Below are positions 1 through 64,000 of a stretch of 64,000 bases of DNA, piece after piece (the first letter of the stretch is position 1; each line of letters starts with the position of its first letter). The DNA is from Enterobacter sp. Ag1 (GTDB taxonomy: Bacteria > Pseudomonadota > Gammaproteobacteria > Enterobacterales > Enterobacteriaceae). The stretch lies in assembly GCA_000277545.1 (NCBI GenBank), contig AKXM01000004.1, positions 310,001 through 374,000 on the forward strand, given 5' to 3'. The notes below the pieces were generated by a model, which saw only the letters and a list, made by a program, of their open reading frames with translations, had not been told where the DNA came from and ran no database searches. Made by a program: the position numbers and the translations under genes.

Positions 1-2
1 AA

Positions 3-422
3 CAGCTTGCCAATTTACCCGCCCACAAACACTTTATTTTGCGCGTGAATGACGCAGGCATGGGCCATGCTTACGTGATTGATCTCCCGGCCAGCACAAA
101 ACCAAGGCGCGATGCGTTTCTGTATCAGTCGGATTTAGGGGAAGGGGCGACTCGCCCGCTGCGTCTTGACGACTGGATGAGCAAGAAAGCTGCACAGCCG
201 GTTTCGCTGAACGATATCAATACGCATTTTATGAACATGGCGCACGGGCGAATCGATCCGGGGCATATTGCTAAGCTGTTCGACGTCGACAGTAACCCGA
301 ATATGCTGCGCCCGGAGCGCCTGGATCTACAAAGGAATCAAGGTTTTAATTTTCAGCTGGCGGAATACGCCCCGGCGAATCTGGAGAAAAACGTCTCGGC
401 GATTAAAGCCCGATGCGGCTAA
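3..422 (+). CDS. C-terminal part of an unidentified protein (5' end outside window)
   Basis: The reading frame is open from the first bases of the window and stops with TAA at 420-422, so only the last 139 residues are seen. I do not recognise the family. The visible part has a GHAYVIDL segment, then a YQSDLGEG stretch and a DDWM segment. A histidine at the head of a hydrophobic strand with an Asp 15 residues later is what papain-fold effectors and toxins of the C-H-D type show, but the Cys would lie upstream and cannot be seen. A very strong hairpin follows. Function is left open; a secreted effector-like cysteine hydrolase is only one possibility. Confidence 0.5.
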   Translation, partial: QLANLPAHKHFILRVNDAGMGHAYVIDLPASTKPRRDAFLYQSDLGEGATRPLRLDDWMSKKAAQPVSLNDINTHFMNMAHGRIDPGHIAKLFDVDSNPNMLRPERLDLQRNQGFNFQLAEYAPANLEKNVSAIKARCG

Positions 423-442
423 GTATTTGCCGCCGGTAGCAG

Positions 443-475
443 GGAATAAATCCACGTTTAATGTGGATTTATTCC
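443..475 (+). terminator. 13-bp perfect hairpin after the truncated gene
   Basis: Perfect inverted repeat: 13-base arms 443-455 and 463-475 with a 7-base loop. The T-tract after it is weak (GCTTT). It lies 20 bases after the stop of the partial gene and ahead of the carbonic anhydrase gene, so it is probably a terminator or a transcript-end stabilising hairpin. Confidence 0.6.
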
Positions 476-578
476 GCTTTGTCGCCAGAGAAAAAGCGGC
501 CTTTTGGCGAGTCGGGGCTGGACTAACTCAATGTGATCTCTATCATGTCGGTGTCACTACAGAACAAGAGAACGTGCT

Positions 579-1214
579 ATGCAACATATCATCGAAGGCT
601 TTCTTAACTTCCAGAAAGAGATTTTCCCGCAGCGCAAAGAGCTCTTTCGCAGCCTGGCGTCCAGCCAAAATCCTAAAGCGCTTTTTATTTCCTGTTCCGA
701 CAGCCGACTGGTGCCGGAGCTGGTAACACAGCAGGAACCGGGGCAGCTCTTCGTTATTCGTAATGCCGGCAATATCGTGCCTTCTTTCGGTCCGGAGCCG
801 GGCGGCGTTTCGGCAACCATCGAGTACGCGGTTGTTGCCCTTGGCGTAACCGATATTGTGATTTGCGGGCACTCTAACTGCGGTGCGATGAAAGCTATCG
901 CCTCCTGCCAGTGCCTGGATCCGATGCCGGCCGTTGCGCACTGGCTGCACTATGCCGATGCGGCAAAAGCGGTTGTGGAAAAGAAAACCTGGAACAACGA
1001 GACCGATAAGGTCAACGCCATGGTAGAAGAAAACGTTATCGCCCAGCTGAACAACATTAAAACGCATCCTTCCGTCGCGGTAGGGCTGCGTAACAACGGC
1101 CTGCGCCTGCACGGCTGGGTTTACGATATCGAAAGCGGTGAAATTCGCACGCTGGATAAAAACAGCAAATCCTTTGTTTCCCTGGCGGATAACCCTGACG
1201 TTTGTTTCGAATAA
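579..1214 (+). CDS. beta-class carbonic anhydrase
   Basis: Zinc enzyme that interconverts CO2 and bicarbonate in the cytoplasm. The 211-residue protein shows the beta-class motifs in order: CSDSRLVPE (Cys and the Asp-Arg dyad, near residues 39-47), RNAGNIVP, and HSNCGAMKA, which supplies the His and second Cys zinc ligands near residue 100. Length and motifs fit the CynT/MtcA branch, not the shorter gamma class. It stands alone between two hairpins; no cyn genes are adjacent, so a link to cyanate breakdown is not supported. The ATG at 579 follows an AAGAGAAC stretch that can act as a weak ribosome binding site. Confidence 0.92.
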
Positions 1215-1238
1215 ATTCACGCCAGCGCTCTTGCAGAT

Positions 1239-1268
1239 AAAAAAATCCACGTTTTGCGTGGATTTTTT
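1239..1268 (+). terminator. Rho-independent terminator of the carbonic anhydrase gene
   Basis: Stem AAAAATCCACG / CGTGGATTTTT with a TTTTG loop, followed by a T run. It starts 24 bases after the stop codon. The stem sequence recurs in the hairpins at 443-475 and 3603-3637. Confidence 0.9.
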
Positions 1269-1419
1269 ACATCTATGGATAAATAAAGACGCCAGAAGCA
1301 GGATTGTGGAGATTTCACGGATTTACTTTCCCTATACGGAAAAGCTTGAGGCGGCGGGATTATAATCGACATAAAGCGGGCGAATGCTCGCGCTCAGCCG
1401 CAGGTCAGGAGAGTTTAAG

Positions 1420-1821
1420 ATGAAAAAGTATCTGTATGTATTGGCTATGTCTGCGCTGATTGTTGTGCCGTCCCTGGCGCAGGCGCGTCCTGGCCCCTGG
1501 TTTGGTCATGGCCCAGGATTCTGGTCTGGCCCGCGGTATTATCCGGGGCCGCATTATTTCTATGGCGGGCCGCGTTTAACCGTATTGCCTGGGCTTGCCA
1601 CGGCCATTATCGTAGGCGGCCTGACCTATTACGTGGTCAACGGAATTTACTACCAGCGTCAGGGGGCGGAATACATTCGCGTAGAGACGCCGTCCAGCAT
1701 CAATTCTGGCGTCAGCGTGCTGGATTACAACGGCAAACGCTATTACGTGCGTAACGGCAGCTATTACCAGAAGGATATTAACGGTAACTATTTCGAAGTG
1801 CCGCGCCCCGCCGGACTGTAA
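1420..1821 (+). CDS. small exported protein, DUF6515-like
   Basis: Protein of 133 residues. The start at 1420 is chosen over an upstream in-frame ATG because AGGAG sits just ahead of it and because it puts a signal peptide at the very N-terminus (hydrophobic core, then ...SLAQA before RPGPW). The mature part begins with a Gly/Pro/Tyr/Phe/Trp-rich stretch, has one hydrophobic segment (ATAIIVGGLTYYVVNG), and ends with two YY-containing repeats (NGIYYQRQGAEYIRV, NGSYYQKDINGNYFEV) typical of DUF6515 proteins. Likely periplasmic or envelope-attached. Function is unknown. A good terminator follows, so it is probably monocistronic. Confidence 0.75.
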   Translation: MKKYLYVLAMSALIVVPSLAQARPGPWFGHGPGFWSGPRYYPGPHYFYGGPRLTVLPGLATAIIVGGLTYYVVNGIYYQRQGAEYIRVETPSSINSGVSVLDYNGKRYYVRNGSYYQKDINGNYFEVPRPAGL

Positions 1822-1861
1822 TCCCCATTTTGTTCAGCCTGTGTGGCAGGCGGTAATGTAG

Positions 1862-1890
1862 GAAACCCACCGTCAGCGTGGGTTTCTTTT
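1862..1890 (+). terminator. Rho-independent terminator
   Basis: GAAACCCAC / GTGGGTTTC stem with a CGTCAGC loop, then TTTT, 40 bases after the DUF6515-like gene. Confidence 0.85.
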
Positions 1891-2152
1891 GGCATTAACT
1901 GACGCCTTAGTTTCCCTCTTTTCTCAACGTTCGCCCTCCCGTCAACCCTTGGGCCGGTCTTCCACGCCTGTTCACCATCAGTTTTTCATATTGGTACATC
2001 TACACATCAATTTGGTTACATAAAATCTACAACTTAGTTCGCAAATTCATTATCAGCAGGGTGTGGTTTACGCGCATTGCTTGTATATACATGAGTGATC
2101 ATTTGATGTGCGATGGGTTTTCCGGCGTTTAATCAGGTTCAGCGAGGTCGTT
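1891..2152. other. non-coding stretch upstream of the permease
   Basis: About 260 bases, AT-rich from 1980 on (TTTCATATTGGTACATCTACACATCAATTTGG). It should hold the promoter of the NCS1 permease gene, but I see no pair of hexamers good enough to call and no recognisable operator. Confidence 0.4.
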
Positions 2153-3589
2153 ATGTCTTCCTTTTCATCCACAGAAGAACAGTCCAAAAAGAGCTCACGT
2201 CTAAGCGAGAGCCGATCTATTGATTACATTCCTGACGGGGAACGTCACGGGCATCCTTTTAGCCAGTTTACTCTTTGGTTCGGCGGCAATTTGCAGATCA
2301 CCGCGATTGTCACCGGCGCGCTGGCCGTGGTGCTGGGCGGCGACGTCGTCTGGTCGCTGGTGGGGCTGTTTGTGGGGCAGGTTCTGGGGGCATCGATCAT
2401 GTCCTTCCACGCTTTGCAGGGGCCGCGTCTTGGCCTGCCGCAGATGATCATCTCCCGGGCGCAGTTTGGCGTTTACGGGGCGGTGATTCCGCTGGTGCTG
2501 GTGTGTATCATGTATATCGGCTTTTCCGCCAGCGGCACCGTGCTGGCGGGGCAGGCAATGGCGCATTTGCTGTCAATCAGCGATGTCAGCGGGATGATCC
2601 TGTTCAGCGCCATTATTATCGTCATTGCCGTGCTCGGGTATCGCGTGATCCATAAGCTTGGCAAGGTCGCCAGTGTTGTTGGCGTGCTGGCTTTTGCCTG
2701 GCTGTTTGGGTCGCTGCTGTTCGACGCCGATCTCGCGGGCATTCTGCAAAATAACCATTTCTCCATGCCGATGTTTTTGCTGGCGGTGTCGCTGTCCTCT
2801 TCCTGGCAAATTGCCTTTTGCCCCTATGTTTCCGATTACTCGCGCTACCTGCCGCGAGACGTGTCTGGTCCGAAGGTGTTTTTCTCGGTGTTCAGCGGCA
2901 CCGTGCTGGGGACTCAGGCTTCAATGACGCTGGGCGTTATCACCGCTGCGATTGCCGGGAGCGCTTTTTCCGGACACGAAGTCGGCTACATTGTGGGGCT
3001 GGGCAAAACCGAAACCATGGCGATGCTGATTTATTTTGCTATCTGCTTCGGCAAAATTACTTTTACCACGCTGAACGCCTACGGCAGCTTTATGTCGCTG
3101 ACCACCATTGTGTCAGGGTTCCGCAAGCAGGTGACCCTGAGCCAGAAGAACCGCATTCTGTTTGTGGTGCTGATGGTGGCGGCTTCATGCATCATTGCGC
3201 TGCTGAGTGAACCGGCATTCCTGAAACACTTCACTCATTTCCTGCTGTTCTTGCTGGCCTTCTTTGTGCCGTGGAGCGCCATTAGCCTGACCGATTACTT
3301 CTTTATTTCGTCCCGAGCCGTAGATATTCCCGCGCTGTTTGATGCCGATAAGCGCTATGGCCGCTGGAACCTGTTTGGCATAGGGGTTTATATCGTCGGG
3401 GTGCTGATTCAGCTGCCGTTTATTGAGAACCCGCTTTTCCACGGCTCGCTGACGTGGCTATTCGACGGCAACGATGTGTCGTGGATCATTGGCTGGTTTG
3501 GTACGGCGATTCTCTATTATGGCCTGCATCGCCTCGATAAACGCGTTCTGCCAGCGGCGACGGTTTACCCGAATAGCGCTGCTCGCTGA
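2153..3589 (+). CDS. NCS1-family purine/cytosine permease
   Basis: Inner-membrane transporter of 478 residues with about twelve hydrophobic segments. The N-terminus carries the family pattern RSIDYIPDGERHG followed by FTLWFGGNLQ, and the first helix pair has the Gly-rich LVGLFVGQVLG, as in cytosine and purine permeases (CodB/FCY2 type). The ATG at 2153 is preferred to a GTG 45 bases upstream because GAGGT precedes it and the protein start then matches the family. The substrate is probably a nucleobase or related compound; no catabolic gene is adjacent to narrow it. A shared hairpin separates it from the convergent ychF. Confidence 0.8.
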   Translation: MSSFSSTEEQSKKSSRLSESRSIDYIPDGERHGHPFSQFTLWFGGNLQITAIVTGALAVVLGGDVVWSLVGLFVGQVLGASIMSFHALQGPRLGLPQMIISRAQFGVYGAVIPLVLVCIMYIGFSASGTVLAGQAMAHLLSISDVSGMILFSAIIIVIAVLGYRVIHKLGKVASVVGVLAFAWLFGSLLFDADLAGILQNNHFSMPMFLLAVSLSSSWQIAFCPYVSDYSRYLPRDVSGPKVFFSVFSGTVLGTQASMTLGVITAAIAGSAFSGHEVGYIVGLGKTETMAMLIYFAICFGKITFTTLNAYGSFMSLTTIVSGFRKQVTLSQKNRILFVVLMVAASCIIALLSEPAFLKHFTHFLLFLLAFFVPWSAISLTDYFFISSRAVDIPALFDADKRYGRWNLFGIGVYIVGVLIQLPFIENPLFHGSLTWLFDGNDVSWIIGWFGTAILYYGLHRLDKRVLPAATVYPNSAAR

Positions 3590-3602
3590 TTTTTCTGTGT
3601 TT

Positions 3603-3637
3603 AAAAAAAATCCACGCCTGAGCGTGGATTTTTTATG
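3603..3637. terminator. bidirectional terminator between permease gene and ychF
   Basis: 13-bp stem AAAAAATCCACGC / GCGTGGATTTTTT with a CTGA loop. It has A runs on one side and T runs on the other, so it works for both convergent genes. Confidence 0.9.
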
Positions 3638-3652
3638 CCCGAAGGGAAGGGG

Positions 3653-4747
3653 TTAGACGTTGAACAGGAAGTTCATCACGTCGCCGTCTTTCACGATGTA
3701 GTCTTTACCTTCGGCGCGCATTTTGCCGGCTTCTTTTGCGCCTTGCTCGCCTTTGTAGGTGATAAAGTCTTCATAGGCGATGGTTTGCGCGCGGATGAAG
3801 CCTTTTTCGAAGTCGGTGTGGATTTTACCCGCCGCCTGTGGAGCAGTCGCGCCGACAGGGATGGTCCACGCGCGCACTTCTTTCACGCCAGCGGTGAAAT
3901 AAGTCTGCAGGCTCAGCAGCTCGTAGCCTGCGCGGATCACGCGGTTCAGGCCCGGCTCTTCCAGACCCAGCTCGGCCATGAACTCTTCGCGGTCGGCATC
4001 GTCCAGCTCGGCGATGTCGGATTCAACCGCGGCGCAGACGGCAACCACGACGGAACCTTCACCAGCGGCAATTTCGCGGACTTTATCGAGGTACGGGTTG
4101 TTTTCAAAACCGTCTTCGTTAACGTTGGCGATGTACATGGTTGGCTTCAGGGTCAGGAAGCTCAGGTATTTGATCGCCGCCTTATCTTCTTCGGTCAGAT
4201 TTTTCAGCGCGCGCAACATACCGGCGTTTTCCAGCTGTGGCAGGCATTTTTCCAGCGCCGCCAGCTCGGCTTTAGCGTCTTTGTCGCCGCCTTTGGCTTT
4301 CTTCTGCACGCGGTGAATAGCGCGCTCGCAGGTGTCCAGGTCAGACAGCGCCAGCTCGGTATTGATAACTTCAATGTCGTCAGCCGGATCCACTTTATTG
4401 TTTACGTGGATGATGTTGTCGTTTTCAAAGCAGCGCACCACGTGGCCGATAGCTTCGGTTTCACGGATGTTGGTCAGGAACTGGTTGCCCAGGCCTTCAC
4501 CTTTAGATGCGCCTTTCACCAGGCCTGCGATGTCCACGAATTCCATGGTGGTCGGCAGAATACGCTGGGGTTTAACGATTTCGGCCAGCTTGTCCAGACG
4601 CGGGTCCGGCATTGGCACCACACCCGTGTTCGGCTCAATGGTACAGAACGGGAAGTTAGCCGCTTCGATACCTGCTTTGGTCAGGGCGTTGAACAGCGTG
4701 GATTTGCCCACGTTCGGCAAGCCGACGATACCGCATTTGAATCCCAT
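3653..4747 (-). CDS. ychF: ribosome-binding P-loop ATPase YchF (OLA1 family)
   Basis: Obg-like ATPase of 364 residues that binds the ribosome and affects start-site choice and oxidative stress responses in E. coli. The G1 loop GLPNVGKST is at residues 9-17 and the DIAG G3 motif at 72-75, and the C-terminal TGS domain is present ([16 protein letters not shown]...[12 protein letters not shown]). YchF binds ATP rather than GTP because its G4 motif is altered, here NVNED. It lies downstream of pth on the same strand, the usual pth-ychF pair, with about 140 bases between. Confidence 0.98.
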
Positions 4748-4886
4748 GGTTTAAATCACCTTAATTGCTTGATTATCAATGAATTTAACTGTTTTCATTG
4801 AAAAAATGTAGATAACTTTGCGCATTATACACTGAAACCACCGCCAGCGGGCGTGGAAATCCTTTCCCGGTGCGGGGAAGGCCGGT

Positions 4887-5471
4887 TTATTGTGCTTTAA
4901 AGGCGTGCAGACGATTAGTTGCCTTAGTCAGGCCTTCTTTCAGCCAGACTTCGGTGCAGCGCGCCGCTTCGTCTACTGCGTCGTCGATAAGCTTCTGTTC
5001 GCTGACCGGCGGTTTGCCGAGCACAAAGCCGACAACTTTGTTTTTATCGCCCGGATGGCCAATCCCCACGCGTAACCGGTGAAAGTTCGGGTTATTGCCG
5101 AGTTTACTGATAATGTCCTTCAGGCCGTTGTGCCCGCCGTGGCCGCCACCCAGCTTGAATTTCGCCACGCCCGGAGGGAGATCCAGTTCATCGTGCGCCA
5201 CCAGAATTTCGTCCGGGGCGATGCGGAAGAAGGTGGCCATGGCGGCAACCGCTTTCCCGCTGAGGTTCATAAACGTGGTCGGAACCAGCAGGCGAACGTC
5301 TTCTCCACCCAGATTAATGCGGGCGGTATAGCCAAAGAATTTCGCTTCTTCTTTCAGCGACTGATTGTGGCGCTCGGCCAGTAAATCCACATACCAGGCT
5401 CCGGCATTATGGCGGGTCGCTGCATATTCAGCGCCTGGGTTGGCCAGGCCGACAATTAATTTAATGCTCAC
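4887..5471 (-). CDS. pth: peptidyl-tRNA hydrolase
   Basis: Essential enzyme that cleaves the ester bond of peptidyl-tRNA dropped from ribosomes and so recycles tRNA. The 194 residues match the usual length. [19 protein letters not shown] at the N-terminus holds the substrate Asn and the catalytic His21, and the conserved DELDLPPG and [12 protein letters not shown] motifs follow. The start at 5471 fits the family N-terminus MSIKLIVGL. It is divergent from ychH and probably co-transcribed with ychF. Confidence 0.98.
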
Positions 5472-5644
5472 GTTTAAATTCCTGAAAACCGTTCACAGCC
5501 GCGTAGTTTACTGCGCGAGGGCGACGTTGACAAAGCGCAATCCCCCCGCCGACACATTCTTGAATAGTTGAGGATCTGAACCATTAGAATTTCAAGTAAC
5601 TCAGACGCTTATTTGTAAACTTTTGTAGGTCTTTCATTCGTAAT

Positions 5645-5688
5645 TGTGATCGCTCACGCACACGCTCTTTAGGGGCATTGTCTATACT
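5645..5688 (+). promoter_or_regulatory. ychH promoter with CRP-like site
   Basis: A TATACT -10 hexamer lies at 5683-5688 with no good -35. A TGTGA half-site at 5645-5649 (TGTGATCGCTCACG) is centred about 41-42 bases before the expected start point, the class II CRP position. The second half-site is degenerate, so CRP control is inferred from position and from the known CRP dependence of E. coli ychH. Confidence 0.5.
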
Positions 5689-5745
5689 TTAGTCACAAGG
5701 ATAGGGGATGTTCCCCACCGACCCGTAATAGTGCGGAGGTGACAT

Positions 5746-6024
5746 ATGAAACGCAGAAACGCTTCGTTACTCGGTAATGTCCTCATGGGATTGGGACTGG
5801 TTGTGATGGTGGTCGGGGTGGGCTATTCAATTCTGAACCAGCTCCCGCAGCTAAACCTGCCGCAGTTTTTCGCCCACGGTGCCGTGCTGAGCATCTTCGT
5901 TGGGGCCGTACTTTGGCTTGCCGGGGCGCGTATTGGCGGACGTGAACAGGTCTGTGACCGTTACTGGTGGGTTCGCCACTACGATAAACGCTGCCGCCGG
6001 GATGAACATCATCGCCACAGCTAA
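5746..6024 (+). CDS. ychH: stress-response membrane protein YchH
   Basis: Small inner-membrane protein of 92 residues with two hydrophobic helices (about 9-29 and 42-62). The tail is charged and rich in Arg, His and Cys (VCDRYWWVRHYDKRCRRDEHHRHS). Length and sequence match E. coli YchH, which is induced by cadmium, peroxide and acid; its molecular role is unknown. GGAGGT just ahead of the ATG is a strong ribosome binding site. It is divergent from pth, as in E. coli, but the next gene here is an inserted regulator and not dauA. Confidence 0.93.
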   Translation: MKRRNASLLGNVLMGLGLVVMVVGVGYSILNQLPQLNLPQFFAHGAVLSIFVGAVLWLAGARIGGREQVCDRYWWVRHYDKRCRRDEHHRHS

Positions 6025-6041
6025 TATTTAGCAGATTTTGA

Positions 6042-6073
6042 GAAACGGCTCCTTTTCAGGGGCCGTTTTTTTT
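6042..6073 (+). terminator. Rho-independent terminator of ychH
   Basis: AAACGGCT / GGCCGTTT stem with a long T run, 18 bases after the ychH stop. Confidence 0.9.
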
Positions 6074-6085
6074 ATGCTTAACGGA

Positions 6086-6116
6086 TTGACCCTCACGTTA
6101 CGTGAGGCTGCACACT
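6086..6116 (+). promoter_or_regulatory. MerR-type promoter-operator of the TipAS regulator gene
   Basis: TTGACC (-35, 6086-6091) and CACACT (-10, 6111-6116) are separated by 19 bases, the over-long spacer of MerR-activated promoters. A perfect odd-length palindrome, CCTCACGTTACGTGAGG (6091-6107), fills the spacer. It sits just ahead of the MerR gene, so autoregulation is the simple reading. Confidence 0.85.
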
Positions 6117-6147
6117 CCCTCTCAGCAGAAGCCAAAAGGAGCAGGAC

Positions 6148-7200
6148 ATGTTGTTCAAAGTAGGTGAACTGGCAAAGCGTGCCGGGATCACGGTACGGAC
6201 GCTACACCACTATGAAGCTATAGGCCTGTTGCTGCCTTCTGCCCGCACCGCCGCGGGTTATCGACTGTATAACCGGCTGGATATCGCCCGGCTGCATCAT
6301 ATTCAGGCGTTGAGCCGGATGGGAATGAGCCTGGGTGAGGTGCGCGACTGTCTCGAGCGTCAGGCGCTGTCGCTCCAGGAGATCCTGGATTCGCAGATCT
6401 CCGTGCTGGATGGCCAGCTGTCTGAAATCGCCGTGCTGCGCCAGCGGCTGGTTACGCTGCGTGAAACTCTGCGCAGCGGCGCAGAACCTGATCTCGAGGA
6501 ATGGCTGACTACGCTGGAGTTAATGACGATGTACGATCGCTATTTTTCAAAAGAAGAGTTAGAGCGCCTGCCTTTTGCGCAGGCCGATAGCCGCCGTGAC
6601 GGGGAATGGAAACAACTGGTCGACGAGGTGGCCGGGCTTCATGCCCAGGGCGTTCCACCGGCGGATGAGCGCGCCCAGCGGCTGGCGGCGCACTGGATGG
6701 AAATCCTGGAGCGTGACACGGCGGGTGAGCCGGATTTTCTGGTTCGCCTGAACAAAATGCATCAGGCTGAGCCGGACATGGCCCGCCAGACCGGGATTTC
6801 GCCGGCGCTGACCGAATACGTAACGCACGCATTCGGCCACAGCAAGCTGAACATTTACCGGCGCTACCTCACCGATGAGGAGTTTGCTTTCACCAGCCGT
6901 CACTATTTCGACCGTATGCAGGAGTGGCCGCCGCTGGTGGCCGCGGTGCGTAAGGCCAATGCGGAAGGCGTGCAGGCTGAATCAGAGCAGGCGCAGCAGC
7001 TCGCACGTCGCTGGCTGGAACTGTTTCAGTCGTTTGCCGGGCCGTCTGTGCAAACGCAGCAAAAATTCCGCACCGCGATGGCGAACGAGCCAGAGCTTGC
7101 CAAGGGCACCTGGATGACGCCGGAGGTGCTGGCCTGGCTGCAGAGGGCGATTGGCGCTATGTTCCAAGCCGCTGGACTAAGAAATCAACCAGGCTCCTGA
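6148..7200 (+). CDS. MerR-family regulator with two TipAS-like domains
   Basis: Transcription factor of 350 residues. Residues 3-70 form the MerR winged helix (VGELAKRAGITVRTLHHYEAIGLL, then RTAAGYRLY), followed by a dimerisation coiled coil to about residue 115. The rest contains two similar halves (around 140-240 and 245-345), each with the TipAS pattern: an aromatic/acidic start, a central W-x-x-L segment and a helix of the AQRLAxHWMEI or AQQLARRWLEL type. TipAS domains bind antibiotics and other large hydrophobic compounds. No target gene is adjacent on the same strand apart from itself. Its last 44 bases overlap the end of the convergent LysR gene. AGGAG precedes the ATG. Confidence 0.88.
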   Translation: MLFKVGELAKRAGITVRTLHHYEAIGLLLPSARTAAGYRLYNRLDIARLHHIQALSRMGMSLGEVRDCLERQALSLQEILDSQISVLDGQLSEIAVLRQRLVTLRETLRSGAEPDLEEWLTTLELMTMYDRYFSKEELERLPFAQADSRRDGEWKQLVDEVAGLHAQGVPPADERAQRLAAHWMEILERDTAGEPDFLVRLNKMHQAEPDMARQTGISPALTEYVTHAFGHSKLNIYRRYLTDEEFAFTSRHYFDRMQEWPPLVAAVRKANAEGVQAESEQAQQLARRWLELFQSFAGPSVQTQQKFRTAMANEPELAKGTWMTPEVLAWLQRAIGAMFQAAGLRNQPGS

Positions 7201-8068
7201 CGCGTAAAGAGAGATGGCGAGCGTGAGGGTAAAGTAAAATAAACGGTCGTGAGGCGCCGCCGTACTCCGGCAGCACCTCAACCAGCGTTCCGTCGGCCAC
7301 ATCCTGCTCCAGAATAAACCGGTAGGTCTGAATCAGGCCCGCTCCGCTTCTGGCAAGCGCCACTATTCCCAACACATCTTCCGCGCAGGTAAAGCCGCCG
7401 CGGGTAAAAATGTCGGTATCTTTGCCGTCGACGCTGTACGTCCAGGGGACTTTTCGCCCGGTGCTCGGCAGCTCAAACTGGATGCACTCGTGGTGATTTA
7501 AGTCGCCCAGCGTTTGGGGTATTCCCGCCCGGGCTAAATAGACCGGAGAAGCCACGGTGATAAGCTCCGCGTCTTCGAGCTTGCGGGCAATAAGCGATGA
7601 ATCCTGAGGTGAGCGGCCGCGAATGGCAATGTCGTAACTTTCATCGGCAAAGTCGATGTTGCGGTTGCTGATGTGAACCTGCACCGAGACGCGGGGGTAA
7701 AGCTGCCTGAATTCCGGCAGCAGCGGCAGCACTCGATGATGCGCATACGGGGTAGGGAGGCTAATTCGCAGCACGCCAGCGGGTTCTCTCTGCGCACCGG
7801 TGACTTCCCGCTCCGCCTCTCTGAGCTGCTGCAGCGCCTGCTGGCACTGGCGGAAGTAGCGCTCCCCGCTTTCTGTCAGCCTGATCTGGCGGGTTGTACG
7901 TACGAACAGGCGCACGCCTAAGCGCTCTTCCAGGCGGGCGATAGAGCGGCTGACCGCCGCGGGCGTGATCCCCATAAAATTGGCCGCCGCGCTGAAGCTC
8001 AGCTGTTCCGCGGCCTGGCAAAACAGCTCCAGCGTGCCGATCTGCATCTCTTCGAAGTGGCGTTTCAT
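7157..8068 (-). CDS. LysR-family transcriptional regulator
   Basis: Regulator of 303 residues with an N-terminal winged helix (FCQAAEQLSFSAAANFMGITPAAVSRSIARLEERLG, residues 16-50) and a C-terminal effector-binding domain of the type that ends in RVRSLVDFLVQRL. It belongs to the DsdC/PA-type group that typically governs a divergent oxidoreductase. It is divergent from the SDR-tautomerase pair with a 117-base gap, the classic LysR layout, so those two genes are its likely target. Its 3' end overlaps the MerR gene by 44 bases on the opposite strand. Confidence 0.9.
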   Translation of the reverse strand: MKRHFEEMQIGTLELFCQAAEQLSFSAAANFMGITPAAVSRSIARLEERLGVRLFVRTTRQIRLTESGERYFRQCQQALQQLREAEREVTGAQREPAGVLRISLPTPYAHHRVLPLLPEFRQLYPRVSVQVHISNRNIDFADESYDIAIRGRSPQDSSLIARKLEDAELITVASPVYLARAGIPQTLGDLNHHECIQFELPSTGRKVPWTYSVDGKDTDIFTRGGFTCAEDVLGIVALARSGAGLIQTYRFILEQDVADGTLVEVLPEYGGASRPFILLYPHARHLSLRVRSLVDFLVQRLGT

Positions 8069-8185
8069 TCCGATGTTCTCTTTCTATTTATTACATGAGG
8101 TATCTTGTCATGTTACAGATGGCTAATTTATCGGTCATTATGTCATAAGTATAGTGAGCTCCACATTCACCCACAGGAGCAAATC
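8069..8185. promoter_or_regulatory. divergent promoter region between lysR and the SDR gene
   Basis: 117 bases shared by two divergent genes. TATAGT at 8150-8155 could be the -10 for the SDR gene. ATGAGGTATCTTGTCAT (8094-8110) is an imperfect dyad suited to a LysR box. No unambiguous -35. Confidence 0.4.
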
Positions 8186-8926
8186 ATGAACTCAACCCCA
8201 ACCGTTATTGTGACCGGCGCCTCAAGCGGCATCGGCCTGGCTATCGCGCAGGCTTACCTGGCTCGCGGCTACAATGTTGTCGGCAATGGCCGAACGCTGA
8301 AGCGCTTAGAAACGGCGGCGGCAAGCCTCGGTAACCCGGCGAATTTCCTGCTGGTGGCCGGAGATATTGCACTGAAGACCACTGCAGAATCACTGTTTAA
8401 GCAGGCTATCGCCGCTTTTGGCCGCGTGGATATTCTGATCAATAACGCCGGGATCTTTATCCCGAAACCGGCGAGCGACTACAGCGAGCAGGATATCGAC
8501 GCGTTGATTAACACCAACCTGAAAGGGTTTCTGTTCCCATCCCAGCTGGCCGCCAGCCATATGAGCAAAAACAAGTCGGGGCACATTGTGAACATCACGG
8601 CGAGCGTGGCCATGCAGCCTAACGTCAAGGTGCCTGCCTTGTTGCCGGTGATGGTGAAGGGCGGTCTGAATCAGGCGACCAGGGCGCTGGCTTTAGAGCT
8701 GGCGGCGGATAATGTGCGGGTTAACGCCGTTGCGCCTGGCATTATCGAAACGCCACTGCACGCGGACTATTCAGGCTCAATAGGTTTTCTCAGCACGTTG
8801 TCGCCGAGCGGGAAGACAGGCACCGTGCAGGATGTGGTAAACGCCGTGCTGTATCTGACGGATTCACAGTTCGTCAGCGGCACGGTCATGGCCGTGGACG
8901 GCGGCAGCACCGCCGGGGTTTGGTAA
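8186..8926 (+). CDS. atypical SDR-family protein lacking the catalytic Tyr
   Basis: Short-chain dehydrogenase/reductase fold of 246 residues. The Rossmann motif TGASSGIG is at residues 10-17, NNAG follows near 88-91, and the C-terminal VNAVAPGIIETP is present. The active-site region reads ITASV...PALLPVMVKGG: the Ser and Lys are in place, but the position four before the Lys, where YxxxK needs Tyr, is Pro. It may therefore bind NAD(P) without normal SDR chemistry or use another acid. The start at 8186 has AGGAG upstream and gives the family N-terminus. It pairs with the tautomerase gene 13 bases downstream. Confidence 0.85.
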   Translation: MNSTPTVIVTGASSGIGLAIAQAYLARGYNVVGNGRTLKRLETAAASLGNPANFLLVAGDIALKTTAESLFKQAIAAFGRVDILINNAGIFIPKPASDYSEQDIDALINTNLKGFLFPSQLAASHMSKNKSGHIVNITASVAMQPNVKVPALLPVMVKGGLNQATRALALELAADNVRVNAVAPGIIETPLHADYSGSIGFLSTLSPSGKTGTVQDVVNAVLYLTDSQFVSGTVMAVDGGSTAGVW

Positions 8927-8939
8927 CAGGAGAGCCGCT

Positions 8940-9152
8940 ATGCCATACGTTAATATTCGCGTCACCCGGGAAGGGGTCAGTGCAGAGCAAAAGCTGGCGC
9001 TGATTGAGGGCGTCACCGACCTGCTGGAGCAGGTATTAAACAAAAAGCCCGCCGACACCTTTGTGGTTATCGACGAGGTTGAAACCGACAACTGGGGCGT
9101 GAATCGTGAAAGCGTGAGCGCCCGGCGGCGACGCGAAGCCGGGCAGGAGTAG
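8940..9152 (+). CDS. 4-oxalocrotonate tautomerase-like protein
   Basis: Tautomerase-superfamily subunit of 70 residues. After Met removal the catalytic Pro1 is exposed (MPYVNIRVTREG), and the usual helix (AEQKLALIEGVTDLL) and TFVVIDEVETDNWG segment follow. Such proteins interconvert keto and enol forms of small acids as hexamers. AGGAG precedes the ATG. It is the second gene of an operon with the SDR gene, probably under the divergent LysR regulator. The true substrate is unknown. Confidence 0.9.
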   Translation: MPYVNIRVTREGVSAEQKLALIEGVTDLLEQVLNKKPADTFVVIDEVETDNWGVNRESVSARRRREAGQE

Positions 9153-9167
9153 GAGTGAACCTGGCCG

Positions 9168-10877
9168 CTAATTGGCGGCCAGTGCGGCCTGAACGTCCGG
9201 GAAGAACGCAAGGCGGCCGGGAATCGGTTTCACGCCAGCCCGCGCGATCGTGCGCAGCGGCTGGAATTCAAGGTTCGTCACCCGTAGTTCGCAGCCTTCC
9301 GGCATTTTCTCTACAAAGCGCTGGAAGGCATCCAGACCCCCTGCGTCCAGCACCGGAACCGCATCCCATTGCAGAATAACCACCCGATGCCCCGGCACCT
9401 GCTGGGCCAGCTGAATGAACAATCCTTCGGCAGCGGCAAAGAACAGCGGCCCCGTGACGCGCAGCGCCAGCACATCCTCAGGCACATTCACATTGCTAAG
9501 CGGGGCGAGGCGGGTCATTCGAGCCACGCGTCGCATGAAAAGCAGCGACGCCAGCACAATGCCGACGCTGATGGCAATCACCATGTCAAACAGCACGGTC
9601 AGCGACATGCAGATCAGCATCACGATGATGTCGTCTTTCGGCGCCCGGCGCATCAGGTTGACGACTTTATGCGCCTCGCTCATGTTCCACGCCACCATCA
9701 GCAGCAGGGCCGCCATCGCCGAGAGAGGCAGCCAGGAAAGCAGAGGGGCGAGCGCCAGCAGGGCCAGGATCACCAGCAGCGAGTGAATAATGGCGGCCAC
9801 AGGCGAAGTTGCCCCGGCACGCACGTTGGCGGCTGAGCGAGCAATGGCCGCGGTGGCGGTAATTCCGCCGAAGAACGGGGCAATAATATTTCCCAGCCCC
9901 TGGCCGACCAGCTCGCTATTGGCGTTATGTTTGGTGCCGGTCATGCCGTCCAGCACCACTGCACAAAGCAGGGATTCGATGGCACCCAGCATGGCCATAG
10001 AGAACGCCGCAGGTAGCAGGGCGCTGAGTGAGTCCCAGCTAAGCGTAAAGTCCGAATTTGGCATCGCCCACGGGAGCGTTAGCTGAGGCAGCAGTTGGGG
10101 AATGCCGTTGCCCTGGGTGCCGTCGGCAAGCACGTAGTGGAACCGGGAGCCAATCGTCGCAACTTCACCGCCAAGCAAAGTCACCATCGCCATCACAGCG
10201 CAGCCCGCCAGCAGCGCAGGCAGATGCCCCGGCAGGCGAAGCCCCAGGCGCGGCCAGAGAATCAGCACCGCCAGCGTCACGATGCCGATCGCAGCGTCGC
10301 CCATATTCAGCGTGGGCAGCGCCATTGCCAGCGCGGCCACTTTATTCAGGTAGTGTTCCGGCACGTGCTCCAGCGTCAGGCCGAAAAAGTCTTTCACCTG
10401 CATTGTCGCAATGGTGATGCCTATCCCGGAGGTAAAGCCCAACGTCACCGACAGCGGAATGTATTCGATAAGCCGCCCAAAGCGTGCCAGCCCAAACAGG
10501 ATCAGGAATATCCCGGACATCAGCGTGGCAACCAGCAGGCCAGCAAGCCCGAATTGTTGCGCGACGGGGTAGAGGATCACCACGAAAGCCGCTGTCGGGC
10601 CGGAGACGCTGAAGCGCGAGCCGCCGCTAAGGGCGATGACAATCCCGGCCACGGCGGCAGTATACAAACCGTACTGCGGCGCAACGCCGCTGCCGATGGC
10701 CAGCGCCATAGCCAGAGGAATAGCGATGATCCCGACGGTCACACCGGCGATGGCGTCCCGGCTAAAGCGGGACAGGGTGTACTTTTCGCGCCAGCAGGCA
10801 TCAATCAGGGCGCGGAATGGCATTACGTGAGAAGAAGATACGGTTTTCACTTGTGATTCCATCCGTGAGCGCATCAT
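9168..10877 (-). CDS. dauA: SulP-family C4-dicarboxylate transporter DauA
   Basis: Inner-membrane transporter of 569 residues with a SulP/SLC26 membrane domain ([32 protein letters not shown]) and a C-terminal STAS domain from about residue 455 ([16 protein letters not shown], then the conserved [15 protein letters not shown]). E. coli DauA takes up succinate and other dicarboxylates at acid pH. The N-terminus is ambiguous: two adjacent ATGs at 10877 and 10874 and a further Met at 10862 are possible, and none has a clear ribosome binding site. The E. coli protein starts about 10 residues further in. It converges on the tautomerase gene with a 15-base gap. Confidence 0.95.
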
Positions 10878-10928
10878 CTGTCGTTCAGGCAGGTGAAGGA
10901 GGCATTGAAAAAGAGTAGTTCAAAAACG

Positions 10929-10952
10929 AAAAAACCCGCCGCAGCGGGTTTT
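10929..10952 (-). terminator. Rho-independent terminator of prs
   Basis: AAAACCCGC / GCGGGTTTT stem with a CGCA loop, 15 bases beyond the prs stop. Read on the minus strand, the T run of the stem continues into further T residues. Confidence 0.85.
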
Positions 10953-10966
10953 AAAAGCAACGTCTA

Positions 10967-11953
<987 letters not shown>

Positions 11954-12039
11954 CTACCGCATAATGTGCGGGCGGGGTAGCCCCCATCCAGGCGGTGTAT
12001 TAAAGAGCACGATGCAACGTCTGAAACGAGGTGACGTTG

Positions 12040-12909
12040 TCACCAATGCCCAGCTTGCCCGGATATGGCCTGATGCAGCGGAGATCTATTAACGCCTCGC
12101 GCAACAAACCCATGCAGCCATTCCGGGGCTTGCTCAAGCACCTGCCGGGCGGCGTGCTCGGTGTTAAATTCAGCAAACACACAAGCGCCGGTGCCGGTCA
12201 GGCGCGACGGCGCGTATTCTAACAGCCAGGAAAGCGCGGCATCAACCTCGCGAAAACGTTTTCTTGCGATAACCTCACAATCGTTGACAAATTCACATTT
12301 TAGCAACGTCGTAATTGACCTGACCGGGGTTTCGCGCGGGAGGTCAGGATCGCCAAAAATGATCGGCGTTGGAATACTGACGCCCGGATGAGCAACCAGG
12401 TACCATTTTTCTTCAGGTTCGACCGGCGTCAGGATTTCACCGACGCCTTCAGCAAAGGCGGCGTGGCCCCTGACAAATACCGGCACGTCGGCACCAAGGC
12501 GAATGCCCAGCGCAGCCAGTTCGTCTTCGCTGCAGTCGGTTTTCCAGAGCTTGTTCAGTGCCACCAGTACGGTAGCCGCGTTGGAGGAGCCGCCGCCCAG
12601 TCCTCCGCCCATCGGAAGCTGCTTCTCAACGCCGAGATCGGCGCCTGCGCCCGCGGGCAGGGTGCCTTTTTCTGCCGCGAATTCCATCAGCATACGGGCG
12701 GCGCGCACAATCAGGTTTTCTTCATCAGGCACGCCGTCAATCGGCGTTACCAGCCGAATGACGCCGTCGGGACGCGGTTCGATGGTGAGCGTATCGCCAT
12801 AATCAAGAAACTGAAACAGCGTCTGCAGGTTGTGATAACCGTCGGCACGGCGGCCGGTGATGTACAGAAACAGGTTCAGTTTTGCAGGGGCAGGCCAGCG
12901 GGAAATCAT
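12040..12909 (-). CDS. ispE: 4-diphosphocytidyl-2-C-methyl-D-erythritol kinase
   Basis: GHMP kinase of the MEP isoprenoid pathway; it phosphorylates CDP-ME at the 2-hydroxyl. The 289 residues carry [22 protein letters not shown] at the start and the ATP loop [15 protein letters not shown] near residue 100. [17 protein letters not shown] and the late LTGTGACVF motif follow. Its start codon overlaps the lolB stop by one base (TAATG), so the two are translationally coupled. It is a few residues longer at the C-terminus than the E. coli protein. Confidence 0.97.
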
Positions 12910-13532
12910 TATTTCACCGTCCAGCTGTCCATTTTCAGCTTGATACGCTGGTCGCCTTCGCGCAATTCCATGTTGGACGGCAGAGAAGGTTGGGTTTTGC
13001 TGTCGTAATCACTGTATACCACTTTCCAGGTTTTGCCGCCCTGGGTGTAGTTTACTTCGCGCAGGCGGTACTGGTCGTCCAGCTTGTAGTCCGTGGAGTC
13101 GCCCGGCAGGCCGAGCATCCACTGGCGCAGGCTGTTCAGCGGAATAGGCATCCCGGTCAGCTTGCCGATCATCTCTTCCGCATCTGTGGCGGTGTAGCGC
13201 TTGCCGTCGCGGTCGGTTAACTGAACCCGATCCGGCTGAGCATTAAGCTCAAGCTCGGTGCTGCCGAGCGGGTTGGTCAGCAGCAGGCGGTAACGGTCCG
13301 GGGCAGTTTGCTGCCAGTTAAAGCGGGCATATACCTTTTGGCTATCGGAGAGATAAGCAAAAGCGCCACGCGTCTGATATTGGGTGATTTTTTGCACTTG
13401 TTGCTGGTGTTCTAACCACTGCGGCGAGTCAGGACTTTTGCCCGGGCCGCTCGGTTGGGTGACTGAACAGGCGGCCAGCACGAGGCTGGCAAGGGGCAGA
13501 AGGCGCATCAGGCGGGCTTTTGGCATCAACAT
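12909..13532 (-). CDS. lolB: outer-membrane lipoprotein receptor LolB
   Basis: Accepts lipoproteins from LolA and inserts them in the outer membrane. The 207 residues equal the E. coli length. A lipoprotein signal peptide ends in LVLAAC, with the lipidated Cys near residue 22. The body has the conserved [20 protein letters not shown] strand pair and [11 protein letters not shown]. The exposed loop Leu (E. coli Leu68 region) is not checked here. It is the first gene of the lolB-ispE-prs run and divergent from hemA. The exact start (MLMPK or MPK, two residues later) is uncertain. Confidence 0.95.
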
Positions 13533-13683
13533 GGCGGCAGCAAATCCTTAAATTCATTTTTGTGGTCAACCGTTCATGCTAGCGGGCGGGCGGCAGGGCG
13601 TCTACGGTCATGTTGTCTTAAATCATAAATCATCCACTTACTCCACAAGGGGAAGCTCTCTTTTATTGATTCGGCTCATCCTG

Positions 13684-13689
13684 TATGAT
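13684..13689 (+). promoter_or_regulatory. possible hemA promoter (-10)
   Basis: TATGAT at 13684-13689, 46 bases ahead of the hemA start. A TTTTAT about 18 bases upstream may serve as the -35. The match is moderate. Confidence 0.4.
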
Positions 13690-13734
13690 GCGACCAGAAA
13701 TCCTTATCAACATCGGTATTACTCAGACCGCTCC

Positions 13735-14991
13735 ATGACCCTGTTAGCGTTAGGAATTAACCACAAAACCGCGCCGGTATCGCTGCGAGAACGTGTAACG
13801 TTTTCGCCAGACACGCTCGACCAGGCGTTGGGCAGTTTGCTGGAACAGCCTATGGTTCAGGGCGGAGTGGTGCTGTCGACCTGCAACAGAACCGAGTTAT
13901 ATCTGAGCGTTGAGCAACAGGAAAACCTGCACGAAGGGCTGGTGCGCTGGCTGTGTGATTACCACAACCTCAACGAAGAGGAAGTGCGTAAAAGCCTTTA
14001 CTGGCACCACGATAACGACGCCGTCAGCCATCTGATGCGCGTGGCCAGTGGCCTGGATTCACTGGTGCTGGGCGAACCGCAGATCCTCGGGCAGGTAAAA
14101 AAAGCCTTTGCCGACTCCCAAAAAGGCCATTCGCTTTCCAGCGAGCTGGAGCGCATGTTCCAGAAGTCCTTCTCCGTTGCCAAGCGCGTGCGCACCGAAA
14201 CCGACATTGGCGCCAGCGCCGTTTCCGTCGCGTTTGCCGCCTGCACCCTGGCACGGCAAATCTTTGAATCGCTCTCCTCGGTAACGGTCCTGCTGGTCGG
14301 TGCCGGGGAGACTATCGAACTGGTTGCCCGCCATCTGCGCGAGCATAAAGTTGAGAAGATGATTATCGCCAACCGTACCCGAGAACGCGCTCAGGTGCTG
14401 GCCGATGAGGTCGGCGCGGAAGTGATTAGCCTGAGTGAAATTGACGAACGTCTGGCGGATGCCGATATCATCATCAGTTCTACCGCCAGCCCGCTGCCTA
14501 TCATCGGCAAGGGGATGATGGAACGCGCGCTTAAAGCCCGTCGTAACCAGCCGATGCTGCTGGTAGACATCGCCGTACCGCGTGACGTCGAACCCGAAGT
14601 CGGTAAGCTGGCGAACGCCTACCTTTACAGCGTGGACGACCTGCAGGCCATTATTCAGAGCAACCTTGCGCAGCGCAAAGCGGCGGCGGTTGAGGCTGAA
14701 ACTATCGTGGCGCAGGAATGCAGTGAATTTATGGCCTGGCTGCGCGCGCAAAGCGCCTCCGAGACCATTCGTGAATACCGTAGTCAGGCAGAGCAGGTGA
14801 GAGACGACCTGGCTGCCAAAGCGCTGGCTGCCCTACAACAGGGCGGCGACGCGGAATCCGTACTGCAGGATCTGGCCTGGAAACTGACCAATCGCCTGAT
14901 TCATGCCCCAACCAAATCGCTCACGCAGGCTGCCCGTGACGGGGACGACGAACGCCTGCAAATCCTGCGTAACAGCCTCGGGCTGGATTAG
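13735..14991 (+). CDS. hemA: glutamyl-tRNA reductase
   Basis: First committed enzyme of tetrapyrrole synthesis; it reduces Glu-tRNA(Glu) to glutamate-1-semialdehyde with NADPH. The start at 13735 gives 418 residues, the E. coli length, and the family start [20 protein letters not shown]; the frame is open further upstream but the extension is not conserved. The catalytic Cys is at residue 50 ([10 protein letters not shown]). The NADPH loop ([16 protein letters not shown]) and the C-terminal dimerisation helix follow. In Salmonella and E. coli heme-dependent proteolysis acts on the N-terminus, and two Lys-poor hydrophobic residues there (TLLALG) are kept. First gene of the hemA-prfA-prmC run. 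Confidence 0.98.
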
Positions 14992-15027
14992 CACACACAA
15001 CTCTTATTACAAGGTGAACCACCGCCC

Positions 15028-16110
15028 ATGAAGCCTTCTATTGTTGCCAAACTGGAAGCCTTGCAGGAGCGCCATGAAGAAGTTCAGGCCCTGCTAGGCG
15101 ATGCCTCGACCATTGCCGATCAGGACCGTTTCCGCGCCCTGTCTCGTGAATATGCCCAGTTAAGCGATGTATCGCGCTGTTTCCTGCAATGGCGTCAGGT
15201 ACAGGAAGACATTGAGACCGCAGAAAGTATGCTCGGCGATCCGGAAATGCGCGAAATGGCGCAGGAAGAGCTGGCCGAAGCCAAAGCCAGCAGCGAAGAG
15301 CTGGAGCAGCAGCTTCAGGTTCTGCTGCTGCCAAAAGATCCCGACGATGAGCGCAATGCGTTTGTCGAAGTTCGTGCCGGCACCGGCGGGGACGAAGCTG
15401 CGCTGTTTGCCGGCGATCTGTTCCGCATGTACAGCCGCTATGCCGAAGCCCGCCGCTGGCGGATTGAAATCATCAGCGCCAACGAAGGCGAGCACGGCGG
15501 CTTCAAAGAAGTGATCGCAAAAATCAGCGGCGAGGGCGTCTATGGCCGCCTGAAATTTGAATCCGGCGGCCACCGCGTGCAGCGTGTTCCGGCCACGGAA
15601 TCCCAGGGGCGTATTCATACTTCCGCCTGTACCGTGGCGGTGATGCCGGAAATTCCAGAGGCGGAACTGCCGGACATTAACCCGGCGGACCTGCGCATCG
15701 ATACCTTCCGTTCCTCTGGGGCGGGCGGGCAGCACGTTAACACCACCGACTCCGCAATCCGTATTACTCACTTGCCGACCGGCATTGTGGTGGAGTGCCA
15801 GGACGAACGTTCCCAGCATAAAAACAAAGCCAAAGCGCTTTCCGTGCTGGGGGCGCGAATTCGCGCCGCCGAAGTCGCCAAACGTCAGCAGGAAGAGGCT
15901 TCCACTCGCCGTAACCTGCTCGGCTCCGGCGACCGCTCTGACCGCAACCGTACCTACAACTTCCCGCAGGGGCGCGTGACCGATCACCGCATTAACCTGA
16001 CGCTTTACCGTCTGGATGAAGTGATGGAAGGGAAAATCGACGCCCTGATCGAGCCGATTGTGCAGGAGTTCCAGGCCGATCAGCTCGCGGCGCTGTCCGA
16101 GCAGGATTAA
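15028..16110 (+). CDS. prfA: peptide chain release factor RF1
   Basis: Terminates translation at UAA and UAG. Of standard length at 360 residues. The stop-codon recognition region holds the PAT tripeptide ([12 protein letters not shown]), and the catalytic GGQ lies near residue 234 ([17 protein letters not shown]); its Gln is methylated by PrmC, the next gene. It follows hemA by 36 bases. Its TAA overlaps the prmC ATG by one base, which couples the enzyme to its modifier. Confidence 0.98.
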
Positions 16111-16940
16111 TGGAGTTTCAGTCATGGCTTCGCCAGGCCGTTCAGCGCCTGGCGCAAAGCGAAAGCCCAAAACGAGATGCGGAGATTTTATTGGGGTTTG
16201 TCACCGGCAAATCCCGCACGTTTATCCTCGCTTTTGGTGAAACCTCGCTGACGCCAGCCCAGCAAGCCGAGCTTGATGGGCTTCTGGCTCGCCGGGAGCG
16301 CGGTGAACCGATTGCACACCTTGTGGGCGAACGTGAGTTCTGGTCGCTGCAGCTGCGCGTTTCTCCGGTGACGCTGATTCCTCGCCCTGATACCGAATGC
16401 CTCGTCGAACATGCGTTAACTAAGCTGCCGAAAACCCCGTGCGCAATGTTAGATCTTGGCACCGGGACGGGCGCTATCGCTCTGGCGCTGGCCAGCGAAC
16501 GTCCTGACTGCGACGTCACCGCGCTGGACGTGGTGCCGGAAGCCGTGGCGCTGGCGAAAACGAACGCAGAAAACCTGGGCATAAACAACGTCAGGGTGTT
16601 GCAAAGCCACTGGTTTAACGCCCTTGATGCCCAGCGCTTTGCGCTGATTGTCAGTAATCCACCGTATATCGACGAAGCCGATCCGCACCTCAGTGAAGGT
16701 GACGTTCGCTTTGAACCGAAAAGCGCGCTGGTAGCGGAGAATCATGGTCTGGCCGATTTAGAAACCCTGGTTAACGATTCACGCCGTTTTCTTGAACCCG
16801 GCGGCTGGCTGGTGCTGGAGCACGGCTGGACGCAGGGCGAAAGCGTGCAGCGTTTGCTGCGGGATGCCGGTTTTACCGAGGTTGCAACCTACAAAGATTA
16901 TGGCGATAACGATCGCCTGACGTCAGGACGCTATCTTTGA
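16110..16940 (+). CDS. prmC: release factor glutamine N5-methyltransferase
   Basis: Methylates the GGQ glutamine of RF1 and RF2 using SAM. The 276 residues carry the SAM-binding DLGTGTGAIALALASE (about 111-126) and the substrate motif NPPY, whose Asn is residue 183 (VSNPPYIDE). Translationally coupled to prfA by a TAATG overlap. The downstream sirB2 starts 20 bases later, so these are one transcription unit. Confidence 0.97.
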   Translation: MEFQSWLRQAVQRLAQSESPKRDAEILLGFVTGKSRTFILAFGETSLTPAQQAELDGLLARRERGEPIAHLVGEREFWSLQLRVSPVTLIPRPDTECLVEHALTKLPKTPCAMLDLGTGTGAIALALASERPDCDVTALDVVPEAVALAKTNAENLGINNVRVLQSHWFNALDAQRFALIVSNPPYIDEADPHLSEGDVRFEPKSALVAENHGLADLETLVNDSRRFLEPGGWLVLEHGWTQGESVQRLLRDAGFTEVATYKDYGDNDRLTSGRYL

Positions 16941-16960
16941 CTTATTAAGGAACAGACATT

Positions 16961-17350
16961 TTGGCGACTTATTTTTCACTTAAATATCTGCATATTTTCA
17001 CCGTCGTTATTTCAATCAGCCTGTTTGTTTTACGCTACTGGTGGCAATATCGCGGGTCTGTGATGTCCGGCAAGCGCTGGGTGCGCATCGTACCGCACGT
17101 TAATGATACGCTGTTATTGATCAGCGGTTTTGCGCTGGTTATGGTTACGCATTTCTATCCTTTTACGCCGCAGGGAACGTGGCTGACTGAAAAGCTGTTT
17201 GGCGTTATTATCTATATCGCTTTAGGTTTTATCGCGCTGGGAAAACGTCCGCGCAGCCAGCAGGTTCGTTGGTTTGCTTTTCTGCTGGGGCTGGTGGTGC
17301 TTTACATCATCATAAAACTCGCCACCACTAAAATACCGATATTGGGGTAA
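16961..17350 (+). CDS. sirB2: SirB2-family membrane protein
   Basis: Inner-membrane protein of 129 residues with four hydrophobic helices and the SirB pattern LKYLHI and PHVNDTLLLISG. A TTG start at 16961 is used, with TAAGG upstream; no ATG or GTG fits the start of the family. The E. coli homologue (YchQ) is 130 residues. The biochemical role is unknown; SirB was named from an effect on Salmonella invasion gene expression. It lies in the conserved hemA-kdsA cluster, 2 bases ahead of sirB1. Confidence 0.9.
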   Translation: MATYFSLKYLHIFTVVISISLFVLRYWWQYRGSVMSGKRWVRIVPHVNDTLLLISGFALVMVTHFYPFTPQGTWLTEKLFGVIIYIALGFIALGKRPRSQQVRWFAFLLGLVVLYIIIKLATTKIPILG

Positions 17351-17352
17351 GT

Positions 17353-18162
17353 ATGAAGTCGTTAGCCGATTTCGAATTTAATCAGGCACCGCTCTGCGAG
17401 GGCATGATTTTGGTCTCGCAGCTGATTCGGGATGATTTCCCGACCGCAGAAGTGAAAGCACAGCTCGGGGAACTGGTGAAGCTGGCAAAAGAAGAGATTT
17501 GCCTGGGGACACATCCCGACCTGCAGCTGGAAAAACTGCTGGAACTCTTTTACGGCGAATGGGGCTTTAAGGACTCAGGCGGCGTGTATCGCCTGTCCGA
17601 CGCCCTGTGGCTGGACAACGTTTTAAAAAGTCGTCAGGGGAGCGCGGTTTCCCTTGGGGCAATTTTGCTGTGGCTTGCCGAGCAGCTTGATATTCCGCTG
17701 ATGCCGGTGATTTTCCCGACGCAGCTTATTCTGCGTGCCGACTGGATGGACGGCGAAATGTGGCTTATCAATCCGTTTAACGGCGATACGCTGGATGAGC
17801 ACACGCTGGAAGTGTGGATCAAGGGCAATATTAACCCGACGGCGGAGCTGTTCGATGAAGATCTTGACGAGTCCGACAACGCGGAGGTGATCCGCAAGCT
17901 GCTGGATACGCTCAAGTCCGCGCTGATGGAGGAGCGGCAGATGGAGATGGCGCTGCGCGCCAGCGAAGTACTGCTGCAGTTTAATCCGGAAGATCCGTAC
18001 GAAATTCGCGACCGCGGCCTGATTTATGCGCAGCTGGACTGCGAGCACGTGGCGCTCAACGACTTGAGCTATTTTGTTGAGCAGTGTCCGGAAGATCCAA
18101 TTAGCGAAATGATTAAGGCGCAAATCAATTCGATTGCGCACAAGCAGATTACCCTGCATTAA
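17353..18162 (+). CDS. sirB1: SirB1-family transglutaminase-like/TPR protein
   Basis: Cytoplasmic protein of 269 residues (E. coli YchA). The N-terminal half is the transglutaminase-like SirB1 domain (LSDALWLDNVLKSRQGSAVSLGAILLWLA), and the C-terminal part has TPR-like helices (ASEVLLQFNPEDPYEIRDRGLIYAQLD). The papain-type catalytic Cys does not appear at the expected place (GSAVSLG), so it is probably a non-catalytic scaffold. Located between sirB2 and kdsA, as in E. coli. Confidence 0.92.
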   Translation: MKSLADFEFNQAPLCEGMILVSQLIRDDFPTAEVKAQLGELVKLAKEEICLGTHPDLQLEKLLELFYGEWGFKDSGGVYRLSDALWLDNVLKSRQGSAVSLGAILLWLAEQLDIPLMPVIFPTQLILRADWMDGEMWLINPFNGDTLDEHTLEVWIKGNINPTAELFDEDLDESDNAEVIRKLLDTLKSALMEERQMEMALRASEVLLQFNPEDPYEIRDRGLIYAQLDCEHVALNDLSYFVEQCPEDPISEMIKAQINSIAHKQITLH

Positions 18163-18177
18163 GTTCACACCTGATAA

Positions 18178-19041
<864 letters not shown>

Positions 19042-19055
19042 TTGCTGCAAAAAAG

Positions 19056-19081
19056 AAAACCCGCTTCGGCGGGTTTTTTTA
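19056..19081 (+). terminator. Rho-independent terminator of kdsA
   Basis: AAAACCCGC / GCGGGTTTT stem around a TTCG tetraloop with a seven-base T run. Confidence 0.92.
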
Positions 19082-19168
19082 TATTTGGAACCCTCTCTTG
19101 AGGGAGACAGCGAAATAAGTCCGCAGTGGCCTGATGCTCTCTCCCCGTGGAAGGGGGGAGCTAATATT

Positions 19169-19194
19169 AAAGACCGCCTTTACAGGCGGTCTTG
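19169..19194 (-). terminator. terminator of chaA
   Basis: AAGACCGCC / GGCGGTCTT stem with a TTTACA loop, 10 bases beyond the chaA stop. Between it and the kdsA terminator lie two further short CT-rich inverted repeats (CCCTCTCTTGAGGGAG; CTCTCCCCGTGGAAGGGGGGAG) that look like the remains of an intergenic repeat. Confidence 0.75.
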
Positions 19195-19202
19195 CTGTTT
19201 AC

Positions 19203-20306
19203 TTAGGCAAAGATTGTCATCAGGTAGGCGGCAAACAGCGCCAGGTGTGCGGTGCCGTTAAGCACGTTGGTACGTCCGGTGGAGAACGAAATCTGGCACA
19301 GGACCAGCGCCGCCATCATCACCACCATCTGCGGCATGCCGAGGGCGAAAACCAGGTCGTTGCCGGTGAACCAGGCAATCAGCGTCACCGTCGGTACGGT
19401 AAGAGAAATGGTGGCGAGCACGGAACCAAAGAACAGGTTCATGGCGCGCTGCACCTGGTTGCTCAGCACCGCTTTTAACGCGCCCAACCCTTCCGGAGAC
19501 AGAATCAACAAGGCGACCAGGAAGCCGGTAAACTGGGCTGGGGCATCCATCGCGTCCAGAAGATGCTCCAGCGGGTTGGCGTTCATCTTGGTCACGGCAA
19601 TCACTGCAATCAGGTGGACGATAAGCCAGGCCGTGTGCCACGCGGAGCTGTGCGCGGATGGCTTGCCGTGGTGCGGGTCGTCGCTGTCGCCTTCATCTTC
19701 GTGCTCGTAAACAAACAGGCTCTGGTGCGTTTTCGTCTGAATCAGCAGGAACACGCCGTACATGGCGGCAGAGATCAGCGCTACAAGCAGGGACTGACCC
19801 AGCGAGAAATTGCCGCCCGGAAGCGCCATCGGGAACACCAGCACGATCACCGCCAGCGGGAAGAGCGCGATCAGGTACTGTTTAATACCAAACAGGTTCA
19901 TGTACTGCGTGGCAAATTTGCGGCCGCCCATCAACAGGGAGAAGCCCACAAGGCCGCCGGTCACAATCATGATGATGGAATAGAGCGTGTCGCGCATCAG
20001 CGTTGGGGCTGCATCGCCGGTGGCCATCAGCGCGGAAATCAGGCTAACTTCAAGAATAACGACCGACAGGCTCAGAATCAGTGAGCCGTAGGGTTCACCC
20101 AGACGGTGCGCCAGCACGTCCGCGTGGCGAACAACGCTAAAGGCACTGCTCAGAATGGCGACCAGCGCCAAAATATTGATGCCGACAACCACCGGCAGGG
20201 ACTGGCTTGCCCCCCACATCGCCAGTACCGCCAGTGCCAGTACCGGGAAAATGAGAGAACTCTCCTTGTGGCGGGTTTTTACCGCCTCATGTTGTGTTTT
20301 TGTCAT
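19203..20306 (-). CDS. chaA: sodium-potassium/proton antiporter ChaA
   Basis: CaCA-family antiporter of 367 residues (E. coli 366) with about eleven membrane helices. The two alpha repeats are recognisable (SLSVVILEVSLISALMATG in the first half, LLILSPEGLGALKAVLSNQVQRA in the second). They are separated by an acidic, His-rich cytoplasmic loop (EHEDEGDSDDPHHG), suited to cation sensing. E. coli ChaA exports Na, K and Ca at alkaline pH. Divergent from chaC; the small chaB gene that lies between them in E. coli is not present. Confidence 0.96.
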   Translation of the reverse strand: MTKTQHEAVKTRHKESSLIFPVLALAVLAMWGASQSLPVVVGINILALVAILSSAFSVVRHADVLAHRLGEPYGSLILSLSVVILEVSLISALMATGDAAPTLMRDTLYSIIMIVTGGLVGFSLLMGGRKFATQYMNLFGIKQYLIALFPLAVIVLVFPMALPGGNFSLGQSLLVALISAAMYGVFLLIQTKTHQSLFVYEHEDEGDSDDPHHGKPSAHSSAWHTAWLIVHLIAVIAVTKMNANPLEHLLDAMDAPAQFTGFLVALLILSPEGLGALKAVLSNQVQRAMNLFFGSVLATISLTVPTVTLIAWFTGNDLVFALGMPQMVVMMAALVLCQISFSTGRTNVLNGTAHLALFAAYLMTIFA

Positions 20307-20878
20307 TCAACTTCTCCATCTCTGCAGGCGATAACCTGTTTTGATCATTATAGTCAGGTTTTTGAAGTCATATAAACTAGCAAAAAACCGTTACTTTTAG
20401 TTAAAAATTTACTTATTTTTACGGCATTTATTTGAATTTAAGTCTGGCGCACCAAAACGGCGTATATTCTTTATTTAATTTAAATAAAACATATTGATAT
20501 GAATTGCATTCAGTAAAATAACCGCTGTTTTTGACGGTGTTAGTCCCGGGTATTGGCATGAAAATCACAACCTGGGCGCGAAATCAGTATGTTAGAGGTA
20601 GAGTAACGGGCGAGTGCATTGTTTACAAAAAGAAGTGTTATGAAAATTAACCCTCCATTATGTGTGACTAATTTATTGGCGACAGGGTAACACACATCAG
20701 TCTGGCAAGAAAAAATGACAATTTATCTGTTTTGTGATCGCTATCATGCTTGCCAGCGCGCGGTGAATTGCTTATGGTCTTGATATATTGCTCTATTAGT
20801 AGGCAAAAGTTGTCAATAAATGCCGGGAAGGCGCAGCGTGTGCAGTCGCACGGAAGCAAGCAGTGGCGGAGGTATATC
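20307..20878. other. AT-rich divergent region between chaA and chaC; no chaB
   Basis: 572 bases with no credible gene. It must hold the chaA and chaC promoters. I see a perfect AT palindrome TTATTTAATTTAAATAA (20471-20487). A CRP-like site (TGTGA-N6-TCATG, 20733-20748) lies ahead of a TATATT box at 20784-20789. A 16-codon ATG frame at 20640 has a weak AAGAAG site. The position of E. coli chaB is empty. Confidence 0.55.
20731..20750 (+). promoter_or_regulatory. CRP-like site upstream of chaC
   Basis: TTTGTGATCGCTATCATGCT keeps TGTGA and TCA at the right N6 spacing. It lies about 50 bases upstream of a TATATT box at 20784. Confidence 0.4.
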
Positions 20879-21574
20879 GTGTTAACGCGTGATTTCTTAA
20901 TGAAAGCGGATTGTAAGACGGCTTTTGGTGCCATTGAGGAATCGTTACTGTGGTCCCCTGAGCAGCGTTCGGCGTCTCTTGCCGCCACGCTCGCTTGTCG
21001 CCCAGACCAAAGTCCGGTATGGCTCTTTGGTTACGGTTCACTGATGTGGAACCCGGCTTTTGAATTTGAAGAGTCAGCCCCCGGCATGCTGGTGGGCTGG
21101 CATCGTGCATTTTGCCTGCGGTTGACGGCGGGGCGTGGAACCGCCTGCCGTCCTGGACGTATGCTCGCGCTTAAAGAGGGCGGCAGAACGACCGGGCTGG
21201 CTTACCGGTTGCCAGAGGCTGGCCTGGAAGACGAGCTGACGCTGGTCTGGAAGCGGGAGATGATTACCGGCTGCTATTTGCCAACCTGGTGCAAACTCGA
21301 GCTGGACGATGGGCGGACGGTCAACGCGCTGGTGTTCATTATGGACCCACGTCACCCGCTTTATGAGGCGGATACCCGGGCAGAAACCATCGCGCCGCTG
21401 ATCGCTTCTGCCAGCGGGCCGCTGGGCACCAATGCTCAGTATCTTTTTTCGCTCGAGCAGGAAATGAAAAAGCACGGGATGAAGGACGATTGTATGTCCG
21501 AACTGGCAAACCAGGTGCGGGCCTGGCTGAGCGGGCATGAGGATAACAGCGGGCTGCAGCCTGGTTTTGCATAG
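20879..21574 (+). CDS. chaC: glutathione-specific gamma-glutamylcyclotransferase ChaC
   Basis: Degrades glutathione to 5-oxoproline and Cys-Gly in the cytoplasm. The GTG at 20879 is chosen because GGAGG lies 7 bases upstream and it gives the family start VLTRDFLMKADCKTAFGAIEE (231 residues, E. coli 231); the frame is open for 43 more codons upstream without conservation. The substrate loop YGSLMWNP is near residue 50, then GWHRAFCLRL. The catalytic Glu is expected in the central LVWKREMITGCYLPTW region. Followed by a terminator. Confidence 0.95.
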   Translation: MLTRDFLMKADCKTAFGAIEESLLWSPEQRSASLAATLACRPDQSPVWLFGYGSLMWNPAFEFEESAPGMLVGWHRAFCLRLTAGRGTACRPGRMLALKEGGRTTGLAYRLPEAGLEDELTLVWKREMITGCYLPTWCKLELDDGRTVNALVFIMDPRHPLYEADTRAETIAPLIASASGPLGTNAQYLFSLEQEMKKHGMKDDCMSELANQVRAWLSGHEDNSGLQPGFA

Positions 21575-21580
21575 TAAGAA

Positions 21581-21612
21581 AAAGGCCACCGAAAGGTGGC
21601 CTCAGTGTTTTA
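21581..21612. terminator. terminator between chaC and the DUF1883-like gene
   Basis: GGCCACC / GGTGGCC stem with a GAAA loop, A-rich before and T-containing after. It serves chaC and probably also the convergent small gene, whose stop lies just at its edge. Confidence 0.7.
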
Positions 21613-21855
21613 TGCCGGAACAAAACTGATGGAGTGCTCCAGCGACTGGGTATGACTGTCGATCAGCACCTTCCAGGTCCCGCTGTAGGGCACGGCGATA
21701 TAGGCCGACTGGCGATTTTGCACGCTTAGCACGTCGGCCTCCGCGCTACCGCGCCTGTCTGAGTCGCACATCAAATGGATATGACAGTTATTCGAACAGC
21801 GAACCACCACGGTATCGCCACCAAAAAGTTTTAAACTGGCTTTTACTACTGGCAT
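21610..21855 (-). CDS. DUF1883-like small protein
   Basis: Protein of 81 residues. GDTVVVRCSNNCHIHLMCDSD near the start and VPYSGTWKVLIDSH near the end match the DUF1883 pattern (a small all-beta protein: GDxVVVxx...aNVxLMDD...PxSGxWxVVID). No signal peptide. A GGAGTG sequence precedes the ATG. Function unknown. DUF1883 domains are sometimes fused to TIR or defence-like proteins, but nothing of that kind is adjacent here. Confidence 0.7.
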   Translation of the reverse strand: MPVVKASLKLFGGDTVVVRCSNNCHIHLMCDSDRRGSAEADVLSVQNRQSAYIAVPYSGTWKVLIDSHTQSLEHSISFVPA

Positions 21856-22077
21856 TTTTCACTCCACTTCCGCATCAAACATGGCCTGCTGGCCCCCAAA
21901 GGTGCTGTCCTGGTTCGTGATGTTGTTCACAAATCACTCATGGCATCACACCAGAGCCGAGAGGGGTAAATGCTGATGTTGATCAAAAAATGCCGTAACG
22001 ATTAAACAATAATCATATTGTGCCTGAAACCTTTCAGCCGGCGGGCGTTTCGTTGGCAAACGTCCGGCAGCGCATCA

Positions 22078-23865
22078 TTAAATACGGAAATGCCCCGCGG
22101 TTTCCGCTAACTCTCCAGCCTGACTTTGCAATGCACCCGCCGCCGCCGCGGATTCCACTACCAGTTCAGCATTCTGCTGTACCATATTGTCCAGATGGGT
22201 CACCGCGTGATTAATCTCCTGAATCCCTTTCATCTGTTCGTCGGTTGAGAGGGTTATCTCGCGCATGATGACCAAAACGCTGCCGACGCTTTGTTCTATT
22301 TTGTCCATCGCCTCACCGGCCTGGCGCACGTAAAGCGAGCCATCGGCAACGCTTGCGGTGGTGGAGTCGATCAGGCTTTTGATCTCCTTCGCCGCCTGTG
22401 CGCTGCGGCTGGCGAGGTTGCGCACTTCGCCAGCGACCACGGCAAATCCCCGGCCTTGTTCACCGGCGCGGGCAGCCTCAACGGCGGCATTTAGCGCCAG
22501 GATGTTGGTCTGGAAAGCGATGCTGTCAATGACGCCGGTAATATCGCCAATCTTGCCGGAGGCCAGCTCAATAGCCTGCATGGTGGTAATAACCTTCGAG
22601 ACCACTTCACCCCCGCGTTCAGCGGCTTCACCGGCGCTGTGGGCCTGAGCGTTGGCCTGAGCGGCAGAAGCGGTAGAATTTGCGACAGAGGCGGTGATCT
22701 GCTCTACGGCGCTGGCTGTTTCTCGCAGGCTGGAGGCGGCCCGCTCGGTGCGGGCAGAAAGCTCCTGGTTGCCTGCAGCAATTTCGTTGGCGGCGACTTT
22801 CACCGAGGCGCTTGAATCCCTTAGCTGGGTCATGACTACGCCCAACTTGTCGCTGAAGGCGTTAAAGGCGTGGGCGATTTCCGTCACTTCATCGTGACCC
22901 GTTTCCGGCAACCGCTGAGATAGATCATTTGTGCCGTTGCTGATGGCGCGCATCCCGTCGCGAATCGTCCCGAGGCGGCTCATCACCTTGCTAATCAGCA
23001 GATGCACAATTGCACCAGAAATCAGCACCAACACCAGCAGGGCGATGGCGGAAGCCTTCAGTAAAGCGCGCATCCCGGAGGTGGCATCATGTTCGTCGAG
23101 GGCAACGACCAGATACCAATGCGTGCCGCTAATCGGCGTAGCCATCAGCTGTTTGCTTTGCCCGCTGATTATGCCGACGGCGCGATGTGTATCGCCGAGT
23201 AGCTGAGGTAAATCAGCCTGTTGAACGGCATCAGAAAAGGCTTTCAGCGTCAGGGTCGGATCCTGAGCGGCAATCAATGTCCCATCGCTGTTGATTAGCA
23301 GCCCGCTGCTGGCGGGCGTTGGGTGAATGCTGCGCACGTTCGCCACCACGCTGTCCATCGCCACATCCCCCGCGACGACGGCTTTAAGGCTGCCATTTTG
23401 CTTAATGGGCACGGCAAAAGTCACGACCAGCTTACCGGTACCGGCATCCACGTAAGGAGCGGTGACGACGGGAGCGTCGTCTTTCACCACCTGCTGATAC
23501 CACGGTCGCCCGGTGGGGTCGAAGTCGGCCGGTACCCCCGTTGGATCAGAAAATTTTGCGGTTTTATTCGCATAACCGACGTAGATATTGGTGAAGCCGC
23601 CGGCTTTGGCCAGTTGAGTGAAGACCGGGATGGGATCTTCGCTCAGCGCGGTGTTTTCCAGGGAGCTAACGATCGCCATTTTACCGCTGACCCAGTCGCC
23701 GATAGCGACGGAATGGCTCAGGCTGGTGCTGGTTAGTGTGTCGGTGATGGCACGTTGGTTATCGCGGCTGGTGACGGCGTAATTAATGAAGGTGTTGAGA
23801 CATAGAGCTGAGACCAGACAAATTGCTGTGACTAAAAGAAGACGTGTACGAAGAGATTTAACCAT
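22078..23865 (-). CDS. methyl-accepting chemotaxis protein
   Basis: Inner-membrane chemoreceptor of 595 residues. The start at 23865 has AGGA upstream and puts the first membrane helix at the N-terminus ([15 protein letters not shown]); the frame is open for another 49 codons without sense. A periplasmic double-Cache domain ([22 protein letters not shown], then [22 protein letters not shown]) binds the ligand. A second helix, a HAMP domain and the methyl-accepting coiled coil with the conserved hairpin tip ([29 protein letters not shown]) follow. The C-terminus ends ...AETAGHFRI without a CheR-binding pentapeptide. Cache ligands of this kind are often amino acids; the actual ligand is unknown. 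Confidence 0.95.
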
Positions 23866-23975
23866 AATTATTATCCTGCTGCTGTGTTGTCCTAAGCAAA
23901 ATATCGGCAACAAATGCAGGTAACTTGATGGCGCGGGAGAGGGTATAAGCAAATAATATTCCCGCGCTGAAATAA

Positions 23976-24329
23976 TTAGAAAGTGAGGATTTTGTCCGAC
24001 GCTAACGTCCATTCGGCAAGTTCAACGAGCGTGCCGATGGCAACGCCTTCAATGAGCGGCAGGCTGGTGATCCCGCGCCCGTCGGTACAGGTTTTACAGA
24101 GCTTCACCGGCACACCTTGCGCGGTGAGAATCTCGAGCATCTGCTGAATGTTGTATCCCTCGGCGGGCTTCTGACCGCGCAGGCCAGCGGTCACCGCATC
24201 GGACATCAGGAACAGTTTTACTTCTGGCTGCGGCTCCTGGTCGCGCAGGGCGATGGCCAGCCGCAAACTGTTAAAAAGCGATTCGCTGCCGTACGCCGCC
24301 CCGTTGGCAATAATGACTATCTTCTGCAT
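23976..24329 (-). CDS. ychN: DsrE-family protein YchN
   Basis: Protein of 117 residues, the E. coli length. It has the DsrE/F fold, with the conserved [19 protein letters not shown] (Cys that can carry sulfur) and LVELAEWTL segments. Forms a homohexamer in E. coli; a sulfur-relay role is inferred from the family. AGGAGAAAC precedes the ATG. Not overlapping the chemoreceptor gene; divergent from ychO, as in E. coli. Confidence 0.95.
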
Positions 24330-24489
24330 GAGTTTCTCCTTGATGATAACGTTGAGAGTGAGAAGCAGTGTATCGCCCTGAGTTATCGCCGGGTATGATT
24401 TGTGCCCGAAAAGCAGGATTAATCCTGGAGTCGTACATGCATGTCTCCCCGGTGGGTTAAGAGCAAAACCAGTGTGTTATCATTAATCA

Positions 24490-25890
24490 ATGCGTAGATT
24501 TGCCGTTCCGCTTTTAACCTTGTGTTGTTTGCTCCCTCGTCCGGGAGGGGCAATGAGTACCTCAAACAACGTTGTTCCCGCGGCCCAAAACCCTTTCTCT
24601 TCTCCCGCTGATGACCTGCCGAACATGGGCCTCGCGCCTGAAACCGATGCTGCCGCGCGCAGGATTGCCGCAATGGCGAAGAAGTTTGGCGAAGACAGCA
24701 TGGTGGACAACGGGCTGGATACCGGCGAGCAGGCGCGACTGTTCGCTTTTACCAGCCTGAGAGATTTACTGGCCGACAAAGTGACCGATGAAACCCAGGC
24801 TTTGCTTTCGCCCTGGGGCAAGGCCAGCGTCAATTTGCTGGTGGATGAACACGGGAGCTGGAAGGGCAGCAATGGTTCGCTTTTCACGCCCTGGCAGGAC
24901 AACAGCCGCTATCTGACCTGGAGCCAGCTCGGCTTTAGTCAGCAAAAATACGGCACCACCGGTAACCTCGGGCTGGGGCAGCGCTGGGTCGCCGGAAGCT
25001 GGCTACTGGGCTACAACTCGTTCTACGATAATCAGCTGACTACGCAGCTACAGCGGGCGGGATTTGGCGCCGAAGCCTGGGGCGAATACCTGCGGCTTTC
25101 GGCCAATTATTACCAGCCGCTGAACGGCTGGCGCGGGCAAACCGACACGCTTGAGCAGCGCCTGGCCCGGGGCTATGACGTCACGGCACAGGCCTGGCTG
25201 CCGTTTTATCGGCATATTGCGACCAGCCTTAGCTTCGAACAATACTTTGGTGACAACGTCACGCTCTTCGACAGCGATAGCGGATACCGAAACCCAGTCG
25301 CGGTGACGATGGGCATTAACTATACGCCCGTGCCGCTGATCACGCTCACGGCCCAGCACAAACAGGGTGAAAGCGGCGTCGCGCAGGAAAATCTGGGGCT
25401 CAAGCTGAATTATCGTTTCGGGGTGCCGCTGCAGAAGCAGCTCTCGGCGGACGAAGTGGCCGCGACCAGCTCCCTGCGCGGCAGCCGCTACGATAGCGTT
25501 GAGTGCGAGTCCGCCCCGGTGATGCAGTTCCGTCAGCGTAAAACGTTGTCAGTTTTCCTGGCCACGCCGCCGTGGCAGCTGCAGCCGGGAGAAACGGTTT
25601 TGCTTAAGCTGCAGGTGAAAGCGACGCATGGCATCCGGCGGCTGGTATGGCAGGGAGATACCCAGGTGCTCAGCCTGACGCCGCCGGCACGGCCGCTCAG
25701 CACCGACGGCTGGAGCATTATTTTGCCTGCGTGGCAGGCAGGTGCGGCAAATGAATATCACCTGTCGGTCACCGTGGAAGACGAAAAGGGGCAGCGCGTC
25801 TCATCGAATGAGATTGTGCTCCAGCCTGCCGCACCGCTGCTGATTGCCCCCGAAAGTGACCCGCGTTACTCCTTGCTGCCGGAGGAGTAA
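24490..25890 (+). CDS. ychO: inverse-autotransporter (intimin/invasin-like) protein YchO
   Basis: Outer-membrane protein of 466 residues. A signal peptide (MRRFAVPLLTLCCLLPRPGGAMS) is followed by the intimin-type beta-barrel (ASVNLLVDEHGSWKGSNGSLFTPW, YLTWSQLGFSQ, WLLGYNSFYDNQL, YEAWGEYLRLSANYYQPL-like repeats). After the barrel comes one Ig-like domain of about 120 residues (PPWQLQPGETVLLKLQVKATHGI) in place of the long passenger of intimins. It converges on narL with only 6 bases between the stop codons. The E. coli homologue influences invasion and biofilm formation. Confidence 0.93.
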   Translation: MRRFAVPLLTLCCLLPRPGGAMSTSNNVVPAAQNPFSSPADDLPNMGLAPETDAAARRIAAMAKKFGEDSMVDNGLDTGEQARLFAFTSLRDLLADKVTDETQALLSPWGKASVNLLVDEHGSWKGSNGSLFTPWQDNSRYLTWSQLGFSQQKYGTTGNLGLGQRWVAGSWLLGYNSFYDNQLTTQLQRAGFGAEAWGEYLRLSANYYQPLNGWRGQTDTLEQRLARGYDVTAQAWLPFYRHIATSLSFEQYFGDNVTLFDSDSGYRNPVAVTMGINYTPVPLITLTAQHKQGESGVAQENLGLKLNYRFGVPLQKQLSADEVAATSSLRGSRYDSVECESAPVMQFRQRKTLSVFLATPPWQLQPGETVLLKLQVKATHGIRRLVWQGDTQVLSLTPPARPLSTDGWSIILPAWQAGAANEYHLSVTVEDEKGQRVSSNEIVLQPAAPLLIAPESDPRYSLLPEE

Positions 25891-25896
25891 CCGGCG

Positions 25897-26547
25897 CTAA
25901 AAAATACGATCCTGGTGAACCCAAACGGCCGCTTCCACTCGGGACTTGAGCTTCATTTTCTTCAGCAGATGTTTGACGTGCACTTTCACCGTACTTTCGG
26001 TGATGTCCAGGCGACGGGCGATCATCTTGTTCGGCAGCCCCTGGGCTATCAGCTTCAGGATATCGCGTTCCCGCGGAGTAAGCTGATTGACGTCACGGTC
26101 TGAGGTTGCACGGTTGGCCCGCAGACTGGCCGCCAGCACCGGGGTCAGCGCTTCGCTGAGTACCATTTCCCCCGCTGCGGCCTGCTGCAGGGCTTTGAGC
26201 AAATCTTCCGGCTCCATGTCTTTCAGCAAATAGCCATCCGCACCGCGCTTAAGGGCGGTGACCACATCTTCTTCATGGTTCGAAACGGTAAACACCACAA
26301 TGCGTCCTGACAGCGCTTTTTCGCGCAGGCAGTCGAGCGTTTCCAGCCCGTTCATGCCCGGCATGTTCAGGTCGAGCAGGATCAGGTCTGGATCGAGCGC
26401 TTCGGCAAGCTGCACGCCCTGTTCGCCGCTGCCGGCCTCTCCGACGACGGCCAGCTCTGGCGCCATGCTGATCAGCTGCTTAACGCCGGTACGCATCATG
26501 GGATGATCGTCTATCAGCAAAATGGTTGCTGCTTCCTGATGACTCAT
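25897..26547 (-). CDS. narL: nitrate/nitrite response regulator NarL
   Basis: Response regulator of 216 residues (E. coli 216). The receiver domain has the acidic pair DDHP near residue 12-15 and the phospho-acceptor Asp in [13 protein letters not shown] (near 59). The C-terminal LuxR-type helix-turn-helix ([42 protein letters not shown]) binds TACYYMT heptamers, of which several are seen ahead of narK and narG. Its ATG overlaps the narX stop by four bases (ATGA). Confidence 0.98.
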
Positions 26548-28337
26548 TCTTCGCTCCTTATTACGGAAGAAAGCGGTGCTTCGGGGATAAAATTGACGAC
26601 CACTTCGGTGCCGCCGCAGGGACGGGGGCGAACCTGGCAGTCACCCTGCAAGGTTTGAGCGCGGTCGCGCATGATAATAAGGCCGTAATGGTTGCTGCGC
26701 TCGCCGCTGCCGGAAATACCGCGCCCGTTGTCCCACACCGCAAGGCGTACCTGATTTCCGTGGCGGGTAACGCTGATACCGCAGGCACTGGCTTCCGCGT
26801 GTTTCAGGCTGTTGTTCAGCGCTTCACGCGCAATCTGCACCAAATGAATGGCCTGATGAGAAGGCACTAAGCGCGGCGGGAGCTGGTAGTCCAGCACCAC
26901 CGGGAAGCCAAGTTTGTCGCTGAACTCCTGGCAACTGGCCTCAAGCGCCGGGCGCAAACCAGGCTCGGTGAGCTTAAGGCGGAAGGTGGTCAGCAATTCT
27001 CTCAGCTGCCGCCAGGAGGTGTTCAGCTCGCCGCGTATTTGCTCCAGCAGCGTCCGACTCTCCTCCGGCAGCGTTTTGCCCTGCATTTGCAGGCAGCTGA
27101 CCTGCATCTTCATACAGGAAAGTGACTGGGCGATGGAGTCATGCAATTCCCTGGCAATGGCAGATCGCTCCTCCATCACCACTAACTGCTGCTGGTGTTC
27201 ATACTGACGCTCCATGGCGAGCGTGGCGGTGAGCTGCTCCATTAGCGTGGCAATAAGCTGCAGCTGGTCTTCGGTCAGCGTTTTGCCCAACGGAAGCTGG
27301 GCCAGCACCAGACCGTAATGAAGATGGTTATCGGTGAGGCGCCATTTCAGCGTGGTGGTGTCCTGCGGCAGCGCTGCCCCGGCATCCGGGCACAGCTGGC
27401 AGCCCCGGGCATCGCAGTGCGCGTCCGGCTGGAACGTGTATTCCTGATAATTCTCTTCATCTTCGTACTCGTACACCCGGAGCACAATGCCCAGCAGCGG
27501 GGTTAAAACCTGGAGTTCGCTCAGTACAGGGGAAATACGCTGGCACAGCGGAGCCTGCGCGTGCAGGCGGCGGTTAGCCTCGTAGAGGAAGGTGAGCATC
27601 TGGTTTTTTTGCTCAAGCCCGGCGGTTTTCTCCCGGACCCGCCGCTCGAGCACGGCGTAGCTTTGCGCCAGCTCGCTGGACATGCTGTTAAGCGCGCTCC
27701 CAAGCGTGGCCATTTCGTCGCGGCCGCGAAAATTCACCCGTTGGGTGAAGTCTCGCTGACCAATGGCGGTGGCCATCGCCAGTAGCTGACGCCACGGGCG
27801 GAGTAATCTTTTGCGTAACCAAATCAGGGTAAAGACGATCAACAGCCCGAGTAACACCGCCATACCCTGCTGCAGCAAAATCACGTGATGCAGACGCATC
27901 TCGGTGGTGCGGTCGAAGGAGCTGACCAGTTCATCAATGCTGGCGACAAAATGGGCGACGGCGGGTTTTACCTGCTGCGGCGTTTGGGCGGCAATCAGCG
28001 CGGGTTCAAGCGTGCTGCGCCAGTAATCTTGTAGCTGTTGAAGCCTGGCCTGCTGCCCGTCGCGCTCGGCGGCAAGGCCGAGATCGTCGCTCCATGTGGT
28101 TTGCTCCATTTCTCGCAGCAGCATCTTGTCCTGCTCCGTCAGCGGAATGGCTGCCAGCAGGCGGTAGCTCTGCATGCGCATGGAGCCCGTTTTGTTGATC
28201 GCGTGGGCATTGCCCGAAATCCCCTGGGCCAGCCAGCCGGCCATCGCCATTCCCACCACGCTTAACATCGCCAGCAGCATGACAACCAGCGCGAGCTGAT
28301 TGACCAGCGAAAGGGGAGAAAACAGGCGTTTTAGCAT
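26544..28337 (-). CDS. narX: nitrate/nitrite sensor kinase NarX
   Basis: Inner-membrane HPK7-type kinase of 597 residues. The start at 28337 gives the family N-terminus [15 protein letters not shown]; an open extension upstream is not conserved. Order: first helix, the periplasmic sensor with the conserved P-box ([20 protein letters not shown]) that binds nitrate and nitrite, second helix, HAMP, a central Cys-rich module (CDARGCQLC), then DHp with the phospho-His in [14 protein letters not shown] (about 399), and the ATPase domain (NGRGISGSG). Divergent from narK. Confidence 0.97.
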
Positions 28338-28644
28338 TGGCAAACGGGCTCCTGAGTGGGAAAGGTGACGAGTGGCGCTATTTTCAGTCAACAGCTGGAG
28401 TATACCCATACCTCCAAAGGATTACCCACAAATTGCCAGAGGTGGCAGGGCAATGGGAGCGGTCAGCAGCAAGTCCCGCAGGGGTGTGATAAATCACGTT
28501 ATTTTTTTGCCAGAAGATTACTCACAAAGAATGAGGGGGCTTTTTTGCCCGCCGGAGAGATAGATTATCCCTTGATTTACATCAACTAATCTCGACACAG
28601 GAACCCTAAGGTTGCGGCATTTACTCACACGAAATGAGGTGTTT
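28338..28644. promoter_or_regulatory. narX-narK divergent control region
   Basis: 307 bases. Consensus NarL heptamer TACCCAT at 28403-28409, near-matches TACCTCC (28409-28415) and TACCCAC (28423-28429), and TTACTCAC repeats near 28520 and 28620. The FNR box is listed separately. The layout agrees with anaerobic, nitrate-induced narK. Confidence 0.75.
28572..28585 (+). promoter_or_regulatory. perfect FNR box of narK
   Basis: TTGATTTACATCAA matches TTGAT-N4-ATCAA exactly. It is centred about 66 bases before the narK ATG, and would be at -41.5 for a start point near 28620. Confidence 0.9.
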
Positions 28645-30036
28645 ATGTCACAGTCTCCCGTTCCCGAGAAGCCGTCGGGCGCACTGATTACCGACTGGCG
28701 GCCGGAAGATCCGCAGTTCTGGCAGCAACAAGGTCATCGGATCGCCAGCCGCAACCTGTGGATTTCCGTCCCAAGCCTGCTGCTGGCCTTCTGCGTCTGG
28801 ATGCTGTTCAGCGCGGTGGCGGTGAATTTGAATAAGGTCGGCTTTACCTTCACCACCGATCAGCTGTTTATGCTCACGGCGTTACCTTCCGTTTCCGGCG
28901 CGCTGCTGCGCGTCCCGTATTCGTTCATGGTGCCGGTCTTTGGCGGCCGCCGCTGGACGGCGTTCAGCACGGGGATCTTGATTATTCCATGCGTCTGGCT
29001 GGGCTTTGCCGTGCAGGATACCAGCACCTCGTTTAATACCTTCATCTGTATCTCTCTGCTGTGCGGCTTTGCCGGGGCGAACTTTGCCTCCAGCATGGCA
29101 AACATCAGCTTCTTCTTCCCGAAGGCAAAGCAGGGCGGTGCGCTGGGGATTAACGGCGGGCTGGGGAATATGGGTGTGAGCGTGATGCAGCTGGTGGCCC
29201 CGCTGGCTATCTCCCTGTCGATGTTTGCCATTTTTGGCGGCAAAGGCGTGGCACAGGGCGACGGCACGATGCTGTTCCTGGAAAATGCCGCGTGGATCTG
29301 GGTGCCGTTTCTGGCGGTATTCACCTTAGCGGCCTGGTTCGGAATGAACGATCTCTCGGCGTCGAAAGCCTCCCTGCGTGAGCAGCTGCCGGTGCTTAAG
29401 CGCGGCCATCTCTGGATTCTGGGGCTGCTCTACCTGGCGACATTTGGCTCGTTCATCGGCTTTTCTGCCGGGTTTGCGATGCTGTCTAAAACCCAGTTCC
29501 CGGACGTCAACATTCTGCATTTTGCCTTCTTTGGCCCGCTGTTTGGCGCCCTGGCACGTTCTGCAGGTGGGGCGATTTCCGACCGCTGGGGCGGCACCCG
29601 AGTTTCGCTGTATAACTTCATGCTGATGGCCATTTTCAGCGCGCTGCTGTTCACCACGCTGCCAACGAACGGACAGGGCGGGAACTTCATCGCCTTCTTT
29701 GGGGTGTTCCTGATGCTGTTCCTGACGGCGGGGCTGGGCAGTGGCTCGACCTTCCAGATGATTTCCGTGATTTTCCGTAAGCTGACAATGGACAGAGTAA
29801 AAGCCGCCGGTGGCAGCGATGAAGTCGCCCTGCGCGAGGCCGCCACGGATACCGCCGCAGCGCTGGGCTTTATTTCGGCCATTGGCGCCATCGGGGGGTT
29901 CTTTATCCCTAAAGCCTTCGGCACTTCCCTGGCGTTGACCGGCTCGCCTGCCGGGGCGATGAAGCTGTTCCTCGTCTTTTACATTGTGTGTGTGGTTATT
30001 ACCTGGGCCGTTTATGGCCGGAAATCCTCTCGCTAA
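28645..30036 (+). CDS. narK: nitrate/nitrite antiporter NarK
   Basis: MFS transporter of 463 residues, the E. coli length, with twelve membrane helices. The nitrate-transporter signatures are the Gly-rich ...FAGANFASSMANISFFFPKAKQGGALGINGGLGNMGVS in helix 5 and the related GSGSTFQMISVIF in helix 11; the substrate Arg in LLRVPYSFMVPVFGGRR is present. Imports nitrate and exports nitrite during nitrate respiration. The start at 28645 has GAGGTG upstream. Followed by a strong terminator and then the narG control region. Confidence 0.97.
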   Translation: MSQSPVPEKPSGALITDWRPEDPQFWQQQGHRIASRNLWISVPSLLLAFCVWMLFSAVAVNLNKVGFTFTTDQLFMLTALPSVSGALLRVPYSFMVPVFGGRRWTAFSTGILIIPCVWLGFAVQDTSTSFNTFICISLLCGFAGANFASSMANISFFFPKAKQGGALGINGGLGNMGVSVMQLVAPLAISLSMFAIFGGKGVAQGDGTMLFLENAAWIWVPFLAVFTLAAWFGMNDLSASKASLREQLPVLKRGHLWILGLLYLATFGSFIGFSAGFAMLSKTQFPDVNILHFAFFGPLFGALARSAGGAISDRWGGTRVSLYNFMLMAIFSALLFTTLPTNGQGGNFIAFFGVFLMLFLTAGLGSGSTFQMISVIFRKLTMDRVKAAGGSDEVALREAATDTAAALGFISAIGAIGGFFIPKAFGTSLALTGSPAGAMKLFLVFYIVCVVITWAVYGRKSSR

Positions 30037-30063
30037 TGCATTGACCTTTTTGGTTATCCCTTT

Positions 30064-30089
30064 GCGCGGCTTCGTCCGCGCTTTTTTTT
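30064..30089 (+). terminator. Rho-independent terminator of narK
   Basis: GCGCGG / CCGCGC stem with a CTTCGT loop and eight T residues. Confidence 0.92.
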
Positions 30090-30383
30090 GCCCATTACGT
30101 TTTCAGCGCTGGTTAATTCGCCGCCTACCCCTTAATACCCAAACCCGGCTTGTCGCTACCCCTTCCCCGATAGGTTTTGATTTTTTTGTATTTATATTCA
30201 GTTAGTTAGTAATTTTTAAGACCTTACACTTTGGTGGTAGTGGCCGCCGGGTGCCCAAAAACCACACCAGAAGCAGTTGATCGTTATCAAAAATCCCCAG
30301 CTTTCGAGGCGTTACCGTCTCGGGCATCAAGCAATGTCGATTTCACCAGAAGAGCCACCAGGCTCCACATCAGGAGTATCCCG
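30090..30383 (+). promoter_or_regulatory. narG control region
   Basis: About 290 bases. Consensus NarL heptamers TACCCCT are at 30126-30132 and 30157-30163. A T/A-rich stretch at 30175-30225 suits an IHF bend, with the FNR box at 30277-30290 and a plausible start point near 30325. This reproduces the E. coli narG arrangement in which IHF loops distant NarL sites to the promoter. Confidence 0.75.
30277..30290 (+). promoter_or_regulatory. perfect FNR box of narG
   Basis: TTGATCGTTATCAA fits the FNR consensus exactly. Confidence 0.92.
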
Positions 30384-33300
30384 ATGAGCAAGTTCCTCGA
30401 CCGGTTTCGTTATTTCAGGCAGAAGGGAGAAACCTTCGCCAATGGACACGGCCAGCTACTCGATACCAATCGCGACTGGGAAGAAGGGTATCGCCAGCGC
30501 TGGCAGCATGACAAAGTGGTGCGCTCCACGCACGGCGTGAACTGTACCGGCTCCTGCAGCTGGAAGATTTATGTCAAAAGCGGCCTGGTGACCTGGGAAA
30601 CCCAGCAAACGGACTACCCGCGTACCCGTCCGGATATGCCAAACCACGAACCTCGCGGCTGCCCGCGCGGGGCAAGCTACTCATGGTATCTCTACAGCGC
30701 CAACCGTCTGAAGTACCCGCAGATGCGTAAACGTCTGATCAAGCTGTGGCGCGAAGCGAAAACGCAGCATAACGATCCGGTTGAAGCATGGGCATCGATC
30801 ATTAACGATCCCGACAAAGCCAAAAGTTACAAACAGGCGCGTGGCCGCGGGGGATTTGTTCGTTCGACCTGGGAAGAGGTTAACGAGCTGATCGCGGCGG
30901 CGAACGTCTATACCGCAAAAACCTACGGCCCGGACCGCATCACCGGCTTCTCGCCGATCCCGGCCATGTCGATGGTTTCTTACGCCGCAGGCACCCGCTA
31001 TCTGTCGCTTATCGGCGGCACCTGCATGAGCTTCTACGACTGGTACTGCGACCTGCCGCCAGCGTCTCCGCAAACCTGGGGCGAGCAGACTGACGTACCG
31101 GAGTCCGCGGACTGGTACAACGCCGGTTACATCATCGCCTGGGGCTCTAACGTCCCGCAGACGCGTACTCCGGACGCCCACTTCTTCACCGAAGTCCGCT
31201 ACAAAGGCACCAAAACGGTTGCCGTCACGCCGGACTATGCGGAAATCTCCAAGCTGTGCGACCAGTGGCTGGCGCCGAAGCAGGGGACGGATGCCGCGAT
31301 GGCGATGGCAATGGGCCACGTTATGCTGCGGGAATTCCATCTCGACAAACCAAGCCAGTACTTCACCGACTACGTTCGTCGCTACACCGATATGCCGATG
31401 CTAGTGACGCTGGAAGCCCGTGACGGCTTCTATGCCCCGGCGAATTTGCTGCGTGCGGCAGACCTGGTCGACAGTCTCGGCCAGGAAAATAATCCGCAGT
31501 GGAAAACCGTGGCGCTGGCTGATCAGTCCGGCGAGCTGGTTGCACCTAACGGATCCATTGGCTTCCGCTGGGGTGAAAAAGGCAAGTGGAACCTCGAGCA
31601 GCGTAACGGCAGCACCGGGGAAGAAACCGCGCTGCGCCTGAGCCTGCTGGGCAGCCACGATGAAGTTGCCGAGGTGGGGTTCCCGTACTTTGGCGGTGAG
31701 AGCACCGAGCATTTCGACAACGTCAAACTGAAAGACGTACTGCTGCATAAGCTGCCGGTTAAACGCCTGCAGCTGGCGGACGGCTCAAGCGTGCTGGTGG
31801 CAACGGTCTACGATCTCACCCTGGCTAACTACGGCCTGGATCGCGGCCTGAACGATGATAACTGCGCCAGCAGCTACGATGAAATGAAGGCTTATACACC
31901 AGCCTGGGCCGAGCAGATCACCGGTGTGCCTCGCCAGGATATCGTGCGCATTGCCCGTGAGTTCGCGGATAACGCGGACAAAACCCACGGCCGCTCGATG
32001 ATTATCGTTGGCGCAGGCGTGAACCACTGGTTCCATATGGATATGGCCTACCGTGGGCTTATCAATATGCTGATCTTCTGCGGCAGCATCGGGCAGAGCG
32101 GCGGCGGCTGGGGCCACTACGTCGGTCAGGAAAAACTGCGTCCGCAGACCGGCTGGATGCCGCTGGCGTTTGCCCTCGACTGGCAGCGCCCGCCGCGCCA
32201 CATGAACAGCACCTCCTACTTCTATAACCACTCCAGCCAGTGGCGCTATGAGACGGTGACGGCGGATGAGTTCCTGTCGCCGCTGGCGGATAAGTCCCGC
32301 TACACCGGCCACCTGATCGACTTCAACGTGCGCGCCGAACGCATGGGCTGGCTGCCGTCTGCACCGCAGCTTGGCACTAACCCGCTGCGCATTGCTGACC
32401 GGGCGAAAGAGGCCGGAATGTCTCCGGTGGATTACACCGTTGAACAACTTAAATCCGGCGGCATCCGCTTTGCGGCGGAGCAGCCGGACTCCGGCTATAA
32501 CCACCCGCGCAACATGTTTATCTGGCGTTCGAACCTGCTGGGCTCTTCCGGGAAGGGGCATGAATTTATGCTCAAATACCTGCTGGGCACCGAGCACGGC
32601 ATTCAGGGGAAAGATCTCGGCCAGGAAGGCGGGCTGATGCCGGAGGAGGTGGAATGGGTCGATAACGGCCTGGACGGCAAGCTGGATCTGGTGGTCACCC
32701 TGGACTTCCGCCTGTCTAGCACCTGCCTGTATTCCGACATTGTGCTGCCGACCGCCACCTGGTATGAGAAAGAAGATCTGAACACTTCGGATATGCATCC
32801 GTTTATTCACCCGTTCTCCGCCGCCGTGGATCCTTGCTGGGAATCGAAAAGCGACTGGGAAATCTACAAAAGCATCGCGAAGAAGTTCTCCGAAGTTTGC
32901 GTTGGCCACCTCGGTAAAGAGACCGATGTTGTGACGCTGCCGATTCAGCACGACTCGGCCGCCGAACTGGCTCAGCCGTATGGCGTGATGGACTGGAAGA
33001 AAGGCGAATGTGACCTGATCCCAGGCAAAACCGCGCCGCACATTATTGCCGTTGAGCGCGACTATCCGGCGACGTACGAACGCTTTACCTCCGTCGGACC
33101 GCTGTTGGAGAAAATGGGCAACGGCGGGAAAGGCATTAGCTGGAATACCGAAAAAGAAGTCGAGTTCCTGCGCAAGCTCAACTACGTGAAGACCGACGGC
33201 CCGGCGAAAGGTCAGCCTATGATCAACACGGCCATTGATGCCGCCGAGGTTGTGCTCAGCCTGGCGCCGGAAACCAACGGCCAGGTGGCGGTGAAAGCCT

Positions 33301-34130
33301 GGGCCGCGCTCGGTGAATTTACCGGTCGCGATCACACGCACCTCGCATTGCCGAAAGAAGAAGAGAAGATTCGCTTCCGCGACATTCAGGTTCAGCCGCG
33401 CAAAATTATCTCCAGCCCGACCTGGTCCGGCCTGGAGGACGAACATGTCTCTTATAACGCAGGTTACACCAACGTGCACGAGCTGATCCCGTGGCGCACC
33501 CTGTCTGGGCGCCAGCAGCTTTATCAGGATCACCAGTGGATGCGCGACTTTGGCGAGAGCCTCGTGGTGTACCGTCCGCCGATTGATACCCGTTCCGTGG
33601 ACGGCATGATGGGCCACAAGTCTAACGGCAACCCGGAAAAAGCGCTTAACTTCCTGACCCCGCATCAGAAGTGGGGCATCCACTCCACCTACAGCGACAA
33701 CCTGTTGATGCTGACGCTGGGGCGCGGGGGGCCAATTATCTGGCTGTGTGAAGCAGACGCCAAAGAAATCGGCATCGCCGATAACGACTGGGTTGAAGTG
33801 TTTAACAAAAACGGGGCGCTGACGGCGCGCGCGGTAGTGAGCCAGCGCGTTCCGGCCGGGATGACGATGATGTACCACGCGCAGGAACGCATCATGAACC
33901 TGCCGGGCTCTGAAATCACCGGCCAGCGCGGCGGCATTCATAACTCGGTGACCCGCATCACGCTGAAGCCAACCCACATGATTGGCGGCTACGCCCAGCT
34001 GGCCTACAGCTTTAACTATTACGGCACGGTCGGCTCTAACCGCGATGAGTTCGTGGTGGTTCGCAAAATGAAAGAGATTAACTGGTTAGACGGCGAAGGC
34101 AATGACCAGGTACAGGAGAGCGTAAAATGA
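30384..34130 (+). CDS. narG: respiratory nitrate reductase A, alpha subunit
   Basis: Catalytic molybdopterin subunit of 1248 residues (E. coli 1247), on the cytoplasmic face of the membrane. The ATG at 30384 gives MSKFLDRFRYFRQKGETF and has AGGAGTAT upstream; longer in-frame openings are not conserved. The FS0 cluster motif HGVNCTGSCSWK (His plus three Cys) is near residues 50-61, and the molybdenum-ligand Asp region and the C-terminal VVSQRVPAGMTMMYH dinucleotide-binding domain are present. Its stop overlaps narH by four bases. Induced by FNR and NarL through the sites upstream. Confidence 0.98.
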   Translation: MSKFLDRFRYFRQKGETFANGHGQLLDTNRDWEEGYRQRWQHDKVVRSTHGVNCTGSCSWKIYVKSGLVTWETQQTDYPRTRPDMPNHEPRGCPRGASYSWYLYSANRLKYPQMRKRLIKLWREAKTQHNDPVEAWASIINDPDKAKSYKQARGRGGFVRSTWEEVNELIAAANVYTAKTYGPDRITGFSPIPAMSMVSYAAGTRYLSLIGGTCMSFYDWYCDLPPASPQTWGEQTDVPESADWYNAGYIIAWGSNVPQTRTPDAHFFTEVRYKGTKTVAVTPDYAEISKLCDQWLAPKQGTDAAMAMAMGHVMLREFHLDKPSQYFTDYVRRYTDMPMLVTLEARDGFYAPANLLRAADLVDSLGQENNPQWKTVALADQSGELVAPNGSIGFRWGEKGKWNLEQRNGSTGEETALRLSLLGSHDEVAEVGFPYFGGESTEHFDNVKLKDVLLHKLPVKRLQLADGSSVLVATVYDLTLANYGLDRGLNDDNCASSYDEMKAYTPAWAEQITGVPRQDIVRIAREFADNADKTHGRSMIIVGAGVNHWFHMDMAYRGLINMLIFCGSIGQSGGGWGHYVGQEKLRPQTGWMPLAFALDWQRPPRHMNSTSYFYNHSSQWRYETVTADEFLSPLADKSRYTGHLIDFNVRAERMGWLPSAPQLGTNPLRIADRAKEAGMSPVDYTVEQLKSGGIRFAAEQPDSGYNHPRNMFIWRSNLLGSSGKGHEFMLKYLLGTEHGIQGKDLGQEGGLMPEEVEWVDNGLDGKLDLVVTLDFRLSSTCLYSDIVLPTATWYEKEDLNTSDMHPFIHPFSAAVDPCWESKSDWEIYKSIAKKFSEVCVGHLGKETDVVTLPIQHDSAAELAQPYGVMDWKKGECDLIPGKTAPHIIAVERDYPATYERFTSVGPLLEKMGNGGKGISWNTEKEVEFLRKLNYVKTDGPAKGQPMINTAIDAAEVVLSLAPETNGQVAVKAWAALGEFTGRDHTHLALPKEEEKIRFRDIQVQPRKIISSPTWSGLEDEHVSYNAGYTNVHELIPWRTLSGRQQLYQDHQWMRDFGESLVVYRPPIDTRSVDGMMGHKSNGNPEKALNFLTPHQKWGIHSTYSDNLLMLTLGRGGPIIWLCEADAKEIGIADNDWVEVFNKNGALTARAVVSQRVPAGMTMMYHAQERIMNLPGSEITGQRGGIHNSVTRITLKPTHMIGGYAQLAYSFNYYGTVGSNRDEFVVVRKMKEINWLDGEGNDQVQESVK

Positions 34131-35665
34131 AAATTCGTTCACAAATTGGCATGGTGCTGAATCTGGACAAATGCATCGGCTGCCATACCTGCTCGGTGAC
34201 CTGCAAAAACGTCTGGACCAGCCGCGAAGGAACGGAATACGCGTGGTTTAACAACGTGGAAACCAAGCCTGGCCTGGGCTACCCAAACGACTGGGAAAAC
34301 CAGGACAAATGGAAGGGGGGCTGGATCCGCAAAATCAACGGCAAGCTGCAGCCCCGCATGGGCAACCGCGCGATGCTGCTGGGTAAAATCTTCGCTAATC
34401 CGCATTTACCGGGGATCGATGATTATTACGAGCCGTTTGACTACGACTACCAGAACCTGCACACCGCGCCGGAGGGCAGCAAAGCGCAGCCCGTGGCCCG
34501 GCCTCGCTCGCTGATTACCGGCCAGCGGATGAACAAAATCGAAGCTGGCCCGAACTGGGAAGAGCTGCTTGGCGGCGAATTTGAAAAACGCGCGCAGGAC
34601 CAGAACTTCGTCAATATGCAAAAGGCGATGTACGGCCAGTTCGAAAACACCTTCATGATGTACCTGCCGCGCCTGTGCGAGCACTGCCTGAACCCGGCCT
34701 GCGTCGCCACCTGTCCGAGCGGGGCCATCTACAAGCGCGAAGAAGACGGCATTGTGCTGATTGATCAGGATAAATGCCGCGGCTGGCGGATGTGCATCAC
34801 CGGCTGCCCGTACAAAAAAATCTACTTCAACTGGAAAAGCGGAAAGTCCGAGAAGTGCATCTTCTGCTACCCGCGCATTGAAGCGGGGATGCCGACGGTC
34901 TGCTCAGAAACCTGCGTAGGACGTATTCGCTACCTCGGCGTGCTGCTGTATGACGCCGATGCGATTGAGCAGGCGGCCAGCACGGAAAACGAGAAAGATC
35001 TGTATCAGCGCCAGCTGGACGTATTCCTGGATCCGAACGATCCGGCGGTCATTGCGCAAGCGCTGAAAGACGGTATCCCGCAGGGAGTGATTACGGCGGC
35101 TCAGCAGTCGCCGGTGTACAAAATGGCGATGGACTGGAAGCTGGCTCTGCCGCTGCACCCGGAATATCGCACTCTGCCGATGGTCTGGTACGTGCCGCCG
35201 CTGTCGCCGATTCAATCCGCGAGCGATGCGGGCCAGCTGCCGCACACCGGTATTCTGCCTGATGTCGAAAGCCTGCGTATTCCGGTGGAGTACCTGGCCA
35301 ACCTGCTGACCGCCGGGGACACCGCGCCGGTGCTGCGGGCACTGAAGCGCATGATGGCGATGCGTCACTACAAACGTGCTGAAACTGTTGAAGGCGTGAT
35401 CGACACGCGCGCGCTGGAAGAGGTGGGGCTAACCGAAGCTCAGGCGCAGGAGATGTACCGCTACCTGGCTATCGCTAACTACGAAGATCGTTTTGTGGTG
35501 CCGACCAGCCATCGCGAACTGGCTGAGAACTCTTTCCCTGAGCACAGCGGCTGCGGCTTTAGCTTTGGCGACGGCTGTCACGGCAGCGACACCAAATTCA
35601 ATCTGTTTAACAGCCGTCGGATTGACGCTATCGACGTCTCGAGCAAAACGGAGCCGCATCCATGA
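34127..35665 (+). CDS. narH: respiratory nitrate reductase A, beta subunit
   Basis: Electron-transfer subunit of 512 residues with four iron-sulfur clusters: CIGCHTCSVTCK (residues 16-27), CEHCLNPACVATCP, CRGWRMCITGCPYKK and CIFC...C. The CxxW pattern in CRGW is the normal NarH feature that makes one cluster 3Fe-4S. Passes electrons from the NarI hemes to NarG. It overlaps narG at the start and narJ at the end (ATGA each), so the operon is tightly coupled. Confidence 0.98.
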   Translation: MKIRSQIGMVLNLDKCIGCHTCSVTCKNVWTSREGTEYAWFNNVETKPGLGYPNDWENQDKWKGGWIRKINGKLQPRMGNRAMLLGKIFANPHLPGIDDYYEPFDYDYQNLHTAPEGSKAQPVARPRSLITGQRMNKIEAGPNWEELLGGEFEKRAQDQNFVNMQKAMYGQFENTFMMYLPRLCEHCLNPACVATCPSGAIYKREEDGIVLIDQDKCRGWRMCITGCPYKKIYFNWKSGKSEKCIFCYPRIEAGMPTVCSETCVGRIRYLGVLLYDADAIEQAASTENEKDLYQRQLDVFLDPNDPAVIAQALKDGIPQGVITAAQQSPVYKMAMDWKLALPLHPEYRTLPMVWYVPPLSPIQSASDAGQLPHTGILPDVESLRIPVEYLANLLTAGDTAPVLRALKRMMAMRHYKRAETVEGVIDTRALEEVGLTEAQAQEMYRYLAIANYEDRFVVPTSHRELAENSFPEHSGCGFSFGDGCHGSDTKFNLFNSRRIDAIDVSSKTEPHP

Positions 35666-36366
35666 TTGAACTACTGATTATCTCCCGCCTGCTGGAGTAC
35701 CCGGATGCAGCCCTGTGGCAGCATCATCAGGAGCTGCATGAGGCGCTGGCCCAAAGCGAGACATTGACGAAAATGCAGCGCGCCAGTCTGGATGGGTTTA
35801 TCGACTCACTCTGCCAGCGGGAGCTGCTGGACGCGCAATCCAGCTACAGCGAGCTATTCGACCGGGGCAGAGCCACTTCGCTGTTGCTCTTCGAGCACGT
35901 TCACGGTGAATCGCGCGATCGGGGCCAGGCGATGGTTAACCTGATGAACCAGTATCAACAGGCCGGGCTGGAAATTGACAGCCGCGAGCTGCCGGACCAT
36001 CTGCCGCTTTATCTGGAATACCTGTCCCAGCGCACGCGGGCAGAAGCGCAGGGCGGGCTGCAGGACATCGCGCCGATCCTGGCTTTGCTCAGCGCGCGTC
36101 TGAAACAGCGTGAGAGCGACTATGCGCTACTCTTCGACCTGCTGATTGCTCTGGCTGAAAGCGACGTCAGCGTCGAAACGGTCCGCCAGCAAATTGCCAA
36201 CGAAGCGCGCGACGACACGCCTCAGGCGCTGGATGCGGTGTGGGAAGAGGAGCAGGTGAAATTCATGGCTGATGACAGCTGCGGAGAGACCGACATTACC
36301 GCACACCAGCGCCGTTTTGCCGGGGCGGTGGCTCCGCAGTACCTGAATATAGCAGGAGGGAAATAA
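35662..36366 (+). CDS. narJ: nitrate reductase molybdenum cofactor assembly chaperone
   Basis: Cytoplasmic chaperone of 234 residues (E. coli 236) of the TorD/DmsD-like NarJ family. It holds apo-NarGH until the cofactor is inserted and is not part of the final enzyme. Conserved segments: [13 protein letters not shown], the [18 protein letters not shown] motif and [13 protein letters not shown]. Starts inside narH and ends on the first base of narI. Confidence 0.96.
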
Positions 36367-37043
36367 TGCATTTTCTCAACGTCTTCTTCTTTGATATCTA
36401 CCCGTACCTTTGCGGTGCCGTGTTCCTGATTGGCAGCTGGCTGCGCTATGACTACGGGCAGTACACCTGGCGCGCAGCGTCCAGCCAGATGCTGGATCGC
36501 AAGGGCATGAACCTGGCCTCAAACCTGTTTCATTTCGGTATTCTTGGGATCTTTGCCGGGCACTTCCTTGGCATGCTGACGCCGCACTGGATGTACGAGG
36601 CGTTTTTGCCGCTAGAAATTAAACAGAAAATGGCCATGTTTGCCGGGGGAGCCAGCGGCGTGATGACGCTGGTGGGCGGCCTGCTGCTGCTGAAGCGTCG
36701 CCTGTTCAGCCCACGCGTGCGCGCCACCACCACTGGGGCCGATATCCTGATCCTTAGCCTGCTGATGCTCCAGTGTGCGCTGGGCCTCGGCACTATTCCG
36801 TTCTCCGCCCAGCATATGGACGGCAGCGAAATGATGAAGCTGGTGAACTGGGCGCAGCACGTGGTCACCTTCCGCGGTGGCGCATCTGACTACCTCGACG
36901 GCGTGGCGTTTATTTTCCGCGTTCATCTGGTGCTGGGCATGACGCTGTTCCTGCTGTTCCCGTTCTCGCGCCTCGTGCATATCTGGAGCGCGCCGGTGGA
37001 ATACCTGACACGCAAATACCAGATTGTTCGCGCTCGCCGCTAG
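36366..37043 (+). CDS. narI: respiratory nitrate reductase A, gamma subunit
   Basis: Membrane cytochrome b subunit of 225 residues with five helices. It oxidises quinol at the periplasmic side and carries two b hemes. The heme-ligand histidines are in [18 protein letters not shown] (helix 2) and in the helix ending [20 protein letters not shown]. Last gene of narGHJI, followed by a terminator. Confidence 0.97.
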
Positions 37044-37060
37044 TCTGCATGAACGATCAC

Positions 37061-37086
37061 AAGCCCGGTATATGCCGGGCTTTTTA
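37061..37086 (+). terminator. Rho-independent terminator of narGHJI
   Basis: AAGCCCGG / CCGGGCTT stem (TATATG loop) with a T run. It marks the edge between the core nar operon and the inserted ars/fluoride block. Confidence 0.92.
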
Positions 37087-37098
37087 CACAATAAACAA

Positions 37099-37149
37099 AT
37101 TCGTTTTTTCGGATATGAAAGTTGACTTTAACGCCGTGAGCTTTACTAT
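37099..37149 (+). promoter_or_regulatory. arsR promoter and ArsR-type operator
   Basis: The operator-like ATTCGTTTTTTCGGATATGA (37099-37118) lies directly upstream of TTGACT (-35, 37122-37127) and TACTAT (-10, 37144-37149; 16-base spacer). An operator just upstream of -35 is the E. coli ars layout. A 17/20 copy of the operator recurs after arsR. Confidence 0.75.
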
Positions 37150-37176
37150 GGCAGCGTCTATTCAAGAGATCTCACC

Positions 37177-37518
37177 ATGACTGCCCTGACGCCTTTACAG
37201 CTTTTTAAACATTTGTCGGAAGAAACCCGGCTGGCTATCACTCTGCTGCTAAGAGCGAAAAGCGAGCTTTGCGTCTGCGAACTAACTGCTGTGCTGGACC
37301 TGCCGCAGCCTAAGGTCTCCCGGCATTTGGCGATGCTGCGCGAGGGTGGTTTGCTGCAGGACAGAAGAGAGGGGAAATGGGTTTATTATCGCCTTTCACC
37401 CCACATGCCCGCGTGGGCGGCGGCGGTCATTGAGCAGGCCTGGCAAAGCCAGGGCCATGAAGTGCTAGAGCGTTTGAAACGCATCGAGGCGAGTGGGGCT
37501 ATGGCGCTTTGCCAGTAA
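37177..37518 (+). CDS. arsR: ArsR-family arsenic/antimony-responsive repressor
   Basis: Repressor of 113 residues with the ArsR winged helix. The metalloid-binding motif ELCVCEL (Cys32 and Cys34) sits in the third helix and is intact. QPKVSRHLAMLREGGLLQDRREGKWVYYRL is the recognition helix and wing. It should therefore still bind As(III) and DNA. The operon it used to control is gone apart from the arsB/arsC scar immediately downstream. Confidence 0.93.
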   Translation: MTALTPLQLFKHLSEETRLAITLLLRAKSELCVCELTAVLDLPQPKVSRHLAMLREGGLLQDRREGKWVYYRLSPHMPAWAAAVIEQAWQSQGHEVLERLKRIEASGAMALCQ

Positions 37519-37537
37519 AAAAAATTTAACTAAATAT

Positions 37538-37557
37538 ATTCGTTTTATCACATATGA
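37538..37557 (+). promoter_or_regulatory. second ArsR-type operator, 3' of arsR
   Basis: ATTCGTTTTATCACATATGA is 17/20 identical to the operator in front of arsR. It lies between arsR and the arsB start remnant, suggesting a second repressed promoter for the former arsBC part. No clear -35/-10 pair is seen with it. Confidence 0.55.
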
Positions 37558-37587
37558 TGGCTTGGTTTTACTGAAGCGGGAGTGAGC

Positions 37588-37894
37588 ATGTTTTTAGCAG
37601 GAACGCTATTTCTTCATGGCAATCAGCGCCCGTGAACTGCTGCGCAAAAACGTTGAGCCTTATGAAGTTTTAGGGCTGGAGAAAGGGCAATTCAGCGAGG
37701 AGCAACTCATTGAGTTGATGGTGCAGTACCCGCTGCTAATTAACCGCCCGATTATGGTGACTGAGCGGGGGACGAGACTTTGCCGCCCTTCGGAACGCGT
37801 GCTGGATATCCTGCCTGAAGCGCAGCAGGGCGCGTTCAGTAAAGAGGACGGCGAGCCGGTTGTGGATGAGCAGGGCCAGCGCTTGAAACCGTAA
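37588..37894 (+). pseudogene. arsB-arsC deletion remnant (arsB start joined to arsC C-terminal part)
   Basis: The ATG at 37588 (GGGAGTGAGC upstream) reads MFLAGTLF..., the start of the ArsB arsenite pump, but leaves that frame after about eight codons and stops at 37635. From 37616 a different frame reads MAISARELLRKNVEPYEVLGL and continues for 92 codons as the C-terminal two thirds of ArsC (NRPIMVTERGTRLCRPSE, GAFSKEDGEPVVDEQGQRL). The ArsC active-site Cys loop (residue 12 region) and nearly all of ArsB are missing. One internal deletion of an arsRBC operon explains this. The ArsC piece keeps its arginines but cannot reduce arsenate. Confidence 0.85.
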
Positions 37895-37901
37895 AACCCG
37901 C

Positions 37902-37930
37902 TTGAAACCCTGAGAGGAAGGGGTCAGAAT
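37902..37930 (+). promoter_or_regulatory. promoter of the fluoride operon
   Basis: TTGAAA (37902-37907), a 17-base spacer and CAGAAT (37925-37930). The predicted start point near 37937 falls exactly at the 5' edge of the riboswitch. Confidence 0.6.
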
Positions 37931-37937
37931 ACTTCGC

Positions 37938-37992
37938 AAGGTGATGGCGTTCCACCTTCCCCAACCGCCTCGTTCAGAGGCTGATGACGCCT
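37938..37992 (+). ncRNA. fluoride riboswitch (crcB motif)
   Basis: The three diagnostic parts of the crcB aptamer are present in order. The GGTG-ATGGCGTTC-CACC stem is at 37941-37957. AACCGCCTCGTTCAGAGGCTGATG forms a GCCTC/GAGGC hairpin flanked by AACC and TGAT. The GGCGT (37946-37950) to ACGCC (37987-37991) pairing closes it. It lies ahead of a pyrophosphatase-enolase-CrcB operon, which is what fluoride riboswitches control. No terminator hairpin with a T run follows, so control of translation or Rho access in the 90-base leader is more likely. Confidence 0.92.
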
Positions 37993-38080
37993 GGTATGAC
38001 TCTTTTAATCCAAGAGGCATGTCAGGCTGGTCAACGTTTACCCACCGGCTCTGAATGCTTCCCTTAACGGGGCTCGAGCC

Positions 38081-38992
38081 ATGATACATGTTATTGGTCA
38101 CCTTCATCCCGACAGCGATGCCGTTTGCAGCGCCGTGATGGTTGCTCGCTGGTTAACGCTGCGGGGCCGCACGGCACAGGCGTGGCGCTGCGGCGAGGTT
38201 AACCGTGAAACTGAACTAATTTTCTCCCGTGCCGCTCTTCCTCTGCCCGGGCTTCTCTCGTCTTCTCTGAGCAACAAAGACATCTGGCTGGTGGATTTTA
38301 ACGAGCCGGGGCAAGGGCCAGACTCGCTTATCACCGGCAATATTGTTGGGATCATCGATCATCACCGTTTGGGCGGGCTGATTACCCGGTTGCCGCCGGA
38401 GGTGTGCATCAAACCCGTAGGCAGCACGGCCACGGTGATCTGGCAGCTTATGGACGCCCGACTTCGGGCCGGGATCTCTGCCAGCGAGGCTATTTTGCTC
38501 CTGGGCGCGCTGCTCAGTGACACCGTCGCGCTGCGTTCGCCCACGACCACACCTGAGGATAGGCTGGCGGCGGATGAGCTGGCCGGGCGCATCGGTATCG
38601 ATTATGAAGAGTTTATTGCCGACCTGCTCACGGCTAAGACCTCTGTGGCCGGGCTGAGCGCGAGGGAGCTGCTGCACAAAGATCTCAAGCGTTTTGACAT
38701 CAACGGTGTTCGGCTAAAAATTGCGCAGCTGGAACTCTACTCTCTAACGCAACTTGCTCCTCAACTGGATGCTCTGCTGGAAGAAATGAATCTGCATGCG
38801 GCCGACGCCGATGTCGATCTTGTCGTGTTGATGGTGACCGATATTAATGCTTGTGCATCTGAACTCTATTTCTCCACCTCTTCATTGATGCCTGGGGCGC
38901 AGCCCTGCGTGATGCCGGGCATGATGAGTCGCAAAAAACAGCTTCTCCCCTGGCTGCAAAGCCAGCTCAATCCCGCAAGGAGCCCGCTATGA
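38081..38992 (+). CDS. ppaC: family II manganese-dependent inorganic pyrophosphatase
   Basis: Hydrolyses PPi in the cytoplasm. The 303 residues carry the DHH-family order: VIGHLHPDSDAVCSA at the start, LVDFNE, IIDHHRLGG (DHH), GSTATVIWQL, LSDTVALRSPTTTPED, and the C-terminal DHHA2 domain with the substrate SRKKQ motif near the end. The usual DHN motif is DFN here; the Asp ligand is kept. As a second PPase unrelated to the core family I enzyme, it can back up an enzyme that fluoride inhibits. First gene after the riboswitch; its stop overlaps the next start (ATGA). Confidence 0.93.
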   Translation: MIHVIGHLHPDSDAVCSAVMVARWLTLRGRTAQAWRCGEVNRETELIFSRAALPLPGLLSSSLSNKDIWLVDFNEPGQGPDSLITGNIVGIIDHHRLGGLITRLPPEVCIKPVGSTATVIWQLMDARLRAGISASEAILLLGALLSDTVALRSPTTTPEDRLAADELAGRIGIDYEEFIADLLTAKTSVAGLSARELLHKDLKRFDINGVRLKIAQLELYSLTQLAPQLDALLEEMNLHAADADVDLVVLMVTDINACASELYFSTSSLMPGAQPCVMPGMMSRKKQLLPWLQSQLNPARSPL

Positions 38993-39420
38993 ACCTCTAC
39001 TCCCACGTTCTCGTACTTATTCAGGGCAAGACCGACGGACAGGTGCTGATTCAACATGCCGCTCGCCTTGCCGGGGCGCTGCCCGTCCAAATCACCCTCG
39101 TCCACATCAGCGAAGACTACCGGGAGATGAATTACGTCTCCGATGCGCGAATGGATGACAACGTTTCTGCCGACCTGATTCAGGCGAAAGCGTTGTTTAG
39201 CGAGCTGGTGCGCTCGGTCAACGTGCCGGTAAAAACGCGGGAGCTGGTGACGTTGAACCGATTTGAAGACGTTGAAAAATGCATTTCTTCACTGGATGTG
39301 GACCTGGTGCTGGCCGGGCACCGCAACCGCTGGCTGGGGCAGATTGCTTCTGACTCGATGGAATACGTTAATCATCTGAATGTTGACGTGCTGATTAAAC
39401 ATATCGATGGCAAACAATGA
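38989..39420 (+). CDS. universal stress protein (UspA family)
   Basis: Cytoplasmic protein of 143 residues with the Usp fold: HVLVLIQGKTDGQVLIQHAARLA at the start, LVHISEDY, and the late LVLAGHRNRWLGQIASDSMEYVNHLNVDVLI. The ATP-binding GxxGxxxxGS loop is changed (GHRNRWLGQIASDS), so it may be a non-nucleotide-binding UspA type. Coupled to ppaC by an ATGA overlap. Usp genes are among the families known to travel with fluoride riboswitches. Confidence 0.88.
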   Translation: MNLYSHVLVLIQGKTDGQVLIQHAARLAGALPVQITLVHISEDYREMNYVSDARMDDNVSADLIQAKALFSELVRSVNVPVKTRELVTLNRFEDVEKCISSLDVDLVLAGHRNRWLGQIASDSMEYVNHLNVDVLIKHIDGKQ

Positions 39421-39430
39421 GGTAATCACC

Positions 39431-40720
39431 ATGAATTTTACGCTGGATAAAATAGTTGCTCGTGAAATTTTGGATTCTCGTGGGAACCCAACCGTTGAAG
39501 TTGATGCTTATACCACAGAGGGGGTTATGGCCCGGGCCTCGGTTCCGTCCGGTGCCAGCACGGGTTCAAGGGAGGCCATAGAGCGACGGGATGGCGATAA
39601 ACAGCGCTACAACGGTAAGGGGGTGCAGAACGCAGTGCATTCGATCAATACCGAGATTCATCAGGCACTTGTGGGCGTTGATGCCCGTGAACAGCGGCGG
39701 GTGGATGATATTCTGCTGGCGCTGGACGGCACGGAAAACAAGGCACGGTTGGGGTCTAACGCCATTCTCGGTGTTTCTTTGGCCGTCGCGCGGCTTGCTG
39801 CTCAGGTAGCCGGCCAGCCGCTGTTTCGCTATCTCGGTGGGCTGAGGGCGAACCTGCTGCCGGTTCCCTGCATGAATATTGTTAACGGCGGGGTGCATGC
39901 CCGGGGGCAGGGAGCGGATTTTCAGGAGTTTATGATTGCGCCACATGGTGCGGCCAGCCTGACCGAAGCCGTGCGCCAGGGGAGCGAAGTCTACCAGGCG
40001 CTTCGCCAGATCCTGCTGGATAACAATCTTTCTACAGCCGTGGGTGATGAAGGCGGATTTGCCCCGGTGGTGTCCTCTAATAAACAACCTTTGCAGTTTA
40101 TCGTGCAGGCGATTGAGAAAGCGGGCTACCGGCCAGGGGAAGATATCAGCATCTGTATCGATCCCGCTTCCAGCGAATTCTATACCGAGGGTAAATACCA
40201 CCTAAGAACGGAAAAAAGCACGCTTAGCGCCGAAGAGATGACGGGCTATTATGCCGATCTGCTGGGCCAGTTTCCTATTGTGCTGCTTGAAGATGGGCTG
40301 GCCGAGAATGACTGGGCAGGCTGGAAGCACCTGAACCAAAAATTGGGCAACAGGGTCGAGCTGGTGGGCGACGATCTCTTCGTGACTAACGTGAAATACA
40401 TCCGACGTGGCATAGAAGAGAACCTGGCTAACGCGGCGCTGATCAAGCTGAACCAGATAGGCACCCTGAGCGAAACCTTCGACGCGGTGGCACTTTGCCA
40501 GCAGCACGGCTGGGGAACGTTTATTTCGCACCGCAGCGGTGAAACGACGGACAGCTTTATTGCGGACATGACGGTTGCCCTGCGTGCGGGACACCTGAAA
40601 ACCGGCGCGCCTTGTCGGGGCGAAAGGGTAGAAAAATATAATCAGTTGATGCGAATTGAACAGGCGCTAGGCGCAGATGCACATTTTGCCGGACGTAGCG
40701 CTTTTATTCATAAAAGCTAA
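39431..40720 (+). CDS. eno: second enolase, riboswitch-associated
   Basis: 2-phosphoglycerate dehydratase of 429 residues. The ATG at 39431 has GAGGT 8 bases upstream and gives the enolase start MNFTLDKIVAREILDSRGNPTVEV; an in-frame ATG 24 bases earlier lies inside the usp gene. All catalytic features are present: GAxFQEFMI, LLEDGLAENDW, VGDDLFVTN, IKLNQIGT (catalytic Lys) and SHRSGETTD. The core eno is expected next to pyrG elsewhere, so this is a paralogue. Enolase is a classic fluoride target (fluoride-phosphate-Mg complex), so the spare copy probably raises enzyme dose under fluoride. Confidence 0.95.
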   Translation: MNFTLDKIVAREILDSRGNPTVEVDAYTTEGVMARASVPSGASTGSREAIERRDGDKQRYNGKGVQNAVHSINTEIHQALVGVDAREQRRVDDILLALDGTENKARLGSNAILGVSLAVARLAAQVAGQPLFRYLGGLRANLLPVPCMNIVNGGVHARGQGADFQEFMIAPHGAASLTEAVRQGSEVYQALRQILLDNNLSTAVGDEGGFAPVVSSNKQPLQFIVQAIEKAGYRPGEDISICIDPASSEFYTEGKYHLRTEKSTLSAEEMTGYYADLLGQFPIVLLEDGLAENDWAGWKHLNQKLGNRVELVGDDLFVTNVKYIRRGIEENLANAALIKLNQIGTLSETFDAVALCQQHGWGTFISHRSGETTDSFIADMTVALRAGHLKTGAPCRGERVEKYNQLMRIEQALGADAHFAGRSAFIHKS

Positions 40721-40774
40721 AAGCAAAGTTCTTATTTAACAACACCGTATCGTTTAGATCTTTTTGAGGGAAAT

Positions 40775-41152
40775 ATGGTTAAACCACTGTTTGCAGTTAT
40801 TGTTGGCGGCTCGGCTGGGTGTGTTATTCGCTGGCTCCTTGCGTTACGTCTGAATGGCCTTTTCCCTCATTTGCCCCTCGGTACGCTGGCGGTCAACCTG
40901 TTGGCCGGGTTGATTATCGGTGGCGCAATGGCTTTCTTTCTGCGTCAGCCGCAGCTCGATCCCGGCTGGAAGTTGTTGATTACCACCGGCCTGTGCGGCG
41001 GCATGAGTACTTTTTCAACGTTCTCTGTTGAGCTGTTTTCGCTGCTGCAGGGGGGGAATTATGCCTGGGCGATGGCGTCCGTTTTCGCTCACGTACTGGG
41101 TTCACTGTTAATGACCGCGGTCGGTTTCTTTGTCATAAATGCAGTGATGTAA
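40775..41152 (+). CDS. crcB: fluoride channel CrcB/Fluc
   Basis: Fluoride-specific ion channel of 125 residues with four membrane helices; works as a dual-topology dimer and vents fluoride from the cytoplasm. Signatures: GGSAGCVIRW at the start, LGTLAVNLLAGLIIGG with the pore Asn, and GLCGGMSTFSTFS with the central sodium-site loop and Phe box. TGAGGG precedes the ATG. Last gene of the riboswitch operon, followed by a terminator. In many enterobacteria another crcB exists near crcB-pagP; that cannot be judged here. Confidence 0.96.
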   Translation: MVKPLFAVIVGGSAGCVIRWLLALRLNGLFPHLPLGTLAVNLLAGLIIGGAMAFFLRQPQLDPGWKLLITTGLCGGMSTFSTFSVELFSLLQGGNYAWAMASVFAHVLGSLLMTAVGFFVINAVM

Positions 41153-41167
41153 TAGGGCTGTGCAACC

Positions 41168-41196
41168 GGCGGGCCTGAGTTTGGCTCGCCTTTTTT
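41168..41196. terminator. terminator of the fluoride operon
   Basis: GGCGGGCC / GGCTCGCC stem with one G-U pair, a 7-base loop and TTTTTT. Confidence 0.88.
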
Positions 41197-41261
41197 ATTC
41201 TTAGAGAACAACAGCGAAAGGCGTTTTATAAGAGTATTAGCCCGAGTGCCAGGAATAGGGA

Positions 41262-41339
41262 GGCGGGGGAAGGATGACCGCACAAGCGCGTTCTCACTGA
41301 CGTGAGTCGAACCTTAATCGAAGCGTCTCGTCCTTCCCC
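41262..41339 (-). repeat. tRNA-Tyr-derived repeat (rtT-like) downstream of the tyr tRNAs
   Basis: On the tRNA strand, 41262-41275 is identical to the last 14 bases before ACCA of the proximal tRNA-Tyr gene, 136 bases further on. 41307-41323 repeats the T-arm/variable-arm segment (TCGAACCTT-CGAAG) with a 3-base insertion. The E. coli tyrT operon carries rtT units that likewise repeat the tRNA 3' end. 12-base arms at 41266-41277 and 41328-41339 pair around an inner CTCAC/GTGAG hairpin. Confidence 0.6.
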
Positions 41340-41393
41340 AACGGGAATCTGGATGATTGTGCGAGTTCTGAAGTTGGGATTTATTCAGGAAGA

Positions 41394-41478
<85 letters not shown>

Positions 41479-41504
41479 AGGGGTTAATGCTTTGAATTTT
41501 GAGA

Positions 41505-41589
<85 letters not shown>

Positions 41590-41637
41590 ACGGGGTAATG
41601 CTTGTTACTGGCCTGCTTCGCTGTGGAAGCGGGGCGC

Positions 41638-41665
41638 ATCATATCAAATGAAGCGCCGCTGTAAA
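41638..41665 (-). promoter_or_regulatory. tyrVT stable-RNA promoter
   Basis: On the minus strand: TTTACA (-35), 16-base spacer, TATGAT (-10), then the GC-rich discriminator GCGCCCC. Nearly the same as the E. coli tyrT promoter, which is Fis-activated and under stringent control. Confidence 0.92.
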
Positions 41666-41746
41666 GCATTCACTTGAGGAAAATGAATCGTTTGCCGTTT
41701 TTTTACGCTGAGCGCCGCAAAGCTAACCAATTCATTTTCTGAGTGA

Positions 41747-42589
41747 TTAGAGAATAATCGTACGGTTGCCGTAAACGAAGACTCGCTGGGCCAGCACTTC
41801 GTAGAGCGCCCGGCTTAGCACATTTTTCTCTACGTCACGCCCGGCACGCATCATATCGTCGGCGGTGTAGGTGTGATCGACGTGGATCACGTCCTGCATG
41901 ATGATCGGGCCTTCGTCCAGATTATCATTAACATAATGCGCGGTGGCGCCGATAATCTTCACGCCGCGTTCGTAGGCCTGGTGGTAAGGGCGTGCGCCGA
42001 TAAACGCCGGCAGGAACGAGTGGTGGATGTTGATTATCTGGTTCGGGAAGCGGGCGACAAACTCAGGCGTCAATACGCGCATGTATTTGGCCAGCACGAC
42101 GTAGTCTGGTTTATGTGCTTCGATAGCATCGGCCATTTGCATGTCGTGCTCTTCGCGCGTCATCCCTTCGTGGCTGACTAACTGGAACGGAATGTCGAAA
42201 CGCTCCACTAAGGTACGTAGGGTTTCGTGATTGCCGATGACGGCAGCGATTTCTACGTCCAGGCCGCCATAGGTGGATTTCATCAGCAAATCGCCGAGGC
42301 AATGGGCTTCTTTGGTGACCAGAATAACAATGCGACGGCGGCCCGCAGGCGTCAATTCACGAATTGAGCCCTCCGGCAGCGCGCTGTCCAGGTCGGCCAT
42401 CAGCGTGGTGTCGTTAAAAATGCCTTCAAGCTCGGTACGCATAAAGAAGCGGCCGGTACGATGATCGACAAATTCGTTGTTCTGAACAATATTGAGTTCG
42501 TGTTTGTAGCAAATGTTAGTGATTCGCGCGATGAGACCCTTCTGATCGGGGCAGATTGTGCGGAGAACTTTACGTTGTAATGCCTGCAT
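41747..42589 (-). CDS. purU: formyltetrahydrofolate deformylase
   Basis: Hydrolyses 10-formyl-THF to THF and formate to balance one-carbon pools and feed PurT. Of standard length at 280 residues. An N-terminal ACT domain (RTICPDQKGLIARITNICYKH) is followed by the formyltransferase-type hydrolase domain with the conserved NIHHSFLPAFIGARPYHQAY (Asn-His pair) and the catalytic Asp in DNLDEGPIIMQD. Lies next to the tyr tRNAs, as in E. coli. Confidence 0.98.
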   Translation of the reverse strand: MQALQRKVLRTICPDQKGLIARITNICYKHELNIVQNNEFVDHRTGRFFMRTELEGIFNDTTLMADLDSALPEGSIRELTPAGRRRIVILVTKEAHCLGDLLMKSTYGGLDVEIAAVIGNHETLRTLVERFDIPFQLVSHEGMTREEHDMQMADAIEAHKPDYVVLAKYMRVLTPEFVARFPNQIINIHHSFLPAFIGARPYHQAYERGVKIIGATAHYVNDNLDEGPIIMQDVIHVDHTYTADDMMRAGRDVEKNVLSRALYEVLAQRVFVYGNRTIIL

Positions 42590-42652
42590 GAAGAGATAAA
42601 TCCTGTTGAACGGTGTTTGCGAAACAATAATGCTGTTATGCGGCGAAGGCTA

Positions 42653-43108
42653 TCATCCGCAGCATTTTTTATATTTTTTTCCAGAACCGCAAGGGCAGGG
42701 GTCATTACGACCGAACTGCGAGCGGAGGCCGTCGATATAGTACCATTGACCGCTTTCCCTGACGAAACGAGAGCGTTCGAGTATCGCGCTTTGCTTGCCG
42801 TTTTCCTGAAAACGGGCCACAAAGCTGACAAATCCTTCGTTGACATCTTTGCCTTCGGCTTCTTCATATATCGTCAGGCCGAGCCATTCCGTGTCGCCGA
42901 AGCCGCTGGATATTTCTGATTTTAACGACGGACGGCGGCAGCTCTCATGCCAGCTTGCAACAAGATAATCCGCATCCTGCTTCACAAAAGCGGTGTAACG
43001 AGAGCGCATAAGCTGTGACGGGCGTTGCGGATGCTGGGCCGCGCTTAGGTAAGGCTGGCAACATAAGCTATACTCCAAACCGCTGCCACAGGGACAAAGT
43101 TGCAACAT
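42653..43108 (-). CDS. ychJ: SEC-C motif protein YchJ
   Basis: Protein of 151 residues. SEC-C zinc motifs occur at both ends: [14 protein letters not shown] at the start and [17 protein letters not shown] at the end, flanking an NTF2-like middle ([33 protein letters not shown]). The start at 43108 has GGAGA upstream; ten more in-frame codons upstream are not conserved. Function unknown; SEC-C domains bind zinc and often contact SecB or ribosome partners. Confidence 0.94.
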
Positions 43109-43221
43109 AATATCTCCAGGAAAAATAAACGACGCCAATAATACGACGGCAGCACTTATGTTAACTGAGCGGTGGCGTTGGCGTCACGGAGTGATTACCG
43201 GGGAAGATTGACCGAGGCGTG

Positions 43222-44130
43222 ATGAGACAGGTAAAGATCGGCCTGGCATTAGGGTCGGGTGCGGCCAAAGGATGGGCGCACATTGGCGTTATCAATGCGT
43301 TAAAAAAAGCAGGGATTCAGATTGATATCGTGGCAGGGTGTTCCGTCGGCGCGCTGGTCGGTGCCGCCTATGCCAGCCAGCGGTTGCCGGTGATGGAGCG
43401 ATGGGTGCGATCATTCAGCTACTGGGATGTCCTGCGTCTGATGGATCTTTCCTGGCGTCGCGGCGGGCTGCTCCGCGGTGAACGCGTGTTTAACAATATT
43501 CGCAAAATCATTCCAGAAACCGCTATTGAGGGCTGTGGCATGAGATTTGGTGCCGTGGCCACCAACCTGAGTACCGGGCGAGAGCTGTGGTTTACCGACG
43601 GCGACCTCCATCAGGCTATTCGCGCTTCCTGCAGCATGCCGGGGCTGCTGTCTCCCGTTGCACACAACGGCTACTGGCTGGTGGATGGCGCAATTGTCAA
43701 TCCGGTGCCGATCTCGCTCACTCGTGCGCTGGGGGCGGATATCGTCATTGCGGTCGACTTGCAGCACGATGCGCACCTGATGCAGCAGGATCTGCTGTCG
43801 GTGAATATGACGCCTGCCGGGGAGGAGAATCTGGCGCAGCCTGCGTCCTGGCGCAGTCGTTTACGGGAGCGTTTGGGAAAAATGACCCACCGCCGGGCCA
43901 CTGTTACGCCGACGGCGATGGAAATTATGACGACCTCGATTCAGGTGCTGGAAAACCGCCTCAAGCGTAACCGCATGGCGGGCGATCCTCCCGATATTCT
44001 TCTGCAGCCCTTTTGCCCGCAAATTTCCACCCTCGACTTTCATCGTGCGTCCGAAGCTATCGCGGCAGGCTACCTTGCGGTTGAGAAAAAAATGGATGAG
44101 CTACTGCCGCTGGTTCGTACTCATGATTAA
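43222..44130 (+). CDS. rssA: patatin-like phospholipase RssA
   Basis: Protein of 302 residues from the ATG at 43222 (a GTG at 43219 is equally possible; GAGG lies just upstream). Patatin fold: oxyanion loop GSGAAKGWAHIG, the nucleophile elbow GCSVG (Ser near 43) and the catalytic Asp in DGAIVNP. The conserved LENRLKRNRMAGDPPDILLQP tail is as in E. coli RssA. It precedes rssB by 81 bases and forms the same pair as in E. coli; its own role is not known. Confidence 0.95.
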   Translation: MRQVKIGLALGSGAAKGWAHIGVINALKKAGIQIDIVAGCSVGALVGAAYASQRLPVMERWVRSFSYWDVLRLMDLSWRRGGLLRGERVFNNIRKIIPETAIEGCGMRFGAVATNLSTGRELWFTDGDLHQAIRASCSMPGLLSPVAHNGYWLVDGAIVNPVPISLTRALGADIVIAVDLQHDAHLMQQDLLSVNMTPAGEENLAQPASWRSRLRERLGKMTHRRATVTPTAMEIMTTSIQVLENRLKRNRMAGDPPDILLQPFCPQISTLDFHRASEAIAAGYLAVEKKMDELLPLVRTHD

Positions 44131-44211
44131 GTTAATACTTAACCCGTTTCTGACAGGCGCTCGTTGCGATACCGTGCCACTATTGAAATATTGCCAGGCA
44201 GAGGAAAGCGC

Positions 44212-45225
44212 ATGAGTTACCCGCTGGAAGGAAAGCAGATCCTCATTGTTGAAGACGAGCCCGTTTTCCGCTCTCTGCTGGACAGCTATTTGACGTCGCT
44301 TGGCGCGGGCACGCTGCTTGCCTGGGACGGCATGGATGCGCTTGAGAAGCTGGGGCAATTTACGCCGGATCTGCTGATTTGTGACCTGGCGATGCCACGA
44401 ATGAATGGTCTTGAACTGGTGGAGCATATCCGTAACGAAGGTAATCAAACGCCCATTTTAGTTATTTCAGCGACGGAAAATATGTCTGACATAGCCCAGG
44501 CTTTACGGCTCGGTGTGCAGGATGTGTTGCTGAAACCCATTAAAGATCTTAATCGATTAAAAGAGACCGTATTGTCCTGTATCTACCCCACAATGTTTAA
44601 TTCCCGGGTAGAAGAGGAGGAGCGGCTGTTTCAGGATTGGGATGCGCTGGCACGGGATCCTCAGGCTGCATCCAAGCTGCTGCAAGAACTGCAGCCGCCG
44701 GTCCAGCAGGTTATGTCGCGCTGCCGAATAAATTATCGCCAGTTAATTGCCGTCGATCAGCCTGGTCTGGTGCTCGATATTGCGCCACTTTCAGATAATG
44801 ATCTGGCTTTTTATTGTTTAGACGTTACCCGTGCTGGCGATAACGGTGTATTAGCCGCGCTGTTGCTCAGAGCGTTATTCAACGGATTATTACAGGAACA
44901 ACTTTCGCATCAGGGCCAGCGTTTACCTGAACTGGGTAATTTACTAAAACAGGTCAATCAACTATTGCGTCAGGCAAACCTGAACGGACAATTTCCGCTC
45001 ATTGTGGGTTATTATCACAGCGGATTAAAAAACCTCATTCTGGTCTCCGCCGGGCTTAATGCCACATTAAATACCGGCGAGCACCAAATCCAGGTCAGCA
45101 ACGGCGTGCCGTTGGGGACGCTGGGCAATGCCTACCTCAATCAAATCAGCCAGCGGTGCGAAGCCTGGCAATGCCAGGTGTGGGGCTCCGGTGGGCGTTT
45201 ACGGCTGATGTTGTCTGCAGAATAA
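44212..45225 (+). CDS. rssB: RpoS adaptor/response regulator RssB
   Basis: Delivers sigma S to ClpXP. The start at 44212 (GAGGAAAG upstream) gives 337 residues, the E. coli length. The receiver domain has the acidic pair VEDEP (residues 13-17) and the phospho-acceptor Asp58 in CDLAMPRMNG. A linker of about 30 residues and a C-terminal PP2C-like pseudo-phosphatase domain (DIAPLSDNDLAFYCLDVTRAGDNGVLAALLL) follow; this domain is degenerate in the family. Located between rssA and galU. Confidence 0.96.
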   Translation: MSYPLEGKQILIVEDEPVFRSLLDSYLTSLGAGTLLAWDGMDALEKLGQFTPDLLICDLAMPRMNGLELVEHIRNEGNQTPILVISATENMSDIAQALRLGVQDVLLKPIKDLNRLKETVLSCIYPTMFNSRVEEEERLFQDWDALARDPQAASKLLQELQPPVQQVMSRCRINYRQLIAVDQPGLVLDIAPLSDNDLAFYCLDVTRAGDNGVLAALLLRALFNGLLQEQLSHQGQRLPELGNLLKQVNQLLRQANLNGQFPLIVGYYHSGLKNLILVSAGLNATLNTGEHQIQVSNGVPLGTLGNAYLNQISQRCEAWQCQVWGSGGRLRLMLSAE

Positions 45226-45427
45226 ACAACGGAACAACTGATTACATTTAGCTTTTTTCCTGGAACTCGGGCGGTGGTAATATCGCGACCAACCTAATCG
45301 TATTTGTCTTAAATTAGCCGCTGCCGGAGTAAACGGGGGGCGGTTTTCGTTTTTAAGCTGATATACTCAACCGCGTTTTTAAATTGACGACAAGTGTGAA
45401 ACTTGAACAGTCCTGGAGGTTTTTTCA

Positions 45428-46336
45428 ATGGCTGCCATTAATTCTAAAGTAAGAAAAGCTGTTATCCCGGTTGCGGGGTTGGGAACGCGTATGTTGCCGG
45501 CAACAAAGGCAATTCCAAAAGAGATGCTGCCGCTGGTTGATAAACCGCTGATTCAGTATGTCGTTAATGAGTGTATCGCTGCCGGTATTACCGAGATTGT
45601 GCTGGTTACCCACTCTTCTAAAAATTCCATCGAGAACCACTTCGACACCAGTTTTGAACTGGAAGCCATGCTTGAGAAGCGCGTTAAGCGTCAGCTTCTG
45701 GAAGAAGTGCAGTCTATTTGCCCGCCGCACGTCACCATTATGCAGGTGCGTCAGGGGCTGGCGAAAGGGCTGGGCCACGCCGTGATGTGCGCGCATCCTG
45801 TCGTCGGTGATGAGCCGGTTGCGGTGATCCTGCCGGACGTGATTCTGGATGAGTTCGAATCCGACCTTTCTCAGGACAACTTGGCCGAAATGATCCGCCG
45901 CTTTGACGAAACCGGACACAGCCAAATCATGGTTGAACCTGTTGCGGATGTAACCGCTTATGGCGTGGTTGACTGCAAAGGCGCTGCGCTTTCTGCGGGC
46001 GACAGCGTGCCAATGGTCGGGATTGTTGAGAAACCTAAAGCTGACGTTGCGCCATCCAATCTGGCCGTTGTCGGACGCTATGTGCTGAGCGCGGATATCT
46101 GGCCGCTGCTGGCGAAAACCCCTCCAGGTGCCGGGGATGAAATTCAGCTCACCGATTCTATCGCCATGCTGATGGAAAAAGAGACCGTTGAAGCCTACCA
46201 CATGAAAGGCGTGAGCCACGACTGCGGCAACAAGCTGGGCTATATGCAGGCGTTTGTTGAGTACGGTATTCGTCATAACACGCTGGGTGCAGACTTTAAA
46301 ACCTGGCTTGAAGCCACCGTTGGCGCGAAGAAATAA
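45428..46336 (+). CDS. galU: UTP-glucose-1-phosphate uridylyltransferase
   Basis: Makes UDP-glucose for LPS, capsule, trehalose and osmoregulated glucans. Of standard length at 302 residues. Nucleotide motif [20 protein letters not shown] (residues 20-), the sugar-binding VEKP, and the FETGNxxG-like end ([14 protein letters not shown]). CTGGAGG ahead of the ATG is a strong ribosome binding site. The ugd gene follows by 24 bases, so UDP-glucose and UDP-glucuronate synthesis are probably co-transcribed. Confidence 0.98.
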
Positions 46337-46360
46337 GTTAATTCAACGCAGGATGGTAAG

Positions 46361-47701
46361 ATGAAAGTTACCGTATTTGGTATTGGCTACGTTGGTTTAG
46401 TCCAGGCCGCTGTGCTCGCTGATGTTGGGCATGACGTCATGTGCATCGACGTAGACGCAAAGAAAGTGGAAAACCTGAAAAAAGGTGAAATCCCTATCTT
46501 TGAGCCAGGCCTTGCGCCGTTGGTGAAGAAAAATTATGAAGAAGGGCGCCTGCAGTTCAGCACCAATGCTGAAGAGGGCGTCAACCATGGCGAAATGCAC
46601 TATATCGCCGTGGGGACTCCGCCGGATGAAGACGGTTCCGCTGACCTGAAATACGTGACTTCCGTTGCGCGTACCATTGCGCAGTACATGGATTCACATA
46701 AAGTCGTCATCGACAAGTCAACGGTACCCGTTGGCACGGCAGATAAAGTCCGTGCGGTGATGGAAGAAACCCTGAAATCTCGCGGTCTGGAGATTAACTT
46801 TGATGTGGTTTCTAACCCCGAGTTCCTGAAAGAAGGTGCCGCGGTTACCGACTGCATGCGCCCTGAGCGTATCGTCATCGGGACGGATAACGAAGAGGTT
46901 ATTGACCTGCTTCGTGAGCTGTACGAGCCGTTCAACCGTAATCACGATCGCATGATTCTGATGGATATCCGCAGCGCCGAGCTGACTAAATACGCCGCTA
47001 ACTGCATGCTGGCGACCAAAATCAGCTTCATGAACGAGATTGCTAACCTGGCCGAACGTCTCGGGGCTGACATCGAGAAAGTGCGAATGGGTATCGGGTC
47101 TGATTCCCGGATTGGCTACAGTTTCATCTATCCAGGCTGCGGCTACGGTGGCTCCTGCTTCCCGAAAGATGTTCAGGCGCTGATTCGCACCGCAGAGCAG
47201 ATTGGCTACACGCCAAAAATTCTGCAGGCGGTCGAAGAGGTTAACTATGCTCAGAAGCAAAAACTGCCTGAATTCGTGACCCGCCACTTTGGCCAGGATC
47301 TGAAAGGCAAAACCTTTGCGCTTTGGGGACTGTCTTTCAAGCCTAATACAGACGATATGCGTGAAGCCTCCAGTCGGGTGCTGATTGAGGCACTGTGGAA
47401 ACGAGGCGCAGAGATTCAGGCTTTCGATCCAGAAGCCATGGATGAAACTCAGCGTATTTACGGCCACCGCAGTGATTTAAGGCTGATGGGAACCAAAGAA
47501 GCGGCCCTGCAGGGCGCTGATGCGCTTGTGGTTTGTACCGAGTGGCAGAGCTTTAAGGCTCCGGATTTCGATCTGATGAAGAAATCCCTGAAGCAGCCGG
47601 TCATCTTCGATGGTCGTAATCTGTATGATCCAGAAAGACTGAATAAGCGTGGTTTTGTTTATTACGCAATCGGCCGCGGTGCTTCCATTAATATTGTTTA
47701 A
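46361..47701 (+). CDS. ugd: UDP-glucose 6-dehydrogenase (446-residue type)
   Basis: Oxidises UDP-glucose twice to UDP-glucuronate with NAD. The NAD motif GIGYVGLV is at residues 7-14, and the catalytic Cys is residue 266 in [10 protein letters not shown]. The 446 residues are the longer type seen in pseudomonads, rhizobia and some enterobacteria, unlike the 388-residue Ugd of the E. coli cps/his region. Placed right after its substrate-making gene galU; absent from this spot in E. coli K-12. Feeds capsule, colanic acid or aminoarabinose synthesis. Confidence 0.95.
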
Positions 47702-47727
47702 ATAACGCCCGTCTGTTGTTATTTATC

Positions 47728-47775
47728 GTGACCGGCACGACAGCGCACCAGAGAGCCTGTACGCTGCCGGTCACG
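47728..47775 (+). terminator. hairpin after ugd
   Basis: 11-base perfect arms with a 26-base loop, followed by TTCTCCTTCTTC. The large loop and broken T tract make it a weak terminator; it may rather protect the 3' end of the galU-ugd transcript. Confidence 0.45.
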
Positions 47776-48408
47776 TTCTCCTTCTTCGCACCACCCTAAG
47801 ATTTTAAATCCCCGCTATTAGGCTCCTACAGGGCTTTTCAGCCGTGTTCCTGCAATATTCTGCCGTGCTCGACGGACAAAACCTTTATAGGGGTTAAGGT
47901 AAAGGGTTGTGTTCGTTATTTGAACATTAGGGTGCATCTGAAGCAGAAAGATAAGCGAGCGACTAAACGCTGATAACAATGGGCCGTGTAAATATGAGCG
48001 ATAAAAGTGGCAGTAATATACTTCACGGCGCGTATGTGGGGCGAACCAGTCTCGGCGTCAGCGAGATAAATGCAACGTATGGGATACTCAATAATCTCTC
48101 GGCATGAGATCTTCAGGCAGGATTCCCCACTTTGTTCAGGCAAGGATTCAACTCTATGTAGTAACGCCACATTTTTAGTTGATAACGCTTATGGAGTATA
48201 TCAACCGAGAAATGGATTACCTTAACGCCAGATAAATCTGCGTCAGGCTTAACCTGATGATTAGCGGGAGAAATTAACTGTACTAAAGGACAGGTATTGT
48301 ATCTAAAGATATTAAATACGATTCATTAATAAAGAAACGTAAGCTGTTATAGGATTGTTTTACTAAAGTGGTTCATGCCGGGGGCATTAAAATGAAGTGC
48401 GTCACAAA

Positions 48409-48434
48409 TAAAAAATCCCGCCGGAGCGGGATCT
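48409..48434 (-). terminator. Rho-independent terminator of hns
   Basis: Minus-strand stem ATCCCGC / GCGGGAT with a TCCG loop and a T run, 22 bases beyond the hns stop. Confidence 0.9.
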
Positions 48435-48455
48435 TAATAAGCAGCACTGAGGGGA

Positions 48456-48863
48456 TTACAGCAGGAAGTCTTCCAGTTTCTTACCTTGCTCATCCATTGC
48501 TTTCTTGATAACTGCTGGCGTACGGCCCTGGCCAGTCCAGGTTTTAGTTTCGCCGTTTTCGTCGATGTACTGGTATTTAGCAGGACGCGCAGCGCGCTTC
48601 GCTTTACCTGCAGATTTAACAGCAGCAATGCTGTTCAGCAGTTCGTTAGGGTCGATGCCGTCAGCAATCAGCATTTCACGGTATTGCTGCAGTTTACGAG
48701 TGCGCTCTTCAACTTCAGCCGCCGCCGCGTTTTCTTCTTCACGACGTTCGTTAACGACAACTTCTAATTTCTCCAGCATCTCTTCCAGAGTTTCCAGGGT
48801 GCATTCTCTTGCCTGGGCACGAAGAGTACGGATGTTGTTCAGAATTTTAAGTGCTTCGCTCAT
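48456..48863 (-). CDS. hns: nucleoid-associated silencer H-NS
   Basis: Binds curved AT-rich DNA and silences acquired genes. The 135 residues (E. coli 137) comprise N-terminal dimerisation helices ([35 protein letters not shown]), a coiled-coil and linker, and the C-terminal DNA-binding motif TWTGQGRTP. Two residues shorter in the linker ([17 protein letters not shown]). It stands alone on the minus strand, with long non-coding stretches on both sides. Confidence 0.98.
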
Positions 48864-49417
48864 TGTAGTAATCTCAAACTTATTATTGGGGGGTGACGTT
48901 TGAGCTAATAATAGAGCGTTATATTAGGTTCTGCAATAGCCGTGAATGTAAGTAATTCAAAATTTGCTGATATATAAGTGGCAGTTTAAATACTGTTAAC
49001 TTAATTCCTGGCCGCTAAACCACGTGAAATGGCACTTCAAGACTCAATTTTTAGACAACAACCCTGCCATCAAAAGGGTTTGTCATGATGAGGGAAAGAT
49101 AAAAATTTCGCATTAATCATCAAATATCAAGCGCGGGTATTTAGGCATAGGATGGATAGCGGTCGTTTACAATTTATAATAATTGAGCAGGTGAAGCATT
49201 TCATTAGAGGCGATATCCCGTCTGGATCGGCGATCCGTCATAGCCGTTTCATGTATCCGGCATACCGCTATTACTCAATGTATAAGCGTGATTTATTAAT
49301 ATATCGGATACAATTAACCTTGATGTTTAGCGAGGTAATCCGCCATCCACCGCACGTTACAGTGTGGTACAATCCGCCGAAACATAATTTACACTTTTGA
49401 TTCAGGCAACGGGTGCA
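48864..49417. promoter_or_regulatory. hns-tdk divergent non-coding region
   Basis: 554 AT-rich bases. Holds the hns promoter and leader on one side and, near tdk, a TACAAT -10 box at 49368-49373. An 82-codon frame (49152-49400) has no ribosome binding site or family features and is not called. Confidence 0.5.
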
Positions 49418-50023
49418 ATGGCTCAACTCTATTTTTACTACTCAGCAATGAATGCGGGAAAATCGACGGCGCTACTTCAGTCATCCTGGAATTACCAGGA
49501 AAGAGGGATGCGTACGCTGGTCTACACCGCCGAAATTGATAATCGCTTTGGTGTGGGTAAGGTCAGTTCGCGTATTGGTCTGTCTTCCCCGGCCCGGCTT
49601 TATAATCCGACAACGGACCTGCTGGCCGACATCCGCGCCGAACAGAAATCTGCCCCGATACACTGCGTTCTGGTGGACGAGAGCCAATTTTTATCTAAAG
49701 AGCAGGTTTATGCTTTATCTGATGTTGTCGATGAGCTGGATATTCCTGTTTTATGCTACGGGCTGCGAACGGATTTTCGCGGGGAGTTATTCAGCGGAAG
49801 TCAGTACCTGTTGGCGCTGTCAGACAAATTGGTTGAGCTGAAAACGATTTGTTTCTGTGGCCGTAAAGCCAGTATGGTACTGCGTCTCGATCAGGAAGGT
49901 CGGCCTTATAATGAGGGTGAACAGGTGGTGATAGGCGGGAATGAGCGCTATGTTTCGGTCTGCCGTAAGCATTACAAAGAAGCCTTGCTTAAAGGCTCTC
50001 TACAGGCCATTCAGGGCAACTGA
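49418..50023 (+). CDS. tdk: thymidine kinase
   Basis: Salvages thymidine and deoxyuridine with ATP. The start at 49418 gives 201 residues and [21 protein letters not shown], with the P-loop at residues 11-17. The Mg-binding DESQF and the lasso/zinc cysteines (CFCGRKA, CRKHY) are present. Seven more in-frame codons upstream are not conserved. Converges on adhE with a shared terminator. Confidence 0.97.
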
Positions 50024-50098
50024 TTCACCGACCATAACTTCCTGTAACGTTTCTACATTAAACATGCTGTGCAGGCCTGAGTGACGTATTCAGACATA

Positions 50099-50126
50099 AA
50101 AAAACCCGCCAAAAGGCGGGTTTTGC
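50099..50126. terminator. bidirectional terminator between tdk and adhE
   Basis: AAAACCCGCC / GGCGGGTTTT stem with an AAAA loop, A run before and T run after. Confidence 0.92.
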
Positions 50127-50143
50127 ATTTTAAGGGCTACCGA

Positions 50144-52816
50144 TTAAGCCGTTTTCTTGGCTTTTTTGTCAGCTTTTGCCGCTGGTGCCGCTTCTTTAGC
50201 CGCAGCACCTTCAACAAACGGACGGCCGTAGTAGGTATCCAGCAGAATCTGTTTCAGTTCAGAAATCAGCGGATAGCGTGGGTTAGCGCCGGTGCACTGG
50301 TCATCAAAGGCATCTTCGGACAGTTTATCCACGTGGGCCAGGAAGTCTGCTTCCTGCACGCCTGCTTCGCGGATGGACTTAGGAATACCCAGTTCAGCTT
50401 TGATTGATTCCAGCCATGCCAGCAGTTTCTCAATCTTAGCCGCGGTACGGTCGCCCGCTGCGGTCAGACCCAGGTGGTCGGCGATTTCAGCGTAGCGGCG
50501 ACGAGCCTGTGGGCGGTCGTACTGGCTGAAAGCCGTCTGCTTGGTTGGGTTGTCGTTCGCGTTATAGCGAATAACGTTGGAGATAAGCAGGGCGTTCGCC
50601 AGACCGTGAGGAATGTGGAACTGAGAACCCAGTTTGTGAGCCATGGAGTGGCACACGCCCAGGAAGGCGTTAGCAAACGCGATACCGGCGATAGTCGCTG
50701 CGTTGTGAACACGTTCACGTGCAACCGGATTTTTAGACCCTTCATTATAGGAAGCTGGCAGGTTTTCTTTCAGCAGTTTGAGTGCCTGCAGAGCCTGGCC
50801 GTCAGAGAATTCGCTTGCCAGGACGGAAACGTAAGCTTCTAGCGCGTGGGTCACGGCATCCAGACCACCAAAGGCGCAGAGCGACTTAGGCATATCCATC
50901 ACCAGGTTAGCATCAACAATTGCCATGTCCGGGGTCAGCGCGTAGTCAGCCAGCGGGTATTTCTGGCCGGTTGCATCGTCGGTAACAACCGCAAACGGTG
51001 TAACTTCAGAACCGGTACCGGACGTGGTAGTGACCGCAATCATCTTCGCTTTCACGCCCATTTTCGGGAACTTGTAGATACGTTTACGGATATCCATAAA
51101 GCGCAGCGCCAGTTCTTCGAAGTGGGTTTCTGGGTGTTCGTACATGACCCACATGATTTTGGCTGCATCCATTGGGGAGCCGCCGCCCAGCGCAATGATC
51201 ACGTCTGGTTTGAAGGAGTTTGCCAGTTCAGCACCCTTGCGAACAACGGTTAGCGTAGGGTCAGCTTCAACTTCGAAGAAGACTTCGGTTTCTACGCCAG
51301 CGGCTTTCAGCACGGAGGTGATCTGATCGGCATAGCCATTATTGAACAGGAAACGGTCGGTCACAATCAGCGCACGTTTGTGGCCATCAGTAATCACTTC
51401 ATCCAGCGCAATTGGCAGAGAGCCACGGCGGAAGTAGATAGATTTCGGAAGTTTATGCCACAGCATGTTCTCAGCTCGCTTAGCAACGGTTTTCTTGTTG
51501 ATCAGGTGCTTAGGACCCACGTTTTCGGAGATGGAGTTACCGCCCCATGAACCACAACCCAGCGTCAGAGACGGCGCAAGTTTGAAGTTATACAGGTCAC
51601 CGATACCCCCCTGAGAAGCCGGAGTGTTAATCAGGATACGTGCGGTCTTCATTTTATCGCCGAAGAACTTAACGCGCGCAGGCTGGTTGTCCTGGTCGGT
51701 ATAAAGGCAAGAGGTATGGCCGATACCGCCCATCTCAACCAGTTTCTCCGCTTTTACTACCGCGTCTTCAAAGTTTTTAGCGCGATACATGGCAAGAGTA
51801 GGGGACAGTTTTTCATGAGCAAACGGCTCGGACTCATCGACTGCAGACACTTCACCGATCAGGATTTTGGTGTCTGCTGGTACGGTGAAGCCTGCAAGTT
51901 CTGCAATTTTGGCTGCCGGCTGGCCCACAATCGCGGCGTTAAGCGCGCCATTCTTCAGGATGATGTCCTGAACGGCTTTCAGCTCTTTGCCCTGCAGCAG
52001 GTAACCGCCGTGGCTGGCGAAACGTTCGCGAACGGCGTTGTATACAGAATCAACAACGATGACGGACTGTTCAGACGCACAGATAACGCCGTTGTCGAAG
52101 GTTTTTGACATCAAAATAGACGCGACAGCACGTTTAACGTCGGCAGTTTCGTCTACCACTACAGGTGTGTTACCTGCGCCTACGCCGATAGCCGGTTTAC
52201 CGGAGCTGTAAGCCGCTTTAACCATGCCAGGGCCACCGGTCGCCAGAATCATGTTGATGTCCGGGTGGTGCATCAGGGCGTTAGACAGCTCGACGGAAGG
52301 TTGATCAATCCAGCCGATCAGATCTTTTGGTGCGCCCGCCGCGATTGCAGCCTGCAGAACAATGTCTGCTGCTTTGTTGGTTGCATCTTTAGCGCGTGGG
52401 TGCGGGGAGAAGATGATCGCGTTACGGGTTTTCAGGCTGATCAGCGATTTGAAAATGGCGGTTGAAGTTGGGTTAGTGGTTGGCACGATACCGCAGATGA
52501 TACCGACAGGTTCGGCAATCGTGATGGTACCGAAGGTGTCGTCTTCAGACAGCACACCGCAGGTTTTCTCATCTTTATAAGCGTTATAGATATATTCAGA
52601 AGCGAAGTGGTTTTTAATCACTTTATCTTCGACGATACCCATACCGGATTCAGCGACGGCTAATTTAGCCAGGGGGATTCGAGCGTCGGCAGCGGCCAGG
52701 GCGGCAGCACGGAAAATCTTATCGACTTGCTCTTGAGTAAAGTTGGCATATTCACGCTGGGCTTTCTTTACGCGCTCTACGAGGGCGTTCAGTTCCGCGA
52801 CATTAGTTACAGCCAT
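50144..52816 (-). CDS. adhE: bifunctional acetaldehyde-CoA/alcohol dehydrogenase
   Basis: Reduces acetyl-CoA to ethanol in two NADH steps during fermentation and assembles into spirosomes. The 890 residues (E. coli 891) comprise an aldehyde dehydrogenase half with the catalytic Cys in VICASEQSV (near 246) and a linker. The iron alcohol dehydrogenase half follows, with LGGGSPMDAAK, FGGLDAVTHALEAY and the iron-binding GVCHSMAHKLGSQFHIPHG. AGGAG precedes the ATG. A Lys/Ala-rich tail (AAKEAAPAAKADKKAKKTA) ends the protein, as in E. coli. Confidence 0.98.
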   Translation of the reverse strand: MAVTNVAELNALVERVKKAQREYANFTQEQVDKIFRAAALAAADARIPLAKLAVAESGMGIVEDKVIKNHFASEYIYNAYKDEKTCGVLSEDDTFGTITIAEPVGIICGIVPTTNPTSTAIFKSLISLKTRNAIIFSPHPRAKDATNKAADIVLQAAIAAGAPKDLIGWIDQPSVELSNALMHHPDINMILATGGPGMVKAAYSSGKPAIGVGAGNTPVVVDETADVKRAVASILMSKTFDNGVICASEQSVIVVDSVYNAVRERFASHGGYLLQGKELKAVQDIILKNGALNAAIVGQPAAKIAELAGFTVPADTKILIGEVSAVDESEPFAHEKLSPTLAMYRAKNFEDAVVKAEKLVEMGGIGHTSCLYTDQDNQPARVKFFGDKMKTARILINTPASQGGIGDLYNFKLAPSLTLGCGSWGGNSISENVGPKHLINKKTVAKRAENMLWHKLPKSIYFRRGSLPIALDEVITDGHKRALIVTDRFLFNNGYADQITSVLKAAGVETEVFFEVEADPTLTVVRKGAELANSFKPDVIIALGGGSPMDAAKIMWVMYEHPETHFEELALRFMDIRKRIYKFPKMGVKAKMIAVTTTSGTGSEVTPFAVVTDDATGQKYPLADYALTPDMAIVDANLVMDMPKSLCAFGGLDAVTHALEAYVSVLASEFSDGQALQALKLLKENLPASYNEGSKNPVARERVHNAATIAGIAFANAFLGVCHSMAHKLGSQFHIPHGLANALLISNVIRYNANDNPTKQTAFSQYDRPQARRRYAEIADHLGLTAAGDRTAAKIEKLLAWLESIKAELGIPKSIREAGVQEADFLAHVDKLSEDAFDDQCTGANPRYPLISELKQILLDTYYGRPFVEGAAAKEAAPAAKADKKAKKTA

Positions 52817-53292
52817 AATGCTCTCCTGATAATGTTAAACTCTTTTAGTAAATAAGCTGCGCGAGTCGACAGTATAGTCAGCAGCCACCGAATGCGTGTT
52901 TAAGACAAAAAACTGTCATAAAAATGACCTGGATTCATGCGCTGATTTACTAAAAGAGCCTCATCTGAATAAGCCGTGTTAGTGGAGAAACCTGCTTTTC
53001 AGATGTGTCCAAGAGTACTCACTTCTGAGTAGGTTTTTCGTGATCTAAATCACAACTAATCGATGCTGACACCATTCAGCAGGCGCTATCCAGGTGATTG
53101 ATAAATCTTTAAAAATTTAGTCACAGCAATGTCAAAACAAAGTATCACAAATTCAACATTCGGGTAACAGTTCGTCATGATGCTAAAATAAGTTGTTGCA
53201 GGCATCGATTAAGCAGGGAAATAGCGTAGCGGCAGGGGTGTTTTTCCATTACATTACGCCTGCTTTTGCTTTGTTCATTTGCGGAGTTTTGT
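52817..53292. promoter_or_regulatory. adhE-ychE divergent non-coding region
   Basis: 476 bases. On the minus strand TATACT (52871-52876) could be the adhE -10 close to the gene; long adhE leaders are known in E. coli. TTAGTCACAGCAATGTC near 53118 and GTATCACAAATTCAA near 53141 resemble catabolite-type sites only weakly. No gene seen. Confidence 0.4.
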
Positions 53293-53940
53293 GTGGCTCA
53301 ATCCTTTTTCGACCTGCCAACCTATATTAAGTTTTTTATCGGGATGTTTGCTCTGGTCAACCCGGTAGGGATCATTCCCGTATTTATTAGTATGACCAGT
53401 TACCAGAGTGCCGCCGCAAGAAATAAAACCAACCTCACGGCCAACCTCTCGGTGGCGATTATTCTCTGGACCTCACTTTTTTTGGGTGACGGTATTCTGC
53501 AAGTTTTTGGTATTTCAATTGATTCATTCCGCATTGCCGGCGGCATTCTTGTGGTGACCATTGCTATGTCAATGATCAGCGGCAAGCTGGGTGAAGATAA
53601 ACAGAATAAGCAAGAGAAATCGGAGAGCGCGATACGCGAAAGCGTGGGGGTTGTTCCCTTGGCATTGCCGTTGATGGCGGGGCCGGGTGCCATCAGTTCA
53701 ACGATTGTCTGGGGAAGTCGCTATCACAGCTGGGGGCACCTGCTGGGATTCTCCCTGGCCATTGCGCTGTTTGCATTTTGCTGTTGGCTGCTGTTCCGCA
53801 TTGCACCGTGGCTGGTGCGCATACTGGGGCAAACCGGGATCAACGTGATTACCCGTATTATGGGCCTGCTTCTGATGTCTCTGGGGATCGAATTTATTGT
53901 CACCGGGGTCAGGGCTATCTTCCCGGGCCTGACAAGTTAA
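53293..53940 (+). CDS. ychE: MarC-family membrane protein YchE
   Basis: Inner-membrane protein of 215 residues with six helices. The GTG at 53293 with GGAG upstream gives M(V)AQSFFDLPTYIKFFIGMFALVNPVG and the E. coli length; nine extra codons upstream are possible but not conserved. Conserved MarC segments: NPVGIIPVFISMT, FRIAGGILVVTIAMSMI, and LPLMAGPGAISSTIV. Function unknown; the family name does not mean multiple antibiotic resistance. Lies between adhE and the opp operon, as in E. coli. Confidence 0.95.
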   Translation: MAQSFFDLPTYIKFFIGMFALVNPVGIIPVFISMTSYQSAAARNKTNLTANLSVAIILWTSLFLGDGILQVFGISIDSFRIAGGILVVTIAMSMISGKLGEDKQNKQEKSESAIRESVGVVPLALPLMAGPGAISSTIVWGSRYHSWGHLLGFSLAIALFAFCCWLLFRIAPWLVRILGQTGINVITRIMGLLLMSLGIEFIVTGVRAIFPGLTS

Positions 53941-53961
53941 TTCCGCTGCCGCTTTCAAATG

Positions 53962-53993
53962 AAAAAGCAGAATCTCTATTCTGCTTTTTTTCT
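53962..53993 (+). terminator. Rho-independent terminator of ychE
   Basis: AAAAGCAGAAT / ATTCTGCTTTT stem with a CTCT loop and T run. Confidence 0.92.
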
Positions 53994-54742
53994 TTCCGTA
54001 GAAGAAAATTTTACCTGCCCGCTATCCTCATTATTGCAAAAGTAAATGCGAATCTTTCATAAGAAAATGCTTTGGAAAACCGTGTATTAGAGGTTGACGT
54101 TGTAACAAGCTGTACAGAAAAGTGGCGATCGAAATGATATTTAGCATCCGTTATGCAATCAGGCTTGCTGCGGGTTTATTGAGATGATATTAGTAATTCA
54201 TGCCTTCCCGCAGAGGAATGTGCTAAAAAATAATCAATTGTTAATTTTTTGTGAGTGATGAAGCAGGCGATAAACCGACCTCCTCTCTAATGCAGTGATA
54301 GTATACTAACCCCATGATAATAAAGATTATGATTGGGTTTTTATAAACATCCTTCCTGCATGACGCTCCCCACAATCTCTCCATAAAAGAGAAATGGTTA
54401 ACAAATTTGCAAATTGTATTGGCGGGTATCTGAAGCTTTTGATACTTTCCGGGCAAAACAATTCGCTGAAAAATGTTTCTTTTCTAGATGAGAATGATTT
54501 CGCAGCGTAATCATGTCCTGCGAACCACTAAATCATGGCCGTCGACCACGCAATCGGCGGTAGAAAGAATCGACGTAATGAGGTCGCCGATCGAGCGGCC
54601 CGAAAATAAAGTCGGTGATAGCGAAGTAGTAAGGAAAGCAGTATCCCGTACGGACGTTTAACGCTCCTGCGCTGTAAGGGACCCCTGAGGGGAAGAGGCC
54701 GACTTTCGGGTCGGTAATTATAATGAGTGGAGTACCAACACA
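53994..54742 (+). promoter_or_regulatory. oppA upstream region with structured leader
   Basis: About 750 bases. The first 500 are AT-rich and hold no gene; TATACT at 54302-54307 is one possible -10. From 54537 the sequence turns GC-rich and folds into several hairpins: the nested 54537-54600 structure, CCCCTGAGGGG near 54681 and CCGAC/GTCGG at 54699-54714. In E. coli and Salmonella the oppA leader is a target of the GcvB small RNA and its translation responds to polyamines; the A/C-rich ACCAACACA just before the ATG suits GcvB pairing. Confidence 0.55.
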
Positions 54743-56374
54743 ATGACAAATATCACTAAAAAAAGCCTGATTGCAGCGGGCATTTTAACTGCGCTGATTG
54801 CTGGCAATGTCGCGATGGCGGCAGATGTTCCGGCGGGTGTGCAATTGGCAGAGAAACAAGATCTGGTTCGTAACAACGGCTCAGAACCTCAATCTCTTGA
54901 TCCGCACAAAATCGAAGGCGTGCCAGAGTCCAATATCAGCCGTGACCTGTTCGAAGGTCTGCTGGTAAGCGATCTGCAGGGCCACCCGTCTCCGGGTGTC
55001 GCAGAGTCCTGGGACAATAAAGATTTTAAAGTCTGGACTTTCCACCTGCGTAAAGACGCGAAATGGTCCAACGGCGAACCTGTCACCGCGCAGGACTTTG
55101 TTTACAGCTGGCAGCGCCTGGCTGACCCGAAAACCGCCTCTCCTTATTCCAGCTACCTGCAATACGGTCACCTGACCAATATCGACGATATCATTGCCGG
55201 TAAAAAGCCGACCAGCGATCTGGGCGTGAAAGCCATCGATGACCACACTCTGGAAGTCACCCTGAGCGAGCCGGTGCCGTACTTCTACAAGCTGCTGGTT
55301 CACCCATCCGTTTCTCCGGTACCGAAAGCGACCGTTGAGAAATTCGGCGACAAGTGGACCCAGCCTGCCAACATCGTGACCAACGGTGCTTACAAATTAA
55401 AAGATTGGGTGGTGAACGAGCGTATCGTTCTGGTGCGTAACACCAACTACTGGAATAACGCGAAAACCGTGATTAACCAGGTGACCTACCTGCCAATCTC
55501 TTCTGAAGTAACAGACGTTAACCGCTACCGCAGCGGTGAAATCGACATGACGTATAACAACCTGCCGATTGAGCTGTTCCAGAAACTGAAAAAAGAAATT
55601 CCAACTGAAGTTCACGCCGATCCGTACCTGTGTACTTATTACTACGAGATCAACAACCAGAAAGCACCATTTACCGATCCTCGCGTTCGTGCGGCGCTGA
55701 AACTGGGCCTGGATCGCGACATCATCGTGAACAAAGTGAAAAACCAGGGCGATCTGCCGGCTTATGGTTATACCCCGCCGTATACCGATGGCGCGAAACT
55801 GACCCCGCCAGAGTGGTTCACCTGGTCTCAGGACAAGCGTAACGAAGAAGCCAAAAAACTGCTGGCTGAAGCAGGTTACACCAAAGACAAGCCGCTGACC
55901 TTCAACCTGCTGTACAACACCTCCGATCTGCACAAGAAGCTGGCTATCGCCGTGGCGTCTATCTGGCAGAAAAACCTGGGCGTGAACGTCAAGCTGGAGA
56001 ACCAGGAGTGGAAAACCTTCCTGGATACCCGTCATCAGGGGACCTTCGACGTGGCGCGTGCGGGCTGGTGTGCGGACTATAACGAACCGACTTCCTTCCT
56101 GAACACCATGCTGTCCGACAGCTCTAACAACACCGCGCACTATAAGAGCCCGGCGTTCGACAAGATTATTGCCGACACCCTGAAAGTGACCGACGAAGCC
56201 CAGCGTACCGCGCTGTATGAGAAAGCTGAGCAGCAGCTTGATAAAGACTCAGCCATCGTCCCGGTTTACTACTACGTTAACGCCCGTCTGGTTAAGCCGT
56301 GGGTGGGTGGTTACACCGGTAAAGACCCGATGGATAATGTCTACGTAAGAGACTTGTACATTATCAAACATTAA
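54743..56374 (+). CDS. oppA: periplasmic oligopeptide-binding protein OppA
   Basis: Binds peptides of two to five residues for the Opp ABC importer. 543 residues, as in E. coli. The signal peptide ends ...GNVAMA before ADVPAGVQ. SBP family 5 features are present (NNGSEPQSLDPHKIEGVPESN, GLLVSDLQGHPSPGVAESW, WSNGEPVTAQDFVYSWQRL). GAGTGGAG precedes the ATG. First and probably most abundant product of the operon; a 108-base gap follows before oppB. Confidence 0.98.
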   Translation: MTNITKKSLIAAGILTALIAGNVAMAADVPAGVQLAEKQDLVRNNGSEPQSLDPHKIEGVPESNISRDLFEGLLVSDLQGHPSPGVAESWDNKDFKVWTFHLRKDAKWSNGEPVTAQDFVYSWQRLADPKTASPYSSYLQYGHLTNIDDIIAGKKPTSDLGVKAIDDHTLEVTLSEPVPYFYKLLVHPSVSPVPKATVEKFGDKWTQPANIVTNGAYKLKDWVVNERIVLVRNTNYWNNAKTVINQVTYLPISSEVTDVNRYRSGEIDMTYNNLPIELFQKLKKEIPTEVHADPYLCTYYYEINNQKAPFTDPRVRAALKLGLDRDIIVNKVKNQGDLPAYGYTPPYTDGAKLTPPEWFTWSQDKRNEEAKKLLAEAGYTKDKPLTFNLLYNTSDLHKKLAIAVASIWQKNLGVNVKLENQEWKTFLDTRHQGTFDVARAGWCADYNEPTSFLNTMLSDSSNNTAHYKSPAFDKIIADTLKVTDEAQRTALYEKAEQQLDKDSAIVPVYYYVNARLVKPWVGGYTGKDPMDNVYVRDLYIIKH

Positions 56375-56482
56375 TGGCAATTCGTGGGGCAGGACCCACT
56401 GGTTTCGGCCGGTGGATAGATTCTGCCCCATCGTGTCTTATTTACATCGCACTGCAAAGGCACAGGCCAGAAGGTACGGGCA

Positions 56483-57403
56483 ATGTTGAAATTTATTCTA
56501 CGTCGTTGTCTGGAAGCAATTCCGACACTCTTTATTCTTATCACTATTTCCTTCTTTATGATGCGTCTCGCACCGGGGAGTCCTTTTACCGGCGAACGTA
56601 CGCTGCCGCCAGAAGTCATGGCGAACATCGAAGCGAAGTATCACCTTAACGATCCGATCACCACGCAGTATTTCAGCTATTTAAAACAGCTGGCGCATGG
56701 GGATTTTGGGCCGTCGTTTAAATACAAAGACTATTCGGTCAATGACCTGGTGGCCTCCAGCTTCCCGGTATCCGCAAAATTAGGTGCAGCGGCTTTCATC
56801 TTTGCCATTGTGCTGGGTGTGACGGCGGGCGTGGTTGCGGCGCTGAATCAAAACACCAAATGGGATTACACGGTAATGGGCTTTGCCATGACGGGGGTGG
56901 TTATCCCCAGCTTCGTGGTGGCGCCGTTGCTGGTACTGATCTTCGCTATCACCCTTAAATGGCTGCCCGGTGGCGGCTGGAACGGGGGGGCGCCGAAGTA
57001 CATGATACTGCCGATGATAGCCCTGTCTTTGGCGTACATCGCGAGCATCGCGCGTATTACCCGCGGCTCAATGATTGAAGTCCTGCACTCTAACTTTATC
57101 CGCACCGCACGTGCCAAAGGCCTGCCGATGCGTCGTATCGTGCTGCGCCATGCCCTGAAGCCTGCGCTGCTGCCGGTCCTGTCATACCTCGGACCAGCGT
57201 TTGTGGGCATCATCACGGGCTCCATGGTGATTGAAACAATTTATGGCCTGCCGGGCATCGGTCAGCTGTTTGTTAACGGGGCGCTGAACCGTGACTACTC
57301 ACTGGTTCTCAGCCTGACCATTTTGGTCGGCGCGCTGACGATTCTGTTCAACGCGGTAGTTGACGTGCTGTATGCCGTTATCGACCCGAAAATCCGTTAC
57401 TAA
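56483..57403 (+). CDS. oppB: oligopeptide ABC transporter permease OppB
   Basis: Inner-membrane permease of 306 residues with six helices. The N-terminal MLKFILRRCLEAIPTLFILITISFFMMRL is typical of the DppB/OppB group. The cytoplasmic EAA loop that docks on the ATPases reads EVLHSNFIRTARAKGLPMRRI (about 197-217). GGTACGGG lies upstream of the start. Pairs with OppC. Confidence 0.98.
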   Translation: MLKFILRRCLEAIPTLFILITISFFMMRLAPGSPFTGERTLPPEVMANIEAKYHLNDPITTQYFSYLKQLAHGDFGPSFKYKDYSVNDLVASSFPVSAKLGAAAFIFAIVLGVTAGVVAALNQNTKWDYTVMGFAMTGVVIPSFVVAPLLVLIFAITLKWLPGGGWNGGAPKYMILPMIALSLAYIASIARITRGSMIEVLHSNFIRTARAKGLPMRRIVLRHALKPALLPVLSYLGPAFVGIITGSMVIETIYGLPGIGQLFVNGALNRDYSLVLSLTILVGALTILFNAVVDVLYAVIDPKIRY

Positions 57404-57418
57404 GCTGGAGTGGCCATA

Positions 57419-58324
57419 ATGTTGACTAAGAAAAACAGCGAGGCGCTGGAAAACTTCAGTGAAAAACTGGAAGTTGAAGGTCGCAGCCTGTGGCAGGATG
57501 CGCGTCGCCGTTTTATCCATAACCGCGCGGCGATCACCAGCCTGTTTGTCCTGGCTCTGATTGCGCTGTTCGTGGCTTTTGCGCCAGTTCTGTCGCAGTT
57601 TACCTACTTTGATACCGACTGGGGCATGATGTCGGCGGCCCCTGATATGGCATCCGGTCACTATTTCGGGACCGATTCGTCAGGTCGCGATCTGCTGGTG
57701 CGTGTTGCCATTGGGGGACGTATCTCCCTTATGGTAGGTATTTCTGCTGCGCTGGTGGCGGTTATTGTCGGGACGCTGTACGGCTGCCTGGCCGGCTATC
57801 TCGGCGGCAAAATCGACTCCGTGATGATGCGTTTGCTGGAGATCCTGAACTCCTTCCCGTTCATGTTCTTCGTGATCCTGCTGGTGACCTTCTTCGGGCA
57901 AAACATCCTGCTGATCTTCGTGGCTATCGGCATGGTGTCCTGGCTGGACATGGCGCGTATCGTGCGCGGCCAGACCCTGAGCCTGAAACGCAAAGAGTTC
58001 ATCGAAGCGGCACACGTAGGCGGTGTTTCGACCATTAACATCGTTCTGCGCCATATAGTGCCGAACGTGTTGGGCGTGGTGGTGGTTTACGCCTCACTGC
58101 TGGTACCTAGCATGATCCTGTTCGAATCTTTCCTGAGTTTCCTGGGCCTAGGCACGCAGGAGCCTCTGAGCAGCTGGGGAGCGCTGTTAAGCGACGGTGC
58201 AAACTCCATGGAGGTATCACCGTGGCTTCTGCTGTTCCCGGCAGGCTTCCTGGTGGTTACGCTGTTCTGTTTTAACTTTATCGGCGATGGCCTGCGTGAT
58301 GCCCTCGACCCGAAAGATCGTTAA
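57419..58324 (+). CDS. oppC: oligopeptide ABC transporter permease OppC
   Basis: Inner-membrane permease of 301 residues (E. coli 302). The ATG at 57419 is preferred over a GTG at 57410 because GGAG lies at the right distance and the start MLTKKNSEALENF matches the family. Six helices; GTDSSGRDLLVRVAIGGRISL and the EAA loop SLKRKEFIEAAHVGGVS are present. Follows oppB by 15 bases. Confidence 0.97.
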   Translation: MLTKKNSEALENFSEKLEVEGRSLWQDARRRFIHNRAAITSLFVLALIALFVAFAPVLSQFTYFDTDWGMMSAAPDMASGHYFGTDSSGRDLLVRVAIGGRISLMVGISAALVAVIVGTLYGCLAGYLGGKIDSVMMRLLEILNSFPFMFFVILLVTFFGQNILLIFVAIGMVSWLDMARIVRGQTLSLKRKEFIEAAHVGGVSTINIVLRHIVPNVLGVVVVYASLLVPSMILFESFLSFLGLGTQEPLSSWGALLSDGANSMEVSPWLLLFPAGFLVVTLFCFNFIGDGLRDALDPKDR

Positions 58325-58335
58325 GGAGTCCCTCC

Positions 58336-59349
58336 ATGAGTACTATTGAAACCTCTCCGGTGGCCGCTCCACTGAACAAATCTGAGGTCCTGCTGGACGT
58401 TAAAGACCTGCGTGTGACCTTTGGCACACCCGACGGCGACGTCACGGCAGTAAACGACCTCAACTTTAGCCTGCGTGCCGGTGAAACCCTTGGCATTGTC
58501 GGTGAGTCCGGCTCGGGCAAATCCCAAACGGCCTTCGCGCTGATGGGCCTGCTGGCGGCCAATGGTCGTATCGGCGGCTCTGCAAAATTCAACGGCAAAG
58601 AGATCCTGAACCTGCCGGAGTCGCAGCTTAACCGCCTGCGCGCCGAGCAAATCTCGATGATTTTCCAGGATCCGATGACCTCGCTGAACCCGTACATGCG
58701 TGTGGGCGATCAGCTGATGGAAGTGCTGATGCTGCACAAAAAACTCGGTAAGGCGGAAGCGTTTGAAGAGTCTGTGCGGATGCTGGATGCGGTAAAAATG
58801 CCTGAAGCGCGGAAGCGTATGCGCATGTTCCCGCACGAGTTCTCCGGCGGGATGCGCCAGCGCGTGATGATTGCCATGGCGCTGCTGTGTCGGCCAAAAC
58901 TGCTGATTGCTGACGAACCGACTACCGCACTGGACGTTACCGTTCAGGCGCAGATCATGACGCTGCTGAACGAGCTGAAGCGTGAGTTCAACACGGCGAT
59001 CATCATGATCACCCACGACCTGGGCGTTGTGGCCGGGATCTGCGACAAAGTGCTGGTGATGTACGCCGGGCGTACGATGGAATACGGCAACGCGCGCGAC
59101 GTCTTCTACAAGCCGGTACACCCTTACTCCATTGGCCTGTTGAACGCGGTGCCGCGTCTGGATGCGGAAGGTGAATCTCTGCTGACCATTCCAGGCAACC
59201 CGCCGAACCTGCTGCGCCTGCCGCAGGAGTGCCCGTTCCAGCCTCGCTGCCAGTTTGCGATGGAAGCGTGTAATAGTGCTCCGCCACTGGAGCAGTTTGG
59301 TGATGGCCGCCTGCGTGCCTGCTTTAGACCGGTGGAGGAATTAGCATGA
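58336..59349 (+). CDS. oppD: oligopeptide ABC transporter ATPase OppD
   Basis: ATPase of 337 residues. Walker A GESGSGKSQT near residue 56-65, signature SGGMRQRVMIAMAL, Walker B LLIADEPTTALD, and the C-terminal oligopeptide-permease extension with the Cys-rich CPFQPRCQFAMEACN that can hold an iron-sulfur cluster. Its stop overlaps oppF by four bases (ATGA). Confidence 0.98.
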   Translation: MSTIETSPVAAPLNKSEVLLDVKDLRVTFGTPDGDVTAVNDLNFSLRAGETLGIVGESGSGKSQTAFALMGLLAANGRIGGSAKFNGKEILNLPESQLNRLRAEQISMIFQDPMTSLNPYMRVGDQLMEVLMLHKKLGKAEAFEESVRMLDAVKMPEARKRMRMFPHEFSGGMRQRVMIAMALLCRPKLLIADEPTTALDVTVQAQIMTLLNELKREFNTAIIMITHDLGVVAGICDKVLVMYAGRTMEYGNARDVFYKPVHPYSIGLLNAVPRLDAEGESLLTIPGNPPNLLRLPQECPFQPRCQFAMEACNSAPPLEQFGDGRLRACFRPVEELA

Positions 59350-60350
59350 GCACCGTTGCAGAAGAGAGAAAAGTTCTGTTAGAAATCGCTGACCTGAAGG
59401 TGCATTTTGACATCAAAGATGGCAAACAGTGGTTCTGGCAGCCTTCCAAAACCCTGAAAGCCGTGGATGGCGTGACGCTGCGCCTGTACGAAGGGGAAAC
59501 CCTCGGCGTGGTGGGCGAGTCCGGCTGCGGTAAATCGACCTTTGCCCGCGCCATCATTGGCCTGGTGAAAGCGACCGATGGCCGAGTAGCGTGGCTGGGG
59601 AAAGATCTTCTGGGCATGAAACAGGAAGAGTGGCGCGATGTGCGCAGCGATATTCAGATGATTTTCCAGGATCCTCTGGCATCGCTGAACCCGCGTATGA
59701 ACATCGGCGATATCATCGCCGAGCCGCTGCTGACCTATCATCCAAAAATGCCTAAGCAGGAAGTTCGCGACCGCGTGAAGGCGATGATGATGAAGGTCGG
59801 CCTGCTGCCAAACCTGGTCAACCGCTACCCGCATGAGTTCTCCGGCGGCCAGTGCCAGCGTATCGGTATCGCACGCGCGCTGATTCTTGAGCCAAAACTC
59901 ATCATCTGTGATGAGCCGGTCTCCGCGCTGGACGTGTCCATTCAGGCGCAGGTGGTTAACCTGCTACAGAAACTGCAGCGCGAAATGGGGCTGTCGTTAA
60001 TCTTCATCGCCCACGATCTCGCGGTGGTGAAGCACATCTCCGATCGCGTGCTGGTCATGTATCTGGGCCATGCAGTGGAGCTGGGCACCTACGATGAGGT
60101 GTACCACAATCCTCTGCACCCTTATACCAAAGCGCTGATGTCGGCGGTGCCGATCCCCGATCCGGATCTGGAGAAGAACAAAACTATCCAGCTGCTGGAA
60201 GGGGAGCTGCCGTCGCCCATCAATCCGCCATCAGGCTGCGTGTTCCGCACCCGCTGCCCGATTGCCGGCCCGGAATGCGCCAAAACGCGTCCGGTGCTGG
60301 AAGGCAGTTTCCGCCATGCGGTTTCCTGTCTGAAGGTTGACCCGCTATAA
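59346..60350 (+). CDS. oppF: oligopeptide ABC transporter ATPase OppF
   Basis: ATPase of 334 residues. Walker A GESGCGKSTF, signature SGGQCQRIGIARAL, Walker B LIICDEPVSALD, and the C-terminal GCVFRTRCPIAGPEC extension. Forms the heterodimeric engine with OppD. Last gene of the opp operon; a terminator follows at once. Confidence 0.98.
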   Translation: MSTVAEERKVLLEIADLKVHFDIKDGKQWFWQPSKTLKAVDGVTLRLYEGETLGVVGESGCGKSTFARAIIGLVKATDGRVAWLGKDLLGMKQEEWRDVRSDIQMIFQDPLASLNPRMNIGDIIAEPLLTYHPKMPKQEVRDRVKAMMMKVGLLPNLVNRYPHEFSGGQCQRIGIARALILEPKLIICDEPVSALDVSIQAQVVNLLQKLQREMGLSLIFIAHDLAVVKHISDRVLVMYLGHAVELGTYDEVYHNPLHPYTKALMSAVPIPDPDLEKNKTIQLLEGELPSPINPPSGCVFRTRCPIAGPECAKTRPVLEGSFRHAVSCLKVDPL

Positions 60351-60359
60351 TCTCGCCTG

Positions 60360-60391
60360 GGGCCAGCACCGCGCTGGCCCTTTCTTTTTGC
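60360..60391 (+). terminator. Rho-independent terminator of oppABCDF
   Basis: GGGCCAGC / GCTGGCCC stem with an ACCGC loop, then TTTCTTTTT. Confidence 0.9.
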
Positions 60392-60401
60392 GAGGATCAC
60401 C

Positions 60402-61247
60402 GTGCCAGGCAACATTTCATCACTTCGTGCGCTGCTTTACCGCTTTCTGTTCGATCAAAATACCCGCTCAGGGCGCCGGTTCGAGGCGTTTTGCGGCCTG
60501 CTGGCGCTGCTCAGCGTGGCCGTTGTTTTTACCGAATCCAGCGTCGGGAGCGATCCCCGGCTAACCTACGGCGAATGGCAGCTGTTTATCTGGCTGGAAA
60601 TCATCTTCACGCTGCTGTTCACCTGTGAATATCTGCTGCGAGTGCTAACGTGGCCGCAGCCCATCCGCTACGTGTTTAGCTTCTGGGGCATTATTGACCT
60701 GGCGACCATGCTGCCGCTGTATGTCCTGTGGCTTTGGCCTGAGTTTGCTATTCACTACTATTTTGCCTGGCGGGCAATGCGCGCCATTCGCGTGCTGCGT
60801 ATCCTCAAACTTCTGCGCTACATGCCCGCGCTTAAAAGTCTGTGGCGCAGCCTGATTAACGCCAGCAATCAGCTGATCCTGTTCTATTCGTTTATTGCCA
60901 TCGTAATGGTCGCGGCGGGAGCGCTGATGTACGGCATAGAAGGGAAGGCCAACGGCTTTACCAGCCTTGGCGTAGCGGTTTACTGGGCGGTTGTAACTGT
61001 CACCACTGTCGGCTATGGCGACATTGTGCCGCATACTGCGCTGGGGCGTTTCGTGGCCTCGCTGCTGATCCTGATTGGTTATTCGGTGATAGCCATCCCC
61101 ACCGGGATTTTAACGGCGCAAATGTCGCAGGATATGCAAAGAAGGCGGTCAGTAAGGGAATGTACGCGCTGTCATCAGCAGGATCATGCCAGCAACGCGC
61201 ATTACTGCAAAACCTGCGGGGAGCATCTCCCGCCCAATGAGAAGTAG
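60402..61247 (+). CDS. voltage-gated (KvAP-like) potassium channel with zinc-ribbon tail
   Basis: Ion channel of 281 residues from a GTG at 60402 (GAGGATCACC upstream). Four helices form the voltage sensor; the fourth has regularly spaced arginines (RAMRAIRVLRILKLLRY, about 126-142). The pore follows with the selectivity filter TVTTVGYGD and the inner helix LLILIGYSVIAIPTGI. After the pore comes a short cytoplasmic tail with CTRC...CKTCG, a two-CxxC zinc ribbon, and no RCK domain. It is therefore not the E. coli Kch (which has six helices and RCK) and lies at a place empty in E. coli, 50 bases after oppF. Confidence 0.9.
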   Translation: MPGNISSLRALLYRFLFDQNTRSGRRFEAFCGLLALLSVAVVFTESSVGSDPRLTYGEWQLFIWLEIIFTLLFTCEYLLRVLTWPQPIRYVFSFWGIIDLATMLPLYVLWLWPEFAIHYYFAWRAMRAIRVLRILKLLRYMPALKSLWRSLINASNQLILFYSFIAIVMVAAGALMYGIEGKANGFTSLGVAVYWAVVTVTTVGYGDIVPHTALGRFVASLLILIGYSVIAIPTGILTAQMSQDMQRRRSVRECTRCHQQDHASNAHYCKTCGEHLPPNEK

Positions 61248-61252
61248 TCACA

Positions 61253-61272
61253 GCGCGGCCTGAGGGCCGCGC
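61253..61272. terminator. hairpin between the channel gene and yciU
   Basis: GCGCGGCC / GGCCGCGC, 8 bp with a TGAG loop, between convergent genes and without a T tract. Probably a transcript-end hairpin for both. Confidence 0.5.
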
Positions 61273-61280
61273 AGGGAGGA

Positions 61281-61622
<342 letters not shown>

Positions 61623-61647
61623 TTATCGAGTGCTGATGCGCCACGTT

Positions 61648-63108
61648 TTACAGCAACGGACTAAAGAAGTAAAACAGTCGCTCGGTCATTCGCTGCCAGA
61701 GCGGGCGTTTTAACCATAAATGCGCGTCCAGCAGCCGCGAGCGTGAGATATAGTCGTCCTGCACCGCAGCTAAATCACCGGCAAAACCTTCATCATCGAT
61801 GACCAGCGTAATCTCAAAATTCAGCCACAGGCTGCGCATGTCCAGGTTAACCGTGCCGACCAGGCTGAGTTGCCCATCGACCAGCACGCTTTTGGTGTGC
61901 AGCAGCCCGCCTTCAAACTGGTAAATTTTCACGCCAGCGGCAAGCAGTTCAGTGAAGAACGCGCGGCTTGCCCAGCCCACCAGTAAAGAATCGTTTTTAC
62001 GCGGCACGATGATACTCACGTCCACGCCGCGCTGCGCTGCCGTGCAAATGGCGTGGAGCAAATCATCGCTCGGTACGAAGTAGGGGGTCGTCATGATCAG
62101 GTATTCACGTGCGGCATAAACGGAGGTCAGCAACGCCTGATGAATCAGATCTTCCGGGAACCCTGGCCCTGAAGCGATAGTATGAATGGTGTGGCCGCTG
62201 GCCTCTTCGAACGGCATGATATTCTCATCCGGCGGCGGCGGAAGAATACGTTTCCCGGTCTCTATCTCCCAGTCGCAGGAGTATACGATGCCCATTGCGG
62301 TGGCGACCGGGCCTTCCATACGCGCCATCAAATCGACCCACTGACCCACATTCGCATCCTGCTTGAAGAAACGGGGGTCAACCATGTTCATGCTACCGGT
62401 ATAGGCAATATAGTTATCGATCATCACCATCTTACGGTGCTGGCGCAGGTCCATTCGACGCAGGAAAACACGCATCAGGTTAACCTTCAGTGCTTCGACT
62501 ACTTCGATGCCCGCGTTACGCATCATATTGGCCCACGGGCTGCGGAAGAAGGCGACGCTACCCGCGGAGTCGAGCATCAAACGGCAATGAATGCCGCGTC
62601 GCGCTGCCGCCATCAATGATTCTGCCACCTGGTCGGCCATGCCGCCGGGTTGCCAGATATAAAACACCATCTCGATGTTATGGCGTGCCAGTTGGATATC
62701 GCGGATCAGCGCCTGCATGGTGTCATCCGAACTGGTTAGCAGCTGGAGCTGATTGCCCTTCACGCCGGCAATCCCCTGGCGGCGCTCGCAAAGCTGGAAC
62801 AGCGAGCTGGCAACCTCGCTGGTTTCTGAGGCAAAAATATGCTTACAGTTTTTCAGCTCTTTAAGCCACTTAGCGGTAGAAGGCCACATGGCGCGCGCGC
62901 GCTCTGCCCGGCGTTTACCGAGATGCAGTTCTCCCACGGAGAGATAGGCAATAATCCCGACCAGCGGCAGAATATAGATGATCAATAGCCAGGCCATTGC
63001 CGAAGGGACGGCGCGGCGTTTCATCAATATACGCAGCGTAACGCCGGCGATAAGCAGCCAGTAGCCGAGAATGACCAGCCAGCTCACCACGGTATAGAAG
63101 GTTGTCAT
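61648..63108 (-). CDS. clsA: cardiolipin synthase A
   Basis: Makes cardiolipin from two phosphatidylglycerols at the inner membrane. Of standard length at 486 residues. Two N-terminal membrane helices ([39 protein letters not shown]) and two phospholipase D HKD motifs ([36 protein letters not shown]) are seen. Divergent from yciY; probably co-transcribed with yciU. Confidence 0.98.
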
Positions 63109-63254
63109 GCCTTAAAAATCCTTTTGAAACCGAAGAGTTGAGAGTGTACGCAGAACTTTCACTGCTTAACACTAAAAGTATACGCAAAACGGATGGTTTG
63201 CCCGGCAGAAGGTTCTATAATGGCGCGTCTTTTTTAGGAAATTGAGTCGTAGAC

Positions 63255-63434
63255 ATGAGACGTAGCAGAACGGAAGTTGGGCGTTGGCGTATGCAGCGTC
63301 AAACGCAGAAGCGCAGGGCGCGTTGGCTGGAAAGCCAGTCACGGCGCAATATGCGCATTCATGCTATTCGTAAGTGCCTGGTTAACCAGCAGCGTAATTC
63401 ATTGCTGTTTGCCATCCACGATCGCTGGGCATAA
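63255..63434 (+). CDS. yciY: small basic protein YciY
   Basis: 59 codons, ATG at 63255 to TAA at 63434. Highly basic, with the conserved pattern MRRSRTEVGRWRMQRQ...RARWLESQSRRNMRIHAIRKC...QQRNSLLFAI, clearly the E. coli YciY (57 residues). It begins with the same RSRTEVGRWRM core and lies at the same place beside clsA. Function unknown. The tail DRWA differs from E. coli. Confidence 0.9.
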   Translation: MRRSRTEVGRWRMQRQTQKRRARWLESQSRRNMRIHAIRKCLVNQQRNSLLFAIHDRWA

Positions 63435-63439
63435 GATCC

Positions 63440-63459
63440 GGGCACCGCGTGCGGTGCCC
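63440..63459 (+). terminator. strong hairpin after yciY
   Basis: GGGCACCGC / GCGGTGCCC, 9 perfect base pairs around GT, 5 bases after the stop. No T tract, so probably a transcript-end or Rho-stop hairpin. Confidence 0.55.
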
Positions 63460-63534
63460 ATTAAATCCATTAGGAAATAAACCTTCCCTTTACCCTGAAT
63501 TTATATTTCCAAAGGGCGGAAGTTTGTTTTTAAA

Positions 63535-63548
63535 ATGATCGCGATCAT
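63535..63548 (+). promoter_or_regulatory. perfect palindrome upstream of the terminal sensor gene
   Basis: ATGATCGCGATCAT (14 bases) inside the broader near-dyad AAAATGATCGCGATCATCATTTT, about 50 bases ahead of a TTGACA at 63594-63599. It looks like an operator of a dimeric regulator that I cannot name. Confidence 0.45.
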
Positions 63549-63613
63549 CATTTTAATTAAAATGGACGGCATAATTCACGGAATTTTCTTACCTTGACAG
63601 GGTGCCGCAATAA

Positions 63614-64000
63614 GTGATTAGCGATTTAATTAAAAAGGATTTTTCTTATACCAGGAGAATAAATTTTCTGTTTGTCATTATTCTTGCCGTGCTGGTGATG
63701 TTTAGCTCGGTGCTGGCCTGGATAAACTATAATCATCAAAAAAACACGTTGGATGATGAAAACGAAGGTTTTGTTCATAATATTGCGATGTTCTATATCG
63801 AGCAGCTGCTGAAAACTTTAGAGAATGCATTGTGGCAAAGCGCTACCCTATTAAATAATAAAAACGTTGATACTCTGGTTAATGCTGAAAATGAAGTTTT
63901 GGAGAAACAGCTCACAACATCTATTGCGGTGTTGCCAGCTGTTTCAGGTTATATCATTGCCACACGTGATGGAAAGTATAATAGCATACCAAATTCCTAT
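63614..64000 (+). CDS. N-terminal part of a membrane-bound sensor protein (cut by window end)
   Basis: Open from a GTG at 63614 (preceded directly by an in-frame TAA) to the last base: 129 codons. It reads MISDLIKKDFSYTRRINF, then a membrane helix (LFVIILAVLVMFSSVLAW), then a periplasmic-type domain (FVHNIAMFYIEQLLKTLENALWQSATLL, ending SGYIIATRDGKYNS). This is the start of a sensor of the diguanylate cyclase/phosphodiesterase or histidine-kinase kind, with the output domain outside the window. Distinctly more AT-rich than its neighbours. The ribosome binding site is weak, so the start is uncertain. Confidence 0.65.
   Translation, partial: MISDLIKKDFSYTRRINFLFVIILAVLVMFSSVLAWINYNHQKNTLDDENEGFVHNIAMFYIEQLLKTLENALWQSATLLNNKNVDTLVNAENEVLEKQLTTSIAVLPAVSGYIIATRDGKYNSIPNSY

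Follow-up and report, generated by a model that had tools for sequence, protein, structure and literature searches.

A four-gene cluster in the chromosomal narI-tRNA-Tyr-purU interval of Enterobacter sp. Ag1 raises the question of whether it is a fluoride-resistance operon under fluoride control, and how its leader might pass the signal on. The window, meaning the whole stretch of 64,000 nucleotides that was analysed, carries on its forward strand ppaC, encoding a family II (DHH/DHHA2) inorganic pyrophosphatase (38081–38992), followed by usp, encoding a member of the universal stress protein family (38989–39420), a second enolase gene, eno (39431–40720, with an in-frame ATG at 39407 as another possible start), and crcB, encoding a Fluc fluoride channel (40775–41152). 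The genes lie on one strand behind a single aptamer, ppaC and usp overlapping by ATGA and the following gaps measuring only 10 bases (usp-eno) and 54 bases (eno-crcB), an order and spacing that match by coordinates what an earlier sequence-only reading had claimed. Its assignment of a crcB-motif aptamer was borne out by a covariance-model search over the 37900–38081 region, in which the fluoride riboswitch aptamer (RF01734, 37931–38000, + strand) matched at full length (model 1–64) with 50.6 bits against a cut-off of 34 (E 4.7e-11); no second such aptamer turned up in the genome. The promoter of that reading fared less evenly. Directly after the stop codon of an arsC remnant (37894) there is a promoter-like site, TTGAAA-17-CAGAAT (37902–37930, + strand), and TTGAAA with a -10-like hexamer at a spacing of 16–17 bases occupies the same place in 6/6 aptamer-bearing genus loci, window included, but the pattern itself is no better than chance (3 in the region vs. 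2.8 expected on shuffles). The closing terminator was recovered as an intrinsic-terminator-like hairpin (41168–41190, + strand) then six T, such patterns being about as numerous as chance predicts (6 vs. 5.0 expected); the hairpin is near-identical in locus L183, and a different hairpin takes the same place in L178, L179, L182, and L184.

The encoded proteins are largely those expected from the gene names. The DHH and DHHA2, Usp, Enolase_N/C, and CrcB domains all scored above Pfam cut-offs (for Usp, PF00582, 37.9 bits against 24), and the NCBIfam models for enolase (TIGR01060, 611 bits, cut-off 300) and CrcB (NF010792, 168 bits, cut-off 125) were passed as well. PpaC fell just below its NCBIfam cut-off (NF003877, 276 vs. 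283); it has both DHH and DHHA2 domains and the GHxxPDxD, DHH, and SRKK motifs of a family II enzyme. No NCBIfam Usp equivalog was passed by the usp product (UspC, 38.4 bits vs. a cut-off of 167). Compared with solved relatives, the CrcB product gave 195 bits to 6bx5, which we take to be Fluc-Ec2. Its TM3 motif, GLCGGMSTFSTF, differs by one Ser for Thr from the GxxGGxTTFSTF given for CrcB/Fluc in an excerpt of PMC3755343.

Each enzyme, and the channel, has a counterpart elsewhere in the genome, including a core enolase, which shares 51% identity with the operon enolase, and a second CrcB, which shares 48% with the operon CrcB. The suggestion that the operon enolase replaces a fluoride target holds in that a second enolase is present, but not in any visible fluoride-proofing. 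At 15 positions taken to lie at or beside the active site, it is identical to the core enzyme (15/15), and these positions are kept in 29/29 operon enolases. An altered, fluoride-proof active site is thus unsupported, since the sequence gives no hint of one, and the operon enolase may act by dosage. The proposal of a backup pyrophosphatase of a different fold agrees with the genome's family I enzyme (PF00719, 199 bits) as against family II in the operon; 0.5 mM fluoride is enough for strong inhibition of family I enzymes, whereas family II enzymes need much more (excerpt of PMC11857102). Residue 73 of PpaC is Phe; 0/9 other gammaproteobacterial family II pyrophosphatases have it, six carrying Thr, two His, and one Ser instead, and their nine loci yielded no fluoride aptamer. 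The clade with Phe at this position offers a single residue testable for fluoride tolerance.

Fluoride induction and resistance are known from a published relative, the six-gene operon of Enterobacter cloacae FRM, which is fluoride-induced, is required for high resistance, and has RF01734 upstream of ppaC (PMC5533749). With fluoride, its ppaC, uspA, and eno transcripts rise about 100-fold, and those of gpmA, crcB, and orf5249 about 10-fold. Resistance was demonstrated by deletion and complementation: 4,000 mg/L fluoride still permits growth of the wild type, while the MIC is 1,500 mg/L for the six-gene deletion and 3,000 mg/L for deletion of uspA, crcB, or both (PMC5533749). The window very probably holds a chromosomal fluoride-resistance operon under fluoride control, a confidence that extends to the operon and its control and not to the leader helices discussed below as a working switch. 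Fluoride binding would stabilise the aptamer pseudoknot, the leader would switch, and the four genes would be expressed. CrcB/Fluc would then let fluoride out of the cell, the family II pyrophosphatase, with its higher fluoride requirement for inhibition, would stand in for the family I enzyme, the second enolase would supply extra enolase capacity, and Usp would confer an undefined stress benefit. We infer this in vivo behaviour of Enterobacter sp. Ag1, as we do the step from helix B to expression described below. A decayed or constitutive operon, in which the genes persist and fluoride control has been lost, is highly improbable. The adjoining ars operon is indeed broken in the window, alone among eight genus genomes, but all four operon frames are open across the family length, the checked enolase and pyrophosphatase positions are kept, and relatives retain both the aptamer and the leader.

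We compared the leader across 141 loci, comprising the window and 140 loci taken under stricter filters from the matches listed, with some second copies and weak matches left out. Helix A (37989–38027, + strand) pairs 37989–38004 with 38012–38027 and starts in the aptamer's 3′ pseudoknot strand, and helix B (38014–38061, + strand) pairs 38014–38031 with 38044–38061; positions 38014–38027 are common to both. In 30 window-type leaders, this one strand is able to pair with either the aptamer 3′ end (A) or the downstream strand (B). The 30 were chosen by eye from the 141 for the shared A strand, and the conservation of A is therefore partly selected; the far strand of B was not a selection criterion, though it had already been seen in several leaders. 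Helix A was paired in 93.8% of 450 cells, and in 407/420 cells when set against a phylogeny-aware null (mean 378.6, sd 9.6; 3/2000 replicates as high). The eight-pair core of helix B was paired in 238/240 cells (null mean 201.7, null maximum 229; 0/2000 as high) and all 17 pairs together in 77.2% of 470 cells, with 7/17 pairs changed on both sides. The shared strand was pairable on both sides in 201/210 cells (null 163.7; 0/2000 as high), and its column 93 tracks both partners (GCG 14, ATA 8, GTA 5, ATG 2, TTA 1). The null rests on few substitutions (0 to 4 per column) and on a tree built from the same alignment as was tested. Column shuffles gave a mixed picture, reaching the observed number of pairs changed on both sides in 150/500 (A) and 15/500 (B) cases and that of further pair types in 247/500 and 142/500. 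Among further leaders, 8/9 keep A (14/14 pairs) and B (7 or 8 of 8 pairs), three of these eight being practically identical to rows already used. In window-type leaders, then, A and B are conserved beyond the phylogeny-aware null.

These helices suggest a relay. Without fluoride, helix A would take up the end of the aptamer 3′ strand. Fluoride would lock that strand in the pseudoknot, and its freed partner in A would pair with the pyrimidine-rich stretch ahead of ppaC, giving helix B. Helix B would keep this stretch from the Shine-Dalgarno (SD) region of ppaC, which a putative hairpin C (38047–38080, + strand; GGCUC..GAGCC and CCC/GGGG) just before the start codon is predicted by folding to mask, or from a role as a Rho site, and the operon would be on. 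When the pseudoknot strand was blocked in a folding model of the window leader, A fell from 0.86 to 0.01 and B rose from 0.13 to 0.96. Across the group, blocking brought B to 0.5 in only 20/30 leaders, and B was dominant even without blocking in 4/30 (L032, L033, and L034, of the same genus, and L104). The folding energy of the window leader was unexceptional (z -1.39 in two runs, with 17 and 14 of 200 shuffles folding as well). Many leaders fold hairpin C only weakly (z -2.2 in the window, mean z -1.14 over 30 leaders, below -1 in 17/30), and the predicted shift in SD accessibility on switching averaged +0.04 (above +0.05 in 14/30, below -0.05 in 3/30); the idea that SD access tracks the switch is accordingly weak. 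The modelled route from B to expression is weakly supported.

The same leader type may drive crcB, usp-crcB, ppaC, and ppaC-usp-eno with or without crcB, in layouts tallied as genes present within the stretch taken rather than as co-transcription. Across the genus loci, leader and crcB are separated either by the whole ppaC-usp-eno block or by none of it. At one chromosomal site, sister clades seem to differ in this block and to retain A and B, and the far strand of B would meet the SD of whichever gene comes next. We give about even odds to a relay from aptamer to A to B through one shared strand, with B lifting a downstream SD or Rho block. If true, it might account for the use of a single leader ahead of different gene blocks, and would open the expression platform to testing.

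A simple two-state switch, consisting of the aptamer and helix A only, is the plainer reading, and the conserved far strand of B would then have another cause, such as a Rho, RNase, or protein site. The covariation model of fluoride riboswitches printed in an excerpt of PMC13273304 has just the aptamer and one overlapping hairpin; the 3′ strand of A lies immediately upstream of the ATG in L135, L140, L149, L154, and L158, fitting direct SD masking; and B is not general across loci. In an alignment-free, blunt test (127/141 loci), B exceeded shuffles at p ≤ 0.05 in only 16/98 non-redundant loci, which confines A/B to this leader group and leaves a relay general to the family's fluoride riboswitches unsupported. 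Within the group, however, the near-complete pairing of the B core, unequalled in the null replicates, and the two-sided changes in B make the two-state reading rather unlikely. Somewhat less doubtful, and compatible with A and B, is control mainly through Rho, in which A would leave a C-rich single strand before ppaC as a Rho loading site and B would hide it. The roughly 100-fold rise of the FRM mRNA points this way, because a simple scan of the window leader from 38000 to 38081 came up without a terminator-like site, a leader unlike that of a transcriptional riboswitch with an intrinsic terminator; the barely shifting SD accessibility in the models does likewise. In contrast, the usp-crcB leaders L064, L069, L070, L074, and L076 carry a hairpin and seven T before the start codon, which suggests that relatives may use intrinsic termination.

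This operon type is already published and is common on plasmids. As the sequence-only reading had said, similar Enterobacter clusters are known: the FRM Is3G operon likewise has RF01734 before ppaC and runs ppaC, usp, eno, then crcB (PMC5533749). It differs in two further genes, gpmA separating eno from crcB and orf5249 following crcB, where the window has four genes, and it lies on an island flanked by transposases. The text of PMC5533749 never uses "terminator," "Shine," or "secondary structure" (0 occurrences). In a search with the operon, 1196 sequence records matched some part of it, and six of the seven plasmid leaders examined came from these. Plasmids of Citrobacter (NZ_CP026058; this type aligns with 97% of the query at about 67% DNA identity), Klebsiella (NZ_CP067262 and NZ_CP082361), and E. 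coli (pKOr019_1), among others, carry an identical gene set and order, whereas the window copy is chromosomal. The four-gene layout with Usp, earlier put forward as worth testing as a unit, is not novel, being annotated on many plasmids, and uspA deletion was studied in FRM (PMC5533749). Among the matches listed, 9/141 loci, window included, have the ppaC-usp-eno-crcB order, with room in some for a further gene between eno and crcB. DNA matches to E. coli plasmid genes ended before the aptamer and crcB, and a reading of these genes as lacking both was wrong in pKOr019_1, where both are annotated. The E. coli plasmid leader is of another type (A 12/14 pairs, B 4/8 pairs).

The operon confirms, now in a chromosomal setting, a published strategy of export plus backup of inhibited enzymes; fluoride-riboswitch operons often include enolase, and pyrophosphatase is among their most frequent genes, according to a review (excerpt of PMC11139923). 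By sequence, the crcB product shares the CrcB family with the Fluc channels, including Fluc-Ec2, for which a virulence plasmid of E. coli is given as the source (excerpt of PMC3755343). What this locus seems to add, as far as the models go, is a leader with an extra pair of competing hairpins in the RNA switch, beyond the aptamer and single hairpin of the printed model. Like the transcriptional and translational fluoride riboswitches of B. cereus, T. petrophila, and P. syringae, it combines the aptamer with a hairpin (A) overlapping the aptamer 3′ strand; unlike them, its A is without a terminator-like T-run and lies about 50 bases before the start codon, and a second helix, B, competes for the 3′ strand of A.

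A covariance-model search placed a fluoride riboswitch aptamer (RF01734) at 37931-38000 on the forward strand (50.6 bits against a cut-off of 34, E = 4.7e-11), bearing out the crcB motif of the sequence-only reading; a genome-wide search of the 4.75-Mb genome gave no second match. The aptamer is followed by ppaC (38081-38992), usp (38989-39420), eno (39431-40720) and crcB (40775-41152), all four of which Pfam confirmed as claimed. eno and crcB also passed the NCBIfam cut-offs, ppaC fell narrowly under its cut-off, and usp reached no NCBIfam equivalog. The spacings originally read agree with the coordinates (an ATGA overlap of ppaC and usp, 10 bases between usp and eno, 54 between eno and crcB), and the expected terminator was found downstream of crcB as a hairpin with six T (41168-41190). 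The claimed promoter fared less evenly: as a pattern, the -35/-10 pair upstream of the aptamer is no better than chance, but its position is identical in all six loci of the genus with the aptamer. The operon is flanked by narH, narJ and narI upstream and by two tRNA-Tyr genes and purU downstream.

A scan of the window leader found no terminator-like site between the aptamer and ppaC. Folding of the leader predicted a helix between the aptamer 3′ end and a downstream strand (helix A, 37989-38004 with 38012-38027), and folding with the aptamer left out predicted a second helix (helix B, 38014-38031 with 38044-38061) that shares the 3′ strand of helix A. The folding energy of the leader is unexceptional (z = -1.39 with the aptamer and without). 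When 30 leaders of the window type were aligned, 93.8% of 450 cells were paired in helix A and 77.2% of 470 in the whole of helix B, whose 8-pair core was near complete, and seven columns of the shared strand had partners in both helices. Under a phylogeny-aware null, in which the substitutions of each column were re-placed randomly on the tree (2000 replicates), 163.7 (sd 9.1) doubly paired cells were expected against 201/210 observed (0/2000 as high), 201.7 against 238/240 for the core of helix B, and 378.6 against 407/420 for helix A (3/2000 as high), the test resting on few substitution events (0 to 4 per column). A plain shuffle concurs (231/240 vs. 218.8, maximum 225 in 2000), but of five column-shuffle measures two are unremarkable for helix A and one for helix B.

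We propose that helix A represents the fluoride-free and helix B the fluoride-bound state. Taking up of the pseudoknot strand would shift the leader from A to B, and helix B would then either relieve the masking of the Shine-Dalgarno (SD) sequence by hairpin C, a putative hairpin covering the SD region before the ppaC start (38047-38080), or hide a Rho site. In the model ensemble, helix A stands at 0.5 or above in 26 of the 30 free leaders, and helix B reaches this level in 20 of 30 on blocking of the pseudoknot strand. In four leaders, of which three belong to the genus of the window, B dominates without any blocking. The last step, from helix B to SD access, is the weak one in these models: blocking raised SD accessibility by more than 0.05 in 14/30 leaders and lowered it by more than 0.05 in 3/30 (mean +0.04), and hairpin C has a mean z of -1.14. 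Five usp-crcB leaders have seven T after hairpin C, resembling an intrinsic terminator. Because the mRNA itself rises in Enterobacter cloacae FRM, according to the report on its six-gene fluoride operon (PMC5533749), Rho-dependent termination and translation-coupled mRNA decay are equally likely alternatives to purely translational control. The A/B relay is not general outside window-type leaders: helix B scored above its shuffled controls (p ≤ 0.05) in 16 of the 98 non-redundant loci, with a blunt, automatic choice of helix A, and 14 of the 141 loci, in which helix A was not clear, were left unscored. Five loci (L135, L140, L149, L154, and L158) have a second leader type, in which the 3′ strand of helix A (GUCAGG) lies a few bases ahead of an ATG; this closeness suggests that the SD may be masked directly.

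The genome also contains a family I PPase, one other enolase (51% identical to that of the operon) and one other CrcB (48%), and the operon thus brings a PPase of a different family and second copies of the other two. According to PMC11857102, 0.5 mM fluoride strongly inhibits family I PPases while family II enzymes need much more, and yeast became fluoride-tolerant through a family II PPase. The motifs GHxxPDxD, DHH and SRKK are kept in the 29 riboswitch-linked PpaCs, with single-sequence exceptions, and the operon CrcB closely resembles structurally solved Fluc channels. PpaC residue 73, adjoining a motif Asp that we take to be a metal ligand, is Phe in 29/29; it is His in 5/5 solved relatives among the matches listed (11 matched), and Thr, His or Ser in all nine other gammaproteobacterial family II PPases (369 genomes searched), near whose genes no fluoride aptamer was found in the fetched stretches. 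The claim that the operon replaces targets of fluoride holds for the PPase, which is of another family. For the enolase, 15/15 checked positions that we take to lie at or beside the active site are unchanged in 29/29 operon enolases, so this enzyme is read as extra capacity rather than a proven insensitive form.

Within the family, the aptamer was matched (E ≤ 0.001) in 136 of 392 genomes. The four genes were sought downstream of 141 loci (140 fetched places among the matches listed, plus the window): crcB alone was present in 84, ppaC-usp-eno in 12, none of the four in 12, ppaC-usp-eno-crcB in 9, ppaC alone and usp-crcB in 6 each, usp-eno in 4, ppaC-eno in 2 and other patterns in 6. At L066 and L075, ppaC looks truncated or split, since its frames before usp/eno are all short (under 290 bases each). 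In the genus, narI, arsR and arsC are adjacent in 8/8 genomes, and in seven of them the same contig continues into tRNA-Tyr and purU, the G192 contig stopping earlier. This site holds the four-gene operon in four genomes, the leader with crcB only in two and neither in two. In the ars-stretch tree, rooted on G389, the four-gene species stand apart from a group that unites one empty species with the two crcB-only ones (ultrafast bootstrap 80, 82), and a separate crcB tree groups the two crcB-only species (99). As leader and crcB flanks can be aligned across the block boundary, a single gain or loss of ppaC-usp-eno, in either direction, explains the genus pattern. In the two crcB-only sister species (L179 and L184), crcB directly follows the leader, and the far strand of helix B (CUUCC) could meet the crcB SD (GAGGAA).

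Arsenic genes adjoin the fluoride operon in two settings, arsR to arsC just upstream in this genus and a Citrobacter plasmid (L177, 4973-6210), where arsH-arsR-permease faces it. In the window (37177-37894) arsR is intact, while arsB is absent and arsC lacks roughly its first third, leaving 100 bases from arsR to the arsC remnant vs. 1521-1527 in 7/7 genus relatives; in L183, the one relative checked, arsB and arsC both match their models over full length at this site. Among the eight genomes, only that of the window has the deletion.

The FRM report (PMC5533749) describes fluoride induction of about 100-fold for ppaC, uspA and eno and about 10-fold for the others, and growth of the wild type at 4,000 mg/L fluoride. 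The MIC was 1,500 mg/L after deletion of all six genes, 2,500 mg/L without eno-uspA-ppaC and 3,000 mg/L without uspA, crcB or both, so the effect of Usp in FRM is measured but partial. Annotated copies of the four-gene set occur on many plasmids. A match of some length to the window operon was found in 1196 plasmid records, covering at least 80% of it in 59, and pKOr019_1 has the riboswitch, ppaC, usp, eno and crcB. Part of the operon is also matched in 837 of 5426 complete E. coli genomes. A 2018 paper discusses a Pantoea plasmid with ppaC, eno, gpmA, crcB and uspA (PMC5971314), and a 2024 review lists enolase and pyrophosphatase as common among fluoride-riboswitch genes (PMC11139923). The operon is real and was correctly read; it is a new chromosomal member of an already published kind. 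In the open literature searched, as far as its accessible parts go, we found no description of a fluoride riboswitch with a second, competing helix, and the word antiterminator does not occur in PMC13273304. The proposed leader mechanism of the window operon is worth a bench test. The covariation model published there, in its accessible part, comprises the aptamer and one overlapping hairpin, whereas window-type leaders would add the competing helix B.
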